Assembly: GCA_947172645.1 (NCBI GenBank)
Contig: CAMWBY010000012.1
Coordinates: 1-64,000 of the forward strand
Reading direction: 5' to 3'
DNA: 64,000 nucleotides
DNA from: an uncultured Lachnospiraceae bacterium
Lineage (GTDB): Bacteria; Bacillota; Clostridia; Lachnospirales; Lachnospiraceae
Below, one piece after another: positions 1 to 64,000 of the stretch (within the stretch, counting starts at the first letter, position 1; every line of letters starts with the position of its first letter). The position numbers and the translations under genes are program-made. Below the pieces are notes generated by a model. It was not told the origin of the DNA. It made no database searches and saw only the letters and a program-made list of their open reading frames with translations.

Positions 1-117
1 CTTCTTTTCTTTCTGAATTTTCAGGGTTGCATTACTGTTTATTTGTCAAGGTCCTGGGTCGGATATCTGTTATCCGATGTGTTGCTGTCTTCTGTGTTTG
101 CCTCAGCAACGAAATTG

Positions 118-177
118 AGTATAGCACCGTAAATTACCAATGTCAACAGTTTTTTTGATATTTTTTTAATTTTTTTT
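118..177 (-). promoter_or_regulatory. Very strong outward promoter with UP-like A-tracts (possible rRNA operon promoter)
   Basis: Reading the minus strand, a perfect -35 TTGACA (141-146) is followed by a 17-bp spacer and -10 TATACT (118-123). Just upstream of the -35, positions 150-177 are almost pure A-tracts, as in an UP element. The transcript would leave the window leftwards. Its leader (1-110) has two small hairpins and a CCTTGACAAATAAACAG-type segment that resembles clostridial rRNA leaders. The promoter is seen directly; the rRNA target is inference because the gene lies outside the window. Confidence 0.75.
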
Positions 178-198
178 ACAAAGTATGCATTTACGCTT

Positions 199-927
199 TT
201 ATTGCAGCGTCAGGACTGCATTTTCCTCGTTACCGCGCAGTATAAATTCTATCGTCTCAACAGAAACCGACTGTGGTATTTCAACGATGCTGACTAGCTC
301 CGTGCTGGAACCTGCGGGTATCACATCCTTATAGGTCTGCATATCATTGAGAAGCATCGTCGCAAGCGCGCCCTTGCTGGGTTCGCCATTAAGCGAGACA
401 CGGAATCTGGCGCCATGGCTTAACATATCCAAAGTCTGGTCGGCGCCGCTTGTATTATATGCCGTAAACTTCAACACCAACAATTGCATTCCCGTCGTCG
501 CATCCATCGCAAAGAACATATCGTTTTCTCCCGTGGAGGGCGGATAGTTCTGATCCAATTCGTACCCATTGTACTGGAATGTAATATCCGGAATGCCATA
601 ATATTCTTCTATAGTAGAAGGCGTCGACGCTTCTTCCTCATCTTCGCTGACATCCACCACCTGTGTCTCCTCAGCCTCTTCGCCGGATTCTTCCTTCTCC
701 GCTTCCGCCTTGGCCATTTCTTCCTGCTCTTTAGCCAACGCTTCCTCATATCCCTCGGTATTTACCAAGCGGTTCGTATGGTCCTTGTCATATTTTAGCA
801 AGATGCCGACCGCATACTCTGAAATCAGATTCGTTTCCTCCTGTGTCAATTCCGGCATCTTCGCGCCGCATCCACTTACAAGCGCTGCCGCCGCTATACC
901 ACACAGAAATGTACATACTCTCTTCAC
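199..927 (-). CDS. Lipoprotein with C-terminal beta-sandwich-like domain (function unknown)
   Basis: A 242-residue secreted lipoprotein. I chose the GTG at 927 because GGGGAG lies seven bases upstream and it gives a classic signal peptide: MKR, a hydrophobic stretch, then the lipobox LVSGC with the lipidated Cys20. Residues 45-95 are rich in Glu and Ala, a charged linker. The last 130 residues look like the Ig-like domains of clostridial DUF4352/DUF5067 lipoproteins; that assignment is a guess from pattern. It is the last gene of the histidine kinase unit, so it may be an envelope partner or sensor accessory of the RND efflux locus. Confidence 0.7.
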   Translation of the reverse strand: MKRVCTFLCGIAAAALVSGCGAKMPELTQEETNLISEYAVGILLKYDKDHTNRLVNTEGYEEALAKEQEEMAKAEAEKEESGEEAEETQVVDVSEDEEEASTPSTIEEYYGIPDITFQYNGYELDQNYPPSTGENDMFFAMDATTGMQLLVLKFTAYNTSGADQTLDMLSHGARFRVSLNGEPSKGALATMLLNDMQTYKDVIPAGSSTELVSIVEIPQSVSVETIEFILRGNEENAVLTLQ

Positions 928-996
928 GTCTATTCTCCCCATCCGCATTTTCCATACCAAGCTACTCAATCAAAAGTGTCTGGTATACGCATATTA

Positions 997-2475
997 TTAT
1001 AGCGTAACATCTATGCAGTTGTCTAGTGTAAACCAAAATTCTACGCCGTTACTGTAATTCGTGACGCCATATTTCTGATTCATGGATTCCATAATTACTT
1101 TCACAATAGACAGGCCGATACCACTTCCGCCGTACTCTCTCGTGCGCGCCTTATCCACTTTATAAAATTTTTCCCAAATATGTTCTATACTGTCTTCCGG
1201 GATTGGTTCTCCGGTGTTAAAGACAGAAACCCTTACTCTCTCCTCCTCCCTGCGAATCTTAACGTCGATAATTCTGTCATTTCCGGCATGGTTCATCGCA
1301 TTTGTAAAATAATTCATAAACACTTCTTCGACCCGAAATTCATCGCCCCACACATAGATTTCTTCATAATCTTCCATGCGCACCGATATATTTTTCTGCT
1401 TCAATAATATCTCTGACGATGCAATATAGTTCTTTACCAGCGCCGTGATGTCAAACCGTTCCATATTTATAATCTCATTGCCAAACTCCAACTGGTTGAG
1501 CGTGAGAAGCTTTTTGACCATAATATTCATCTTGGACGCCTCATCCATAATCACATCACAGTAAAACTCCCTGCTTTCCACATCGTCGTTAATACCCTCT
1601 TTCAATCCTTCGGCATATCCCTGGATTAAAGCGATGGGCGTCTTCAACTCATGCGACACGTTGGACAGGAAATCCTTTCGCATCTCGTCAATCTGTTCCT
1701 TTCTCTCAATATCTTTCAACAATTCATTGTTCGCCGTCTTTAATTCGGAGATTGTCGTCTCCAACGCTTCGGACAGCTCGTTAATGTTATTGCCCAATAT
1801 GGCAATCTCCGTCCTGTCTTTTCCCACATATTTGGCGTCGAAATCCAAATGTTTCATCCTCTCGGATATATCCGCCAATTCCAGAATCGGTTTCGTAATA
1901 CGGTTCGACAACCAAAATACCAATAAAACACTGACTCCTATTGCCGTAGTTCCCACATAAGCCAGAAAATGATTGGATATGTCGACACTTTCACGAATCC
2001 CTTCCAGCGCACTCCGAATCATAAAAAGATATCCTGTATCCAGGGCGCCCCACATTTCGATATACTCCGTCTGTGTCCGCGAATCGGTAATAATTTGCAC
2101 CTTATAATTTTTATTTTCAAGCAAAATATTCTCCGGGTTGACCCCTTTGATAATATTGTGCAAAAGATGCTTGATGACAAATTCAGGGTCGCTCATAGAA
2201 GTCTTGATTGTCTCAGAATCACTGTCCGCCACAAGAACATTGATATTATATTTTCCACATATTTTTTGCAGTTCGATATCATAATTATCCGATGTGATAT
2301 CCCCGGCATTGGACGCTTCATTGATGCTGTAATAAGCGCTAATCAATGCGTTCATTTTATTATTGATATAATATTTTTCAAGAAGCGTACTGTTGAGAAG
2401 GAGGCACATAAGGATAATACCTGTAATAAGCAATGTAAAAACAATCACAAAATGCCTTTTCAGAGAGTATTTCAT
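997..2475 (-). CDS. Sensor histidine kinase of the RND efflux locus
   Basis: A 492-residue membrane histidine kinase. It has a transmembrane segment at about 9-27, an extracellular sensor region 30-165, a second membrane segment 170-190, a HAMP linker 190-245, a HisKA box NVSHELKTP with phospho-accepting His275, and a HATPase domain with N-box NYFTNAMNHA and G2 box GGSGIGLSIVK. ATG 2475 is preceded by AGGCAGG. Its likely partner is the OmpR-type regulator at 7676-8356, separated from it by the fusion protein and pump genes. A terminator lies between the pump and this gene, so it may have its own promoter. Confidence 0.9.
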   Translation of the reverse strand: MKYSLKRHFVIVFTLLITGIILMCLLLNSTLLEKYYINNKMNALISAYYSINEASNAGDITSDNYDIELQKICGKYNINVLVADSDSETIKTSMSDPEFVIKHLLHNIIKGVNPENILLENKNYKVQIITDSRTQTEYIEMWGALDTGYLFMIRSALEGIRESVDISNHFLAYVGTTAIGVSVLLVFWLSNRITKPILELADISERMKHLDFDAKYVGKDRTEIAILGNNINELSEALETTISELKTANNELLKDIERKEQIDEMRKDFLSNVSHELKTPIALIQGYAEGLKEGINDDVESREFYCDVIMDEASKMNIMVKKLLTLNQLEFGNEIINMERFDITALVKNYIASSEILLKQKNISVRMEDYEEIYVWGDEFRVEEVFMNYFTNAMNHAGNDRIIDVKIRREEERVRVSVFNTGEPIPEDSIEHIWEKFYKVDKARTREYGGSGIGLSIVKVIMESMNQKYGVTNYSNGVEFWFTLDNCIDVTL

Positions 2476-2615
2476 AGATACTACCTGCCTTTTTACTAAA
2501 AATCCGAAACACACTATACAATCTTTTACCTATTATAAGTAATAAAAGTGAAAAAACCGTGTCCGCCCATATAAAAAACAAAAATTTTTATATGGCAGAG
2601 AACGGTCTCAGAAAA

Positions 2616-2664
2616 CAGATAAAAATAGCGGCCCGCCATATTGTCGCTCATTGGCCGGGCCGCT
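2616..2664 (-). terminator. Rho-independent terminator after RND permease
   Basis: On the minus strand AGCGGCCCG pairs with CGGGCCGCT (2627-2635 with 2656-2664) and is followed by ATTTTTATCTGTTTT. It sits directly after the permease stop and separates the pump genes from the kinase gene. Confidence 0.85.
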
Positions 2665-2686
2665 GTCTTTTACATATTATTTCTGT

Positions 2687-5600
2687 TTATTTATCTTTAT
2701 CTGTATCTATGCCAATACCTTTATTCTTCTTTGCTTCTTTTTTCAGTTTTCTTGCTTCTTTCTTCTCCTGCCTGCGCTCCTTCTTCGCAATCCGCTGCTC
2801 TTTCCTCGTCTGCTTATCAATAATCAGATAGAACGTCGGAAGAAGGATTAGAATCAGAACCGTAGACGCAACCAGTCCGCCTATGATAACAAGCGCCATA
2901 CCTTGCATCATAACAGCGCCCTCTCCGATACCAAGCGACAACGGCAGCATGGATAAAATCGTAGTCAGCGTCGTCATCAGGATTGGCCGCAGACGCATCT
3001 GCCCGCTCTTCACCAGAGCATCGTTTAGCGGTATCTCCTCCCGCAGCCTGTTGACGGTATCCACGTAAAGAATACCGTTGTTTACCACAATTCCGGCTAA
3101 CATCAACACACCCATCAAGGATACCATGCTCAGAGTAGAACCTGTAACAAACAAAAGCCCGAAAGAACCGATTAAGGCAAAAGGAATACTCGTCATAACC
3201 ATCGCCGAAAACCTTGGTGATTCAAACTGCATCGCCATAACAAGGAAAATCATGAATACCGCTACATAAATCGCGTGGATAATGGCATTAAACTCATCCA
3301 TCATCATATCATTCATCATACTGCTTGTTCTGGTAACCCCTCTTGGAAGCATAATCTGCAGCATGCCTTCTTCCGCCGCTGCCTGAGCGGTAAACCTTGT
3401 ATCTTCCGTGGTGTTTGCCGTAACCGCCACCTGATAGATGCCATCCACCCTGGTCAGTGTCACCGGCGCATCTTTATACTCTATCACCGCAAGTTCCGAT
3501 AAAGGCACCTGCATGCCCGCCGGAGTCGTCAACGTCATGTTGAGCAGGTCATTCATATCCTCGTACTCACCATCAGGATATTCCAACCGGATAGAATACT
3601 CTTCCCCGTTCCTTGTCAGAGTAGCCGCCTCAGTACCGCTTAACGCACTGCGCATTTCTCCTGCCACCTGCATAGGCGGCAGCCCTACGGACATACTCTT
3701 AAGCGGGTCAATGACAACTTCCAACTGTGTCGCCGCATCCGAAAGATTCGAAGACACCTGTAACACACCGGGAATCGTCTGCATCATATCCTGTACCTGC
3801 TTGGAAGCTTCTTTCAAATCGTCAAGGTCACGTCCCTGCAAGTCAATCTCAATACCGCCGCCCATCATGGAAGTTATGCTTGCCCCGCTTGCCGTGATAC
3901 TGATGTCCATGCCTGTCAGCCCCGCAAGCTCCTTAGTGTACTTCTCCACCGCCTCGTTTGTGGTGATGTCGGCATCATCTTTCAGCTGGGCGCGCAAGCT
4001 TGCCGAACCTGCGGAAACCTGGTAAGAGTATTCGTCTATGTTTTCATCCGCTTCGGCCATTTCTTCCATAAATGCCGTCCGCTCAGCAGTCGTCTCTAAG
4101 TTTGTCCCCGAACGAAAAGTCGCCCGGATTGTGAAGGAACCTTCATCCATAGACGGCATAAGTTCCGAATTGGTATTGCTCACCAGTACGAACGCGCCGA
4201 TAAGAAGCGCAACGGCGATGCACATAACCAACTTCTTTTTGTACAGTAATCTATGTAATACTTTCTCATATCCGCTGTTCACTTTCCGAAGCAGTTTATT
4301 AATAGGAAGGTCCTTTTTCTCCTCCGGTTTAAACTTCCTAAACAAAAGCGGAATGATTGTCATGGCGGCAACAAGCGATGTCAGCATCGCTATGATAATC
4401 GTCACGCCAAGCTGCGCAAACATCTGCCCGGACAATCCTTTCATAGTACTAAGCGGCAGATACACAACAACCGTCGTAATCGTCGATGCGATAATAGACG
4501 CCGTCACAAACCCTGTTCCCTTTAACGCAGCTTCATGATGCTCGCCGGTCTCGTCTTTTAGCCTGAAACAACTCTCCAACACGACGATGGAACTGTCTAC
4601 CATCATACCGATAGCGATAACAAGCGCTCCCATCGTGACTACGTTAAACGTAAAGCCCAACATATTCATGCCAATCATCGTGGCAAACAGTGATATCGGC
4701 ATAGAGCTTCCTACGATTAGGCTCGCCCGCAGGTCGCCGAAAAAGATAAACAGCACGAGCATCGACAAAACAATGCCAATCACAAGCGTCTCAGCCACCG
4801 ATGACAGAGAGGAAATAATAGCGTCGCTGGCATTATAAGTAATATCGATTACCACCGTATCGTTGGCTGCCTGTAAACGCTCCAGCATCTTCTCCACAGA
4901 CCTGGTAACATCCACTGTTCCGTAACTTTTCTTCTTCGTGACAGCAATGGTAATGTCTTCTTGTCCGTTGGTACGGCTGATACCGGAATCTTCGCTCTGG
5001 CTCTCGCTTACCGTAGCGATTTCCGAAAGAGGAACCACCTGTCCTCTCCCCGTCGTAATCGGAACATTCTGAATCTGCACGACCCCGGAAAGGTCAGCGC
5101 TGCTGGAAATCGAAATATCCTGTGTTCCCTGGCTGACACTGCCCACCGGAACCGTAAAATCCATGGAGGCAATCGTCTGGGAAATCGTGCTCATGGAGAC
5201 GCCATACTGTCTCATCGCCTGGGAGTTTAATTCCACCTTAATATAATTGGATTTACCACCGTAAGCCTCAACCCGGGCCACCCCGGATAAAGTCTCCAGT
5301 TCCGGCACCATGGTGTCTTCCACATAGCTGAGCACGTCGCTGTCGCCGACTGCCTTCACCGAAATATCCATGGTCTCCATCTGGTCCATCGCCATTTCTA
5401 TGATAACCAGCTCTGACACGTCTTCCGGCATACCGGATTTCACCGTATCAAGCGCCGAACGCAAATCCATATACGCTTCGTCCAAATCCGTCCCATATTC
5501 GTACTGGAACATGACCATAGACATATTTTCCGCCGACTGGGAAGTATAGGTAGTCACGCCACTCTGTTCTGCGCCTGCGGCTTCAATTTCTTTCGTGACA

Positions 5601-5785
5601 AGTTCTTCCACACTCTCAGGGTCCGCCCCCGGATACATAGCGTAGACCATAAGCATGGGCATTTCCATATCCGGGGTCAATTCCAGACGGAAACTTGCTA
5701 TCGATGTGACGCCGAATACAACCAACGCCAACACAATCAATGCTGTCGAAACCGGACGGCGCATAGCTAATTTTGTTAAATTCAT
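2687..5785 (-). CDS. RND-family efflux permease (HAE1/AcrB-like)
   Basis: 1032 residues, the usual length for an RND pump subunit. It has the N-terminal MNLTKLAMRRPVST start and membrane helix, a large porter loop, a central helix block around 330-530, a second porter loop, and a C-terminal helix block around 840-1010, then a Lys-rich tail. In the helix that carries the AcrB proton relay Asp pair the motif here is VDSSIVVLE, so only the first Asp is kept. Gram-positive members often vary here. It probably works with the lipid-anchored fusion protein just upstream (14-bp gap) and exports lipophilic drugs, peptides or lipids without an outer-membrane channel. The substrate cannot be read from sequence. 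Confidence 0.93.
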   Translation of the reverse strand: MNLTKLAMRRPVSTALIVLALVVFGVTSIASFRLELTPDMEMPMLMVYAMYPGADPESVEELVTKEIEAAGAEQSGVTTYTSQSAENMSMVMFQYEYGTDLDEAYMDLRSALDTVKSGMPEDVSELVIIEMAMDQMETMDISVKAVGDSDVLSYVEDTMVPELETLSGVARVEAYGGKSNYIKVELNSQAMRQYGVSMSTISQTIASMDFTVPVGSVSQGTQDISISSSADLSGVVQIQNVPITTGRGQVVPLSEIATVSESQSEDSGISRTNGQEDITIAVTKKKSYGTVDVTRSVEKMLERLQAANDTVVIDITYNASDAIISSLSSVAETLVIGIVLSMLVLFIFFGDLRASLIVGSSMPISLFATMIGMNMLGFTFNVVTMGALVIAIGMMVDSSIVVLESCFRLKDETGEHHEAALKGTGFVTASIIASTITTVVVYLPLSTMKGLSGQMFAQLGVTIIIAMLTSLVAAMTIIPLLFRKFKPEEKKDLPINKLLRKVNSGYEKVLHRLLYKKKLVMCIAVALLIGAFVLVSNTNSELMPSMDEGSFTIRATFRSGTNLETTAERTAFMEEMAEADENIDEYSYQVSAGSASLRAQLKDDADITTNEAVEKYTKELAGLTGMDISITASGASITSMMGGGIEIDLQGRDLDDLKEASKQVQDMMQTIPGVLQVSSNLSDAATQLEVVIDPLKSMSVGLPPMQVAGEMRSALSGTEAATLTRNGEEYSIRLEYPDGEYEDMNDLLNMTLTTPAGMQVPLSELAVIEYKDAPVTLTRVDGIYQVAVTANTTEDTRFTAQAAAEEGMLQIMLPRGVTRTSSMMNDMMMDEFNAIIHAIYVAVFMIFLVMAMQFESPRFSAMVMTSIPFALIGSFGLLFVTGSTLSMVSLMGVLMLAGIVVNNGILYVDTVNRLREEIPLNDALVKSGQMRLRPILMTTLTTILSMLPLSLGIGEGAVMMQGMALVIIGGLVASTVLILILLPTFYLIIDKQTRKEQRIAKKERRQEKKEARKLKKEAKKNKGIGIDTDKDK

Positions 5786-5799
5786 GCTGTCGACGCCCC

Positions 5800-7566
5800 C
5801 TACTCTTCACCCGCTGTGGCTGAATCCGCCGCAGCGTCCTGTGTTGTCTGGCTTTCCTCTGTGCCTTGGACTGACACAAGCGCGCCGTCGCGCAGATTCG
5901 CCGACCAGCTTATAATCAATTGGTCGTCCGCGCTAAGCCCTGACAAAATAGTCATCGTATTTTCATCAAAGATGCCTGTCTCCACATCTTTGCGCTCCGC
6001 CACGTCGTTCACCGAAACATAGACATAAGGCTGTCCCCCGTCATAATAAACCGCATCGTATGGAATCAATAGCGCATTATCCTGGCTGTATGTATCCGCA
6101 ATGACTTTTACGCTGCATCCCGTCAGCAGGCTTTCGTCAGGCGAACTCACACACGCCTTGATGGCAAACAAGCCTGTAGTCTGGTCTACCATACTTCCAA
6201 TCTCCGTCAAAGATGCGTTATACTTCTTACCATTACGGTCCACCTCCACTTTCTGTCCCACCGATAAGGTATTTCGAAGTCCTTCGCTGGCATAGAAAGT
6301 CACTGTCATCGTGTCTTTGTTGGAAATCACATAAGCCGGAGAACCGGGCGCCGCAAAGTCGTGTTCTTCCACATTGACAGCCTCAATCACTCCGTCGATA
6401 GGCGCTTTCAGCGTATACATTTCCAACTGGTATTTCGCACTGTCAATCCCCACCTGGGCGCCTTTCACGCCAACCTGGGCCGAATTCACACCGGCCGCCG
6501 CAGAATCAATCCCGACCGCCGCCGATTCTAGTCCGACTGCCGCAGCATGTTTGTTCGCGTCGGCGACTTTCTCCGCATCCTTATTAATCTGCTCTACCGT
6601 AATATTCCTGGTCACTTCCGCCTGCTCTAAAGACCTGTATGTATCGGATATCGTATTGCCAAGCTGCTCCTGGCTGCTCTCTATCTGGTCAATCCCACTC
6701 TTGGCCTGCTCATATGCCGATTCCAACTGGCTCACCGCTGTGCTTGCCTGCTTATAATTCGCCTCGGCGGCGACAAGAGCTTCCTTCGCCTGCGCCAAAT
6801 CATGATTATATGCGTCCTGTCCTCCCGGATAAGAACCAATCAATGCCTGGAGCTCATCATATCCCTGGGGTTCCAGTCTCGTCACGGCCGCCAGGGCCGC
6901 CCCATAATTGCGCTCCGCCTCTTCCAGATAATCTCTCGCGTCATTCCTGTCATCCCGCAGCTCATCCTTCGCTTCCTGGGCGTCTTTCCTATTCTCATCC
7001 AAGTCCGCCATCTGGTTATTCAGATGGTCAATGCTTCCATTTATCGTGTCAACCTGGGACTGCAACTGATAAAGCTGTAAGTTTCTCTGCCCGCCGAATT
7101 GTGCGTCCAATTGCGCTATAGACGCCTCGTACTGTGCCTGGGCGCTGTTGTACTGCGCCTGGGCCGCTTCATATCCAACCTGGGCGGAATTTACTCCTGC
7201 CTCCGCACTGGCATACTGCGCCTGGGCGCTGGCAAGCTGCAATTCCGCCGGCTTATCGTCAAGCTGGCACAGCGTATCTCCCGCCGCCACGGTATCGCCC
7301 ACGGAAACTTCTGTGCTCAGCACCTCCGCTGAAACCGTCGGCATCACATACACAGATTCCTCCGGGCTGATTGTCCCCACGAATTCATTTTTGAGAGTCA
7401 GCGTTCCCGCCTCGGGCGCCTGCACCTGCACCGGAATCCGCTCATCCATCACTTCCCCAACCTCTCCCGCCTGCTGCCCGCAGCCCGATATCAGGGCGCT
7501 TACACACACTGTCGCCATCAAAAAGGATATTCCCTTTTTGTATGGCCTGATATAATGTTTTTTCAT
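5800..7566 (-). CDS. Lipid-anchored HlyD/RND membrane fusion protein with long coiled coil
   Basis: A 588-residue periplasmic-adaptor-type protein. ATG 7566 has GGAAGGAG nearby and opens a signal peptide ending in the lipobox LISGC (Cys29). An N-terminal biotinyl/lipoyl half (about 55-95) is followed by an exceptionally long Ala/Gln/Glu-rich helical hairpin (about 100-360), then the second lipoyl half (LKAPIDGVIEAVNVEEHD), a beta-barrel and a membrane-proximal domain. The hairpin is rich in repeats such as NSAQ and GVNSAQVG, typical coiled-coil heptads. It is translated just before the permease and should form the extracytoplasmic part of the pump. Confidence 0.93.
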   Translation of the reverse strand: MKKHYIRPYKKGISFLMATVCVSALISGCGQQAGEVGEVMDERIPVQVQAPEAGTLTLKNEFVGTISPEESVYVMPTVSAEVLSTEVSVGDTVAAGDTLCQLDDKPAELQLASAQAQYASAEAGVNSAQVGYEAAQAQYNSAQAQYEASIAQLDAQFGGQRNLQLYQLQSQVDTINGSIDHLNNQMADLDENRKDAQEAKDELRDDRNDARDYLEEAERNYGAALAAVTRLEPQGYDELQALIGSYPGGQDAYNHDLAQAKEALVAAEANYKQASTAVSQLESAYEQAKSGIDQIESSQEQLGNTISDTYRSLEQAEVTRNITVEQINKDAEKVADANKHAAAVGLESAAVGIDSAAAGVNSAQVGVKGAQVGIDSAKYQLEMYTLKAPIDGVIEAVNVEEHDFAAPGSPAYVISNKDTMTVTFYASEGLRNTLSVGQKVEVDRNGKKYNASLTEIGSMVDQTTGLFAIKACVSSPDESLLTGCSVKVIADTYSQDNALLIPYDAVYYDGGQPYVYVSVNDVAERKDVETGIFDENTMTILSGLSADDQLIISWSANLRDGALVSVQGTEESQTTQDAAADSATAGEE

Positions 7567-7675
7567 CGAATTCTCCTTCCTCGTGCACTGTCCGGTTTCA
7601 AAATACAACTTTTTTGGCGCAAATTCAAGCATTATAAGCCGCATTTAAGAATTATTTTAGAAAATTCATGTTAGG

Positions 7676-8356
7676 TTAAGGTTTCTCTTCAAACTTATAC
7701 CCCATCCCCCATATTGTCTTAATCATGTCGCCCTTTTCACCCATCTTGCTGCGCAGCTTCTTCACATGGGTGTCAATCGTCCTCGCGTCACCAAAATAAT
7801 CGTAATTCCACACACTGTTCAATATTTTTTCCCTGGACAACGCAATCCCCTTGTTCTCCATAAAATAAGTGAGAAGCTCGAACTCCTTATAGCTCAGCTC
7901 AACAGGCTGTCCATCCACGGATACGCTGTGCGCCGCTTTATTCACTAAAATGCCGCCCACCTCAACTACTTCTTCCGCACTGGCCTGACTCGTCCTGCGC
8001 AATATGGCCTCCACGCGCGCAACAAGAATCTTGGGGCTGAAAGGCTTAGAAATATACTCATCCACACCCAATTCAAAGCCAAGCAACTCATCCCTCTCGT
8101 CGGATTTCGCTGTCAGCATGATAATCGGTACTTTGGAATATTCACGAATCTCCTTGCACACCTGCCACCCGTCCATCTTAGGCATCATCACATCTAAAAT
8201 AACCAGTGCAATATCATTCTGTCCAAAAAAAATATCTACCGCCTGTGCGCCGTCCTCCGCTTCTACCACGTCATAATTGCTTTTTGTCAAAAAATCCCTG
8301 ACCAGTTTGCGCATACGGCTCTCGTCATCCACCACCAGAATCTTTAACCGTTCCAT
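7676..8356 (-). CDS. OmpR/PhoB-family response regulator of the RND locus
   Basis: 226 residues. The receiver domain (1-118) has the acidic pair D10-D11, phospho-acceptor Asp55 in VILDVMMPKMDG, and Lys84 in LTAKSDE. A winged-helix DNA-binding domain (about 130-224) includes the RTIDTHVKKLRSKMG recognition segment. It is the first gene of the pump locus and most likely controls it with the kinase at 997-2475. Confidence 0.93.
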   Translation of the reverse strand: MERLKILVVDDESRMRKLVRDFLTKSNYDVVEAEDGAQAVDIFFGQNDIALVILDVMMPKMDGWQVCKEIREYSKVPIIMLTAKSDERDELLGFELGVDEYISKPFSPKILVARVEAILRRTSQASAEEVVEVGGILVNKAAHSVSVDGQPVELSYKEFELLTYFMENKGIALSREKILNSVWNYDYFGDARTIDTHVKKLRSKMGEKGDMIKTIWGMGYKFEEKP

Positions 8357-8675
8357 ATCCTATGCCTTCTCCTTCTATTTCTCTATTCCCATTCAGAAAT
8401 GCAGACAGCGGACGCTACGCTGTTCCATGTCCTCAAAGATATTCTATGCCGTTGCCGCCCATACATGTCCACATTTTATTACCGCTTATAGTATATGGCA
8501 TAAATATGTACAAATTGTGTTTGCATCCAAAAAAAGTTAGCCCGACGGCATACTTCTTCTGCATGGGGAGGCGCACCCCTGCGCATAAAAATGGCTACAG
8601 CAAAGCGACATTGCGGCAGCCATTAAATCCTATAAAACACTACTGTACATCATCCCAGAAAACATTACGTCCCCG
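8357..8675. other. Intergenic region upstream of the response regulator
   Basis: A 319-bp stretch without a gene. It holds the terminator-like hairpin at 8587-8623 and the leader of the response regulator. A TATACT hexamer on the minus strand near 8490 could be a -10 box, but no good -35 stands at the right distance. Confidence 0.5.
8587..8623 (-). terminator. Probable terminator after small membrane protein gene
   Basis: On the minus strand ATGGCT pairs with AGCCAT (8618-8623 with 8591-8596), with a possible inner GCAA/TTGC stem, and a short TTTT follows. Moderate strength only. Confidence 0.5.
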
Positions 8676-9236
8676 TCACTGCTCCATCTCCAATGCCTTC
8701 TCTGCTTCACGTACTGCTTTCTCCCGTTCTGTCAGTTCTTCTTCCCATTGGGAGTACTCGTTGACTACGGCAGTTCTGTAATTCACAATCGTGGGGACAT
8801 CACTGCGGAAAGAAAGAAATATCAACGCCGCCAGGGTCGCCGCCAAAAGTAAATTGATACACAGCGAAGTGATAAAACGTCCCTTAAACTCTGCACCCAC
8901 ACCCCTCGCCGCCATACTCTTGCGAATAGAGCTGTTGTTCTCTGTCTTATTGCTGAAAGTCCCATATAACGGAATCGGGCGAATTTTCTCCTGCGGCACG
9001 CCGCACTTGGCAAGCTGCACCTGCATCTTATGTAGATAAGCCATTCCTACCGGTGTCAGAAAAGCCCTGTTATCAATCGCCTTGTTATAGACGAGCAAGA
9101 CATTCTGCGGTTTATGGTAATCCAGGTGCCCATCCAGGCTGGCAATTTTCTTCTCTTCCATCCTGGCCGTCTCTGCGTCGGCAACCGTACCGAACCGATA
9201 TCCCCCTACAATCAGTTCCCCTTCATTTCTCTCCAT
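8676..9236 (-). CDS. Small single-pass membrane protein, unknown
   Basis: 186 residues from the ATG at 9236, preceded by AGGGGG. I do not recognise the family. Residues 1-115 are soluble and mixed alpha/beta, with the phrase LVYNKAIDNRAFLTPVGMAYLHKMQ. One membrane helix lies at about 127-149 (SLCINLLLAATLAALIFLSF), followed by a short charged C-terminal coiled coil (EEELTEREKAVREAEKALE). The coiled coil suggests it oligomerises or binds a partner at the membrane surface. It is followed by a probable terminator and looks monocistronic. Confidence 0.7.
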   Translation of the reverse strand: MERNEGELIVGGYRFGTVADAETARMEEKKIASLDGHLDYHKPQNVLLVYNKAIDNRAFLTPVGMAYLHKMQVQLAKCGVPQEKIRPIPLYGTFSNKTENNSSIRKSMAARGVGAEFKGRFITSLCINLLLAATLAALIFLSFRSDVPTIVNYRTAVVNEYSQWEEELTEREKAVREAEKALEMEQ

Positions 9237-9349
9237 ATCTGTCCCCCTGTAAGCAAGCCCCTCAACCTGCCAATATAAAGCCTGATAGTAACGACACATA
9301 GCCGGAAAGCAATTCCGGCCATGGTTTATCCATTAAATATAAATGTGTG

Positions 9350-11068
9350 CTAAATTTTAAATACTCTCATGTTCTGTTCCAAATCATCCGCAATCTCCCG
9401 CAGCCTGGATGCATTTTCGGAAATCTCATATACAATGGTGCTCACCTCTGTTACAGACGCCGACGTCTCTTCCGCACTCGCCGCATTCTCCTGGGCAATC
9501 GCGGTCAGGTTCTGGACAACATCCACCACGTTAACCCTGGCGCCGTCCATCTGCATCGTCTTGTCGGCAATCTTGTTCACACCGTCAATCGAACCGTCAA
9601 TTCCTTCCTTCACCAACGTAAAGATTTCTTCTGTTTTCCCTACATGTTCACTCTGCGTGCCCATGATTTCCTTAACTTCGTCCATCGTTGCAACGGCTTT
9701 CTCGGAATCCGAAATCAGGGAATCTATAATCTGCTCAATCTGCCTTGCAGACTCATTGGACTGCTCAGCAAGCTTCTGTATCTGGGATGCCACGACCGCA
9801 AATCCTCTTCCCTGCTCCCCTGCTCTGGCGGCCTCAATGCTCGCATTTAATGACAGCAGGTTTGTCTCCTCCGCAATAGAGGTAATCAGTGATGTGGCTT
9901 CTCTAATCTTCATTGCCGACTCGTTGGTCGTGTTCGTCTGCTCATAAATAATATCGATGGCGCTGCTCGCCCTCTGGTTAATCTTGTCAAGGGCTTCCAG
10001 GATAGAAGTCGCCTCATCGCCGGAATTTTTCATTTCCGTCGCATTGCCAATCAAATCCTTCACCTGAGCCGACGTCTCTTCTACCATATTGCCCATCAGG
10101 ATAACATTCTCTGTAGCCTTCTGCGTCTCTTCCGCCTGCGAGGTCGCTCCCTGGGCAATCTCATTGACAGCCTTCTCAACCTGTTCCACCGTGTTCGCCG
10201 TCTCCGCCGCGTTCTGGTTCAAAGAATCCGACGCTGCAAAAAGCTTCTCGCTCTGCCCCTTAAGGTCGGTTATAATCCTCGCCAGTTCTTCACGCAGCAC
10301 CGTCATGGCACGGCTCATGCTGCCCGTCTCGTCTTTTCTCATGTTCAGCTTCAACTGTATCTCGTCTTCCGTGAAGTCCATATCTGCAAACTTGCCGACA
10401 AGCTGCGTAATGCGTACAATCGGCCGCACCATCATGCGCACAACAATATATCCCAGTATAGAGCACCCAACCAATGCAAGCGCCGCCGACACTATGGCCG
10501 TCAATATCATCTTCTTCACAACCGACATGATATCCGCTTCGTCGGCCGAAACGACAAGGAGATAATCGCTGGTAGGACTTAAATAGAAACCGCCCCATTT
10601 GCGCACGCCGTTGTTCACATATTCACAGACGCCGCCCTCCGAGCCTGCCCCGCTCCTCATCTCGTCTAAATATTTCGTCACAACCTCATTGTTCACCGTT
10701 GTGCCAATCATTTCATCCACCGGATGATACATCATAACACCGTCCGGTGAAATCACATAAGCGTAACTGGACTCAACTCCTTCGATTTTAACCCTGCTTA
10801 GCATCTGGTCCAGATATTCCGTCTGCAGCGCCGTCTCAGGGCCCGCAGTATATACAATATCCTGGACAACCCGCCCGTATGCCTGGCTAACATCCTTCAT
10901 ATAAGCCATAATAAGCGTATGTAACTCACGTTTGACTGCAGGAATTAATAAAACAAGGATAATCACCGCCATCAAGATAAGCTCACAATTCATCAGAAGC
11001 GTTATTTTCGATTTCATGGAATGCACACCAAGATTTTTTTTCTGTTTTGTCTGTTCCTTCGTGCTCAT
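9350..11068 (-). CDS. Methyl-accepting chemotaxis protein
   Basis: 572 residues. The start at 11068 has GGGAGGG upstream. Membrane helices lie at about 22-44 and 190-215, flanking an extracellular sensor region with a Cache-like phrase ([16 protein letters not shown]). HAMP follows, then a long signalling domain with the hallmark hairpin [22 protein letters not shown]. It would relay ligand binding to CheA/CheW. It starts about 60 bp after the ribokinase stop, so the two may share a transcript, which hints at pentose or nucleoside sensing; that link is only positional. Confidence 0.93.
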
Positions 11069-11128
11069 TTACACCCTCCCAATTTTCCAAAGTTTTCTGA
11101 TTCCCGCGCCTACACAATATAAATTAGT

Positions 11129-12049
11129 TTATCGCGAAACAGCAAATATTTCAAGATGTTTTTTCAATTCTTCTTCCACTTGCGCGGCATAAGGCATTCC
11201 TCCTTGCGCGCCGAACTTCTCGGTGGAAATACTTGCCGCCGTATTGGCATAGACAAGAGCCTCCTGTAATCCTGCCCCTTCCGCCGCCTTAACGCAGAAG
11301 GCGCCGTTTAGCGTGTCCCCGGCCCCAGTGGTATCGACTACTTTGGCAGGCCTGGCGGCGATATGTAAAACCTCCCCCGACTGCAACGCAGCGGCCACCC
11401 CTCTGGAACCTTGCGTAACCACAAGTTTGCCGGGATATTTTCCCAATAGGTCTTCGACAGGACATTCGCCTCCAAAAATCAACGCCGCCTCATGTTCGTT
11501 GGGCGTCAGATAAGTGGCCTTCTCAATCACTTCCTTGGGAACGATAGCAGCCGGCGCGGGATTAAGGACAACAGGAATGCCTTTATGGAAGCAGTAATCC
11601 ACAACATAATGCACCGTATCCAACGGGATTTCATGCTGCAACACTACCATATCATAATTTATGAGTTCGTCCTGGATTTCTTGTATGTAAGCCATGTCCG
11701 CCTTTGCATTGGCGCCCGGGACGACAATGATGGTATTGTCTCCTTCCCCTACCGTAATAAGGGCGATGCCTGTGGGGATATTTTCCAGTATTTTAATATG
11801 GCCGGTTCCGACGCCTTCGGATTCCAGGTTCTGCAATAGCCGCCGTCCGTTTCCATCGTCTCCGACACACCCGAACATTTCCACCTCCGCCCCGAGACGC
11901 GCCATAGCCACCGCCTGGTTTGCCCCTTTTCCTCCCGGAATATAACTGATGCTGTCTCCTAGCAGCGTCTCCCCCTTGTGGGGAATCCTCTCGGCAGTGA
12001 CAGTCATATCCATGTTGATGCTTCCAACCACCGCAATTCTCACTCCCAT
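11129..12049 (-). CDS. rbsK: Ribokinase (PfkB family)
   Basis: 306 residues from the ATG at 12049 with GGAGGG just upstream. The frame stays open into the tmRNA gene, but no start there is credible. PfkB signature 1 GGKGANQAVAMARLG and signature 2 DTTGAGDTLNGAF (catalytic Asp in the GAGD loop) are both present, as is the start AVVGSINMDMTV typical of ribokinase. It phosphorylates ribose, or a related sugar such as deoxyribose, to the 5-phosphate. No ribose transporter adjoins it. Confidence 0.9.
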   Translation of the reverse strand: MGVRIAVVGSINMDMTVTAERIPHKGETLLGDSISYIPGGKGANQAVAMARLGAEVEMFGCVGDDGNGRRLLQNLESEGVGTGHIKILENIPTGIALITVGEGDNTIIVVPGANAKADMAYIQEIQDELINYDMVVLQHEIPLDTVHYVVDYCFHKGIPVVLNPAPAAIVPKEVIEKATYLTPNEHEAALIFGGECPVEDLLGKYPGKLVVTQGSRGVAAALQSGEVLHIAARPAKVVDTTGAGDTLNGAFCVKAAEGAGLQEALVYANTAASISTEKFGAQGGMPYAAQVEEELKKHLEIFAVSR

Positions 12050-12074
12050 AAAATCCCTCCATTCCTCACATCTA

Positions 12075-12166
12075 ATCGAGTAGGGAAGATTTCTTCCCCT
12101 GCTCGCCGCGCTCCCGTGCGCCGCATTAGCGGCATATCTCATCTGCACGGGGCTGTGCATCAAAAA
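12075..12166. repeat. Structured intergenic repeat, copy 1
   Basis: About 92 bp, closely matching the copy at 25560-25652. Folding elements on the plus strand are a perfect GGGAAGA/TCTTCCC hairpin, then CCCGTGC pairing with GCACGGG around an inner GCCGC/GCGGC hairpin. The right edge runs into the T-run of the tmRNA terminator. Family unknown. Confidence 0.8.
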
Positions 12167-12203
12167 GGTGTAAAGCCTTCTCACATCAACAAGCTTTACA
12201 CCT
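12161..12203 (-). terminator. tmRNA terminator
   Basis: On the minus strand AGGTGTAAAGC and GCTTTACACCT form an 11-bp perfect stem followed by TTTTTG. It lies about 20 bp after the tmRNA 3' end. Confidence 0.9.
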
Positions 12204-12222
12204 CTGTCAATCTTCTCCTGAG

Positions 12223-12568
12223 TGGACCAGACGGGAGTCGAACCCGTGTCCAAAAGCCCATTCCCTGTCCTTCTACTATCATAGTCTGTCATTGCGGATT
12301 GCTCCACATTCCCTCGCACACCAGGAAACAGACACCCCAATGTGCTCAGTAGCCTCTGATACGCCCGCAGGTAAGAGGCGTCCCCTGCGTCGTTTCCTAC
12401 ATAGTCGATGCCCGGTTCTTAATGTGTAGGTGCACTAAGGCGGACAGCTGCCCTTAGGCAGCGTATGCTAAATTGTCTTCAGCGTTTATATTTAGATTCG
12501 CGATTTGACGCATCGCCTGCGGATAGCTTCTCCAGCTGCAGAACCCCTGTCGAAACCTTGACTGGCCC
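12223..12568 (-). ncRNA. ssrA: tmRNA (transfer-messenger RNA)
   Basis: 346 nt. The 5' end GGGCCAG pairs with 3' CTGGTCC before the encoded A of CCA, and the T-arm GTTCGACTC is intact. The tag reading frame runs from GCG (12499-12501) to TAA (12454-12456) and encodes ANLNINAEDNLAYAA. Together with SmpB, tmRNA rescues stalled ribosomes and marks the product for proteolysis. smpB lies just upstream, rnr before it. Confidence 0.97.
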
Positions 12569-12580
12569 ATGTTTTGTTAT

Positions 12581-12609
12581 AGTATAACACAGAACTTCCC
12601 GAAATAAAA
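12581..12609 (-). promoter_or_regulatory. Likely ssrA promoter
   Basis: Minus strand: -10 TATACT (12581-12586), 17-bp spacer, weak -35 TTTTAT (12604-12609). It lies 12 bp before the mature tmRNA 5' end, so transcription would start at or just before it. Confidence 0.55.
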
Positions 12610-12647
12610 TAAGGGAAGCATATATTTCAAAAATTTTCCAGATGGGC

Positions 12648-13115
12648 TTACCCCAAATTCTTAACCTTAAACTCGCGCTCATGTTCCCTGCGCATGTCTT
12701 TCTTCGCTATATCCTGCCGCTTGTCATAGAGTTTTTTGCCCTTGGCAAGGCCAATCTCCATTTTCGCCCTGCCGTCTTTAAAATAAACCTGTAACGGCAC
12801 GATGGTATAGCCCTGTTCCGACATCTTCCCCGCCAGCTTGCGGATTTGCACTTTATGCAAAAGCAATTTCCGCACGCGCAAAGGGTCCTTGTTGAAAATA
12901 TTCCCTTTCTCATAAGGGCTGATATTCATACCGTAGACAAACGCTTCACCGTTCTCAATACGCACGAAAGCCTCCTTGACGCTGCACTTACCCATGCGCA
13001 ACGACTTCACCTCCGTGCCGTGCAGCTCAAGGCCTGCCTCATACTTCTCTTCTATAAAATAATCGTGGTAGGCTTTCTTGTTATTCGCTACCAGTTTCAT
13101 GGCTTCCTTCGCCAT
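12648..13115 (-). CDS. smpB: SsrA-binding protein SmpB
   Basis: 155 residues. ATG 13115 has GGGG seven bases upstream. Family landmarks are [27 protein letters not shown] in the OB-fold and the basic C-terminal tail ([26 protein letters not shown]) that enters the ribosomal mRNA channel. It binds tmRNA, whose gene is immediately downstream, and follows rnr in the same direction. Confidence 0.97.
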
Positions 13116-13219
13116 ATATATCCCCCTTTCCATGCAAGCATATGCGCTCCCGACGCCGTATCCATACCTGCCTGCAAGTTTTTTACCACATGTCCTCAGT
13201 TTACAAAATTATCCCCAAG

Positions 13220-15391
13220 TCAATCGCCCTGCTGTAGGCCGTCGCACGGCTCGTCGCTCTCGGGAATCATAAAATCCACCGTCCGCATAAAAAGGTCCAC
13301 GCTCTTCACCTGTATCGTAATCCGTTCGCCAAGTTTATACGTTTTTCCTGTATCCTGCCCTACCATTTCATAAGTTCTCTCGTCGTAGCAAAAATAATCT
13401 CCCGGAAGCGTCGAGACATGGATAAGCCCCTCCACCGTGTTGGGCAGCTCCACATAGATGCCCCATTGTGTAATGCCGGATATCACGCCCTCATACACCT
13501 CTCCGATGTGCTGCTCCATATATTCCGCTTTCTTGAGCTTGTCAGTCTCCCTTTCCGCCTCCTCGGCCCGGCGTTCCATCTTGGAGGAATGCTTCGCCAC
13601 CTCCGGCAGTCTGCCCGCATAATGCTCTATACGGCTCTCCTTCAGCTTTCCCCGCAGCTGTTCTTTGATAATGCGGTGAATCTGCAAATCGGGATATCTT
13701 CTGATAGGCGATGTGAAATGGCAGTAATACTGACATGCCAGCCCGAAATGCCCCGTACATTCCACCGTATACTTCGCCTGTTTCATGCTTCGCAGCGCCA
13801 GACGGCTAATCAATGTCTCCTCTTTCGTCCCTTCTGTCTTATCCAACAGTTTCTGTAATTCTTTCGGATGGATTTCCTCACCCGTCAGTTTGATATGATA
13901 TCCGAAGTTGCGGATAAAAGCAGACAGTTTCATGATTTTCTCCGGGTCAGGCTTCTCGTGGGTACGGTACACGAAAGGCAGCTCCATCCAAAAGAAATGC
14001 TGCGCTACCGTCTCGTTGGCAATCAGCATGAAGTCTTCTATAATCTTCGTCGCCACATTGCGCTCATAAGGCTTGATAGCGACAGGATGGCCCTGTTCAT
14101 CCAGTATAATTTTACTCTCCGCAAAATCAAAATCCACGGCTCCCCGTTTATGCCTTCTCTTCCTGAGAATTGCCGCCAACTGTTCCATCTGTTCAAACAT
14201 CGGCACAAGCTTCTCGTACTCCGCCCGCTCCTCCTCGTCATGGTCTTCCAGAATTTTTTTCACGGCAGTGTATGACATTCTGCGGTCCACACAGATAACC
14301 GTCTCGGCAATCTGGTAATCCGTCACTTCGCCCTTTTCATCGATGGTCATAAGACAGCTAAGCGCCAGGCGCTCCACTCCCTGGTTCAGGGAACAGATAC
14401 CGTTAGAAAGCTTATGGGGCAGCATGGGTATGACCCTGTCCACCAGATACACACTCGTACCCCGCTCTAACGCCTCCCAGTCCAAAGCAGAATTTTCCTG
14501 CACATAATTGCTCACATCCGCTATATGCACCCCAAGATGATACTGTCCGCCCTCGTCCACCGAGAGGCTGACCGCATCGTCCAAGTCTTTGGCGTCTTCA
14601 CCGTCTATCGTCACCATCTGCACATTTCTAAGGTCCATACGTCCTTCCAAATCAGCCGGATGCACTTCTTCCGGCACACGCGCCGCCTGGTTCATCACCT
14701 TCTCGCCAAATTCCATGGGAAGCCCGTATCCCCTTACGATGGACAGGATGTCAACCCCGGGGTCATTCAAGTGGCCCAATATCTCCACCACCTTGCCCTC
14801 CGGCTTATGACGCTCATCGCCGTAGGATGTCAGTTCTACCACTACCTTATGTCCCGTGACCGCCCCTTTAGAACGCTCCTTCGGCACGAAGATGTCCATG
14901 CCTATTTTTCCGTTATCCGGAATCACGAACCCGAAGTTCTGCGACTGCTCATAAGTGCCTACCACCTGTTTCATGCCGTGTTCCAGAATCCTGACAACCA
15001 TGGCTTCCTGCCTCTGTCCGCGTCTGCCCGGAAGCAGTGTCACCTGCACCCTGTCCATATGAAAGGCGCCGCCTGTCTTATCCTCCGGGATATACAGGTC
15101 TTCTTCCCTTCCCTCCACTTCCACGAAACCGAATCCTTTGGCGTGGCCGATAAAGGTACCGACGGGCTGCGCTGCATCGGGTTTCATATACTTACCGTTC
15201 TTCGTCAGCTGTATTCTGCCCTCCGCCAAAAGCGCCTGCAGCACCTTCCTGAAACTCTCCCTGTCTTCCCTGGACACTTGCATGAAAGCCGCCAGTTCTT
15301 TTTCTTTCATCGGCGTATACATCTCGTCCGCCACAAGTTCGCAAATTAAATTTTTTCGTTGTTCCAATTTTTCGTTCTCTATATTATCCAC
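13220..15391 (-). CDS. rnr: Ribonuclease R (RNB-family 3'-5' exoribonuclease)
   Basis: 723 residues, with a GTG start preceded by GAGG. The order is an N-terminal helix-turn-helix, two cold-shock domains (about 70-210), the RNB catalytic domain (about 245-570) with the acidic motif DGEDAKDLDDAVSL, and an S1 domain (about 630-710, VYEGVISGITQWGIYVEL). It degrades structured RNA and clears non-stop mRNA during trans-translation, in keeping with its place before smpB and ssrA. Confidence 0.95.
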   Translation of the reverse strand: MDNIENEKLEQRKNLICELVADEMYTPMKEKELAAFMQVSREDRESFRKVLQALLAEGRIQLTKNGKYMKPDAAQPVGTFIGHAKGFGFVEVEGREEDLYIPEDKTGGAFHMDRVQVTLLPGRRGQRQEAMVVRILEHGMKQVVGTYEQSQNFGFVIPDNGKIGMDIFVPKERSKGAVTGHKVVVELTSYGDERHKPEGKVVEILGHLNDPGVDILSIVRGYGLPMEFGEKVMNQAARVPEEVHPADLEGRMDLRNVQMVTIDGEDAKDLDDAVSLSVDEGGQYHLGVHIADVSNYVQENSALDWEALERGTSVYLVDRVIPMLPHKLSNGICSLNQGVERLALSCLMTIDEKGEVTDYQIAETVICVDRRMSYTAVKKILEDHDEEERAEYEKLVPMFEQMEQLAAILRKRRHKRGAVDFDFAESKIILDEQGHPVAIKPYERNVATKIIEDFMLIANETVAQHFFWMELPFVYRTHEKPDPEKIMKLSAFIRNFGYHIKLTGEEIHPKELQKLLDKTEGTKEETLISRLALRSMKQAKYTVECTGHFGLACQYYCHFTSPIRRYPDLQIHRIIKEQLRGKLKESRIEHYAGRLPEVAKHSSKMERRAEEAERETDKLKKAEYMEQHIGEVYEGVISGITQWGIYVELPNTVEGLIHVSTLPGDYFCYDERTYEMVGQDTGKTYKLGERITIQVKSVDLFMRTVDFMIPESDEPCDGLQQGD

Positions 15392-15417
15392 TATATTTCC
15401 TCTTCTTTTCCTATAAT

Positions 15418-15721
15418 GATTAAGGTGTCAAAAGATGCTGTCATAAAACTTCACTGGCAGATTGCACAAAATGTCCACGAAGCTGTCCTTCGCAGGAATA
15501 TGAGATTTTCTTAATATTCCGTTAAGTACCCAGCAATTTTGGGACATGGATGTCCCGAAAAGCCCTCTCTGAGCTCGGATGGCGAATAGAGGGCGGTTGC
15601 GTCCGCTTCCGTAGATTCCACGGAATATTTTAGAAAATCCATATGACGGAGACAGACGCGAGTGGACTTTTGTGCAATCTGCCCAGACAATTTATAAAAT
15701 ATACCTTTTGACACCTTAATC
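15418..15721. mobile_element. MITE-like non-autonomous element with target-site duplication
   Basis: Terminal inverted repeats of 17 identical bases start with GATTAAGGTGTCAAAAG (15418-15434 and 15705-15721). A second inverted match GGCAGATTGCACAAAA lies inside each end (15456-15471 and 15668-15683). The element is flanked by the direct repeat CTATAAT (15411-15417 and 15722-15728), or CCTATAAT if one terminal base is assigned to the target. About 303 bp with no coding frame. It sits between secG and rnr. It is probably mobilised in trans by a transposase elsewhere; the family cannot be fixed from this window. Confidence 0.88.
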
Positions 15722-15826
15722 CTATAATACAACAAAAGCAAGCCCACCGGCTTGCTCTGTAAATCCCCATTCTATAACGCCCGCCACACGACAGGCTCAT
15801 GGACTTATCACAAAAATATTGCTGCT

Positions 15827-16066
15827 TCAAAACAAATTCAGGTTCAGAATAACCACGAGAAGCATGAACCCAACCGCAAGCCCTGTCGTAATCTTGACAA
15901 GCTTGCTCTCCATGGAACGTCCCTTGTTCTTCCCCCAATATGTCTCGGCCGCCCCGCTCACTGCCCCAAGGCCCGCGGTCTTGCCTTCCTGCATCAATAC
16001 CAATATCACAAGCGCGATACAAACAATAATAAAAATAACCGTCAATGTAATTCTAAGTGCTCCCAT
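15827..16066 (-). CDS. secG: Protein translocase subunit SecG
   Basis: 79 residues from the ATG at 16066 with GGAGGT upstream. Two membrane helices (about 4-24 and 55-76) flank the conserved loop QEGKTAGLGAVSGAAETYWG. It assists the SecYE channel. The secG-rnr-smpB-ssrA order is common in Firmicutes; here a MITE interrupts it between secG and rnr. Confidence 0.95.
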   Translation of the reverse strand: MGALRITLTVIFIIVCIALVILVLMQEGKTAGLGAVSGAAETYWGKNKGRSMESKLVKITTGLAVGFMLLVVILNLNLF

Positions 16067-16115
16067 TTCCACACCTCCTAGCTTCAAACAAAGTTGCCTT
16101 TGCCCACTGAGGGTA

Positions 16116-16144
16116 ATCTTAGCACACAAATCCACATTATGCAA
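16116..16144 (-). promoter_or_regulatory. secG promoter
   Basis: Minus strand: -35 TTGCAT (16139-16144), 17-bp spacer, -10 TAAGAT (16116-16121). Confidence 0.65.
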
Positions 16145-16184
16145 GAAAAATTTCCAAAACCAGTAAAAACAATTATCTCTATTA

Positions 16185-17105
16185 TTATAGCGCAAACGCC
16201 GCAAAAGCATCCGCCTTTTCATGGTTCTCGCTGTGATATTTCATGAGATAGGCTTTCATCTCGGTGTGCCTGTCCCCCATATCCTCCATAAGCGCCTGGA
16301 AGTTGTCTTGCGTGACGCCGCCGAGTTTTGTCAAAAACTGGTAATAGCGTAAATCATCACCATACTCTTCCAGTATCACTCTCCATGTCTCTTCCGTCTC
16401 CTGCCCCTTCACATGGGCAAGCAGATATGCCTCCAACCGCCCGCGTATGGAGGGTTCCAGTCCATAATCGTGCATCAGCCGCAGCATCGCCAGACTGACC
16501 TTATCCCGCCTGCGCTGTTCCATATAGTAGTCCAGGTTATTATCCTTGCTGCCGTAATCTTCCTCACCGCACAGAAGCATCTTGGAGAAACCTTCCGCAT
16601 CTTTCCTGTCCATCAAGGACATCATCCGGCTGTCCCAACGCGCAAGCCACTCCGCAGTGCCCGCATTCTCGAAATCAAACAGATAAAAGGCGTCCAGCCT
16701 GCTCATGGTGGCCGCCAGAAGATAGGAGATATCCGCACTCCTGCCTTCCCGTTCATCCGCGCCTTCATCCACAATCTGTTCCAGGCAGAAGCAGTCCTTG
16801 AAAATCCCCTGGCCGATTTCCATATGGTGATAAGGCAGTATCACCTTATGCAGTTTCCCGCAGCATGCAAAAGCCCAGTCGTCTATCCGCTCCACAGTCT
16901 CCGGAAGGGAAATCACCTTGAGCATTTTATTGCTCAAAAAAGCTTTCTTTCCGATATGGGTTACCATGCATCCCGCAACAGACGCCGGGATATCCACTTG
17001 CGTATCCTTGCCGCGGTAACCGAGAATCTCCGCCCTGCCCTGGTCCGTGCCGTACTCGATAACGCCATGCGCCGTATTCAATTCCCCTCGTGTCTTCCTT
17101 GCCAT
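16185..17105 (-). CDS. Leucine-rich-repeat (BspA-type) protein, third gene of MoxR-VWA operon
   Basis: 306 residues from the ATG at 17105, preceded by GGGGAG; an in-frame GTG three codons earlier is possible. Residues 40-120 hold LRR_5/BspA-type repeats (IGKKAFLSNKMLKVISLPETVERIDDWAFACCGKLHKVILP). The remaining 180 residues look helical and repeat-like, possibly armadillo/ankyrin-style. There is no signal peptide, so it acts in the cytoplasm, unlike surface BspA proteins. It starts 27 bp after the AAA+ ATPase stop and is probably a substrate-binding or scaffold partner of the ATPase/VWA pair. Confidence 0.75.
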   Translation of the reverse strand: MARKTRGELNTAHGVIEYGTDQGRAEILGYRGKDTQVDIPASVAGCMVTHIGKKAFLSNKMLKVISLPETVERIDDWAFACCGKLHKVILPYHHMEIGQGIFKDCFCLEQIVDEGADEREGRSADISYLLAATMSRLDAFYLFDFENAGTAEWLARWDSRMMSLMDRKDAEGFSKMLLCGEEDYGSKDNNLDYYMEQRRRDKVSLAMLRLMHDYGLEPSIRGRLEAYLLAHVKGQETEETWRVILEEYGDDLRYYQFLTKLGGVTQDNFQALMEDMGDRHTEMKAYLMKYHSENHEKADAFAAFAL

Positions 17106-17132
17106 CGCGTCCACTCCCCGGTGTTTGTCTCT

Positions 17133-18653
17133 TTATATCTCCAATTCCGCAATCCGCTCCGCCAGACTGTCTCCCCGCTCCGTCAACATCAGCTCTTCAT
17201 TGTGCCTCTGATAATCCTCGCACCCGTAAGTTGCGATAAATTTCGCGCAATCCGCCTGCACCGTACACTCTGTCACAAGAATCAGCATCTCATTGCCGGA
17301 ACCGAAGGTATCTTCCACGAACCGGAAAAGATAATGCATTTTTTCCTGCACTTTACCGGTTTCCCGTTTGTAATCTGCAACTTCGGCGTCAAATTTCTCC
17401 TTCGCCTTGTCGAAAGCCTCCATACCGCTGCCCGTATCCGTCAGACGCACCGTCTTCTCACATTCGGCAAGGAACCTGACAACCGCCTTATCTTTACGTT
17501 TGTCCCGGGCCGACAATGCGCCCGCCGCCTGCAGAGATTCCATCATTTTCTTCCGCGCGTCGGCCTGCTGCCCCAGGAGCGCTGCCAATTCATCCGCACT
17601 GCACCCGGACTGCGCCTTCGCCTTCAAAGCCCGCAGTGGATTCATAATCTCACCAAGCGCCCGGGAAGTCTGCATATTGTCTTTGATTTCCTGCTGCATC
17701 CTGTCTATCAGCATTCCCATAAGCGATAAACGCTCGTCGAAATCCGCCTTGCGCGCCTTGTCCTTCGCCTGTTCGCTGACGGCTCCCGACAGGATTTCTT
17801 CCACCTTATAATCGTCCTTGTACTTCCGGTATAAGTCATAGTACGCGGTAAACTCTTTCACTACCCGCTCATTGCGTATATACTGCCCGACGAAAGATTC
17901 ATCCGCCGCAATGCCTTCCTCTTCATACAAAAGCAGCATCTCGGACAAGTCTTCCCACCCTCTTGCCGTAATATAACTTCTTCCTCTTACCGTGGTCTCC
18001 ACCTGGTAGAAATCATCCTTTTTCATATCCAGGAAATTCAGTATGGCCGTATGCATCCCCCGTTCCCTGGCATACTCCCGCCAGGTGGCATAATCCGCCT
18101 CCACCTCCAGGATTTTCAGACGGTCCATGGTCACCACGTCAAACTCACGCACCGACTTATTGTATTCCGGCGGGTTGCCCGCCGTCACAATCACCCATCC
18201 CTCCGGCACCTGATGCCTGCCAAACACCTTGTACTGCAGAAACTGCAACATGGAAGGGGCAAGCGTCTCCGACACACAGTTAATCTCATCCAGGAACAGA
18301 ATCCCTTCCTTGATACCGCTCTCTTCCATCACGTCATAGACCGAGGCGATAATCTCGCTCATGGTATACTCCGACACGTCATAGGTCTTGCCGCCATACT
18401 CCTTATGGGTGATAAACGGAAGCCCCAGGGCAGACTGCCTCGTATGGTGTGTCATGGAATAGGACACCAAAGCTATGCCCAGCTCCTGTGCAATCTGTTC
18501 CATCACCGCAGTCTTGCCGATGCCCGGCGCGCCCAGAAGAAAGATGGGCCGCTGCCTGACAAGGGGTATCCTGTATTCCCCCTCCTCGTCCTTTTTCAAA
18601 TATATCCTGACCGAATCCTTGATAAAATTCTTCGCTTCCTTAATATTCATCAT
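17133..18653 (-). CDS. MoxR-like AAA+ ATPase
   Basis: 506 residues from the double ATG at 18653/18650, with AGGGAG upstream. Walker A GAPGIGKT (41-48), Walker B ILFLDE (118-123) and sensor-1 VTAGNPPEYN (157-166) define a MoxR-family ATPase. The C-terminal 250 residues form a helical extension with coiled-coil potential, longer than in minimal MoxR proteins. MoxR ATPases act as chaperones with VWA proteins, and the gene just upstream encodes one (7-bp gap). The operon order is VWA, ATPase, LRR. Confidence 0.85.
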   Translation of the reverse strand: MMNIKEAKNFIKDSVRIYLKKDEEGEYRIPLVRQRPIFLLGAPGIGKTAVMEQIAQELGIALVSYSMTHHTRQSALGLPFITHKEYGGKTYDVSEYTMSEIIASVYDVMEESGIKEGILFLDEINCVSETLAPSMLQFLQYKVFGRHQVPEGWVIVTAGNPPEYNKSVREFDVVTMDRLKILEVEADYATWREYARERGMHTAILNFLDMKKDDFYQVETTVRGRSYITARGWEDLSEMLLLYEEEGIAADESFVGQYIRNERVVKEFTAYYDLYRKYKDDYKVEEILSGAVSEQAKDKARKADFDERLSLMGMLIDRMQQEIKDNMQTSRALGEIMNPLRALKAKAQSGCSADELAALLGQQADARKKMMESLQAAGALSARDKRKDKAVVRFLAECEKTVRLTDTGSGMEAFDKAKEKFDAEVADYKRETGKVQEKMHYLFRFVEDTFGSGNEMLILVTECTVQADCAKFIATYGCEDYQRHNEELMLTERGDSLAERIAELEI

Positions 18654-18660
18654 AATCTCC

Positions 18661-19971
18661 CTAATCTGTCCCGTCTTCCTCCAGTTCTTCTTCCTCCAAC
18701 ACCAATTTGATTGCCCACGGCGGCACCTTCGGCGCGTTCTCGTCGTCATGCAGGAACACAAAAGCCACGTCGTAATCAGGCATCCTCTCCGGATACACGC
18801 CGTATCCGTCGGTAAAATAAATCAACCCTTTCAGGTTATCAAATTCCTGCTCTTCTTTTAATTTCTCTATATAAGTAAATACCGGCCTGAAATCCGTAGA
18901 ACCAAACCCGGTAAGCTTCCCATGTTCCATAAAGTCATCGAACTCTTTTCGTCCGGTAATCTTCACATCCTGCCTGACCTCACTGTCGCACTGGATAATA
19001 TGCACATTAATCTTACTGAAAAAGTTTTCGCTCTCCTGCATGATATTATAAGTCTTCTGCAAAAAAGCCTGCACCGTCTTGCCCCGGCAGGAAGCGGATG
19101 TATCCAGCGCGATGACGAAATCCTTGATTTTATGGCTGTCCTTATACTCAAGCGGCTCCACAAGAGGCATATTGCCATAAGTATCCAGGCCGTAGGTATA
19201 ATAAATATAGTCAAATTCATCGTCGTTGACCTGGACAGACTCGCCAAGCACCATGAATTTCCTCAGAAAATCCGTGTAATCATATCGTTCCCTGGTGGCT
19301 TCTTTCAGATTCTGCTCGATGCTCTCAGCGTTGTTCCTGTCCTTGCTAAAGCTCTTTAAATCCGCCTTGATGCGCTCGCTGACCTTACGCCACTCTTCCT
19401 GTGACAGTTTAAGTTCTTCCCGTCTGTCCCAATAGATGTGCTCGTCATAATGGCACAGCTTATGCCATTCTTCCGCCGCCTTGGCGGAAGGCTCCTCTAT
19501 CCTGAAATGCCTGTAAATCTTCTCCGCAGTCAGCCCGCCGGCCTGCTTTTTCAAGACTTCCAGACGGCTTTCCAGGGCGTCGTCGCCAGGCATCCTCGTC
19601 AGATGAAGCCCCATGCCCAAAATCGCCGCCTCCACCGCAATGTCCGTAGCCATATCCCAATACTGCCTGCTCATCTTATCCGTCTCAAATCCATGGTAAA
19701 AGATGCAGTGCAGCAGCGTATGCAGATAAAGCCTGGCGGCATAGCCTGGCGCAGACTTATACTGTCTAAGCAACAGCACAGGGTCATAATATAGCTTCGC
19801 CCCGTCGTACAGATGCGCTCCTGTCCCCTCCCGGCATTCCGCCTTGAGCCTGGACAACGCCACATCAAAAAAACGCATGTTGACTAAGATGCCGTCGTGG
19901 GCAAGGCCCATGATTTCCCCTGCCAGGCTGCGTATCTGAAATTGTCTGTCTTCCTTGCTGCCCTTCCCCAT
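18661..19971 (-). CDS. VWA-like protein with DUF2201-type putative metallopeptidase region
   Basis: 436 residues; ATG 19971 has AAAGGAG seven bases upstream. The N-terminal half contains HTLLHCIFYH with His84, His88 and His93, the layout of DUF2201 putative metallopeptidases, but no HExxH glutamate. The C-terminal domain begins DFVIALDTSAS, whose DTSAS (290-294) is a MIDAS metal site of VWA folds. It ends with an acidic tail (EEEELEEDGTD). It probably works with the MoxR ATPase encoded next. Whether the His cluster is catalytic is open. Confidence 0.8.
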   Translation of the reverse strand: MGKGSKEDRQFQIRSLAGEIMGLAHDGILVNMRFFDVALSRLKAECREGTGAHLYDGAKLYYDPVLLLRQYKSAPGYAARLYLHTLLHCIFYHGFETDKMSRQYWDMATDIAVEAAILGMGLHLTRMPGDDALESRLEVLKKQAGGLTAEKIYRHFRIEEPSAKAAEEWHKLCHYDEHIYWDRREELKLSQEEWRKVSERIKADLKSFSKDRNNAESIEQNLKEATRERYDYTDFLRKFMVLGESVQVNDDEFDYIYYTYGLDTYGNMPLVEPLEYKDSHKIKDFVIALDTSASCRGKTVQAFLQKTYNIMQESENFFSKINVHIIQCDSEVRQDVKITGRKEFDDFMEHGKLTGFGSTDFRPVFTYIEKLKEEQEFDNLKGLIYFTDGYGVYPERMPDYDVAFVFLHDDENAPKVPPWAIKLVLEEEELEEDGTD

Positions 19972-19996
19972 AAACAGGCTCCTTTGATAACATTGA

Positions 19997-20030
19997 GATA
20001 GGCGATTCACATTTTCTGCAATCGCCTATC
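19997..20030. repeat. 11-bp inverted repeat before VWA gene
   Basis: GATAGGCGATT and AATCGCCTATC flank a 12-base loop. No T-run follows on either strand, so it is not a standard terminator. It lies between the MBL hydrolase stop and the ribosome binding site of the VWA gene and may be an attenuator or a protein site. Confidence 0.6.
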
Positions 20031-20060
20031 GTTTCGTACATTTATTCTACATCGTTATGC

Positions 20061-20693
20061 CTACTGTATGAACGGATTATATTTCTTCTCATGCCCGATG
20101 GTCGTAAAGTCTCCGTGCCCGGGATATACTTTCGTCTCTTCAGGCAGCACAAACAATCTGTCCTTCACCGAACGCACAAGCGCGCCCATACTGCCTGTGG
20201 CAAGGTCCGTCCGGCCTACCGAATCCATAAAAAGAGTATCGCCCGCAATCAGAATACCATCCTCCTCGAAATAATAGCAACAACTCCCCACCGTATGTCC
20301 CGGCGTGGCAATCAGACGGCATGTCATGCCCGCTATGGTAATCTCTTCGCCGTCTTTCAGATAACGGTCAGGAATGACCGTATACGGCCTGCCTACCTGG
20401 TCCGACACATTCGTCACCGCATCCTCACAGAGAACCTTCTCCGCCTCATAGGCATAGATAGGCGCGCCCGAAAGCTCCCGTAGTTTATTGGTTCCCCATA
20501 TATGGTCGAAATGGGCGTGCGTCAGGAGGATTCCCTTGACGTCCAATCCTTTCTCTTTCAGCGTCTCGTAAATATAGTCGCCCTTGTCTGCCGGGTCGAA
20601 GAAAATCACATCCCCCGAACCTTCACGGTATACAAAATAGCAATTCGTCTGGCAGATGCCAAGCATCAGCCTGCCAATCTTTAAATTAGACAT
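20061..20693 (-). CDS. MBL-fold metallohydrolase (glyoxalase II-like)
   Basis: 210 residues. It has the metal motif THAHFDHIWG, a further ligand His in TPGHTVGSCCYYF, an Asp in LIAGDTLFMDSVGRTDL, and His in VYPGHGDFTTIG. This is the short glyoxalase II/YcbL-like subgroup without the long C-terminal domain, so it probably hydrolyses a thioester such as a hydroxyacyl-thiol. It follows the (p)ppGpp enzyme by 25 bp and is likely co-transcribed, an arrangement common in Firmicutes. Confidence 0.88.
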   Translation of the reverse strand: MSNLKIGRLMLGICQTNCYFVYREGSGDVIFFDPADKGDYIYETLKEKGLDVKGILLTHAHFDHIWGTNKLRELSGAPIYAYEAEKVLCEDAVTNVSDQVGRPYTVIPDRYLKDGEEITIAGMTCRLIATPGHTVGSCCYYFEEDGILIAGDTLFMDSVGRTDLATGSMGALVRSVKDRLFVLPEETKVYPGHGDFTTIGHEKKYNPFIQ

Positions 20694-20718
20694 TATCCTG
20701 TTCTCCTAATATTATCGA

Positions 20719-23025
20719 CTATCCTGTCGTCCTCTCGATATCTATGATACTTTCAATCGTCCTAATCTTATCGATTACGCGCTGCAGTTCTTCCCGGCTG
20801 CAAATCTCGAAACTGACCATAATGGTAGCCGTCCCCTGCTTACTCACCCTCGTATTCAGGGAAAGGATATCGATTCCTTTCTCCGTCAGCGCCCTTGAGA
20901 TATCCGCCAGAAGGCCGTTCCTGTTATTGGCAAAAATACTGATTTCCGCAAAATATTTCCCTTCCGCCTCCACTTGCTGCCACTCCGCGTCAATCAGCCT
21001 GTTGCGGTCCAGCTCGGGCAGGTTCATAATATTGATGCAGTCCGTCCGGTGTATGGAAATTCCTCTTCCCCTGGTAACGAAACCGACTATCTCATCGCCG
21101 GGCACAGGGCTGCAGCACTTGGAAAAACGTACCGCCACATCATGTATGCCCTTGACCACAATCCCACTGCTGCCTTTGTGCGCCCTGTTCCTATTAATCT
21201 GGGCGCTTTCGGCCACCTCCGCCATAACCTCCGCGTCAGTCATCTCTCTGCGGTGGTCATTGTCATACATCTCCTGCATGCGGTTGAGTATCTGTCCCTC
21301 TTTCAGCCCGCCGTGCCCGATGGCGGCGAGCACCGAATCCCAATCCTGGAACCCGTATTTCTTCATGATGGCTTCCTGATACTTAGAAACCAGCACATCC
21401 GTGGGATTAATCGACTTTGCCTTACAGTAATTGGCTATCAGCTCTTTCCCTTTGATAATATTATCGTCTTTGAGTTCATGTTTAAACCACTGGTTAATCT
21501 TATTCTTGGCCTGGGTGCTTTTGACAACTTTCAGCCAGTCGCGGCTGGGCCCCTTGGAGTTCTGGGAGGTCATAATCTCCACCCGGTCGCCGTTCTTAAT
21601 CTCATAGTCAATGGTCACAAGCTTACCGTTGACTCTGGCCCCAATCATCCGGTTGCCTACCGCGCTGTGGATGTTGTAAGCAAAGTCGATGGTCGTGGAG
21701 CCTGCCGGAAGGTTCTTCACATCCCCCGTAGGAGTAAAGCAGTACACGCTGTCGGAGAAGAGATTCAAATCGCTCTTCAAAAGGTTCATAAATTCCTTGT
21801 TATCCGACATGTCTCTCTGCCACTCAAGAATCTGCCGCAGCCAGACTAACTTCTCTTCTTCCTGTGCCTCCACCTTCTTGCCGTCGGAAGCCTCCTTATA
21901 TTTCCAATGGGCGGCAATACCGTATTCCGCCGCCTTATGCATCTCATAAGTCCGAATCTGTATCTCAAAGGGCTGTCCCGTCGTGCCGATTAACGTCGTG
22001 TGCAGAGACTGGTACATGTTGTCTTTCGGCATGGCAATGTAGTCCTTGAACCGTCCCGGGATAGGCTTATACATCTCATGGATAACGCCGAGGGCCGCAT
22101 AACAATCCTTCACCGTATCTACGATAATACGCACCGCGAACAAATCATAAATCTGGTCTATGGTCTTGTTCTGGTTCTTCATTTTTTTGTAAATGCTGAA
22201 AAAGTGTTTGATGCGCCCGTCAATCTGCGCCTTAATGCCGGCTTTCTCAATGTGCACGCTGACCTCGTCAACAATCGTCTGAATATACTGCTCCCGCACG
22301 CTCTTGCGCACCGCAATCTTATTCACCAAGTCATAGTATGCTTCCGGCTCCAGATATTTTAAAGATAAATCGTCCAGTTCTACTTTAATCTTAGATATGC
22401 CCAGCCTTTGGGCGATAGGCGAATAAATGTCCAATGTCTCCCGGGCAATTTCCTGTTGCTTCTCGGGCCTCATATGCTGTAGCGTCCGCATATTGTGCAG
22501 TCTATCCGCCAATTTAATCAAAATAACCCTGATATCCTTCGCCATGGCGAGGAACATCTTGCGCAGGTTCTCCGCCTGCCTCTCCAGTTTCTCCGCATCC
22601 CTGTCTCTGTCCGCACTGTTCTCACCGTGGAAATTCAGTTTCGCCAACTTCGTGACGCCGTCCACAAGAAGCGCTACGTCCGCGCCGAACTTCTCTCTAA
22701 TCTGTTCGTCGGTCATAATCGTATCTTCCACCACGTCATGAAGAAGACCCGCCACGATTGTCTCTTTATCCATCTCCAAATCCGCCAGGATAATGGAAAC
22801 ATAGAGGGGATGGATGATATATGGTTCGCCCGATTTACGCACCTGGTCTTTGTGCGCGTCATAAGCGATGCGGTAAGCCTTCTCAATCAGGGAAATATTG
22901 TCGGATGGATGATATCTGCGCACACGCGTAATAAGCTCCTGGTACAATGTCTCAGGAGTCTGAAATTCTTCAATCGATTCAATTCTTCCGTCGTCAATAA
23001 TGACTTCTCGTTTTTCTTCTGTCAT
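20719..23025 (-). CDS. relA: Bifunctional (p)ppGpp synthetase/hydrolase (Rel/SpoT)
   Basis: 768 residues, the standard Rsh length. The HD hydrolase domain shows HDVVEDT, so hydrolase activity is expected. The synthetase domain has RFKDYIAMPKDNMYQSLHTTL. A TGS domain (VYCFTPTGDVKNLPAGSTTIDFAY), a helical/zinc-finger-like region (FSKCCSPVPGDEIVGFVTRGRG) and a C-terminal ACT domain follow. It makes and degrades the alarmone in response to amino-acid starvation at the ribosome. Confidence 0.96.
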   Translation of the reverse strand: MTEEKREVIIDDGRIESIEEFQTPETLYQELITRVRRYHPSDNISLIEKAYRIAYDAHKDQVRKSGEPYIIHPLYVSIILADLEMDKETIVAGLLHDVVEDTIMTDEQIREKFGADVALLVDGVTKLAKLNFHGENSADRDRDAEKLERQAENLRKMFLAMAKDIRVILIKLADRLHNMRTLQHMRPEKQQEIARETLDIYSPIAQRLGISKIKVELDDLSLKYLEPEAYYDLVNKIAVRKSVREQYIQTIVDEVSVHIEKAGIKAQIDGRIKHFFSIYKKMKNQNKTIDQIYDLFAVRIIVDTVKDCYAALGVIHEMYKPIPGRFKDYIAMPKDNMYQSLHTTLIGTTGQPFEIQIRTYEMHKAAEYGIAAHWKYKEASDGKKVEAQEEEKLVWLRQILEWQRDMSDNKEFMNLLKSDLNLFSDSVYCFTPTGDVKNLPAGSTTIDFAYNIHSAVGNRMIGARVNGKLVTIDYEIKNGDRVEIMTSQNSKGPSRDWLKVVKSTQAKNKINQWFKHELKDDNIIKGKELIANYCKAKSINPTDVLVSKYQEAIMKKYGFQDWDSVLAAIGHGGLKEGQILNRMQEMYDNDHRREMTDAEVMAEVAESAQINRNRAHKGSSGIVVKGIHDVAVRFSKCCSPVPGDEIVGFVTRGRGISIHRTDCINIMNLPELDRNRLIDAEWQQVEAEGKYFAEISIFANNRNGLLADISRALTEKGIDILSLNTRVSKQGTATIMVSFEICSREELQRVIDKIRTIESIIDIERTTG

Positions 23026-23076
23026 AGTCTCACCAGTGCCTCTTTATAAATGCACAAAAACGCATCGTTACTTGAC

Positions 23077-23105
23077 ATTATAATATTATTTTCAAGACAA
23101 GTCAA
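23077..23105 (-). promoter_or_regulatory. relA promoter
   Basis: Minus strand: TTGACT (23100-23105), 17-bp spacer, TATAAT (23077-23082), about 50 bp before the relA start. Near-consensus sigma-A promoter. Confidence 0.85.
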
Positions 23106-23133
23106 AATATTATTGCAGAATTTGGAGGGGCAG

Positions 23134-23240
23134 ATAAGAAAGAGGCTGCCGCAAATATGGCGTATCCGCAATATATAGTTTTGACATTCGCTGTACTCAT
23201 ACCATATATTGTTGTGCATTGCCATTTTGCGACAGCCTCT
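23134..23240 (-). terminator. Long hairpin terminator after groEL
   Basis: Arms of about 20 bases (23141-23161 and 23221-23240) built on AGAGGCTG..CAGCCTCT pair closely, and an inner CAATATAT/ATATATTG stem extends the fold. On the minus strand TTCTTATCTG follows. The roughly 100-nt hairpin is far larger than a normal terminator. Confidence 0.7.
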
Positions 23241-23292
23241 GCATTTTACATTATTTCCGCCTAATTGTGGCAGAAACAGGCCGTTCCATGAT

Positions 23293-24987
<1,695 letters not shown>

Positions 24988-25029
24988 CTATTACTATCCC
25001 GTTATTTAAGCTTATGCCCTGGCACGCTC

Positions 25030-25314
25030 TTACTGGATAACCGCCAGAATGTCATTCTGTCTTACGATGATGTACTCTTCCTCATCCAGCTTCACTTCCG
25101 TCCCTGCATATTTGGAATAAATCACCTGGTCGCCAACCTTGACTTCCATCTTCACTTCTTTACCGTCCACCATGCCGCCCGGCCCTACCGCTACGACTTC
25201 CGCCTGCTGCGGTTTCTCTTTGCTCTGTCCTGGCAATACGATGCCGGATTTGGTTGTCTCTTCTGCAACTAACTGTTTCAATACAACTCTGTCTCCAAGT
25301 GGTGTTAATTTCAT
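25030..25314 (-). CDS. groES: Co-chaperonin GroES (HSP10)
   Basis: 94 residues. It has MKLTPLGDRVVLKQL, the mobile loop around ETTKSGIVLPGQ, and the dome region VGPGGMVDGKE. First gene of the operon, 114 bp before groEL, with an AAGGAGG-type site before the ATG. Confidence 0.98.
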   Translation of the reverse strand: MKLTPLGDRVVLKQLVAEETTKSGIVLPGQSKEKPQQAEVVAVGPGGMVDGKEVKMEVKVGDQVIYSKYAGTEVKLDEEEYIIVRQNDILAVIQ

Positions 25315-25356
25315 GTCCGTTGCCTCCTTATAATGAACTCATGTGTTTTCTTATTA

Positions 25357-25383
25357 TTAGCACTCTTTTATGTCGAGTGCTAA
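25357..25383. promoter_or_regulatory. CIRCE operator (HrcA site) of groESL
   Basis: A perfect TTAGCACTC-N9-GAGTGCTAA inverted repeat, 43 bp before the groES start. HrcA binds this element to repress groESL until heat stress. hrcA is not in the window. Confidence 0.97.
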
Positions 25384-25395
25384 TTGCTAAAACAT

Positions 25396-25424
25396 ATATT
25401 AGCTTCACATGAATATGTTTGCAA
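25396..25424 (-). promoter_or_regulatory. groESL promoter
   Basis: Minus strand: TTGCAA (25419-25424), 17-bp spacer, TAATAT (25396-25401), directly upstream of CIRCE so the operator covers the transcription start. Confidence 0.7.
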
Positions 25425-25559
25425 ATTGGTTTACCTCTATTTATAACATATATTCTTTTATTATCTCTTATTTTCTTATTTTTACTCTTTTTTTCTTGTT
25501 TTCCGGTAAAAAAAGGGATTTAATATTTATTTTATAAATTTCTTACGAAGATATTATCA

Positions 25560-25652
25560 ATCGAGTAGGGAAGATTTCTTCCCCAACTCACCGCGCGCCC
25601 CGTGCCCCGCATGAGCGGCATACCTCATCTGCACGGGGCTGTGCATCAAAAA
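25560..25652. repeat. Structured intergenic repeat, copy 2
   Basis: Second copy of the element at 12075-12166. It has the same order: GGGAAGA/TCTTCCC hairpin, then CCCCGTGC/GCACGGGG around CCGC/GCGG, ending GTGCATCAAAA. Differences between copies tend to fall where pairing is kept. Again it abuts the T-run of an intrinsic terminator. Confidence 0.8.
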
Positions 25653-25687
25653 AAACAGCGCTTCCTGCATTTTTGCACGGAAAGCGC
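25648..25687 (-). terminator. Terminator after GGDEF gene
   Basis: Minus strand: GCGCTTTCC and GGAAGCGC form a stem with one bulge around a short loop, then TGTTTTTTTT (25648-25655). A T-rich run also follows on the plus strand. Confidence 0.85.
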
Positions 25688-25721
25688 CGCTTCTTTTTGT
25701 CATTATTTTCTTATGCTAACG

Positions 25722-26654
25722 TTAACCTTGGACGCCGTGTTCCAGTCTTTCCCGGTATCCGGCAGCATTCTTGACTTCAAACTTGTTATTGAACATCTCG
25801 TACTCTGCATCCGGTAACTTATCCTGGAGCAGTTCTTCCACATTTGTCTTGTAGACGACGCCACAGGCAACCGAAGGAGCTAAAACCGGGTCCTCATAAT
25901 CCATGCAGGCTTTCTGTACTCTCGCGCAGTACTCTTCCGCCTCTCCGTCCTCCGCCCCAGGAATCAGCGTGATAAACACATCGCCGTCCACGCGCCCAAT
26001 CACATAATCCGGCTTGGATTCCTGTCTCAGGATATCGGCTATCGTCTTAATCAGCCTGTCGCTCTCCTCGTCGCCAAAATGGTCGTTGGCAAATTTCCAG
26101 TCGTTAATGTTCACATTGATTACGGCAACCGGGACAACCTCCGCGCTGTCAATAGCGCTCATGCGCTCCTCAAAATAATGCTTATGGTATACGCCCGTCA
26201 GCACGTCCTCATTCTCGCCCTTGGCGGTCTGTACATGCTTCACGCCCACTTTATCTTCCAGCTCATCCATATAAATAGAAGATTCCATATGTAAGTATGC
26301 CTCTTCACCCCAATGGGAAAGCATACTGGCAAACCCGTCCAGAAGATGCTCTACTTCCTGGCGCTTCTCCTGGGGCACCTTATTCGTCTCCGCATAGAGA
26401 TGGGCGATGGTTCTTCCATAAACCCTGACTTTACGTCCGGGCTCCCCAACCACGTCCGGTGTGAATCCTGCAAAACCGCCCACAGACACGACCTTCTCTC
26501 CATGCCTCTCCGTAATCAGAAGAGCCGCCCCCGTCACCGCGCACAGCGCCTTGCAAAATTCCGTCAGCGTATCAAACGGATACAGATTATCCAATGCGTA
26601 ATTTCTGATGTTTTCTTTAATCCTCTTCTCGAAAGAAATTGTCTTATAATTCAT
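25722..26654 (-). CDS. Degenerate GGDEF-domain protein
   Basis: 310 residues. The N-terminal half (about 25-145) looks like a sensory domain (CKALCAVTGAALLITE, then VYGRTIAHLYAE), reminiscent of PocR/GAF-type ligand domains. The C-terminal half has the GGDEF fold (LTGVYHKHYFEERM, VAVINVNINDWKFANDHFGDEESDRLIKTIADILR), but the signature is VDGDVF instead of GGDEF, losing the first Gly and the catalytic Glu. It is therefore probably not an active diguanylate cyclase; it may bind GTP or act as a regulator. Followed by its own terminator. Confidence 0.8.
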   Translation of the reverse strand: MNYKTISFEKRIKENIRNYALDNLYPFDTLTEFCKALCAVTGAALLITERHGEKVVSVGGFAGFTPDVVGEPGRKVRVYGRTIAHLYAETNKVPQEKRQEVEHLLDGFASMLSHWGEEAYLHMESSIYMDELEDKVGVKHVQTAKGENEDVLTGVYHKHYFEERMSAIDSAEVVPVAVINVNINDWKFANDHFGDEESDRLIKTIADILRQESKPDYVIGRVDGDVFITLIPGAEDGEAEEYCARVQKACMDYEDPVLAPSVACGVVYKTNVEELLQDKLPDAEYEMFNNKFEVKNAAGYRERLEHGVQG

Positions 26655-26826
26655 AATCCGTGAATTCTCCTATTCCAATATATTTTCGGTCCGTTGCATT
26701 ACCATTCAGGCAATCTTCCGCTTTCGAAGCTTATAAGCCTATTTTAACAAATAAAAGCGTACTTGTGAAGCCGAAAATAATTGTTCTGATTCTTCCTTCA
26801 GGCATACAAAAGCATCTCCATATTAC

Positions 26827-26870
26827 AAAAAAGCACTGGATAAAGGAATTGTCATTCCCGCATCCAGTGC
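26827..26870 (-). terminator. Terminator after tpiA
   Basis: Minus strand: GCACTGGAT pairs with ATCCAGTGC (26862-26870 with 26833-26841), followed by TTTTTTG. It ends the gap-pgk-tpiA run. Confidence 0.92.
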
Positions 26871-26889
26871 CTCTTGTCATTTATGCTTC

Positions 26890-27639
26890 TTATTTATAAT
26901 TCACAATCTTGCCGAAGTCAGCTTTCAGGGAAGCGCCGCCTACCAGACCGCCATCGATATCAGGCTGTCCGAACAACTCGGCCGCATTGCCTGCATTGAC
27001 AGAACCGCCGTACTGGATGCGTACAGCCTCAGCCGTAGCGTCGTCATAAATCTCCGCAATGCACTCACGGATGCCCTTACATACTTCTTCCGCCTGCTCT
27101 GTGGTGGCCGTCTTGCCTGTGCCAATCGCCCAAATCGGCTCATATGCGATAACCATGCCTTTCACCTGGTCTGCGGTGATTTCTGTCAAGTCAGATTTAA
27201 TCTGCAATCTAATCCAGTCCATGGTAACGCCCATCTCTCTCTGCTCCAATGTCTCGCCACAGCAAAGAATCGGTACAAGGCCCGCCTCGAAAGCTTTCTT
27301 TACTTTCTTATTAAGCAGCACGTCGTCCTCTTTGAAGTAATCACGTCTCTCGGAATGCCCGATGATAACGTATTTTGCGCCCGCATCTTTAATCATAGCT
27401 GCGGAAATCTCGCCTGTGTATGCGCCCTTCTCCTCGAAGTACATATTCTCTGCGCCTACTTCTACGTTGGTGCCTTTCACAGCCTCAACAACCGGTACGA
27501 TGTCAATTGCAGGTACGCAGTATACTACGTCCACATCATCGGATTTCACCAAATCCTTCAGCTCATCACATAATTTCACTGCCTCGCTGGGAGTCATGTT
27601 CATCTTCCAGTTGCCGGCTACGATTTTCTTTCTTGCCAT
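26890..27639 (-). CDS. tpiA: Triosephosphate isomerase
   Basis: 249 residues with NWKMNMT at the start, catalytic His in [12 protein letters not shown] and catalytic Glu in [14 protein letters not shown], and the phosphate loop IQYGGSVN near the end. It interconverts dihydroxyacetone phosphate and glyceraldehyde 3-phosphate. Last gene of the gap-pgk-tpiA order. Confidence 0.98.
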
Positions 27640-27690
27640 TTTTGTTCTCTCCTTATATACTTAATTTTCTTCCGCCACTCCAGGATTCTT

Positions 27691-27772
27691 TATTTGTCGT
27701 CTGCTGCCTATAACGTGGCGTTATGGCAGTTTACTCTTTGGCTGCCTATTTGTCGTCTGCTGCCATAACGCC
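27691..27772. repeat. Inverted and direct duplication of the pgk 3' end
   Basis: The last bases of pgk (27760-27772, CTGCCATAACGCC on plus) recur inverted at 27717-27729 (13 of 13). TATTTGTCGTCTGCTGCC (27748-27765) recurs directly at 27691-27708. The inverted pair would form a hairpin that includes the pgk stop region, between pgk and tpiA. Confidence 0.85.
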
Positions 27773-28978
27773 GGGAAGCTCTTTGCCTTCCAGGAACTCT
27801 AAGGATGCACCGCCGCCTGTGGAGATATGTGACATCTTGTCTGCAAATCCTAACTGGTTAACAGCCGCCGCACTGTCGCCGCCGCCGATAATGGTTGTAG
27901 CGGAAGTCTCGGCCAGAGATTTTGCAACCGCGATGGTACCTTTTGCAAGAACCGGATTCTCAAATACGCCCATCGGTCCATTCCATACTACGGTCTTCGC
28001 AGATTTCACAGCGTCAGCGTACAGCTCCGCCGTCTTCGTACCGATATCAAGACCCTCTTTGTCAGCCGGAATCTTGTCAGCGTCCACAACTTCCACTTCA
28101 ATCTCTGCGTCAATCGGGTTCGGGAAAGCGGATGCAACCGTGGTATCGATAGGGAGAAGAAGCTTCTTGCCAAGTTTCTCAGCCTTAGCCATCATCTCTT
28201 TACAGTAGTCAAGTTTCTCATCGTCCACTAAAGAATTGCCGATTTCCATTCCCTGCGCTTTCAGGAAAGTAAACGCCATACCGCCGCCGATAATGAGAGT
28301 ATCGCACTTCTCGAGAAGGTTATTGATAACATTCAGCTTGTCAGCCACTTTAGCGCCGCCAAGGATTGCCACGAAAGGCCTTACCGGATTCTCAACCGCA
28401 TTGCCCAGGAAATCAATTTCCTTCTGCATTAAATAACCAACAGCATTCTCGCCGCCTTTTTCGGAAATATATTTTGTAACAACTGCAACGGACGCATGAG
28501 CCCTGTGCGCGGAACCGAAAGCGTCGCATACATATACGTCTGCAAGGTCCGCCAGTTCCTTAGCGAAAGCCTCTCCCGCATCCTTGGGTTTGGTCTCCTC
28601 TTTGCCACGGAAACGCGTATTCTGAAGGAGCACTACGTCGCCTTCGTTCATCGCTGCAACGGCTGCCGTAGCCGCCTCTCCGGTTACATTGTAATCTGCC
28701 ACGAAATTAACAGGCTTGCCCAATTTCTCGGAAAGTCTCTCTGCAACAGGCGCAAGGGATTCTCCCTCGTTGGGGCCGTTCTTTACTTTGCCAAGATGGG
28801 AGCAAAGGATTACTTTGCCGCCGTCGGCAATCAGTTTATTGATTGTAGGCAGAGCCGCCACAATACGTGTCTCGTCAGTAATCTTGCCCTCTTTCAACGG
28901 CACATTGAAATCGCATCTTACAAGGACGCGTTTGCCCTTCACATTAATATCATCTACGGATTTCTTATTCAAAGACAT
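27746..28978 (-). CDS. pgk: Phosphoglycerate kinase
   Basis: 410 residues from the ATG at 28978 with AGGAGG upstream. It has [13 protein letters not shown], the 3-phosphoglycerate site around [15 protein letters not shown], and the nucleotide-binding [13 protein letters not shown] near the C-terminus. It transfers the phosphate of 1,3-bisphosphoglycerate to ADP. Middle gene of the cluster, with an unusual duplication at its 3' end. Confidence 0.98.
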
Positions 28979-29063
28979 TATTCTATCCTCCTGATTTATC
29001 AACTTATATTTTTCGTTATCAGAAATTATCTTCTTCTCCCGGCCCCGTATAACCAACGACCGG

Positions 29064-29098
29064 AAAAAAGAGACCCGGCCCAACGGCCGAGCCTCTCT
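29064..29098 (-). terminator. Terminator between gap and pgk
   Basis: Minus strand: AGAGAGGCTCGGCC loops back on GGCCGGGTCT, followed by TTTTTT. It lies about 200 bp after the gap stop, so gap may be terminated partly before pgk. Confidence 0.85.
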
Positions 29099-29135
29099 AC
29101 TTTACATCCCATATACTTTTCTTCCAAGCTTCCGT

Positions 29136-29285
29136 GAAGTTGATTCCCTTCCGCTCTTCCGTTTATCCGAGTTTGCGAAGTTAATTTTCCCTCCGCTTAT
29201 CCGAATCCGCGTAGCGAATCTCGCAAAGTTAATCCCCTTCCGCTTATTCGAGTTCGCGAAGCGAATCTCGCAAAGTTAATCTCGA
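29136..29285. repeat. Tandem degenerate ~47-bp palindromic repeats after gap
   Basis: Units start at 29136, 29177, 29225 and, partial, 29272. Each has a GAAGTTAAT-like head, CCGCTTATCCGA and CGAGTTCGCGAAGCGAATCTCG. The last part is an imperfect palindrome. Related single units occur near 50311, 59640 and 59728. This fills most of the 322-bp gap between gap and pgk. Confidence 0.85.
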
Positions 29286-29300
29286 AGAGATTTACTTTTT

Positions 29301-30302
29301 TTATGCTAACTCAGAGAAATACTTGATTGTACGAACCATCTGAGATGTGTAGCTGTTCTCGTTGTCATACCAAGAAACAACCTGAACCAGATTGTCTTCG
29401 CCAACCATAGTCTGTGTTGCATCGAAGATAGAACCATATGTGCTTCCAACGATATCGGAAGATACGATTTCATCCTCATTGTATCCGAAGGACTCTGTAG
29501 CTGCCGCTTTCATAGCTGCATTAATCTCATCCTTGGTTACGGACTTCTCAACAGTTGCTACAAGGATTGTTGTAGAACCTGTAGGAGTAGGAACACGCTG
29601 AGCGGAACCAATCAGCTTGCCGTTCAATTCAGGAATAACCAAACCGATAGCCTTTGCTGCGCCTGTGCTGTTAGGAACGATGTTAACAGCGCCTGCACGG
29701 GACCTTCTCAAATCGCCTTTCCTCTGAGGGCCGTCAAGAATCATCTGGTCGCCTGTGTATGCATGGATTGTGCTCATGATACCGGACTTGATACCAGCCA
29801 GGTCATTCAGTGCTTTAGCCATAGGAGCCAAGCAGTTTGTTGTACAGGAAGCAGCAGAAATGATAGTATCTTCAGGCTTCAATGTCTCATGGTTTACATT
29901 GTAAACGATTGTAGGAAGGTCGTTACCTGCGGGAGCAGAAATAACAACTTTTCTAGCGCCTGCATTGATGTGTGCCTGAGCTTTTGCTTTGCTTGTGTAG
30001 AAACCGGAGCACTCCAATACTACGTCAACCTTCAGCTCACCCCAAGGGCAGTTGTTTGCATCGGGCTCTTTGTAGATTTTAAGTTCCTTGCCGTCAACCG
30101 TAATGGAATCCTCGCCTGCGGATACGGTATCTGCCAGAGCGTATTTACCCTGTGAGGAATCATATTTCAACAAGTGTGCCAACATCTTAGGGCTTGTCAA
30201 ATCATTGATTGCCACTACTTCATATCCTTCTGCACCGAACATCTGTCTGAATGCAAGACGACCAATACGGCCAAAACCATTAATTGCTACTCTTACTGCC
30301 AT
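29301..30302 (-). CDS. gap: Glyceraldehyde-3-phosphate dehydrogenase, type I
   Basis: 333 residues. NAD-binding start [16 protein letters not shown], catalytic Cys in [17 protein letters not shown], and the S-loop [22 protein letters not shown]. It oxidises glyceraldehyde 3-phosphate in glycolysis. AGGAGGGA precedes the ATG; codon choice is uniform, as in highly expressed genes. Confidence 0.98.
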
Positions 30303-30408
30303 TTTTTAGTCCCTCCTAAATAATGTTTTTTATATAATTTTGCCATTCCGTCTATGTACCATACATGCATCATACACATTGGATTGGTAAAATTTAGTCA
30401 GCAAGTTT

Positions 30409-30437
30409 ATTTTACCTAATTTGTCCCAAAAATTCAA
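30409..30437 (-). promoter_or_regulatory. gap promoter
   Basis: Minus strand: TTGAAT (30432-30437), 17-bp spacer, TAAAAT (30409-30414), leaving a leader of about 100 nt before gap. Confidence 0.65.
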
Positions 30438-30517
30438 GACGTAATTCAAAAAATGTTAGAATAAAATTACTGTTTGGGCATTTAAAAATTATTATTTCCG
30501 TGAAAAATCACAAATAA

Positions 30518-30546
30518 TTGTATTTGCGGCGCAAATCCGTTATACT
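30518..30546 (+). promoter_or_regulatory. Promoter of the PHP phosphatase gene
   Basis: TTGTAT (30518-30523), 17-bp spacer, TATACT (30541-30546). With the gap promoter it makes a divergent pair in the 342-bp gap. Confidence 0.7.
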
Positions 30547-30644
30547 AGTACAACGAATAACCGCTAATTACCTGATATTCGCCGTACCAATATACGAACC
30601 CTCCGGTGAGCATGGCGGTACACAATCAATATAAGGAGGTTCCC

Positions 30645-31463
30645 ATGCCAATCACAGCAGACTGTCACCTACACTCCTCTTTCTCCGGCGATTCGGATAC
30701 GCCCATGGAAGAGATGATTTTACAGGGCATACGCCTTGGGCTGACCCACATGTGCTTCACGGAGCACAATGACTTCGACTATCCTGTAACCGAACCGGAC
30801 CCCGCCGGGCTGTTTGAGTTAAACCCTGACGCCTATCTGTATGATTTCATAAAACTGAAAGAAAAATACGAGGGACGGATTCGCCTTTGTTTCGGGTTAG
30901 AGCTGGGGCTGCAGCCGCACCTGTCAAAACGCAACGCCGCCTTCGCAAAAGAGCACGAATATGACTTTATCATCGGTTCTTCCCATATCTGCAACGGGAA
31001 AGACCCGTATTACCCCTCCTTTTATGAAGGAAGGAAACAGGAAGACGCCTATCTGGAATATTTCGAATCCATCCTCGACAACCTGGAATCATACAATAAT
31101 TTCGACGTGTACGGGCACCTGGACTACGTGGTCCGCTACGGCCCGAAGAAGGACGAAGGTTACTCTTACGAAGCATACCGGGATATCCTCGACCGTATAT
31201 TAGAGCGGTTGATTGACATGGAAAAAGGCATTGAAATTAACACTGCCGGACTTGCCAAAGGTATGCGGCAGCCCAATCCCTGCACTGGAATCCTCAGGCG
31301 CTACCGCGAACTGGGCGGGGAGGTTATCACAACAGGCTCCGACGCACACAGCCCGGAACAGGTTGCCTACGCCTTCGGCCAGGCCGCGGACATACTGAAA
31401 GGCTGCGGTTTCCGGTATTATGCCACCTTCGAAAAACGCCGCCCTTCTTTCCATAAATTATAA
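30645..31463 (+). CDS. PHP-domain histidinol-phosphatase (HisJ family)
   Basis: 272 residues from the ATG at 30645 preceded by AAGGAGG. PHP metal motifs are present: DCHLHSSFSGD, TEHNDFDYP, GSSHICNG, YGHLDYVVRYGP and TTGSDAHSPEQVA. HisJ enzymes dephosphorylate histidinol phosphate in histidine synthesis; no other his gene is near, so a different phosphoester substrate is possible. Its stop overlaps that of the convergent lipoprotein gene by 6 bp. Confidence 0.85.
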   Translation: MPITADCHLHSSFSGDSDTPMEEMILQGIRLGLTHMCFTEHNDFDYPVTEPDPAGLFELNPDAYLYDFIKLKEKYEGRIRLCFGLELGLQPHLSKRNAAFAKEHEYDFIIGSSHICNGKDPYYPSFYEGRKQEDAYLEYFESILDNLESYNNFDVYGHLDYVVRYGPKKDEGYSYEAYRDILDRILERLIDMEKGIEINTAGLAKGMRQPNPCTGILRRYRELGGEVITTGSDAHSPEQVAYAFGQAADILKGCGFRYYATFEKRRPSFHKL

Positions 31464-32489
31464 GCCCCTGCGCTGTAAATCATATTCTATTTTTTTAAGC
31501 GCTTCTCTGCTGACAAGAAAAAATTCCGTCCCGTTTACCTGGGCTATCGCGTATGTGTCGTCATAGGCATAATAACGCTGCGTAATTTTCGGCGCTTCTT
31601 TCGTATTTCTGTGGTAAGTTACCGTCATAAGAAGCTCTCTTTGTCCGTCGCCGTCGTCTTTTGGCAGTTCTTTCTCTATAAAAATACTCATAAGCTGCGT
31701 ATACAGCTCATAAAATGTCTGGCTGTCCACTTCTTCCCCGTCAAACATAAAGCGGTCATGCCCTGCCTGCATCCTAAACCTGTCCTCTGCAAACGCAATC
31801 TCCACCTCAGAAACAGTCTCGACGCTCACCACGCTTACGACTTTCAAAATACAGTCATAGGGATTGACGGCAAAAAGCTTCTCCGCCGTATCGGCATCGG
31901 CCGTCCAAATCCGCCCTGCCGCCTCCACATAATAATCCCCTTCCTCATTCCTTCCTCCAAAGCGGTAGAGAATACCCTTGTCCGGCTCCGCCTGTCCGCC
32001 CTGGTCAGTCTGGCCTTCAAAATAGGCCACATAAACGGTATCCTCCGAACCGTCCACGCCTGTCTCTTCCCACGCCGTATCCGCCGCCGGCTCCAGTTTC
32101 ATCTCTGCAATCAGCCTAAAATAATCATACATCGCCTCCGTATCTACCGCCGCCATGGACCGGTACGGCACGGAAATATCCCAACAGTCAAAGGAATTTT
32201 TATACGCCCTAGGTTCATAAGAGACTGCAAAATAAGGCTCGCCGTCCTTCACCACCGACACGCCCCGAACCGCCTCCGCCCGCAGAGCTTCCGGCTGCCC
32301 CGGTTCCAAAGAAGCCTCCCAGGCTGCAAGGCTGTTTACTTCCGCCGCTGCCTCTCCCGTCTCCTGCTGCCCGTCCTGTCCCTTGCCTGCGCTTTCCTCC
32401 TGCCCGCATCCGCTAAAAATGAGAGTCCCCGCCGCCAGACAGATAACCAGTGCCATGCCCCCGCGTCCCGCTCTTTTTTTCCATACCAT
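31458..32489 (-). CDS. Lipoprotein at end of ABC/YesMN operon
   Basis: 343 residues from the ATG at 32489 with GGGGAG seven bases upstream. The signal peptide ends in the lipobox IFSGC. A linker rich in Gly, Gln and Glu is followed by beta-rich repeats that resemble DUF4340-type lipoproteins (YYVEAAGRIWTADADTAEKLFAVNPYD); that match is by eye. It trails the response regulator by about 80 bp, so it may be a surface partner of the sugar-sensing system. Confidence 0.7.
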   Translation of the reverse strand: MVWKKRAGRGGMALVICLAAGTLIFSGCGQEESAGKGQDGQQETGEAAAEVNSLAAWEASLEPGQPEALRAEAVRGVSVVKDGEPYFAVSYEPRAYKNSFDCWDISVPYRSMAAVDTEAMYDYFRLIAEMKLEPAADTAWEETGVDGSEDTVYVAYFEGQTDQGGQAEPDKGILYRFGGRNEEGDYYVEAAGRIWTADADTAEKLFAVNPYDCILKVVSVVSVETVSEVEIAFAEDRFRMQAGHDRFMFDGEEVDSQTFYELYTQLMSIFIEKELPKDDGDGQRELLMTVTYHRNTKEAPKITQRYYAYDDTYAIAQVNGTEFFLVSREALKKIEYDLQRRGL

Positions 32490-32568
32490 GATATTGCTCC
32501 CCATTTCCTGCCACATCAATCCTGCTTGCGTAAAGAGCCCGGAAAAGATTTGGCATAAACAAATTCTT

Positions 32569-34146
32569 CTATCGCCCGTTCTGTATCTGCTCCCTGTATT
32601 TCACCGGGGACATGCCGGTATGCTTCTTAAATGCAAGCGAAAAATAATTCATATCCCGGTAGCCCACCATAATGGAAATCTCCCCGACCTTGAGCGTCGT
32701 CGCCGCAAGCAGGGATTTGGCCTGTTCAATTCTTTTCCGGATAATATACTCATTGCATCCCTCGCCCGTGACACGCTTAAAAAGCCGCGACAGATAGTTG
32801 GGAGTCACATAATATTCCTCGGCTAAGCTTGCCACCGTCAGCTCATCGGCAAGGTTCTCATGGATTCTGCGCTTCACCTTGCTAATCAGCTCATGGACTT
32901 CCCCCTCCTCATCCTCAAACAAATTCTCTAAAAACATCGCCGTCACCTGGCATGCCCGTTCCCTGTCCGCCCCGGCCAACGCCTGCATCAGCACGCCCAG
33001 TTTCTCGTCCGCGCCGCCTCCGGTATCGCTGAAACGTGCAAAATATACCGATGAGGCAAGTTCGAAGCAGCAGCTTCTGGCATATTTGGCCGAAAGGTTA
33101 TAGGATTCAACCGCCATGCTGAACCGTTCAAAAATATGCAGTATTTTCTCTTTATCCCCCACATTGTAGACAAGCGCGTTGCGGAACTCACGAAACACAT
33201 CCTGGAAAATGTCTTCGCCTTTCCGGTTCCAGTCCGCCACGCACAGTTTGCCGAACTCCTCCCGCTCATGCTCCAATGCAAAAACAGCGTCATTGTAAGA
33301 TATGCGCAGGTTTTCAATCCCCTTCTTGACGCTTCCCCAAATCATCCGCGGTTTCGTCTCCAGCTCATCATTCAATATCTCCATAAGCTGCTTGGCCAGT
33401 TCGCTCTCCTCGCGTCCCTCGTCGCAAAAAAATGCTATGGCGATGCGGTTCCTTTCATCCGAGAAAGTAATTCCATGTTTTGGCCCGTCAACCATCCCGA
33501 TGCATATTTGCTTCACCGTCTGCATACGGAACCCCTCCCCGTCCAGTTCTTCCTCATTGGAAAGCCCCGGAACCAATATGCCAATCCGCATTGCCTGATT
33601 CTCCTCCAGGCAAAATTCCCGGCGGAACACATCCGCCCTCTCCTCGGAATCCTTTTTCCCCATAACGAGGGAGCGCATAAACCCTTCCAGTTCCATCTGT
33701 TGTTTGGTGCCCTGGGCCCGGCTCGCCGTAAGGCGGTTCTCCTGCTTAATCCGGCGCTCCTCGAGACATTCCACCTGCGCCATGATGCTTTTTTCAAGCT
33801 CCGTCTCATCAATAGGCTTGAGCAGAAAATCATGTACCTGGAGTTGCAGCGCCTGCCTGGCATACTCAAACCGGTCATAGCCCGTAAGCACAATGACCCG
33901 CATGCCGATGTTCTTCTCTCTGATTTGCCCTACCAGTTCAAGCCCCGACATCTCGGCCATGCTGATATCCGTTATCATGATATGGGGATGATGCCCTTCA
34001 ATCACTGCCGCCGCTTCCTTCGCCGAAGCCGCCGTATACACTTCCGTGATTCCCATCTGCTCCCATGGCATCGCATTCTTGATGCCCATACGAATCATTT
34101 GCTCATCATCCACAATCAAAATTTTATATTTCGTATTTATTGCCAT
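32569..34146 (-). CDS. YesN-type response regulator with AraC DNA-binding domain
   Basis: 525 residues. The receiver domain has ILIVDDEQM and phospho-acceptor Asp60 in MITDISMAEMSG. A long helical linker (about 130-410) leads to a two-helix-turn-helix AraC domain (about 415-520) with YYVTPNYLSRLFKRVTGEGCNEYI and VGYRDMNYFSLAFKKHTGMSPVKYR. The start MAINTK is chosen over an in-frame GTG three codons earlier. It pairs with the kinase just upstream and should activate the transporter and glycosidase genes. Confidence 0.93.
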   Translation of the reverse strand: MAINTKYKILIVDDEQMIRMGIKNAMPWEQMGITEVYTAASAKEAAAVIEGHHPHIMITDISMAEMSGLELVGQIREKNIGMRVIVLTGYDRFEYARQALQLQVHDFLLKPIDETELEKSIMAQVECLEERRIKQENRLTASRAQGTKQQMELEGFMRSLVMGKKDSEERADVFRREFCLEENQAMRIGILVPGLSNEEELDGEGFRMQTVKQICIGMVDGPKHGITFSDERNRIAIAFFCDEGREESELAKQLMEILNDELETKPRMIWGSVKKGIENLRISYNDAVFALEHEREEFGKLCVADWNRKGEDIFQDVFREFRNALVYNVGDKEKILHIFERFSMAVESYNLSAKYARSCCFELASSVYFARFSDTGGGADEKLGVLMQALAGADRERACQVTAMFLENLFEDEEGEVHELISKVKRRIHENLADELTVASLAEEYYVTPNYLSRLFKRVTGEGCNEYIIRKRIEQAKSLLAATTLKVGEISIMVGYRDMNYFSLAFKKHTGMSPVKYREQIQNGR

Positions 34147-34201
34147 ATCTCTCACCCAATACAGTAATACCTGTAAAACGCAAACTTATGTGACCGGCAG
34201 T

Positions 34202-35971
34202 TCACTCTCCGTATACCCCCCCCCCGAACTCCTTCGGAAGCCATATCTCCACACAGACGCCTCCATCGTTATTTCGTAAAAAGTTAAGCCCATACTGTTT
34301 CCCATATATCAGCTCAATCCTTTTATTGATATTCGTAATCCCATATCCCACATCCTGCGCCGCCTCCGATATGTTCCGGTTGATATAGGCAATCCGTTCC
34401 TCATCCATGCCCACGCCGTCGTCCGACACCGTCAGGCAGACCGCATCCTCTTTTTCACAGACGGCGATTTCTATCTTCCCCTTTACGCCCTCTTTCACCC
34501 GGATTCCATGATAAATGGAATTTTCCACAAGCGGCTGCAGCGTCAGCTTGGGTATCTTCACGGAGGCATATTCCTCCGGTATGTCCTCAATGAAGGTAAT
34601 AATGTTCCCGTAGCGCATATTTTGTATAATCAGATAATTCCTGATATGCTCCAACTCCATCTCCAGCGTAATGATTTCTTTGCCCTCGCTTAGACATATC
34701 CGATAGTACTGCGCCAGAGCTTTTACCATCGTGGAAATTTCCCCATTGCCGCCCGCCAATGCCTGCCAGTGGATACACTCCAATGTATTGTACAGAAAAT
34801 GGGGCTGTATCTGCGACTGCAGGGCGACGAAACGCATCCTGTCAAGCTCCCTTTGTTCTTCCTTGACACGCTCCATCAGGACGTCAATCTCGTCCATCAT
34901 AATGTTAAATCCGTCCGCCAGCTTCCTTCCGTCGCTGTCCATCTCGTCCACTTCGATACGGGTCCCCAAATCTCCCTGGGAAACGTCGTTCATCTTGCCG
35001 ACAACCTTATTGATGGGACGGTACAGTCTTTTTGTGATATTCCTCGCAAGGGTAAGCGCTATGCCCGTCGCCGCCAGTGTCACGAACACAAGGAGAAGGA
35101 CTGTGCTGAAACAATTCTGGTACAGCGACCATGCCGGAACTTCATTGACAATATAAAAATTCCAGTCGCTTACCCTGCGGTAGCTGACCAGTTTTCCGCC
35201 CCTCCAGAACATGCCTTCTTTTCCTGTGACCTTATCCCAGAAGCTGACCCGCTTCCCTATCTTCTCTTCGTCCTGCATGGACACGATATTGCCATCCACG
35301 TCTGTCAGGTACAGATTGGAGCTGTACTGTAAATCCCTCTGGCCAAAACGCTGCAGAAGATTATCGTCCAGATTCACGATAATCATGCCGTTGCTGGTCA
35401 CCATTTTGGTCACGGAATAGGCAGGAAAATACAGTGTCAGCGTATATTTTCTCCCCTTATAATAGTTATTGGAAAAGCTGACCCGCAGAGTGCCCGTAGT
35501 CTTCGCCTGGATGCTCTCCTCATAGTCCTTCTTGTACATCGTCTCGAAGCCGCTCTCGCTTATGGCATTGTTGCCGTTATAAACAAACTGTTCTAAATGT
35601 TCATTCGTCACGGCTATAAAATTAGCGTTGTGCTGCGTGTAGAGCATATTCAGGAAGGAGCTGTAGACATTTCCCATCTCCTGGTACAGCTCCTCCTGCT
35701 CCCTGCTCTCGCAGTAATTCTGCACATGGGGGTCTAAGATAATGGATATGGCAAGCGCCTTATACTGCTCTAAATTATCTTCGTAGTCTTCCGCCAGGAA
35801 CATAAGCTGCTCCGCCACATACCGACTGTTCTGGTCCGTGATGGACACAATATAGGAAGAAGTGGATATCACAATTGCCGACACCGTAATCACTGCAATT
35901 GTCCAGATGATGACGTAATCCATCTTTTTCGCAAAATCCCAGCTCTTATTCCACTTCTCCCAAAACAACAT
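34202..35971 (-). CDS. YesM-type sensor histidine kinase
   Basis: 589 residues. Membrane helices at about 20-42 and 290-312 flank a large extracellular dCache-like sensor. HAMP follows, then His_kinase with QPHFLYNTLECIHWQAL (phospho-His in this box) and a HATPase domain (VSDDGVGMDEERIAYINRN). Ten consecutive Cs (34216-34225) encode Gly codons five residues from the C-terminus; slippage there would only change the tail. Sits between the permeases and its regulator. Confidence 0.93.
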   Translation of the reverse strand: MLFWEKWNKSWDFAKKMDYVIIWTIAVITVSAIVISTSSYIVSITDQNSRYVAEQLMFLAEDYEDNLEQYKALAISIILDPHVQNYCESREQEELYQEMGNVYSSFLNMLYTQHNANFIAVTNEHLEQFVYNGNNAISESGFETMYKKDYEESIQAKTTGTLRVSFSNNYYKGRKYTLTLYFPAYSVTKMVTSNGMIIVNLDDNLLQRFGQRDLQYSSNLYLTDVDGNIVSMQDEEKIGKRVSFWDKVTGKEGMFWRGGKLVSYRRVSDWNFYIVNEVPAWSLYQNCFSTVLLLVFVTLAATGIALTLARNITKRLYRPINKVVGKMNDVSQGDLGTRIEVDEMDSDGRKLADGFNIMMDEIDVLMERVKEEQRELDRMRFVALQSQIQPHFLYNTLECIHWQALAGGNGEISTMVKALAQYYRICLSEGKEIITLEMELEHIRNYLIIQNMRYGNIITFIEDIPEEYASVKIPKLTLQPLVENSIYHGIRVKEGVKGKIEIAVCEKEDAVCLTVSDDGVGMDEERIAYINRNISEAAQDVGYGITNINKRIELIYGKQYGLNFLRNNDGGVCVEIWLPKEFGGGVYGE

Positions 35972-35998
35972 ATCCTACCCTCTCTGAAACTTCATGTT

Positions 35999-36850
35999 TT
36001 AACCTTTGACCGCCCCCGCCGTCATGCCCTTCACAAGCTTATCCTGAGCAAAGATAAACAGGATAATCATCGGCAGCACCGTCAAAGTCAGCACCGACAT
36101 AATCATGGGCGTATTCATGGAATACTGGCCCTGGAAATCCCACACCGCAAGAGGCAACGTCCTGTTCTTTGGCGACTGCGTCAATGTATAGGCGAAACTG
36201 AACTCATTCCAGATATTGACGCCGTTATATATGGCAAGCGTGGATAACCCGGGCTTGGCAAGCGGCAATATCATAGTGAAGAACATCCTGTACTTGTTAC
36301 AGCCGTCTATTTCCGCCGACTCCTCGATTTCCTTCGGAATCCCCATCATGAAACTTGTCAGGATAAAGACGGAAATCGGCAGCGCGAATGCAACATTCGG
36401 CCCAATCATCGCCCAGATTGTGTCATAAATCCCCAGGCTCTTCGTCATCTGGAAGACGGGAATCAACGTAATGTGAATCGGAATCGCCATACATGCCACA
36501 ATCAGCGCATACACGAACCCATTCATGCGGAACTTGAAACGCGCCAGCGGATAAGCCGCGCAGGCCGCTATAAACAGGACTAACAGTAGCGACAGACAAA
36601 GTACAAACACACTGTTGCCGAAATACCGCACAAATCCGCCGCTCAACACTTCCTGGTAATTCGTAAAATTCAGCTTCTCCGGTGGCGAGAAGACCCCCTT
36701 CGTGAGCATTTCAAATTTTCCTTTAAAGGAATTAAACACCATAAACACAAAAGGCATAAAAGCCGCAAAGAGCGCAACCACCGCAAGCGCCGTCGCTATG
36801 GCCCAGCTTATTCTGCTTTTTATTCTATTCTCTGCATATTGTTTTTCCAT
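35999..36850 (-). CDS. Sugar ABC transporter permease (MalG/LacG type)
   Basis: 283 residues from the ATG at 36850 with GGAGGGG upstream. Six membrane helices and the EAA loop, here EEIEESAEIDGCNKYRMFFTMILPLAKPG. It pairs with the MalF-type permease, whose stop is 13 bp upstream. No ATPase is encoded nearby, so a shared MsmX-like ATPase is expected, as is common for CUT1 systems. Confidence 0.93.
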   Translation of the reverse strand: MEKQYAENRIKSRISWAIATALAVVALFAAFMPFVFMVFNSFKGKFEMLTKGVFSPPEKLNFTNYQEVLSGGFVRYFGNSVFVLCLSLLLVLFIAACAAYPLARFKFRMNGFVYALIVACMAIPIHITLIPVFQMTKSLGIYDTIWAMIGPNVAFALPISVFILTSFMMGIPKEIEESAEIDGCNKYRMFFTMILPLAKPGLSTLAIYNGVNIWNEFSFAYTLTQSPKNRTLPLAVWDFQGQYSMNTPMIMSVLTLTVLPMIILFIFAQDKLVKGMTAGAVKG

Positions 36851-36863
36851 CTGCACGCCCCTC

Positions 36864-37769
36864 CTACTCTTCTTCTTTTCTGCCGTTAATCGCACGCATC
36901 GTCACCAATGACAGAAGTGTAATCAGAATGAACATGCCGCCCGCTATCGCCGAGCCGTAGCCCATGTTAAACTGCGCGAAAGCATTCTTATACATATAGG
37001 TTGCCATCAGTTCCGTAGCAGTTCCCGGCCCGCCGCCTGTCATAACATAAATCAGGTCGAAATATTTCAGGGAACCTACCATAGACAGAATCGCCGCGCT
37101 CTTGATAGAGGGCATCAGAAGCGGCAGGGCAATCCGCCAGAAGTACTGTCCCTTGGTCGCTCCGTCAATCAGCGACGCCTCGTAGACATCCTCCGACACG
37201 TTTGTGTACGCCGCCATGCAGTATACCATGTAAAAAGGTATAAACTGCCATGCGATGACAAAGATAACCGTCATAAGCGCCGTATTCTTATTGCCCAGAA
37301 GGTCAATATTGCCTCCTCCGAACAGTTGGGAGACTGCACTAATCATACCACCATTGGCCGCCAGTGCATAGTTGAAGAGAAACCCAATCGCCACCGAGGA
37401 CATCAACATCGGGATAAACCACAGAACTTTGCACACCGTCCCCTTTTTCCCTACAAATTCAATGAAAGTCGCCTCTGCTAGTCCAATCGGTATCTGGATA
37501 ATGATAGACATAACCATAATGATAATATTATTCCGAAACGCAAACCAGAAATCTCTGTCCCCAACCAGTTTTATCCAGTTTGAAATACCTACAAAAGTTT
37601 TCTCGGCCGCAATACCGTTCCATCTATATGTACTAATCAGAAAAGAATCAACAATCGGATAAAAAATAAAAACGCTCAAAATCAAGAGTACCGGAAGCAG
37701 AAACACAAGCGCGGCAATGTTCGTGCTTCTCCGCCTGCGTCCGCCTAACGAGTTTGCCTTGTCTTTCAT
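36864..37769 (-). CDS. Sugar ABC transporter permease (MalF/LacF type)
   Basis: 301 residues if started at the ATG 37769; ATGs at 37778 and 37793 are alternatives. Six helices with the EAA motif EDVYEASLIDGATKGQYFWRIALPLLMPS. Preceded by a hairpin that separates it from the binding-protein gene and probably sets a lower expression than that gene. Confidence 0.93.
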   Translation of the reverse strand: MKDKANSLGGRRRRSTNIAALVFLLPVLLILSVFIFYPIVDSFLISTYRWNGIAAEKTFVGISNWIKLVGDRDFWFAFRNNIIIMVMSIIIQIPIGLAEATFIEFVGKKGTVCKVLWFIPMLMSSVAIGFLFNYALAANGGMISAVSQLFGGGNIDLLGNKNTALMTVIFVIAWQFIPFYMVYCMAAYTNVSEDVYEASLIDGATKGQYFWRIALPLLMPSIKSAAILSMVGSLKYFDLIYVMTGGGPGTATELMATYMYKNAFAQFNMGYGSAIAGGMFILITLLSLVTMRAINGRKEEE

Positions 37770-37795
37770 ATATGCCATACCCCTTTCAAGCATAA

Positions 37796-37815
37796 GAGGG
37801 GGAACCCTCCCCCTC
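37796..37815. promoter_or_regulatory. Hairpin between binding protein and permease genes
   Basis: GAGGGGG pairs with CCCCCTC. No T-run, so it probably stabilises the upstream mRNA or causes partial attenuation. Confidence 0.6.
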
Positions 37816-37838
37816 CTATGACTTCGTACTATATGTTT

Positions 37839-39251
37839 CTATTTGCCAGAGAGATATTCTGTCTGCGCTGCTTGCATCTTCTGGTTCGCTTCCTCAGGCG
37901 TCATGGTCAGCCCGAAGACTTCCTGATTGCCATCCAGATGTGCGTTGGCAACTGTAGGATTCAGATACTGGTCATACCAAAGCTGCACCGCGGAGGCATT
38001 GTTCGCCGCCTCGATAATCGACTTGGAAACCGGGTCTGTAATCATCGCGTCCACGCCCGTTACCGGGGGAATCAGGCTTGCGCCTACCATGTACTCGATT
38101 GTCTCGTCACTGGAAAGGTATGTGGCAAACTCAAACGCCGCATCCAGCTTCTCCCCTGTACAGTTGAAAGATACAAACTGGTCGCCCATGGTGCCGCACA
38201 GGATTGACGCGTCCGCACCGGAATCGTCCACTGCCGGGAAGGAGAACCAACCGACCTTGCTGTAGAAATCATTTCCCGCGTCTTCGCTGTCTGTCTTAAA
38301 AGCCGCCGTATTCCAGGAACCTGTCAGATACATCGCCGCTTCTTCCGTATAGAAGAAAGATTTCGCCTGTCCGTCGTCCTCGCTCATGGAGTTAAAGCCC
38401 TCCGGGAAATATCCCTTGTTAACCCATTCCTGAATCTTCTCGCCCGCATATACGAAGCACTCGTCCTCAAACGTGCCGTCGCCTGCAGACGCTTTCTGGA
38501 AAGGCTCTAATCCGCCTTTTCTCGCCGCAAGGCACTGGAAGTACATGGAGCCAGTCCACTTCGGGCCATTGGCCAGCGTAAACGGAATAATGCCGTTTTC
38601 CATGAATTTGTCACATGCCGCCTCAAGCTCAGAAACGGTAGTCGGAACGCTCACGCCGCACTGTTCAAACAAATCTTTGTTATAATAAATGCCTGCAATA
38701 GAGATATTCTTAACCGGAATCGCGTAAATCTTACCGTTGTAGCTCGCCTGTTCCAAGGCGCCTTCCATGAAACGCTCTTTCAAGCCATACTTCTCATACA
38801 AATCATCCAAGGGCTGTGCATAGCCGGAATCGATATACTCGTTCATCGGGCCGCCGGACCATGTGGTGTACATGTCAGGACATTCTCCTGAACTCATGGC
38901 AATGACCAGTTTCTCCTTGTACTTGTCGTTCTGTGTAGGGATATTCTCGATGGTATAGCCGCTCTGGGAATTTTCCATAAACTGGTTGATTGCCATCTCA
39001 TAGGTTTCCTTATCCGCGCCCTCGGTTCCCACATTCCAGAATGTGATAACCTTATCCCCAGAATCGGAGCTGCCTGCATCCGCCGTTTCTTCCGAACCGC
39101 CTGCCGCCTCGCCGGACGCGCCTGTATCAGCCGCTTCTGCCCCGCCGTCCTGGCTTGCTGCCGTATCGCTGCCACCGCCGCATGCCGTCATGGGAAGGCA
39201 CATACATACCGTCAAGCCCACTGCCATAAGAGATTTCATTCTTTTTTTCAT
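37839..39251 (-). CDS. Extracellular sugar-binding lipoprotein (family 1)
   Basis: 470 residues. The signal peptide ends in the lipobox MTACGGG, followed by a Ser/Ala/Glu-rich linker (about 25-60), then a family 1 binding fold (VITFWNVGTEGADKETYEMAINQFMENS; TWSGGPMNEYIDSGYAQPLDD). First gene of the transporter operon. The neighbouring GH120 and GH3 enzymes suggest xylo-oligosaccharides as ligand; this is inference from context. Confidence 0.93.
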   Translation of the reverse strand: MKKRMKSLMAVGLTVCMCLPMTACGGGSDTAASQDGGAEAADTGASGEAAGGSEETADAGSSDSGDKVITFWNVGTEGADKETYEMAINQFMENSQSGYTIENIPTQNDKYKEKLVIAMSSGECPDMYTTWSGGPMNEYIDSGYAQPLDDLYEKYGLKERFMEGALEQASYNGKIYAIPVKNISIAGIYYNKDLFEQCGVSVPTTVSELEAACDKFMENGIIPFTLANGPKWTGSMYFQCLAARKGGLEPFQKASAGDGTFEDECFVYAGEKIQEWVNKGYFPEGFNSMSEDDGQAKSFFYTEEAAMYLTGSWNTAAFKTDSEDAGNDFYSKVGWFSFPAVDDSGADASILCGTMGDQFVSFNCTGEKLDAAFEFATYLSSDETIEYMVGASLIPPVTGVDAMITDPVSKSIIEAANNASAVQLWYDQYLNPTVANAHLDGNQEVFGLTMTPEEANQKMQAAQTEYLSGK

Positions 39252-39430
39252 ACTTTTTCTCTCCCTTTCTTAGATTATAAGTGATTGAATCTTCATGAAT
39301 TAATCATACCAGACCGAATTTTCCCATTCCATTTAATAATGTGTCACAATTCTATAAAAATCTTACCATTTACGCCCTGATTCCCATGCAAAAGCGCCGC
39401 CTCTCGCAGACTGTTTTCAAAAAGAGACAC

Positions 39431-39479
39431 AAAAAAAGACAAGTTTCCCAAAGAATTTTCTTCTCCTTTAGGAAACTTG
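39431..39479 (-). terminator. Terminator after GH120 gene
   Basis: Minus strand: CAAGTTTCC and GGAAACTTG pair, with an inner CTAAAG/CTTTGG stretch, followed by TCTTTTTTTG. It separates the glycosidase from the transporter operon. Confidence 0.88.
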
Positions 39480-39534
39480 CCGGTAGGGTTTTACTGATGC
39501 ACAAATCACGGTACTTCCCGTCTTATAGCAGGCT

Positions 39535-41478
39535 CTAACCCCATACTCTGATTCTGTTCATCCCCTGCTTCAATTCCGCAAACGGGCCTGCAAGAACCTG
39601 TCCGCCGCGCTTCTTGCCACAATAGTCCTCATCGAAGACAATCTCTTCCCCGGCAGGCGTCTCATACGCCCCTTCCGTAATCCGGGTCATTCCAAAGGAT
39701 GCGGAATGAAGTACCTTATCCCACTCTTTTAACAAGGCGTCCGATGCGGTAATTTCAAGCCAGGTTGCATTCTCTTCCTCCACAATATGCACCTGCGGGT
39801 CATCTTTGGAAATTTCATATTCATTCTCCCGTTCAAAGTTCTTAGCGCCTTTCAGGTAACAGTTCTGTCCGATATAGGCAGGCTGTTTCACAAGCAGGAA
39901 CATCTCCAGGTCGCCGTTGCCCTGCGCCAGAACCTGTTCAATATATTCCTCCAGAGACACCGTGCTTCCCTGATAGCCTTCCGTCCCATATGTGGACTGT
40001 TCCGTATAAGTCTGCGCCCCGCCTAAGAAGATATTGCGGTACAGCCTGTCGTCGCCGCCGTATACAACCGTGCTGCCTGCCACCTCCGTGGTATGCGGAT
40101 AATGATACGGCGTGGAACGGTCCGGAACCGGCTCTCTGCGCATCGTGCCGCAGCAGAGATTATGGATATATGCCCCGCCCTGCGCAATGTTGTCGAAATT
40201 ATAATCCGATGCAAAAATATTGTTGTCCACCACATACGGGCCATGGGTTACCTCAATCATCAAATCCCTGTCATTGTTATAATAAAGGTTACTGCTCACG
40301 CGCGCGCCCTGCGCCTGCCAGTCAAGCCATGTGCCAAGGGTGCTGTTATGGATATTGTTATGATGAATCTGCACGTCAATCGCCGCATGAAGCTTGATGC
40401 CTGCAATCTCATAACCGAAAAACTCATGCTTCACCGCAATGTTATAAATATGGTTCCCGTATATCTGGCTGAACACGCATCCCATATGGCCAACAATGCC
40501 ATTCTGCCCGCAGTCATAAATCACATTGTTCCTGATAACATGGGAACCGATTGTCTCCTTGCTCCATCCGATATGGCGCGCACGGAAAACCGCCTCCATC
40601 TGATACTGGTATCCCGGTTTTCTGTGTGTCCTCGTACATAGATTATGCCCGGTGGACTCCTCCTTACCTATGCTGATTCCACTGCACTTCGCATCATGGA
40701 TGATATTGTTCTCGATAATCCAGCCTTTGCTCCAGTTGACGCCCAAAAGCCCCGGCTGGTCCGCCGTCGGCGGCGTCCAGGGGCAGGCTGCCTGCGCCAT
40801 CTCGAAACCGGACACCGTGATATAGTTCCTTCCCGTCTTCACCGGATAGAAACAACATTTACGCACATTTATCTCTACAAGCTCTTTGTTCGGGTCCGCC
40901 CCCTGGAAATTGGCGTAAATCGTGGTTGTGTCCTCATCCGTCTCGCAACACCACTGGTACACGGAATCTTCCGGATGAAGAAGCGGCTCCGCATGGTTTG
41001 TCCATGGTGGATTCACGCCCTCCGTGCGCATGACAGGATTCTTCACATCCTCCAGCGTCTCCGCCTCATAAAAAGACTTCCCGTTCAGGTACACATCGCC
41101 CGGATGAAGAATGTCCCCTTCCGGCGCGACAAACCAGTCGCCGCCAAGAATTTCTTTGTAAGGATTATAATTCCCAAACATGCTGTTAGGAAGCGTCGCC
41201 TTCCAGACCGTTCCTTCCACGTTCTCCCAACAGGTAATCCGCTCCGAACCTTTGATGACAACTTTCTCCCCTTCGGCCGCACGGTAAACGATACGGTCAA
41301 ATTCACTGGCCCCGCCATTCTCAGGTTTTACCCATTCCCGGTATTCCCCTTCATGTACAATGACCGTATCTCCCGGCGCCGCAAGCGCCGCCGCCCTGGA
41401 AATCGTCGCGAAAGGCTTTTGTGCACTGCCTTCATTGCTGTCGCAGCCTGTGACAGCCACATGGTATTCTCTTCTCAT
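39535..41478 (-). CDS. GH120-type beta-xylosidase (right-handed beta-helix)
   Basis: 647 residues, no signal peptide, so intracellular. Sequence features match what I recall of Thermoanaerobacterium XylC (GH120): GDTVIVHEGEYREWVKP, VVIKGSERI, YITVSGFEMA, GWIIENNIIHDAKCSGISIGKE and IQIHHN-type coils. The family's catalytic pair is kept: Asp386 in TWLDWQAQG and Glu409 in MIEVTHGP, 23 apart as in XylC. It should cleave xylose from short xylo-oligosaccharides imported by the neighbouring transporter. An N-terminal DUF1565-like segment begins the helix. Confidence 0.88.
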   Translation of the reverse strand: MRREYHVAVTGCDSNEGSAQKPFATISRAAALAAPGDTVIVHEGEYREWVKPENGGASEFDRIVYRAAEGEKVVIKGSERITCWENVEGTVWKATLPNSMFGNYNPYKEILGGDWFVAPEGDILHPGDVYLNGKSFYEAETLEDVKNPVMRTEGVNPPWTNHAEPLLHPEDSVYQWCCETDEDTTTIYANFQGADPNKELVEINVRKCCFYPVKTGRNYITVSGFEMAQAACPWTPPTADQPGLLGVNWSKGWIIENNIIHDAKCSGISIGKEESTGHNLCTRTHRKPGYQYQMEAVFRARHIGWSKETIGSHVIRNNVIYDCGQNGIVGHMGCVFSQIYGNHIYNIAVKHEFFGYEIAGIKLHAAIDVQIHHNNIHNSTLGTWLDWQAQGARVSSNLYYNNDRDLMIEVTHGPYVVDNNIFASDYNFDNIAQGGAYIHNLCCGTMRREPVPDRSTPYHYPHTTEVAGSTVVYGGDDRLYRNIFLGGAQTYTEQSTYGTEGYQGSTVSLEEYIEQVLAQGNGDLEMFLLVKQPAYIGQNCYLKGAKNFERENEYEISKDDPQVHIVEEENATWLEITASDALLKEWDKVLHSASFGMTRITEGAYETPAGEEIVFDEDYCGKKRGGQVLAGPFAELKQGMNRIRVWG

Positions 41479-41620
41479 ATGCTACCTCCCAATCTGTATA
41501 CTTGCTGCTATTGTCCAGTATACTCTATCTTTCCCCGCCGTCTCAAGACGATTATTGAGGGATTTATCTACAAAAATGTGTCTCCTGTCCGGATACCCAA
41601 AAACTTCTCTATCAAGTAAA

Positions 41621-41657
41621 TAAAAAGAGGCTGCCGCTAATTTGCAGCAACCCCTCT
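41621..41657 (-). terminator. Terminator after chemoreceptor gene
   Basis: Minus strand: AGAGG..TTGCTGC pairs with GCGGCAGCCTCT, followed by TTTTTATTT. Uses the same AGAGGCTGCC core as the groEL hairpin. Confidence 0.85.
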
Positions 41658-41696
41658 ATGCCTCCAAACGGACACCCGGTAACAGCTACCCAATGC

Positions 41697-43391
41697 CTAA
41701 ATCACAAACTGCTCCATCAAACCAACCATCGTCTCAACCTGAGTCTTCTGCTCTTCGCTGACCGCCGCTGTCTCCTGCGATGCGGCCGAATTATTGTCCA
41801 CAACAGCGGAAACCTGCTCAACGCTCGCATTCACGTCACGCATACGCTCCGTATCTTGCTTGAGCATCACCACAATCTGCTCCATCTTCTGCGTGGCTTC
41901 CTTCGCCTCCGACATGACTTCATTCATGTTGGATACAGTCTCATCCGCAATCACGATACCCTTATCCATTGCCGTAACCGTCATCTCAATCAATTCCGTC
42001 GTCTTGCCGGCCGCCTTCGCCGATTCATTCGCCAGATTCTTAACCTGTTCCGCCACAACAGCAAAGCCTCTCCCCGCCTCTCCTGCTCTTGCCGCCTCAA
42101 TCGCCGCATTCAACGCCAGGAGATTGGTCTGTGACGCAATATCCTCGATGGCTCCGATAATCGTGCTGATTTGTTCCGAACAATTGCTGATTTCCTGAAT
42201 GGCGTCCTTCAAATCCTGCATCTTCTGGTTACCATTCGCCAGTGTCATACCTGCCTTGGCCGCCATCTTCGCAGATTCTTCCGCCGCCTGGCTGTTATGC
42301 TCCATACTCTTTGTCATATCCTCAAATACGGCAAGCAATTCCGATACCTGGGTAGCCTGCGCCGTACATCCATGCGCCATATCTTCCGCGGCATATGCAA
42401 GCTGCCCGGAACCGCTGTCAATCTGCTTGGAAACATTGCGGATTGTAAGGAGCGTCTCCCGCATCTTCTCGCCTATCTTCTGGAAAGATTCTTTAATCGT
42501 GATAAATTCTCCCACATACTCCTGCTCAATATGGATATTGTAATTCCCGTTTCCCATCTGCTCAAGTATCTGCGTAATTTCTTCCACCATAGCAAGCAGG
42601 TTCCTCTTCATAAAGGCAATGGCGCCAACCATCCTGCCTACTTCGCTCTCGTCCTCCTCCAATTCTAAAGCCGTGCGGAAATTGCCTTCCGCAAGCACCT
42701 CCATCTGCTCCGATACTTTCTGGATTGGCTCTAAGAGTTCTCTCTCGGCGAACCTGATAATCCTGATAAACTGTTTCACAACATAGATAAAGGAGAGTGC
42801 AAACATAAAACCAAAGATAAGCTGTAAAATTTTCATGGCAATCTGCTGACGGTCTTTCCTTGCCAGGATTGTGGCAATCGTCTCGTCCGTCTGCGTATTA
42901 ATTTTCTTCACGGTCTCTCCGTACTCATCACTGAATACGCATGCCTGTGCCGCTTCCAAATCCCCCGCCTGCACATAGTCGATTGCCTCTACCTCCAACG
43001 GGACAAGCCCCTCGGACATACCCGAAATCGAATTCAGGCTTTCCCATTCTTTCTCGGAGATACCGCATGTATGTAATATTTCGATTGCCTTCTCACGGTT
43101 CTGGTCTACATTCAGCTCCTTCATGTAATCATCGTAATACCCATCTTCCCCGGTGGCGGCATAGGACTGTATCTCATACGTCAATGTACGCGAACCGATT
43201 CTGTACTGGTTCAGCGCGGACATCGTATTAAGCTGGGCGCTGTTGATACTTGATGTTCCTATGTTTAACACAATGAAGCCAAGCAGCAGCGCCGCGCCGA
43301 TTCCCACCGCAATAAAAGCCTGGCGAACCAACTTATGAAGTATGGCTGACTGACTTTTATTACCTGATACCTTGTTTTCTTCTTTTCCCAT
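41697..43391 (-). CDS. Methyl-accepting chemotaxis protein
   Basis: 564 residues from the ATG at 43391 with GGGGG upstream. Membrane helices at about 25-47 and 195-220 flank a helical-bundle sensor domain (4HB-like). HAMP follows, then the signalling hairpin [22 protein letters not shown]. It lies between sugar-use genes, so an attractant sugar is plausible. Confidence 0.93.
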
Positions 43392-43480
43392 TGTTTTTCC
43401 CCCAACTGATAAAATAATTGTCGCTGATATCCGGCTATACCGCAAGTTTTCTGTCGCGGACGCCTTCTTCCTTAGTTTTT

Positions 43481-43509
43481 ATTATATCGGCAAAATAACT
43501 TAACATCAA
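43481..43509 (-). promoter_or_regulatory. Promoter of chemoreceptor gene
   Basis: Minus strand: TTGATG (43504-43509), 17-bp spacer, TATAAT (43481-43486). The string GCCGATAT, like a SigD -10, overlaps the -10 box, but the matching TAAA is missing upstream. Confidence 0.7.
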
Positions 43510-43664
43510 GTCTCTGGCAATCTTTTTTTGTATATTTTATCTATTTTCAATACGAAAACTTTCTAAAAAATATTCCCTGCACAGTATTCACCAACCGCCC
43601 CACATATCCGATAAAAACTTTAACAGATACAAGAATCATTCAAATATAAAGGAGGCGGCACGTG

Positions 43665-43910
43665 ATGTCTGTTGAATATGCAATGAAACAGGTTTTAGAT
43701 TCCATGGAAAACTCTGTCAAGCTGCGCAGCCAGGCCAGGGCCGAACGCAGAGCGGAAGAAGCGAAGAATGCAAAGAAGGATTTTGAGCAAAAGCTGATGG
43801 CGGCCGAAGCTGCCAAGACGGAGCTTGACAGCCTGGCCATGAAGGCAAAAGGCGCCCAGGATGCAGTCTTAAGGGACCAGTTGATGGGTTTCATGATGGC
43901 TGGATTTTAA
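43665..43910 (+). CDS. Small Ala/Lys/Glu-rich coiled-coil protein, unknown
   Basis: 81 residues, ATG preceded by AAAGGAGG and a GTG. Almost entirely predicted helix and coiled coil (RAERRAEEAKNAKKDFEQKL), ending in the short hydrophobic MGFMMAGF. I do not recognise the family. The good ribosome binding site and biased composition favour a real gene. Its stop overlaps the convergent flavoprotein gene by 4 bp. Confidence 0.65.
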   Translation: MSVEYAMKQVLDSMENSVKLRSQARAERRAEEAKNAKKDFEQKLMAAEAAKTELDSLAMKAKGAQDAVLRDQLMGFMMAGF

Positions 43911-44524
43911 CGGATGAAATTCGTCCTCTCAAAGGGCTCTTTCTCAGGCAGTCCGTATGCCTCCTTGCCAAGGGCGATGCTTTTCATAAGAAACGCCATA
44001 TTTCTTGCAAGGGTGCGCATACTCTGCAGCCCTTCTGCGTCCTGCTTCGCCTCGCCCGGCGTTCTTCCATGGATGCTGTTCCAATACTGCCCTGACGCAA
44101 CCGGCATACCTGCAATCGTGAAGAACTTATTCAGTTCGTCGAAAGTGGCCGATAACCCTCCTCTGCGGGCGGCGACCACACTTGCGCCGACTTTCATTGT
44201 CTTATCAAAATGCGTACTGTAGAAGAGTCTTGTCAAAAATGCCACCAGCGTCGCATTTGCCGATGCATAATATACCGGGCTTCCCACCACCAGGCCGTCG
44301 CATTCCTCAAATTTCGCCGCCGTCTCGTTTACCAAATCTTCAAACACGCATCTGCCTTTCTGCGCGCAGGCGCCGCAGGCGATGCATCCCCGTATGTCCT
44401 TGTTTCCCACATGAAGAATCTCTGTCTCGATTCCTTCCTGCGCAAAAACTGCCTCCATCTCGTGAAGCGCTACGTATGTATTGCCTGTTGGATGCGGGCT
44501 TCCGTTAATCATCAATACTTTCAT
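43907..44524 (-). CDS. NADPH-dependent FMN reductase / iron-sulfur flavoprotein
   Basis: 205 residues from the ATG at 44524. Flavodoxin-like start MKVLMINGSPHPTGNTYVAL, phosphate-binding, and the Cys cluster CIACGACAQKGRC that marks the Fe-S flavoprotein branch. It reduces FMN or transfers electrons; follows the aldo/keto reductase in the same direction. Confidence 0.85.
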   Translation of the reverse strand: MKVLMINGSPHPTGNTYVALHEMEAVFAQEGIETEILHVGNKDIRGCIACGACAQKGRCVFEDLVNETAAKFEECDGLVVGSPVYYASANATLVAFLTRLFYSTHFDKTMKVGASVVAARRGGLSATFDELNKFFTIAGMPVASGQYWNSIHGRTPGEAKQDAEGLQSMRTLARNMAFLMKSIALGKEAYGLPEKEPFERTNFIR

Positions 44525-44633
44525 GGTCACCATTCCTTTCTTTTTGCATATGCTAAATCCTGTGCCAATATCCATATTAGCACAGGACTGCTTTCTTTGC
44601 CATACATCATGCCTCTTTGGCATGGCCTGCAAT

Positions 44634-45764
44634 TTATCCCTTTAGTTTCGCGCTAAAATCCGCCATTGCCTCCGAAATCTTAATCTGCTGGGGACATACC
44701 GCCTCACAGCTGCGGCATCCGATGCACGCCGAGGGCTGTTTATCCTCCGGCACGGCCGAGAGCGCCATCGGCGCGATAAATCCGCCTCCGGTAAAATTAT
44801 GTTCATTGTATAATTCAATCAATGAAGGAATGTCAATCCCTTTCGGACAATGGCTCGTACAGTACCTGCATGCCGTACAAGGAAGTCTGTCTTGTCTCAC
44901 CATGTCGTCCGCTATGCCAAGCAGCGTCTCCATCTCCGCACTGTTCAGCTTCTTTTCCGTCTCATAAGTCCTTATGTTCTCCTGAAGCTGTTCCATGTTG
45001 GACATGCCCGACAGTGTCACGACCACGCCCTCAATGCTCTGTAAAAACCGGAACGCCCATGCAGGAATGCTTTCATCGGGCCTTAAAGCCGACAGCTTCT
45101 GGGCCTCCGCGTCAGACAGCCTGACAAGCCTTCCGCCGCGCAGCGGTTCCATAACCCATACCGGAATGTTGTATTCTTTTAACAATTCCACCTTCGCCTT
45201 GGCATTCTGGAACGACCAGTCCAGCCAATTGAGCTGTATCTGGCAAAACTCCATCTTCTCCCCGTAAGCGTCCAGAAAACGCTTCATTACGTCATAGCTT
45301 CCATGGGCCGAGAATCCAAGATGACGGATTCTTCCATTCTCCTTCTGCTTCAAAAGATAATCATATATGCCGTATTTCGGGTCCAGATAGGCGTCGATGT
45401 TCATCTCGCACACGTTGTGGAACAGATAAAAATCGAAATATTCCACCTGGCATTTCACAAGCTGTTTCTCGAAAATTTCCTCCACCTTATCCATATTGGA
45501 AAGGTCATAGCCCGGGAATTTCGTCGCCAGGTAAAAACTCTCTCTCGGATATTTAGAAAGGCTACGCCCCATCACTGTCTCCGAATTGCCCTCATGATAT
45601 CCCCATGCAGTGTCATAATAATTGATACCCTTCTCCATGGCGCAGGCAACCATCTCGTCCGCCAACGCCTCGTTGATATCCCCGTCGCTTTCTCCGGTAG
45701 GCAGGCGCATTGCGCCGAAACCTAACGCCGACAATTTTAAATCCTGAAATTCTCTGTAAATCAT
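44634..45764 (-). CDS. Aldo/keto reductase with C-terminal 4Fe-4S ferredoxin domain
   Basis: 376 residues from the ATG at 45764 with GGAGGG upstream. The AKR barrel shows YYDTAWGYHEG (Asp and Tyr of the tetrad), LATKFPG (Lys) and LFHNVCE (His). Two clusters near the C-terminus, CTACRYCTSHCPKG and CIGCRSCEAVCPQQ, bind 4Fe-4S centres. Such fusions are common in gut Clostridia. A second paralogue lies at 53348-54469. Confidence 0.93.
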   Translation of the reverse strand: MIYREFQDLKLSALGFGAMRLPTGESDGDINEALADEMVACAMEKGINYYDTAWGYHEGNSETVMGRSLSKYPRESFYLATKFPGYDLSNMDKVEEIFEKQLVKCQVEYFDFYLFHNVCEMNIDAYLDPKYGIYDYLLKQKENGRIRHLGFSAHGSYDVMKRFLDAYGEKMEFCQIQLNWLDWSFQNAKAKVELLKEYNIPVWVMEPLRGGRLVRLSDAEAQKLSALRPDESIPAWAFRFLQSIEGVVVTLSGMSNMEQLQENIRTYETEKKLNSAEMETLLGIADDMVRQDRLPCTACRYCTSHCPKGIDIPSLIELYNEHNFTGGGFIAPMALSAVPEDKQPSACIGCRSCEAVCPQQIKISEAMADFSAKLKG

Positions 45765-45845
45765 TTTTACCCTCCATTCTACGCTGATGTGCTCCCGGAA
45801 TCTCCCAAACACATAGGAACCACGGGAGTACATACTGTTTTTGTG

Positions 45846-46694
45846 TTACGCGCAACACTTTCCTTTCACGATAATCTCGCCATGGGCATCCGCATCATCC
45901 TGTATGATTTCGCCGACTTCCGGAACTTGTATTTTCCCCGACGCCGGATTCTTGATGCTCATCACCGGCGTGGTAATCACCGCCTCCACTTCCGATTTCT
46001 CAAAACACAAATCCGTGTCAACCATCTCACAATGAATGAGTTTCAGGTTCTTACAGTAGCAAAGAGGCTGCGTACCGATAATCTTACAGTTCTCGAACGT
46101 CACATTCTCACAGTACCATGCCAGATATTCTCCCTTAACGACGCAGTTCCTGACCGTCACATTCTTCGCATGCCAGAACGCATCCTTCGTATCGAAGACG
46201 CAATCCTCAAACACCGAATCCTGAATGTACTGGAAGGAATATTTTCCTTTTAGCTCCACGCCCCGGAAGCGCAGCCTGTCGGAACGCATCATAAAATATT
46301 CGCCCTGCACGCTACAGTCTTTCATCTCGATATCCCGAACGGACCAACCAAATTCCGGTGAAATCACGTCGCATCCGCTCATCTTCACCCGGCTGCACTC
46401 CCGCAGGGCTTTAATCCCGTGCATCTTCGTATCCGTAATCGTAATGTCATCGGAATACCACAATGCCGCGCGGCACAGCTCTGTCATCTCCGAGCCAGTA
46501 ATCTCCAACGTCTGGTCATGCCAGAACGGATAACGCAAATTGAAGAAGCAGTCCGCCACATGCACATCGCTACTTTCCTTTAAAGCGCTCTCGCCGTCCG
46601 CCGGGCCGTCAAAAGAACAATTCTTAAGCGAAACCCCTTTGCTCGCATACAACGCCCGCTCTACATCGAACGTTTCATTTACAATTGTTTTCAT
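45846..46694 (-). CDS. DUF3737-family beta-helix protein
   Basis: 282 residues from the ATG at 46694 with AAGGGAG upstream. Repeated short beta-coils (GVSLKNCSFDGPADGESALKES; VTVRNCVVKGEYLAWYCENVTFENCKIIG) are the right-handed helix of DUF3737 proteins, which have no known role. No signal peptide. Same direction as the reductase downstream (81-bp gap), likely one operon. Confidence 0.85.
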   Translation of the reverse strand: MKTIVNETFDVERALYASKGVSLKNCSFDGPADGESALKESSDVHVADCFFNLRYPFWHDQTLEITGSEMTELCRAALWYSDDITITDTKMHGIKALRECSRVKMSGCDVISPEFGWSVRDIEMKDCSVQGEYFMMRSDRLRFRGVELKGKYSFQYIQDSVFEDCVFDTKDAFWHAKNVTVRNCVVKGEYLAWYCENVTFENCKIIGTQPLCYCKNLKLIHCEMVDTDLCFEKSEVEAVITTPVMSIKNPASGKIQVPEVGEIIQDDADAHGEIIVKGKCCA

Positions 46695-46869
46695 AATTAC
46701 TGCTCCCTTCCTTAATATTCCACCCTGAAACCAAACTTCGCACTTCTTGACGAAATGCCCTCTGGCATGAGTCTTAGAAGTACTTCTCACACTACTATAC
46801 AACATCTTAACACACATCACAAATACCCATGTTGAATGTCTTCATATGCCTCAAAAGTATAATGACGCC

Positions 46870-47607
46870 CTACAATCTGCTATGCACATATCTCTCCCGG
46901 TATTTCCTGGGCGTGTCCCCGGTGTACTGTCGGAACATCTTCGTAAAATAGCTCTGGGAGGAAAAAGCGAAGGCCGCGCTGACCTCGGCACATGAACAGT
47001 CCGAACCAAGCAGCATATTCTGCGCCGCGTTGAGCTTACTTTCCATAATATACTCTGTCACCGTTTTCCCTGTCTCTTTCTTAAAAAGCGAGGACAGGTA
47101 ATCCGGGTTCTTATGCACTCTTTCCGCGATATCCGCCACGCGGATAACCTGGTTCAGATGATGGGAAATATAATCCATGCACTGCATCACCGTCTTGGAA
47201 TAGATTTTCCCTCTTTTCAGATTCGCCATATAGTTTGTAAAATATCCGACAGCTTCCTCATGGAGCGCGCTCACCTCTTCTATGCTCTTACATCTATCCA
47301 TAAGCTGGATATAATAGTCGCTCGAAGTGTACGCTTTCTCACTGTCCATTCCTCCCGTAATCGCAAACCGTATTATGAGAGTCATGGACGCCACGAACAG
47401 ATATTTCATATTCGTCAACGGTTCATCCGACAAATGCCCTTGCTTCCGGGCGCAAAAACCCTGGCGCGCCTCTTCCACCGCCCGGAAATCCCCATCCCGC
47501 ACATGCCGGTACATGCGCATCTCTTCTTCGTAATCACTGTGATGGAAATCATTCTCCCGGTTTACGTGCTCCAGATAGGAAATTTGCTGCGTTATTTTCC
47601 TTCTCAT
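46870..47607 (-). CDS. AraC-family transcriptional regulator
   Basis: 245 residues from the ATG at 47607 (weak ribosome site; a TTG or GTG just upstream is possible). The N-terminal 140 residues are helical, not the common cupin. The C-terminal AraC domain has VIRVADIAERVHKNPDYLSSLFKKETGKTVTEYI and FAFSSQSYFTKMFRQYTGDTPRKYRE. Divergent from the GH3 gene and upstream of DUF3737, so it probably controls one or both. Confidence 0.87.
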   Translation of the reverse strand: MRRKITQQISYLEHVNRENDFHHSDYEEEMRMYRHVRDGDFRAVEEARQGFCARKQGHLSDEPLTNMKYLFVASMTLIIRFAITGGMDSEKAYTSSDYYIQLMDRCKSIEEVSALHEEAVGYFTNYMANLKRGKIYSKTVMQCMDYISHHLNQVIRVADIAERVHKNPDYLSSLFKKETGKTVTEYIMESKLNAAQNMLLGSDCSCAEVSAAFAFSSQSYFTKMFRQYTGDTPRKYRERYVHSRL

Positions 47608-47726
47608 CACCAAGCTGCCCCGGACACAGAAAACATTGCGCCCGCCTTTCTGAAATACTCCGTTCTTATATGTATATTTTATATAAGAATACTATCATTT
47701 TCCCAGGAATTTTTATAGATTAATTC

Positions 47727-47755
47727 TTGGTTTTTTACCATAATCGTTATATAAA
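47727..47755 (+). promoter_or_regulatory. GH3 gene promoter
   Basis: TTGGTT (47727-47732), 17-bp spacer, TATAAA (47750-47755), about 25 bp before the GH3 start. Confidence 0.6.
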
Positions 47756-47780
47756 AAGAATAGAAAGGAAAGGTAAAAGC

Positions 47781-50306
47781 ATGAACAGAACACTGAAAGA
47801 ATTTAAACTGCCCGGCGCTCCTTCACAGGCCGTACAGCCACATGAGCCCCTGCACCGCGAGGTTGCCAGGAAAGCCGCTGAGGAAGGTTTCGTCCTTCTC
47901 AAGAACGAACACCAGATACTGCCCGTTGCAAAGGGCACGAAACTGGCGCTCTACGGTCCCGGCGCCTCCAACCCCATCAAAGGCGGGACCGGTTCCGGCG
48001 ATGTGAACGAGCGTGAAGTGGTAAACATCTGCGACGGATTAAAGCAGGCCGGCTATGAAATCACCACCGAAGAGTGGATTGACCGTTTCCGGAAACAGTA
48101 TGAGCAGTCACGCCTGGAATGGCGCCAGAAAATATGGGATGAAGTCGACAAAGCCGAAGACGCCACGATGGCATTTTTCAACGCATACGCCTCCATGCAG
48201 TACGCTATGCCCGCAGGCGATATACCCACAAAGACCGATGCCGAGACCGCCGTATATGTTATCAGCCGTATTGCGGGCGAGGCGGCCGACCGTTTTGATA
48301 AGGGAAACGATTACTATTTAAGCGACGAAGAGGCGGAAATCTTAAAGACCATCTGTACCCTTTACAAAAACGTGATTGTCCTCATTAACTCCGGCGGCAT
48401 CATCGACCTTTCTTTCCTGGATACATACAAAAATATTTTCGGCGTGGCGCTTATCTCCCAGCCGGGCATGGAAACAGGAAATGCAGTCGCTTCCATGTTC
48501 ACAGGAAAAGTAACGCCCAGCGGAAAACTCACCGACACATGGGCATACAAATATGAAGATTATCCGAACTCCAAAACCTTCTCGCACAACAACGGCAACG
48601 TGCAGACCGAGAAATATGAGGAAGGCATCTATGTAGGATACCGTTATTTCGATACTTTCCAGATTCCGGTACGTTATCCCTTCGGCTATGGACTGTCCTA
48701 CACGGATTTTGACACCACAGTCAAGGATATCGCCAAGGCGTCCGAGGATTCCGTCCGCGTGACAGTCAATGTAACAAATACCGGAAGCGTCTACGGCGGC
48801 AAAGAAGTGGTGCAAGTCTACGCATCCTGCCCGCAGGATAAGATGGAGAAAGAATACCGCCGTCTGGCAGGTTTCGCGAAGACGAAACTGCTTGCACCGG
48901 GGCAGTCTCAGGAATTATCCATCGAAATCCCGCTTTATACCCTCGCGTCCTTCTGCGACAAGACGCCCGGATGGGTTCTTGAAAAAGGCGTGTACGGACT
49001 GTTCGTAGGAAACAGTATCGCCGACGCCTCCCTGGCAGGCGCCTTCCATCTGGATGAAGACGCGCTGCTTGTCAAGACAGAGCATATCTGTCCGCTAAAA
49101 GAAGACTTGAAAGAGTTAACCGCTTCTAAGGAATCTGTGGCTGCGCTGAGAAATGCCTGGCTTGCAGAGGCCGGCAAAACGCCTGCCCTGACATTTAACG
49201 CCTCCGCTTTACGGACAGAAACAATCGTCTACGGCAAAGAACAGGATAATATCTCTCCCGAAGTGCGCCAGTTTGTGGATTCCTTAAGCACCGACCAACT
49301 GGTTCTTCTCGCTACCGGAGACCCTGGCAAGAGCCAGAACGCCGATGACGAGCAAAAAGACAGTGCGCTTGGTTCCGCAGGTATCTCCGTTCCCGGCTCT
49401 GCTGCACAGACAAGCAGTTGTGCCCTGGCGGACAAGAACCTGTCGCCCATCGTCCTGGCCGACGGGCCTGCCGGGCTGCGCCTGCTCCAGAGTTATCCGG
49501 TAGCAGACGGGGAAATCCAACCCGTTCCTTTCGAAATGAGCATTGAACATGGCTTTCTTGTAAAAAATGCCGACTTCGGCGACGCCGAGCTTTATCATCA
49601 GTACTGCACCGCTTTCCCCATCGGTACGTTGCTTGCACAGAGCTGGGACAAAGAAGTGCTGCAAGAAGTAGGTAAGGCTGTTGCGGAGGAGATGAACCTG
49701 TTCTACGTGACCCTCTGGCTTGCCCCAGGCATGAATATTCACCGTAATCCTCTGTGCGGAAGAAACTTCGAATATTATTCCGAAGACCCGCTTCTCGCCG
49801 GCAAGATGGCTGCTGCCATGACAGACGGCGTACAGTCCGTATACGGATGCGGGACTACAATCAAGCACTTTGCATGTAATAACCAGGAAGATAACCGCAT
49901 GGGCTCCGACTCCGTCATCTCCGAGCGGACCTTGCGTGAAATCTATCTGAAAGGATTCGAGATTGCCGTAAAAGAAAGCCAGCCCATGTCCATCATGACA
50001 AGCTACAACCTGGTAAACGGCATCCATGCCGCCAACAACTATGACCTGTGCACGAAGGCAGCCCGCGACGAATGGGGCTTTAAGGGTGTCTTCATGACCG
50101 ACTGGACTACCACCCAGAACGGCCCTGACTGTACCGCGTCCGGTTGTATGCGCGCCGGAAACGACCTGGTTATGCCTGGCGTGCCGGGTGACCATGACAA
50201 TATCCGCGCCGCTTTGGAAGACGGAAGCCTGTCGCTAGATGAGCTGAAACTTCGTATTGCGCATCTTGTTGATATTGTGTGGAAATCTAATCGGTATGAG
50301 GCGTGA
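47781..50306 (+). CDS. Glycoside hydrolase family 3 with inverted domain order
   Basis: 841 residues from the ATG at 47781 (GGAAAGG upstream), no signal peptide. The GH3 C-terminal domain comes first (GFVLLKNEHQILPV near residue 40), then a fibronectin III-like part (VTVNVTNTGSVYGGKEVVQVY), then the GH3 N-terminal barrel (LADGPAGLRL; nucleophile Asp774 in GVFMTDWTTT). This circular arrangement is known from rumen and gut beta-glucosidases. Near a GH120 enzyme and sugar transporter, it may act as a beta-xylosidase or beta-glucosidase; the substrate is not settled by sequence. Confidence 0.93.
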   Translation: MNRTLKEFKLPGAPSQAVQPHEPLHREVARKAAEEGFVLLKNEHQILPVAKGTKLALYGPGASNPIKGGTGSGDVNEREVVNICDGLKQAGYEITTEEWIDRFRKQYEQSRLEWRQKIWDEVDKAEDATMAFFNAYASMQYAMPAGDIPTKTDAETAVYVISRIAGEAADRFDKGNDYYLSDEEAEILKTICTLYKNVIVLINSGGIIDLSFLDTYKNIFGVALISQPGMETGNAVASMFTGKVTPSGKLTDTWAYKYEDYPNSKTFSHNNGNVQTEKYEEGIYVGYRYFDTFQIPVRYPFGYGLSYTDFDTTVKDIAKASEDSVRVTVNVTNTGSVYGGKEVVQVYASCPQDKMEKEYRRLAGFAKTKLLAPGQSQELSIEIPLYTLASFCDKTPGWVLEKGVYGLFVGNSIADASLAGAFHLDEDALLVKTEHICPLKEDLKELTASKESVAALRNAWLAEAGKTPALTFNASALRTETIVYGKEQDNISPEVRQFVDSLSTDQLVLLATGDPGKSQNADDEQKDSALGSAGISVPGSAAQTSSCALADKNLSPIVLADGPAGLRLLQSYPVADGEIQPVPFEMSIEHGFLVKNADFGDAELYHQYCTAFPIGTLLAQSWDKEVLQEVGKAVAEEMNLFYVTLWLAPGMNIHRNPLCGRNFEYYSEDPLLAGKMAAAMTDGVQSVYGCGTTIKHFACNNQEDNRMGSDSVISERTLREIYLKGFEIAVKESQPMSIMTSYNLVNGIHAANNYDLCTKAARDEWGFKGVFMTDWTTTQNGPDCTASGCMRAGNDLVMPGVPGDHDNIRAALEDGSLSLDELKLRIAHLVDIVWKSNRYEA

Positions 50307-50310
50307 GAAA

Positions 50311-50345
50311 GATTAATCTGCTTCGCAAACTCGAAAATATCCGAG
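50311..50345. repeat. Palindromic 3'-UTR repeat after GH3 gene
   Basis: Reverse strand shows CGAGTTTGCGAAGCAGATTAAT, the same motif as the tandem repeats after gap and the units at 59640-59803. Confidence 0.6.
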
Positions 50346-50369
50346 AACATTCCTAAATAAGGCAAATAA

Positions 50370-50395
50370 GGCGGCACAGTTTTTTCTGTGCCGCC
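50370..50395. terminator. Bidirectional terminator between GH3 and ptuB
   Basis: GGCGGCACAG pairs perfectly with CTGTGCCGCC around a T-rich loop. It lies between two convergent genes; a weak T-rich run follows on each side. Confidence 0.75.
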
Positions 50396-50490
50396 TGTTC
50401 GTCTCTCATCCTCTTTCAAACTCTTTTGCCACATCCGCCACCTCTTCTTGAAGATATACTTCTGCATACTGTTCCCTGAAAACAATTCCT

Positions 50491-51159
50491 TTATCCCTCT
50501 AATGATACATATTTCTGTAACGCAGGATATTCACTGGCATGTTCACGCACATAACATCTTTTAAATGCAGCAAATGCAGATTCACGTCGCAACAAACTGC
50601 AAATTGTCCGCAGCAATACTTTAGAATCAGGATTTTTATGTAATTTTTCAAGGTGTCTGTATAAAATATTCATTTCTTGTTGAAGTAACTTTAACCTTGC
50701 ATCACTTTTATATATCCTCATCCCTGTATTTTTTAAAGAAAAAGTTTCTGTTACTAACAACGCAGTCCTCTTACATGTCTCATCATCCAAATCCATTGCA
50801 CTGACCACCACGTCATCATTTTCCACTTGAAAATGCAGATATTTCTCCGGCTCCTGTCTACAGCAGTCTATAATCCCCGCATCATATTTACTATTATTCT
50901 TAATACCATTACAATGTCCGCATGACCAGAAAAGATTTTCCCAATCAAATTTTCTCTCCGGATATTTTCCATTTTTATGAGGCAGTAAATGTTCTACATT
51001 CGGGTCTTGCAAATCTTTCATTTCACAAATATAGCACTTATTATGAAAATCCTTCTTTAACTGCTCTATCACATCTTGCCTGTCGTATCTTCCATTTGCC
51101 TTCTTTGCCTCCTCAGCTAAGGAAGCCGGAGCCGGAAATGAACGCTGTACTTTAACCAT
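50491..51159 (-). CDS. ptuB: PtuB-like HNH endonuclease of Septu defence
   Basis: 222 residues. The HNH site shows CYICEMKD (Cys42, Cys45), EHLLPH (Glu56-His57, His61) and NLFWSCGHCNGIKNN (Asn75, Cys80, Cys83), the layout of TIGR02646-type nucleases that serve as PtuB in Septu systems. The ATG overlaps the ptuA stop by 8 bp with GGAGG inside ptuA, implying coupled translation. The nuclease is thought to degrade DNA once the ATPase senses infection. Confidence 0.85.
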   Translation of the reverse strand: MVKVQRSFPAPASLAEEAKKANGRYDRQDVIEQLKKDFHNKCYICEMKDLQDPNVEHLLPHKNGKYPERKFDWENLFWSCGHCNGIKNNSKYDAGIIDCCRQEPEKYLHFQVENDDVVVSAMDLDDETCKRTALLVTETFSLKNTGMRIYKSDARLKLLQQEMNILYRHLEKLHKNPDSKVLLRTICSLLRRESAFAAFKRCYVREHASEYPALQKYVSLEG

Positions 51160-52408
51160 CTATATCCTCCCGGTTATTAAACTCTAATTTTGCTTTTTGA
51201 TATTCCGTCGATATGCCAAGCGCAAGATAATCAGGTATCTCATCCAAATAAAATTCTAACTGTGCAATTTCATTTAACTCATCATCAGATAGCCTTTCTT
51301 TTTTAACAAGGGCTTTATATTTCTCAAACTTTGTCTTCAGGATATCCGACAGCTTATCGGCACCAAAATACCCTTCCACAATACCGTCGTAGGGCACGTT
51401 TCCCAATCCCTTTTTGACTAACAGACGATTCTCCAAATCATAGATGACAGCATTCTCTATACTGTTGAGCACAAAAGGAGAATGTGTCGTCACAATAAAC
51501 TGTATATTCGGAAAAACAGTTGTTAAGAGTGGCATAATGTTCTTCTGTAACTCTAAATGCAGATGCGTTTCAATCTCATCGACCAGTACAATCCCCGGAA
51601 GACTAAAATCAAATGAACGCTGCGTCTGATTCTGCATACGCATAATAATGTCCAATACAATATCTAGCACTGCCTGATAACCACTGGATAATGTATTAAA
51701 ATCAAAGGGTTCTTTCCCCTGCTGCAAAATATGAAATGCAAAAGTATCCTCGTCAAACTCCAATGCCACAGTCTCGTCATCAAATATTTGTTGCAGAAGC
51801 TGCTGCAATTTTTCAAACCAAGTACGAATCTCATCCGCCTTTTCTGCCTTGTTATTATTTCTCGCCAACGCCTCCGTCATTTTCAAATCTAACAAATATT
51901 TCACAAACTCATTACGCGGAAATTCCGTCAGCCCATAGTTATCTTTTAACTGTACTTTCTCCACATGCCTGGGCTGCTCTGCCTGAAATATCCTGTCCGC
52001 CCTGTAATATGCCAATAGATAGTGGTATTTTTCTGCCAGTGCAGCAATATTGTTTGTTTTATTGCTAAACTGTACACCCAGTCCTTCTCTGCTTTCCTCG
52101 AAATCTTTCTTTTTCTCATAAACATGCTTCTCTAGTTTAAAAATTTCTGCTTCATCTTTCCCCGTCTGGATTGCCATGTCTCTTTTCTTTTCAGCATCAC
52201 TTAACCATTTTTTTCTTCCAAAGAAATAAACATCTGTAAGTGCGTTCTGTAAATATCCCGCCAAGGCTTCTATAACGCTTGTCTTCCCGCTTCCATTCTT
52301 TCCTGTTAAAATTAAGTGGTTAATTTTTTCTTCTGATAGTGGAATAGAAATATCTTTTAAATGCCTGACCTTTTCAATCGACAAATTCGTTATAAATAAC
52401 TGTTCCAT
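51152..52408 (-). CDS. ptuA: PtuA-like AAA ATPase of Septu defence
   Basis: 418 residues. Walker A GKNGSGKT (36-43), an ABC-type signature LSSGY (240-244), Walker B IVLVDE (273-278) with ETHLHLE, and the H-loop VTTHSPFVLNSI. A central coiled-coil insert (about 60-200) is typical of SMC-like/OLD-type defence ATPases. Together with the overlapping HNH gene this is the minimal Septu pair. Slightly more A/T-rich than its neighbours, consistent with horizontal gain. Confidence 0.85.
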   Translation of the reverse strand: MEQLFITNLSIEKVRHLKDISIPLSEEKINHLILTGKNGSGKTSVIEALAGYLQNALTDVYFFGRKKWLSDAEKKRDMAIQTGKDEAEIFKLEKHVYEKKKDFEESREGLGVQFSNKTNNIAALAEKYHYLLAYYRADRIFQAEQPRHVEKVQLKDNYGLTEFPRNEFVKYLLDLKMTEALARNNNKAEKADEIRTWFEKLQQLLQQIFDDETVALEFDEDTFAFHILQQGKEPFDFNTLSSGYQAVLDIVLDIIMRMQNQTQRSFDFSLPGIVLVDEIETHLHLELQKNIMPLLTTVFPNIQFIVTTHSPFVLNSIENAVIYDLENRLLVKKGLGNVPYDGIVEGYFGADKLSDILKTKFEKYKALVKKERLSDDELNEIAQLEFYLDEIPDYLALGISTEYQKAKLEFNNREDIDG

Positions 52409-52618
52409 TCCAATCCTCCATTTTCACAATAATTTCCATAGACATCACAAACTTGCTTGCAAGCTATCATAACCCTATATCCTATAATTTACCATAAACT
52501 CCCCACGAATGATACTTTTTTTACATCAATATAAGGACTGCCCAAATCCTGGACAGCCCTTATCACTTACTCTATTTATCTTCTTTACATTTCTAACGCC
52601 ATGCGCTACAATTAGATT
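52409..52618. other. Gap between ptuA and the sRNA gene
   Basis: Holds an AAGG-CTG-CC/GG-CAG-CCTT imperfect hairpin at 52533-52561 with no T-run, and the sRNA promoter. No coding signal seen. Confidence 0.5.
52584..52612 (+). promoter_or_regulatory. Promoter of structured small RNA
   Basis: TTTACA (52584-52589), 17-bp spacer, TACAAT (52607-52612). The predicted start, about 52619, is exactly the first base of the closing stem of the RNA. Confidence 0.75.
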
Positions 52619-52724
52619 GCGTCGTCAGTCCCGGGAGGGGTGCGGTCTCGCCCGTATTGCCGGTGTCTAGGCTCACTTAAAAGATTATCCTTAGAAACAC
52701 GCGGCAGCTGACGGCGCACCTTTT
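52619..52724 (+). ncRNA. Unassigned structured small RNA
   Basis: About 105 nt. Ends pair: GCGTCGTCAG (52619-52628) with CTGACGGCGC (52708-52717). Inside, TGCCG-GTG-TCT-AGG (52658-52671) pairs with CCT-AGA-CAC-CGGCA (52689-52706), and CGGG with CCCG forms a further arm. A competing stem GGTGCG/CGCACC precedes TTTT (52721-52724) as a terminator. A consensus promoter starts at the first stem base. I cannot match it to tmRNA, 6S, SRP, RNase P or a riboswitch I know. Confidence 0.7.
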
Positions 52725-53112
52725 ATTCAATCTGTGCAATCAGATTCCAAAAAGGGGAGCGTTCGTTTCTCCTTTTCTCCATCTCGTCATAGAATATGAC
52801 CCGGTCGCGGTAGTCGGGGACAACCCGCATAATGGACGCTTTCGCAAGCTGTCCCTGGCTCTTATTGACACAGATTATGTACTTGCCCTCCTTGCACTCC
52901 GGCGGTGCATCCCTTCTGTCTTCTATATCCGTGCCGGCCAGATTCACGGTGCCAAGTCCCGCCAATCCGAATTTCTTGTTGAATTTTATGAAAAAAGAGA
53001 TTCCTTCCCTGAAAAATACTTTCTTAATCCTCTCTTTCGTTGCACTGTCATATACCTCGCACAGGGCGACCTCATTGTTCACTTTAACTTTAGATAACTT
53101 CGATTCTACCAT
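52723..53112 (-). CDS. Hypothetical protein, 129 residues
   Basis: ATG 53112 has AAGGAGG upstream. I do not recognise the family. It looks like a small soluble beta-rich domain (LGTVNLAGTDIEDRRDAPPE, then EGKYIICVNKSQGQLAKASIMRVVPDYRDRVIFYDEM) followed by a short helical tail. Its 3' end overlaps the T-run of the convergent sRNA. Confidence 0.65.
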   Translation of the reverse strand: MVESKLSKVKVNNEVALCEVYDSATKERIKKVFFREGISFFIKFNKKFGLAGLGTVNLAGTDIEDRRDAPPECKEGKYIICVNKSQGQLAKASIMRVVPDYRDRVIFYDEMEKRRNERSPFWNLIAQIE

Positions 53113-53347
53113 ACTAATCCTCCTTGTCAGAGCAGTTTGCTGCGATGACACGCTTCCACTGCAAGCCCAAGAGTTACTTACAAGTACCTATCCTAACACA
53201 CGGGCCGCAGAAATGTCGTGAAGGAAATATGTAGAATTTCTTAAGATTTTCTTATCGGTGCTGACAAGCCTGTATGAAATGCTCTGCGCCATACACTGAT
53301 ACCGCCGCTTAATCACGATTATCTTTCGTTATTTTACGAGCATCCGG

Positions 53348-54469
53348 TTATTTTAATAATGCCTCGCTCACTCTGACAAGCTGCTCCCTGATTGCGATAT
53401 GCTGTGGGCACGCCTCCTCGCATTTACCGCACTTGATGCACTCATTGGCATGTTTCAGCCCATGGCTGCCCACCATCCATCCTTCCTGGTTCTTCGCCAT
53501 GCCTAAGTCACTGTAAAGCGTCAGGTAATTCATAGCGGTAAAAGAACCGGAAATCCCGATATTCATCGGACACACTTTCGCGCAGTAATTGCAGGATGTA
53601 CATGGAATCAGGGGGATTTTCTTCAATTCTTCCTGCGCTCTCTCAAGAACTGCTTTCTGTTCCTTCGTAAAGCCGCCGAAAGACTTCATGTAAGACAGAT
53701 TGTCTTTCATCTGCTCTGTGCTGCTCATGCCCGATAAGACAGTGATAACGCCTTCCAGGTCTGCCGCAAACCGTACCGCCCAGGATGCAACCGAACTTTC
53801 CGGCTCCGCCTCTTTTAAGACTTTCACCACTGACTCCGGCGGTGTCGCAAGCATCCCGCCCTTGACAGGCTCCATCACAATGACCGGTTTGCCATATTTA
53901 CGCGCCACTTCATAACACCGCCTGGACTGTACCGCCGGATTGTCCCAATCCGCATAGTTAATCTGTAACTGTACAAATTCCATCTCAGGATGCGCTTCTA
54001 AGATTTCCTCCAGTTCTTCCGGTGTAGAGTGGAATGAAAAGCCTACATGCTTGACAAGCCCTGCTTTCTTCTTCTCCTGCACCCAGTTCCACATATCATA
54101 ATCGTCAAAATAATGGGTTCTTGCTTCGCCCAGATTATGAAGCAGATAAAAGTCAAAGTATCCTGCGCCAGTCTGCGCAAGAGATGTATCGAACTGCGCA
54201 TACGCCTCTTCCTTCGTCTTGCAGTTAATCCATGCCGCATTCTTGGTTGCCAGTTGGAAGCTCTCTCTCGGATAACGCTCCACCAACGCCTGACGGATTG
54301 CATCCTCGCTCCCGGCATATGCCCATGCCGTATCGAAATAGGTGAAACCCGCCTCCATAAACAAATCCACCATTTCTTTGGTCTGTTCCACATCGATAAC
54401 GCCATCCTTCTGCGGCAGGCGCATCAATCCAAACCCCAACTTCTTAATTTCTTCACCTAAATATCCCAT
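53348..54469 (-). CDS. Aldo/keto reductase with 4Fe-4S ferredoxin domain (second copy)
   Basis: 373 residues. AKR motifs FTYFDTAWAYAGSED (Asp, Tyr), LATKN (Lys) and LLHNLGEA (His); C-terminal clusters CTSCNYCAKVCPMN and CIKCGKCEEACPQH. Related to, but clearly diverged from, the gene at 44634-45764. It is transcribed from a MerR-type promoter with a 19-bp spacer that is divergent from the regulator. Confidence 0.93.
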   Translation of the reverse strand: MGYLGEEIKKLGFGLMRLPQKDGVIDVEQTKEMVDLFMEAGFTYFDTAWAYAGSEDAIRQALVERYPRESFQLATKNAAWINCKTKEEAYAQFDTSLAQTGAGYFDFYLLHNLGEARTHYFDDYDMWNWVQEKKKAGLVKHVGFSFHSTPEELEEILEAHPEMEFVQLQINYADWDNPAVQSRRCYEVARKYGKPVIVMEPVKGGMLATPPESVVKVLKEAEPESSVASWAVRFAADLEGVITVLSGMSSTEQMKDNLSYMKSFGGFTKEQKAVLERAQEELKKIPLIPCTSCNYCAKVCPMNIGISGSFTAMNYLTLYSDLGMAKNQEGWMVGSHGLKHANECIKCGKCEEACPQHIAIREQLVRVSEALLK

Positions 54470-54528
54470 AACTGCCTCTCCTTGTCTAAAATTGTTGGTT
54501 GCAAAAAAACTTTTCTAAGAATATGATT

Positions 54529-54559
54529 AGTATATCAGGTTCGTGTTACCCGAAGTCAA
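54529..54559 (-). promoter_or_regulatory. MerR-type promoter with 19-bp spacer
   Basis: Minus strand: TTGACT (54554-54559), 19-bp spacer, TATACT (54529-54534). The extended spacer carries an imperfect dyad GGGT..AACC. MerR-family activators act by untwisting such long spacers. Confidence 0.85.
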
Positions 54560-54585
54560 CATCTTTTTATATACGGAGGATTTGC

Positions 54586-55008
54586 ATGTACTACACAATC
54601 AAACAATTCGCAGAAATGTTTCACACGACGGAACATACCATACGCTACTATACAGATATCAGCCTTCTCCCCTGTGTGCGGGACGACGGAAACAGGCGCC
54701 TGTTCGATGAGGAATCTGTCAACTGGATGCGCGGTATTACTTACCTGAAAAACTGCGGCGCTTCCATCAAAGATATCCGGGAATACTGCCGCCTGTGCTG
54801 CCTGGAAGAGTCAGAAGAAAACCTGAGGGCAAGATATGAAATCATCCTCAGACAGCGTGAACACGCTTACGCTGCCCTGGCCAAGGCACAGTCTACCGTC
54901 GAGTATATGGACCGTAAAGTGCAGCACTACGAGGATATTCTGGCGGGCAGGATTCCCGATGACACCAACCCTGGAAACTGGACGTCCAATAGTTCCCAAA
55001 AATGCTAA
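54586..55008 (+). CDS. MerR-family transcriptional regulator
   Basis: 140 residues from the ATG at 54586 with GGAGG upstream. The N-terminal winged helix (YTIKQFAEMFHTTEHTIRYYTDISLLP) and a long dimer helix with ILRQREHAYAALAKAQSTVEYM are typical. It has no Cys-rich metal site, so it responds to something else, perhaps an aldehyde or oxidant. Divergent from the aldo/keto reductase, which it likely activates. Confidence 0.92.
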   Translation: MYYTIKQFAEMFHTTEHTIRYYTDISLLPCVRDDGNRRLFDEESVNWMRGITYLKNCGASIKDIREYCRLCCLEESEENLRARYEIILRQREHAYAALAKAQSTVEYMDRKVQHYEDILAGRIPDDTNPGNWTSNSSQKC

Positions 55009-55064
55009 AAGGTGTCTGAAAAATCATTCCGGCCATCTGACAAAAAGCAATTACCAAACACGCT

Positions 55065-56162
55065 CTAACGCAGTGCCTCCGTCCCCATAATACTCCCGCC
55101 GCCAAGCACATAGCCGTCCTCGTAGAACACCACTGCCTGTCCCGGCGTGATGGCGCGCACCGGCTCCTTGAACGTACATTTGATAACGTCATCAGACACC
55201 TTCTCAATCACGCACGCCGCGCCTGCGTGGGCATAGCGTATCTTTGCAGTCACTTCCCTGGGTTCTGGCAAATCCGCCATGCCCATATAGTTTATCTTAT
55301 CGCAGTAAAGCGTATCGCCGAACACGTCCTCCGCCTCCCCGATAACCACCTCGTCCGTCTCCGGCCGAATCTGCGTCACGAACACGGGATGCCCCATGGC
55401 AAGGTTTAACCCCTTACGCTGTCCCACCGTGTAATGGGTAATGCCCTGATGCCTCCCAATCACCTGTCCGTCTTTCGTCACAAAATTCCCGGCGCCCGGC
55501 ACCCGGCTGCCTGCCTGGCGTCCGATATAGGCGGCATAGTCATGGTCGGGAATAAAGCATATCTCCTGGCTGTCCGGTTTGTGGGCCACCGGAAGCCCCG
55601 CCTCCTTTGCTATCCGCCGAATCTCATCTTTCGTGTACGCACCCACCGGCATAAGCGTATGGGCTAACTGCTCCTGGGTCAGATTGTACAGCGCATAGGT
55701 CTGGTCTTTCTTTGCCGTCACGGAGTTTCTGACTGCAAGCCGCCCGTCAGGCATCCGGGCAATCCTTGCATAGTGCCCCGTGGCGATATAGTCCGCCCCG
55801 ATTTCCAGACACCTTCTCAGCATGGCCTCCCATTTCACATAACGGTTACAGGCAATGCAAGGATTCGGCGTGCGCCCCATCAGATATTCATCCACGAAAT
55901 AGTCTATCACCTTGCACTGAAATTCATTTTTGAAATTCATCACATAATAAGGAATATCCAACTCCTGTGCCACTCTCCTGGCATCGTCCACGGCGCTTAA
56001 GCCACAGCATCCTCCGTTTTCTTCCTCTTCCTGCCTGTCCCCATCCTGCCAAATCTGCATGGTTGCGCCAATGACATCATATCCTTGTTCTTTCAAAAGA
56101 TACGCCGCCACGGAAGAATCCACCCCGCCGGACATACCCACTACTACTTTTTTCCCTGCCAA
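55065..56162 (-). CDS. mnmA: tRNA-specific 2-thiouridylase MnmA
   Basis: 365 residues. PP-loop [12 protein letters not shown], Cys102 in NPCIACN and Cys202 in SQEICFIPD are the pair that carries the sulfur. It makes the 2-thio group of U34 in Lys, Glu and Gln tRNAs. Starts with TTG, preceded by GGAGGG; no in-frame ATG is near. Confidence 0.96.
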
Positions 56163-56346
56163 AATATCCCTCCATTCTCCGGGATTTACCCATATTCTCT
56201 TTCCTGTGCACGCCGCACAGACAAGACATTCCTGCGCTGCCGCCGTGATATCATGCTTTTTCTCTGTCGCTCAAACCGCTTGTTTTTGTACGGAATCCGG
56301 TCGGTATAGAATAATTTGCAGCTATTAGCGGAACGCACCGCTAGAT

Positions 56347-56375
56347 TTGACAATTCCATATAAATCTGCTAAGAT
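56347..56375 (+). promoter_or_regulatory. Antitoxin RNA promoter
   Basis: Consensus TTGACA (56347-56352), 17-bp spacer, TAAGAT (56370-56375). Stronger than the toxin promoter. Confidence 0.8.
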
Positions 56376-56381
56376 TTATTT

Positions 56382-56471
56382 ACATAAAGGTACTGCCGAT
56401 AGACGGCTAGTCCGAATTTAAGCAAACAAAAACAGTCGCCTTAGTTTTGCGGACGTGGGGCGGCTATTTTT
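56382..56471 (+). ncRNA. Putative type I antitoxin RNA
   Basis: About 90 nt from the promoter to the shared bidirectional terminator (56434-56465, T-run 56467-56471). Its 3' part overlaps the 3' end of the toxin mRNA, so it is antisense there. Its 5' hairpin (ACTGCCG/CGGCTAGT) resembles the 5' end of the toxin mRNA. Confidence 0.65.
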
Positions 56472-56472
56472 G
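56426..56472. terminator. Shared bidirectional terminator of the type I module
   Basis: AGTCGCC (56434-56440) pairs with GGCGGCT (56459-56465) with one mismatch; T-runs on both strands. The toxin stop codon lies in the stem. Confidence 0.75.
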
Positions 56473-56568
56473 TGGTTTATTATTATCCTTGCTTCCTATC
56501 GCATATCCGAGTCCGAAAGCTGTCAGGCATAAGCTGATGACCGCTATCAGACCTTCCATTGTCAACAT
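56464..56568 (-). CDS. Small hydrophobic type I toxin peptide (holin-like)
   Basis: 34 residues from the ATG at 56568 (an inner ATG at 56559 is an alternative). AAAGGAGGG lies upstream. The core MEGLIAVISLCLTAFGLGYA forms one membrane helix, followed by a short charged tail with SKDNNKPQK. It matches the holin-like type I toxins frequent in Firmicutes, which insert in the membrane. Expression is probably blocked by the convergent RNA. Confidence 0.85.
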   Translation of the reverse strand: MLTMEGLIAVISLCLTAFGLGYAIGSKDNNKPQK

Positions 56569-56706
56569 TGGCAAAGCCCTCCTTTCCTAGATTCCTGCAA
56601 GCAGGTTTCTATGTATCGAAGATACATTGTAATCAGAGGGTCACAGTCCCTCTGGATTTTTGCAGAAAGACTAGCCGCCTACCGTTATGGCAGTACCCGT
56701 ATAGAT

Positions 56707-56735
56707 ATTTTATCAGAAAATATCGAACGCTACAA
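56707..56735 (-). promoter_or_regulatory. Toxin mRNA promoter
   Basis: Minus strand: TTGTAG (56730-56735), 17-bp spacer, TAAAAT (56707-56712). The transcript, about 240 nt, has a leader of about 130 nt that can fold over the ribosome site. Confidence 0.7.
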
Positions 56736-57043
56736 GGTATATTCCTACTTTTCCGTTTTCGTTTTTTAGCCTGATTTTGAGTACCTTTTAGTGTTTTAAC
56801 ACCGCATTCTTATCAAATATACTCATATCCTTTTCTCATATCAAAAAACTTGACAAACTTTACGTTACAAACACAGAACACATCCCCGCCAAAATATTTT
56901 CCCCGGTTCTTCCACACCGCATTTTTGCATAGACTTAAACCATATCCGACATAAAAATGATATGATTCCGTGTCCGAACAAGTTTGGACGCAGATTTGTG
57001 CCTGCCGCCCCAATTTTGCAGGTTGCAGAAAGGTATGGGAATT
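56736..57043. other. A/T-rich gap before flippase gene
   Basis: A 308-bp A/T-rich stretch without recognisable gene or terminator. It holds the upstream flank of the toxin promoter and the leader of the flippase gene. Confidence 0.5.
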
Positions 57044-58528
57044 ATGATGAAATTGCAAAAATGGAAAAATCCGCTGATAACCGGAACTGTCATTCTCACC
57101 CTGACAGGGCTGCTCAGCCGTTTTATCGGCTTTTTTTACCGTATCTTCCTGTCTAACGTATTTGGCGCCGAGGGTATGGGAATCTATCAGCTTATTTCCC
57201 CCGTACTGGCGCTCTCTTTCGCATTGACCGTGTCCGGCATACAGACCGCCATCTCAAAATATGTGGCGAGTGAAACCAGCACGCGGGATTATAAATCTTC
57301 TTTCCGCACGCTATGGGCCGGATTCCTTCTTGCCATGGCGCTATCCGCCGCCTGCGCCCTATATATCTATGCCTATGCGGATTGGATTGCCACAACCTTC
57401 CTTATGGAACCAAGAACGGCCCCCTTGCTGCGCATTATAGCCCTCTCCATTCCCATGGCAACGGTCCACTCCTGCATCAACGGCTATTTCTATGGCATCC
57501 GAAAGACCGCAATCCCCGCCTTTTCCCAACTGGCGGAACAAGTATTCCGCGTCGGCAGTGTCTATGTGATTTATTACATTTGCAGACAACACGACATGAC
57601 GCCTGCCATCAGCTTCGCCGTCGTCGGGCTCGTTATCGGGGAGAGCGCATCCATGGTTGTATCGGTGGTTGCCATTCTTGTCCGCGCCCACCACGTATTT
57701 CCAACTACAAGCTACCGCGCCTGTGGACAAAACCTTTCTGTCCAGGGCAGCCAGGACACAGGATATTTGCCTTCCGGCAGTCTTAAATATAAACGCACGC
57801 CGCACCGCTCTTTGTTCACTGTCTACAGACACATTATGGGACAGCTATTACAGCTCGCCGTGCCTCTGTCCGCCAACCGACTGGTTATTAATCTGCTGCA
57901 AAGCATCGAGGCCATCTACATCCCCAACCGACTGATGGCATACGGGCTAAACAATGCGGACGCGCTTGGCGTTTATGGCGTGCTCACAGGAATGAGCCTG
58001 CCGCTTATCCTGTTCCCTTCCGCCATTACAAACTCTATCTCCGTGCTGCTCCTGCCCATTGTCGCCGAAGCCGACGCAAGCGGTAACCAAACCGCCGTCA
58101 GGCGCGCCATCATGACCTCCATCCGATATTGTATGCTGCTGGGTTTCGGGTGCACGGCAATGTTCCTAGTCACCGGACGCGCCGCAGGAAGGCTGCTTTT
58201 CCACTCGGAGCTTGCCGGAAGCTTTATCCTGACGCTCAGCTTTATCTGCCCTTTCATGTACATAGCAAGCACCCTCAACAGCATCCTCAACGGACTTGGC
58301 AAGACTGCCCAGACTTTCCTGTTCAGTGTAGTAAGTCTCCTGCTGCGCCTGCTCTTTGTCTTCATTGCCATCCCGGTATACGGAATCAAAGGGTATCTCT
58401 GGGGAACCCTGGCAAGCCAAATGCTGCAAACCCTGCTGTGCACAGTGTCGGCGTTACATATTTCCCACAAGACGCACAAGGCAGCGCCGAAGCAAAATAC
58501 TTGCGGTTCTCAACTCAATATACTATAA
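57044..58528 (+). CDS. Polysaccharide/lipid II flippase (SpoVB/MurJ-like, MOP superfamily)
   Basis: 494 residues starting at the ATG pair 57044. About 14 membrane helices; N-terminal GTVILTLTGLLSRFIGFFYRIFLSNVFGAEGMGIYQL is typical of the SpoVB/PST group. The best guess is a lipid-linked precursor flippase for spore cortex or cell-surface polymer. No sporulation genes adjoin, so the exact role is open. Confidence 0.88.
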   Translation: MMKLQKWKNPLITGTVILTLTGLLSRFIGFFYRIFLSNVFGAEGMGIYQLISPVLALSFALTVSGIQTAISKYVASETSTRDYKSSFRTLWAGFLLAMALSAACALYIYAYADWIATTFLMEPRTAPLLRIIALSIPMATVHSCINGYFYGIRKTAIPAFSQLAEQVFRVGSVYVIYYICRQHDMTPAISFAVVGLVIGESASMVVSVVAILVRAHHVFPTTSYRACGQNLSVQGSQDTGYLPSGSLKYKRTPHRSLFTVYRHIMGQLLQLAVPLSANRLVINLLQSIEAIYIPNRLMAYGLNNADALGVYGVLTGMSLPLILFPSAITNSISVLLLPIVAEADASGNQTAVRRAIMTSIRYCMLLGFGCTAMFLVTGRAAGRLLFHSELAGSFILTLSFICPFMYIASTLNSILNGLGKTAQTFLFSVVSLLLRLLFVFIAIPVYGIKGYLWGTLASQMLQTLLCTVSALHISHKTHKAAPKQNTCGSQLNIL

Positions 58529-58529
58529 T
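58501..58529 (+). promoter_or_regulatory. DAHP synthase promoter within the flippase gene end
   Basis: TTGCGG (58501-58506), 17-bp spacer, TATAAT (58524-58529), overlapping the last codons of the flippase gene. Confidence 0.7.
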
Positions 58530-58594
58530 ATATGTGTTTTTGCCAGAGTTTCATTTACAACGGCTAAAATCCAAAATAAGAGGAGTGAAAACAA

Positions 58595-59623
58595 ATGTCT
58601 TTCCATTTTGTGACAAAATTACCTACACCACAGGAAATCAGGGAGCAGTTCCCTGTACCTGAACATCTAAAGCAAATTAAAAGAGAACGGGACGCCGAGA
58701 TTCATGACGTCATCACCGGTAAAAGCAAGAAGTTTCTCGTCATTATCGGCCCCTGTTCCGCAGACAATGAAGAAGCCGTTTGCGATTATGTAAACCGCCT
58801 TTCACGCATTAACGAGGAAGTCAAGGACAAGCTTATCCTGATTCCCAGAATTTATACAAACAAACCGCGCACCACCGGGGAGGGATACAAGGGCATTGTA
58901 AGCCAGCCCGACCCCGAGAAAAAACCGGATTTCATGAGCGGGCTGATTGCCATGCGCAAAATGCACATCCGCGCCATTGAAGAATCCCGGCTGACCGCCG
59001 CTGACGAGATGCTCTATCCCGACAACTGGGGCTATGTGGAGGACATCCTCTCCTATGTGGCTATCGGCGCGCGCTCCGTGGAGGACCAACAGCACCGCAT
59101 GACTGTCAGCGGCTTCGACGTGCCCGCCGGCATGAAAAACCCTACCAGCGGTACTCTCTCCGTCATGCTCAATTCCATCTATGCGGCACAGCACCCCCAC
59201 TCTTTTATCTACAGGGGCTATGAAGTCAACACCGGCGGCAATCCTCTGGCTCATGCCGTTCTGCGCGGTTCCGTCAATAAACACGGCCAGAGCCTCCCCA
59301 ACTACCATTACGAAGACCTTGCCATGCTCCATTCGCTCTACCAGGAATACGACCTGATGCACCCGGCATGTATCATTGACGCCAACCACAACAATTCCAA
59401 CAAACAGTACGAGCAGCAAATCCGCATTGTCAAGGAAGTAATGCACAGCCGGAAATTAAACAGCGACATCCACAACATGGTCAAAGGCGTCATGATAGAA
59501 AGCTATATCGAAGAAGGCTGCCAGAAAATCGGCGAAGGCGTCTACGGTAAGTCCATCACCGACCCTTGCCTGGGTTGGGAAGCGTCCAAACGGCTGATTT
59601 ACGATATCGCGGAATACGAGTAA
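58595..59623 (+). CDS. aroF: 3-deoxy-7-phosphoheptulonate synthase (DAHP synthase, type I)
   Basis: 342 residues, GAGG before the ATG. Family motifs IIGPCSADNEEAV, RIYTNKPRTTGEGYKG, VGARSV-like AIGARSVEDQQHR, and metal ligands in DANHNNSNKQ and GVMIES. It condenses PEP and erythrose 4-phosphate, first step of aromatic amino-acid synthesis. Full-length for the AroFGH type; no chorismate mutase domain. Confidence 0.95.
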   Translation: MSFHFVTKLPTPQEIREQFPVPEHLKQIKRERDAEIHDVITGKSKKFLVIIGPCSADNEEAVCDYVNRLSRINEEVKDKLILIPRIYTNKPRTTGEGYKGIVSQPDPEKKPDFMSGLIAMRKMHIRAIEESRLTAADEMLYPDNWGYVEDILSYVAIGARSVEDQQHRMTVSGFDVPAGMKNPTSGTLSVMLNSIYAAQHPHSFIYRGYEVNTGGNPLAHAVLRGSVNKHGQSLPNYHYEDLAMLHSLYQEYDLMHPACIIDANHNNSNKQYEQQIRIVKEVMHSRKLNSDIHNMVKGVMIESYIEEGCQKIGEGVYGKSITDPCLGWEASKRLIYDIAEYE

Positions 59624-59631
59624 AAAAGAAT

Positions 59632-59810
59632 GCTTCGCATTCTTGCGAGATTTGCTTCGCAAACTCGTGATTCCATGTCCGTCTGACGACGGACTTTCCT
59701 ATCAGTAAAAAAACGAGCATAGCTCGTTTGCGAGTTCCGCTTCGCGGACTCGAACAATCCGAGAACTTTCTCATAAGAAAAACGAGCATAGCTCGTTTGC
59801 GAGATTTGCC
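59632..59810. repeat. Palindromic repeats downstream of DAHP synthase
   Basis: A hairpin AAGAATGC/GCATTCTT is followed by CGAG-type palindromes. A 26-bp direct repeat built on ACGAGCATAGCTCGTTTGCG occurs at 59709-59734 and 59778-59803. The palindromes match the gap repeats at 29136-29285. Confidence 0.85.
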
Positions 59811-59823
59811 TCTGTGGGAGGCT

Positions 59824-60702
59824 CTACACGGTCTCCCACACTAGCATACAATCTTCAAACACTGTCTTTAACTGCCCTTTGTCTTTCAGCCATGAGAGAT
59901 AGGAGCGCACGGTGCTGCCTACCAATACATACTGCTCGAAATTCATGGCAAGCCCATATCCTTTAAATACTTCCTGCAAAATCTTCTCAAAACAGACCGG
60001 CTCCTTACAAATGGACAAAATCTTTTCCGCCACCTCATGCACTTTGTCTCTGTTGTAGCAGACAAGCTCCCTCACATCGGGGGACGCTTCGGCGTGGGCA
60101 GGAACGAACATGGCGGCTTCCATCTTCTCCACCTTATCCAGTGTCTCCAGATACGCTCCCACATCATAGATAAAAGAAACTGCATATTTCTCCAACGTTG
60201 CCCTGCTGCTGATACAGTCCGCAAGAAATACGACGTCATCCGGCATGCGGAAACCTACCATGTCAAAGAAATGTCCCGGCAAAGGTATCACTTCTATCTC
60301 CGCGGGGAAACCTTCCCCTGAAAAATCTGTCACACGGCTCTCCTGCGCCATCAGAAACTTATGCCGCAGTTCCTTACAAGGATATCCTCCATAGAGGAAA
60401 GAAGGTTCCAACACCGGATATTGCGTAAAAGCCGCCTCCATACCCCCGGAATATATCCTGCATCCGGTCTGTCCCTGTAAATACTTGTTGCCTCCGATAT
60501 GGTCTGCGTTGGAATGGGTGTTCAATATGGCATTCAGACGCCAGCCATTCTTATCAAGAATCTGCCTGACTTTCCTTCCCGCATCCTTGTCATTTCCACT
60601 GTCAATCAGATAGACATTATCCTTATCCGCCACATAAACCCCTATCTTCGCCGGACAATTTATGTAATAACATTTTTCACTGATTTGTACCAATTCATAC
60701 AT
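59824..60702 (-). CDS. MBL-fold metallohydrolase
   Basis: 292 residues. The metal motif reads THSNADHIGG, with Asn replacing the usual second His of HxHxDH; further ligands are in PLPGHFFDMVGF and LADCIS (Asp), with His in VPAHAE. The C-terminal 70 residues form a winged-helix-like tail (VGSTVRSYLSWLKDKGQLKTVFED). The substrate is unknown; the altered motif is seen in some MBL subgroups. Confidence 0.85.
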   Translation of the reverse strand: MYELVQISEKCYYINCPAKIGVYVADKDNVYLIDSGNDKDAGRKVRQILDKNGWRLNAILNTHSNADHIGGNKYLQGQTGCRIYSGGMEAAFTQYPVLEPSFLYGGYPCKELRHKFLMAQESRVTDFSGEGFPAEIEVIPLPGHFFDMVGFRMPDDVVFLADCISSRATLEKYAVSFIYDVGAYLETLDKVEKMEAAMFVPAHAEASPDVRELVCYNRDKVHEVAEKILSICKEPVCFEKILQEVFKGYGLAMNFEQYVLVGSTVRSYLSWLKDKGQLKTVFEDCMLVWETV

Positions 60703-60854
60703 TTGTGATTCCTCCTTTCACAGCCTCTTCCCTCAACGCCGTTTTTTCTCCCATCTTCTCACGAAAACACAATATAGTATAGCACGCGCATATTAGAATG
60801 AGAATACCCCGAAACCGTCACATCATTATATATCATCCGTTTCCATCCTCCCTA

Positions 60855-60904
60855 TTGACTTTAGTACGAAATCATACTATAATCACTTGGTACGATTTCA
60901 TACT
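60855..60904 (+). promoter_or_regulatory. marR-MATE promoter with two operators
   Basis: TTGACT (60855-60860), 17-bp spacer, TATAAT (60878-60883). Palindromic operator GTACGAAATCATACT lies in the spacer (60864-60878), and a second, GTACGATTTCATACT, just after the -10 (60890-60904). Binding at both would block the promoter, fitting autorepression by the MarR protein. Confidence 0.88.
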
Positions 60905-60947
60905 ATTTTCCATATCATCAACAACTACGATAATCCAAGGAGGGTCT

Positions 60948-61391
60948 ATGCAACCACATTTTTCTAAAGAACTTAGACGTTACAATTATCTGTCCAGCGA
61001 AATTGACGCCGCCTATCACGAGCTTTCCTTAAGTCTGGGAATGCCTGACAGCTCCATGATAGTCCTCTATACTATCTGTGATGCCGGGGACTCCTGCCTG
61101 CTCCAAGATATCTGCCGAAAATCCGGCGTCAGCAAACAGACCGTCAATTCCGCCCTGCGCAAATTGGAATCGGAAGGAGTCATATATCTGGAAACTGTGG
61201 GAACCAAAAACAAGAAAGTATGTCTCACGGAATACGGAAAACAACTGGCTGACCGCACGGCCGCACGGATTATCCAGATAGAGAACGACATATTTGCATC
61301 CTGGGAAAAAGAAGACGTGGAAAAATATCTGGAGCTGGGTGAACGCTACCTGCATGATTTGAGGGAAAAAAGCAAAAATATAAGTCGGTAA
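60948..61391 (+). CDS. MarR-family transcriptional regulator
   Basis: 147 residues from the ATG at 60948 with AAGGAGGG upstream. Winged helix with LLQDICRKSGVSKQTVNSALRKLESEGVIYLE and the wing TVGTKNKKVCLTEYG. It probably represses itself and the MATE gene 41 bp downstream by binding the two palindromes in the promoter. Confidence 0.93.
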   Translation: MQPHFSKELRRYNYLSSEIDAAYHELSLSLGMPDSSMIVLYTICDAGDSCLLQDICRKSGVSKQTVNSALRKLESEGVIYLETVGTKNKKVCLTEYGKQLADRTAARIIQIENDIFASWEKEDVEKYLELGERYLHDLREKSKNISR

Positions 61392-61432
61392 AAAGCAAAG
61401 CATTACAAACTATGAAAGGAGCCAGTAAAAAC

Positions 61433-62770
61433 ATGAAGGTACAAATCCAATTATCAGACCACTTTACATACAAAAAATTATTGCGTTTCACGCTCCCCTC
61501 CGTCATTATGATGGTATTTACATCAATTTACGGCGTGGTAGACGGCTTCTTCGTATCAAACTTTGCCGGGAAAACCGCATTCGCCGCTATCAACCTTATC
61601 ATGCCTTTCGTCATGATACTGGGCGGCATGGGCTTCATGGTCGGAACCGGAGGCACGGCGCTTGTCTCCCTTGTTCTTGGGACGGGAGACCGCGGCAAAG
61701 CCAACCGATATTTCTCCATGATGATATATCTGACATTCATCATGGGGCTTGTTCTGTCGGCAGCAGGCATTTTGTTTATACGTCCCGTCTCTGTACTTCT
61801 TGGCGCCACGGCGCAGATGATGGAGGACTGCGTCCTTTACGGAAGAATTGTCATCGCATTTACATCTTTATTTATGTTGCAGAACGTATTTCAAAGCTTC
61901 TTTATCGCGGCGGAGAAACCTCAGCTTGGACTTGCGGCGACCGTCTCCGCCGGCATTACGAACATGGTTCTGGACGCTTTGTTCGTCGGCGTGTTCCGGT
62001 GGGGTGTGGCGGGGGCGGCCCTCGCCACAGGAATCAGCCAATGCGTGGGCGGCCTCTTCCCGCTTATATACTTCATCCGCCCCAATACAAGCCTGTTGCG
62101 CCTTACCAGGACCAAGCTGGAAATCGCGCCTATGCTGCGCGCCTGTGGAAACGGCTCTTCCGAACTGATGAGCAACATATCCGCCTCCATTGTCAGCATC
62201 ATTTACAATTTCCAACTCTTAAAGTATGTAGGTGAAGACGGTGTGTCGACATACGGCGTCCTGATGTACGTACAATTCATATTCATCGCCATTTCCATCG
62301 GTTACTCCATTGGCTCCGCGCCCATCGTCAGCTACCATCTCGGCGCAGGCAATCATACGGAGCTTAAAAATATGCTGCAAAAAAGCGTGCTGTTGTCAAT
62401 TGGTTCCGGTATCATACTGACCCTGGCCGCATACATACTTGCGCCTGTTTTGTCCGACATCTTCGTAGGATATGACCAAGGGCTGTTTGAACTGACATGC
62501 CATGCATTCCGGCTGTTTGCTTTCTCATTTTTGCTCGCCGGATTTAATATTTTTGTCTCATCATTCTTTACGGCTCTCAATAACGGAATGGTATCTGCTG
62601 CCATCTCCTTCATGCGGACACTGATTTTCCAGACTGCATCCGTCCTGATTCTGCCGCTTTTCTTCGGCGTCGACGGAATCTGGTGGGCAATCACCGTAGC
62701 CGAAGCATGCGCATGTGCCCTCTCCGTTTTCTTCATCTGGACAGGGCGTAAAAAATACCGCTACATATAA
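61433..62770 (+). CDS. MATE-family multidrug efflux transporter
   Basis: 445 residues from the ATG at 61433; an ATG seven codons earlier lacks a ribosome site. Twelve helices in two related halves, starting LLRFTLPSVIMMVFTSIYGVVDGFFVSNFAGKTAFAAINL, as in MepA-like exporters. It would use sodium or proton flow to export cationic drugs. In an operon with the MarR regulator. Confidence 0.93.
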   Translation: MKVQIQLSDHFTYKKLLRFTLPSVIMMVFTSIYGVVDGFFVSNFAGKTAFAAINLIMPFVMILGGMGFMVGTGGTALVSLVLGTGDRGKANRYFSMMIYLTFIMGLVLSAAGILFIRPVSVLLGATAQMMEDCVLYGRIVIAFTSLFMLQNVFQSFFIAAEKPQLGLAATVSAGITNMVLDALFVGVFRWGVAGAALATGISQCVGGLFPLIYFIRPNTSLLRLTRTKLEIAPMLRACGNGSSELMSNISASIVSIIYNFQLLKYVGEDGVSTYGVLMYVQFIFIAISIGYSIGSAPIVSYHLGAGNHTELKNMLQKSVLLSIGSGIILTLAAYILAPVLSDIFVGYDQGLFELTCHAFRLFAFSFLLAGFNIFVSSFFTALNNGMVSAAISFMRTLIFQTASVLILPLFFGVDGIWWAITVAEACACALSVFFIWTGRKKYRYI

Positions 62771-62794
62771 TATTATCTATTATGAAAATACATA

Positions 62795-62836
62795 ACGCCA
62801 GGCATTATGGGCTTGTCACCGCATAATGTCTGGCGT
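62795..62836. terminator. Bidirectional terminator between MATE and chemoreceptor genes
   Basis: ACGCCAG-CATTATG pairs with CATAATG-CTGGCGT, one mismatch; T-rich runs follow on both strands (ATTTGGATATTTTTTC on plus). Confidence 0.88.
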
Positions 62837-62865
62837 ATTTGGATATTTTTTCTTTTGTCGCTTCT

Positions 62866-64000
62866 TCAGAACGTCTCGAAAATCGAAGTCCCGGTTTCCA
62901 ATGTCTTGGCAATCCGTTGGTTTTCTTCCATCCGGCTGCTTATGGTTTCCATGTCGCGGACGAGAACCTGCGTGCTCTGGGCCGCACCGTTTACACCCCT
63001 CACGCCCTCGGCAATCGCCTGCGTAATCGCACTGATGGACGACGCGATTTCATCCATCGTCTGCTTCAAGCCGTCCGTTTTATCCGTAAATTCATTCATG
63101 ACGTTCTCTATGTAGGAAGCGTTCTCCCGGTATTGCACACCGCTTTGCACAAAAGCTTCCAGTTCCGGAAGAATGGATTCATTTAAGAACGCAATCAGGT
63201 TATTGGCATTATCGGATAGATTGTATACCGCATTCGTCACAATCACGTTGGTATCCTGGATTCTGCTTGCGGCCGCCTTACTGGAGTCCGCCAGCTTACG
63301 GATTTCTTCCGCCACAACACCGAAACCGCGCCCGGCCTCCCCCGCCCTCGCCGCCTCGACGGAAGCGTTCAGCGCAAGCATGTTCGTTTTGGCCGAAATA
63401 CTTAAGATATCATTAGACAACATATTTACCTGGTCTACACTCTTACTGTCCTCGATGGCGCTGTTTAAAACCGTCAGAATGTCGGACACCCTGCTTCCGG
63501 TCTCCTCCATATATATCCTGGCCTCAGATTCCATCTTTGCGGCATTGGCGCGCATCTGCTTCGTATACTCGTTGATGCTGCTTGATTTCAAAGCGATTTC
63601 GTCCACCTCCGTGCGGATTGCCTCGGCATTCTGGTTAATGACGCCCGCGGAATCTCCTACTTCCGACATCGTGGCGGCCAGTTCCTCCGTCACGGCGGAT
63701 AAGTCGGAAGCGCTGTCGTTGGAATTTCTCACACTCTCCTGCACACCGGAGACCACATTCTCCATCTGGCGGGTGTTGACAATAATCATTTTCAGTATTT
63801 CCTGGAGTTTTCCTATAAACGTATTAATGCCCCGTCCCAAATCTGCAATCTCATCGCTCGTTCGAATCGTAATTCTCTGGGTTAAATCTCCCCTGCCCTG
63901 GTCTAACCCGTCAATAATGGAATTAATCTCCTTTTTAGCCGACGTCACCGGGCGGATAACGCGCCTGACCACAATGCTCAGCGCTGTAATCAATGCAAAA
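62866..64000 (-). CDS. Methyl-accepting chemotaxis protein, C-terminal part (cut by window edge)
   Basis: The frame stays open to the window edge, so the N-terminal sensor is missing. Visible are the end of a membrane helix ([14 protein letters not shown]), HAMP, and the signalling domain with [22 protein letters not shown]. Third chemoreceptor of the window. Confidence 0.9.

Follow-up and report, generated by a model that had tools for sequence, protein, structure and literature searches.

Positions 52584 to 52727 on the plus strand of the window, the whole 64,000-nucleotide stretch of uncultured Lachnospiraceae DNA analysed here, almost certainly constitute a real RNA gene, composed of a promoter (52584–52612), a folded RNA of about 105 nt (52618–52718) and a T-rich tail. 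The best reading of its RNA is as an undescribed structured family, new at the RNA-family level. On the strength of sequence comparison we lean toward a stand-alone gene that would act in trans through a four-way junction, most likely read by a protein, a partner to which we hold only loosely. The parts of the gene are given in Table 1; the folded region lies directly 5' of CCTTTTATT.

Table 1. Parts of the RNA gene in the window.
Feature	Position	Strand	Remarks
Sigma-70-type promoter	52584..52612	+	TTTACA 52584–52589, 17-nt spacer, TACAAT 52607–52612
P1 5' strand (closing stem)	52618..52629	+	Predicted RNA start here; 11 of 12 P1 pairs vary on both sides
P2 short hairpin, CCC-GGGA-GGG with GNRA tetraloop	52630..52639	+	Fold; GNRA in homologues
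P3 arm	52640..52657	+	Conserved G-U wobble pairs at foot; loop of variable length; covariation
P4 long arm	52658..52706	+	Bulges in 3' strand; 18-nt loop, conserved at its edges (CUCA, GAUUAUC)
P1 3' strand	52707..52718	+	Fold, covariation
T-rich tail	52719..52727	+	Probable intrinsic terminator together with P1

Homologues and distribution

BLASTN against 61 genomes (the bacterium's own and 60 relatives) found two more copies, 86 and 89% identical to the window copy, in which similarity begins at the −10 region and continues through P1, the −35 element also aligns, and the flanking genes differ. A distant BLASTN search of phages and plasmids gave no real match (best E about 1). Two covariance models were then used, R1 from three sequences and R2 from 56 aligned copies; model searches over more than 40 genomes ran with stricter filters, at which weak matches are lost. 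R1 matched 58 of 397 genomes of the family at E ≤ 0.1, and R2 matched 67 of the 397 sampled at E ≤ 0.01, and 62 of these pass E < 1e-6. Within the genus R2 matched 31 of 60 genomes, one match being cut at a contig end, and positive genomes in both the genus (60) and the family (397) searches carry a single match each. As roughly half of the genus is without the RNA, any role that it has must be dispensable.

Matches outside the family are weak, at most 26 bits in the order and phylum sets. R2 found 6 of 295 genomes of the order set, four strongly (all from the window's family) and two weakly (E 1e-4 and 1e-3), and 6 of 299 of the phylum set, where only the window's own match is strong and five are weak (E 1e-4 to 1e-2). 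None of these five has the whole conserved set, though in one, L125, letters resembling P2 are present and P4 is missing; the two lowest of the seven weak E-values are, however, somewhat below those expected by chance, so distant relatives outside the family are possible. A pattern scan of a collection of named genomes gave at least 120 stretches, and R2 confirmed 80 of 80 and 40 of 40 of those among the matches listed. Named carriers among the matches listed include Blautia parvula, Eisenbergiella tayi, Parablautia muri, Hungatella hathewayi and [Clostridium] citroniae. By NCBI label, the 120 matches listed comprise 91 Lachnospiraceae, 18 without a family, 7 Clostridiaceae, 2 Oscillospiraceae and 2 Eubacteriaceae, and we take the 11 labels of the last three families to be effects of labelling.

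Most counts below refer to 166 distinct copies, namely the window copy and the rows of four alignments (A5, A6, A7 and A8), excluding copies found by R2 alone, L125–L129, the second match on L259, partial duplicates and identical sequences. Later counts also omit three matches of set A4, namely L093, L092 and the second one on L074. The L092 stretch (2953–3025, plus strand) is a partial copy that spans model positions 14–96 only and is perhaps a decayed gene.

Fold and covariation

The window RNA folds to −45.8 kcal/mol, a stability reached by 1 or 2 of 200 shuffles. Against dinucleotide shuffles its z score is −3.0, those of two homologues are −3.9 and −3.3, and the minus strand is less stable (z −1.85). 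The first-pass annotation, made from the letters of the window, described a closing stem, a long inner arm and another arm. These are all found, the closing stem with 10–12 pairs, and the helices are backed by covariation in homologues; the three-arm description nevertheless fell one arm short, because an extra short arm with a GNRA tetraloop makes the structure a four-way junction of P1, P2, P3 and P4. This tetraloop is present in 153 of the 166 copies. The annotation also proposed a competing stem near the tail and with it two mutually exclusive folds, and this is not supported, since the hairpin just 5' of the tail does not exceed chance expectation. The 3' end of the window RNA alone gives −5.1 kcal/mol, in contrast to the value for the whole RNA above, and 132 of 200 shuffles are as stable. 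A hairpin of −6 kcal/mol or better just 5' of the tail occurs in 51 of 161 copies (of the 166), against a mean of 49.6 when the P1 3' strands were exchanged among copies, and the mean energy of this hairpin is −5.44 kcal/mol, against −5.63 in the swaps.

Covariation across homologues, which had been proposed as a check, is very strong. In a 59-row alignment, three rows of which are doubtful, pairing holds in 95.8% of cells and both partners vary in 27 of the 35 pairs; the covariation score reaches 0.506, where shuffling gives 0.186 and sliding the partners no more than 0.097. For 80 rows from the genome collection, among the matches listed, the corresponding values are 95.3% and 20 of 35, with a score of 0.458 where shuffling yields 0.164 and sliding no more than 0.083. 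Fitting to the model biases both alignments towards its structure, and the shuffles ignore relatedness, which the slid control keeps. Mutual information in 120 rows recovered the same helices, and the top 45 pairs of that analysis included no further complementary contact of the kind expected from a pseudoknot or tertiary covariation.

Conservation is unevenly spread over the fold. The sequence of P1 varies freely provided that pairing holds, although its outermost one or two pairs are poorly kept (the outermost is unpaired in 53 of 79 cells), whereas at the feet of P2, P3 and P4 the sequence hardly changes. The G-U pairs at the foot of P3 remain G-U in 75 and 65 of the 80 rows among the matches listed; this set was picked by a pattern that fixes letters in the top of P1, in P2 and in P4, so conservation at those places is biased. 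In 56 rows picked without a letter-fixing pattern, 25 of 70 paired positions are conserved in at least 90% of the rows, against 5 of 31 unpaired ones.

Promoter and tail

A scan of a 1.1-kb stretch gave 5 promoter-like sites against 2.3 expected, so that the window site alone is little proof of a promoter. Its −35 and −10 elements align, however, with TTTACA and TATAAT of two homologues, and the same region could be compared in a set of 133 copies that predates alignment A8, 131 of which have enough upstream DNA. A −10 hexamer (at least five of six bases matching) occurs in a 28-base search stretch in 123 of the 131, against 12.6% of random control sites, and within four adjacent positions in 101 of those 123. 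A −35 together with a −10 is present in 114 of the 131, against 3.2% of random sites in the same loci, in a test that accepted TTGCAT besides TTGACA, the former being derived from these same data; in 102 of the 131, a spacer of 17 fits best. The first-pass annotation had a consensus promoter start the RNA at the closing stem. The TTTACA-17-TACAAT site is indeed there, and from its placement we infer a start some 6–7 bases past the −10, that is, at the foot of P1.

TTTT occurs in the tail of 73 of the 133 copies, against 11% of control sites, and transcription would probably terminate at this T-rich stretch after P1. The RNA had also been said to overlap the next gene at its end; it does, but the overlap is confined to the last bases of the tail, where a 142-aa open reading frame on the minus strand (52723–53151) has its end at 52723. 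That frame has no Pfam, NCBIfam or PADLOC match, and DNA similar to it is found in three genomes of the genus (G001, G009 and G013), with no copy of the RNA alongside. Within the RNA itself a closed reading frame of at least 20 codons occurs in just 48 of the 166 copies, which makes a peptide an unlikely conserved product.

Comparison with known RNAs

The annotation suggested an Rfam covariance search and could place the RNA in no known family, and the search bears out that judgement: neither the window copy nor the homologous stretch of 20 loci has a same-strand match. With Rfam 15 the window copy has no match at gathering score, and at E ≤ 10 it is hit once, below threshold, by a model of a viral pseudoknot that lies on the opposite strand at the tail; the homologous stretch in the 20 checked loci has none even at E ≤ 10. 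The raiA motif, a model of which we take to be included in Rfam 15, is absent from the window's results at gathering score and at E ≤ 10. At gathering score Rfam recognises just two RNAs in the window, tmRNA (12220–12568, minus strand) and a TwoAYGGAY RNA (15488–15654, plus strand). A Clostridiales-1 RNA match below threshold (E 3e-4) adjoins another copy of the RNA, at L066 1749–1873 (minus strand).

Among the better-known RNAs, one of similar build is the bacterial Y RNA (YrlA), which binds the Ro protein and is about 100 nt long, with a closing stem made from both ends and several arms. The window RNA shares its size, closing stem and arms, but it has no Rfam match and its P1 is variable in sequence, and TROVE/Ro proteins are found in none of 60 genus genomes, in contrast to a match in 1 of 14 control genomes. 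6S RNA, also a stand-alone gene, has a fold with a large central bubble; the window RNA has a four-way junction in place of such a bubble, and again no Rfam match. The presence of an adjoining PtuAB-like pair recalls retron ncRNAs with PtuAB effectors, a comparison taken up with the neighbouring genes below.

In passages of three published papers (PMC8040213, PMC8632094, PMC11109978) the RNA is not named, although the supplementary lists, with thousands of candidates, may include it. The main text of PMC11109978, on GC-IGR surveys, presents high-ranking candidate orphan ncRNA classes and has no match to "Lachnospir". Like those classes as described there, the window RNA has a complex covarying fold, conserved bases and no consistent neighbour; the example described in section 14 of that paper is, however, an RNA of more than 350 nt from Thioalkalivibrio, whereas ours is of about 105 nt and from Lachnospiraceae.

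Neighbouring genes and phage copies

By simple ORF calls, the genes flanking the 166 copies are split 76 to 75 between the strands upstream, and downstream 83 lie opposite and 72 on the same strand; the commonest group of related neighbours occurs in just 6 of the 166 loci. With such varied neighbours, placed at random on either strand, the RNA would very probably act in trans. At first tRNA genes seemed linked to the RNA, 24 of 166 copies having one within 600 nt where 1.8% of control positions do; judged against other intergenic gaps, the excess is gone, the shares within 200 nt being 19 of 166 for the RNA and 10 of 88 for those gaps.

Phage DNA carries two of the copies, one on viral contig L259 (7291–7404, minus strand) and one at the prophage-like locus L238 (701–815, minus strand). 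Both are near a phrog_36 regulator, which we take to be ArpU-like, and near head, terminase and portal genes, on the strand opposite to these, and the L259 copy retains a TTGCAT-17-TATAAT promoter. When the loci of the 166 copies were searched with proteins from both phages, no further phage locus emerged, a count to be read as a lower bound. A general pattern, a near-identical form of which recovers 29 of 56 known copies, gave one match in 2.9 million viral contigs, and three further patterns gave no new one. It is a speculative and rather improbable idea that a Lachnospiraceae-specific RNP or regulatory RNA, carried also by phages and there placed by a late-gene regulator, may aid phage or host in controlling the switch to late transcription.

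Alternative explanations

Some explanations tie the RNA to its surroundings. Were it a leader acting in cis on the next gene, as a riboswitch or attenuator, its complex conserved fold would suit that role, and in part of the genus it does precede a P-type ATPase gene on the same strand (of 30 ATPase loci, 11 have the RNA whole and one has it cut). Yet a TTGACA-type promoter, seen by eye, stands between the RNA and the ATPase gene, with or without the RNA, the window's own next gene is on the other strand, and the differing neighbours and the 83 opposite downstream genes among the 155 loci with one called make a leader very improbable. At one ATPase locus, L282, a short 3' remnant of the RNA (identified by eye) stands where relatives have the whole RNA, which points to loss of the RNA there. 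In the window the RNA lies about 200 nt from ptuA, in a PtuA/PtuB pair (Septu-type ATPase and HNH nuclease; 50491–52408, minus strand) with strong PADLOC matches, and since PtuA- and PtuB-like proteins are known as retron effectors it might be the RNA component of that pair, for example a retron-like RNA. We find this scarcely credible: this contig has no reverse transcriptase match, the genome's only RVT_1 match at E ≤ 0.001 being on another contig, L037, with near-repeated stretches upstream (a region that resembles, we presume, a diversity-generating retroelement), and the window's ptuA and ptuB fall in no neighbour group of at least three loci, nor in any group inside the genus. If the RNA were instead a selfish element or a phage accessory, retained through its mobility, this would account for a patchy presence, for differing sites even inside the genus and for the two phage copies. 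That too is distinctly improbable, given one match per positive genome, no recurrent transposase-like neighbour group (judged by eye), the scarcity of matches in viral contigs and a fold under strong constraint. With leader, retron RNA and Y RNA each contradicted by a tested feature, a trans-acting structured RNA remains; the RNA shows what a stand-alone structured ncRNA would have, namely a promoter-like site of its own, a covarying fold and varying neighbours.

How such an RNA might act is less clear-cut. A base-pairing small RNA, in which the P4 loop (CUCA...GAUUAUC) pairs with mRNAs to alter their translation or decay and the rest is a stable scaffold, is possible but rather unlikely. It would suit a stand-alone gene with a promoter and often a T-rich tail, and the conserved unpaired edges of the P4 loop could equally be a pairing seed; but between these edges the loop varies, which resembles a structured loop more than it does a seed, and the near-invariant share is higher among paired than unpaired positions. 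That excess in helices (25/70 against 5/31) leads us to favour protein recognition over an antisense seed, and with the kept G-U pairs at the foot of P3 it suggests that helices, rather than an unpaired seed, are recognised. A protein partner, in preference to pairing with mRNA, is a tentative choice, and the families searched for in the genus, CsrA and TROVE, yielded no partner. As a special case of protein binding the RNA might titrate CsrA, which 58 of 60 genus genomes encode: GGA occurs 3.55 times per RNA, against 2.01 in shuffles, and two GGA sites are at the P2 hairpin in its usual GGGAGGAG form. Against this, the GGA sites are few and several lie within stems, the P2 tetraloop is without GGA (GAAA, GAGA or GCGA) in 25 of 166 copies, and CsrA is near-universal in a genus half of which has the RNA, so that we consider titration quite improbable.

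Proposed mode of action

For the preferred reading, a trans-acting RNA recognised by a protein, the features described above suggest the following course. RNA polymerase would start at the gene's own sigma-70-type promoter and probably stop at the T-rich tail 3' of P1, and the transcript of about 105–115 nt would fold into the P1/P2/P3/P4 four-way junction. A protein might then recognise this rigid fold, through the near-invariant feet of P2, P3 and P4 together with the P4 loop, to form an RNP or to be regulated by the RNA.

Significance

The broad kind to which this RNA belongs, the stand-alone structured ncRNA, is already known, and its mode of action may prove to be a known one as well. The Lachnospiraceae rank with the main bacteria of the mammalian gut, and a conserved, independently made RNA outside the known families would offer a direct entry to the gene control or RNP machinery of this family.
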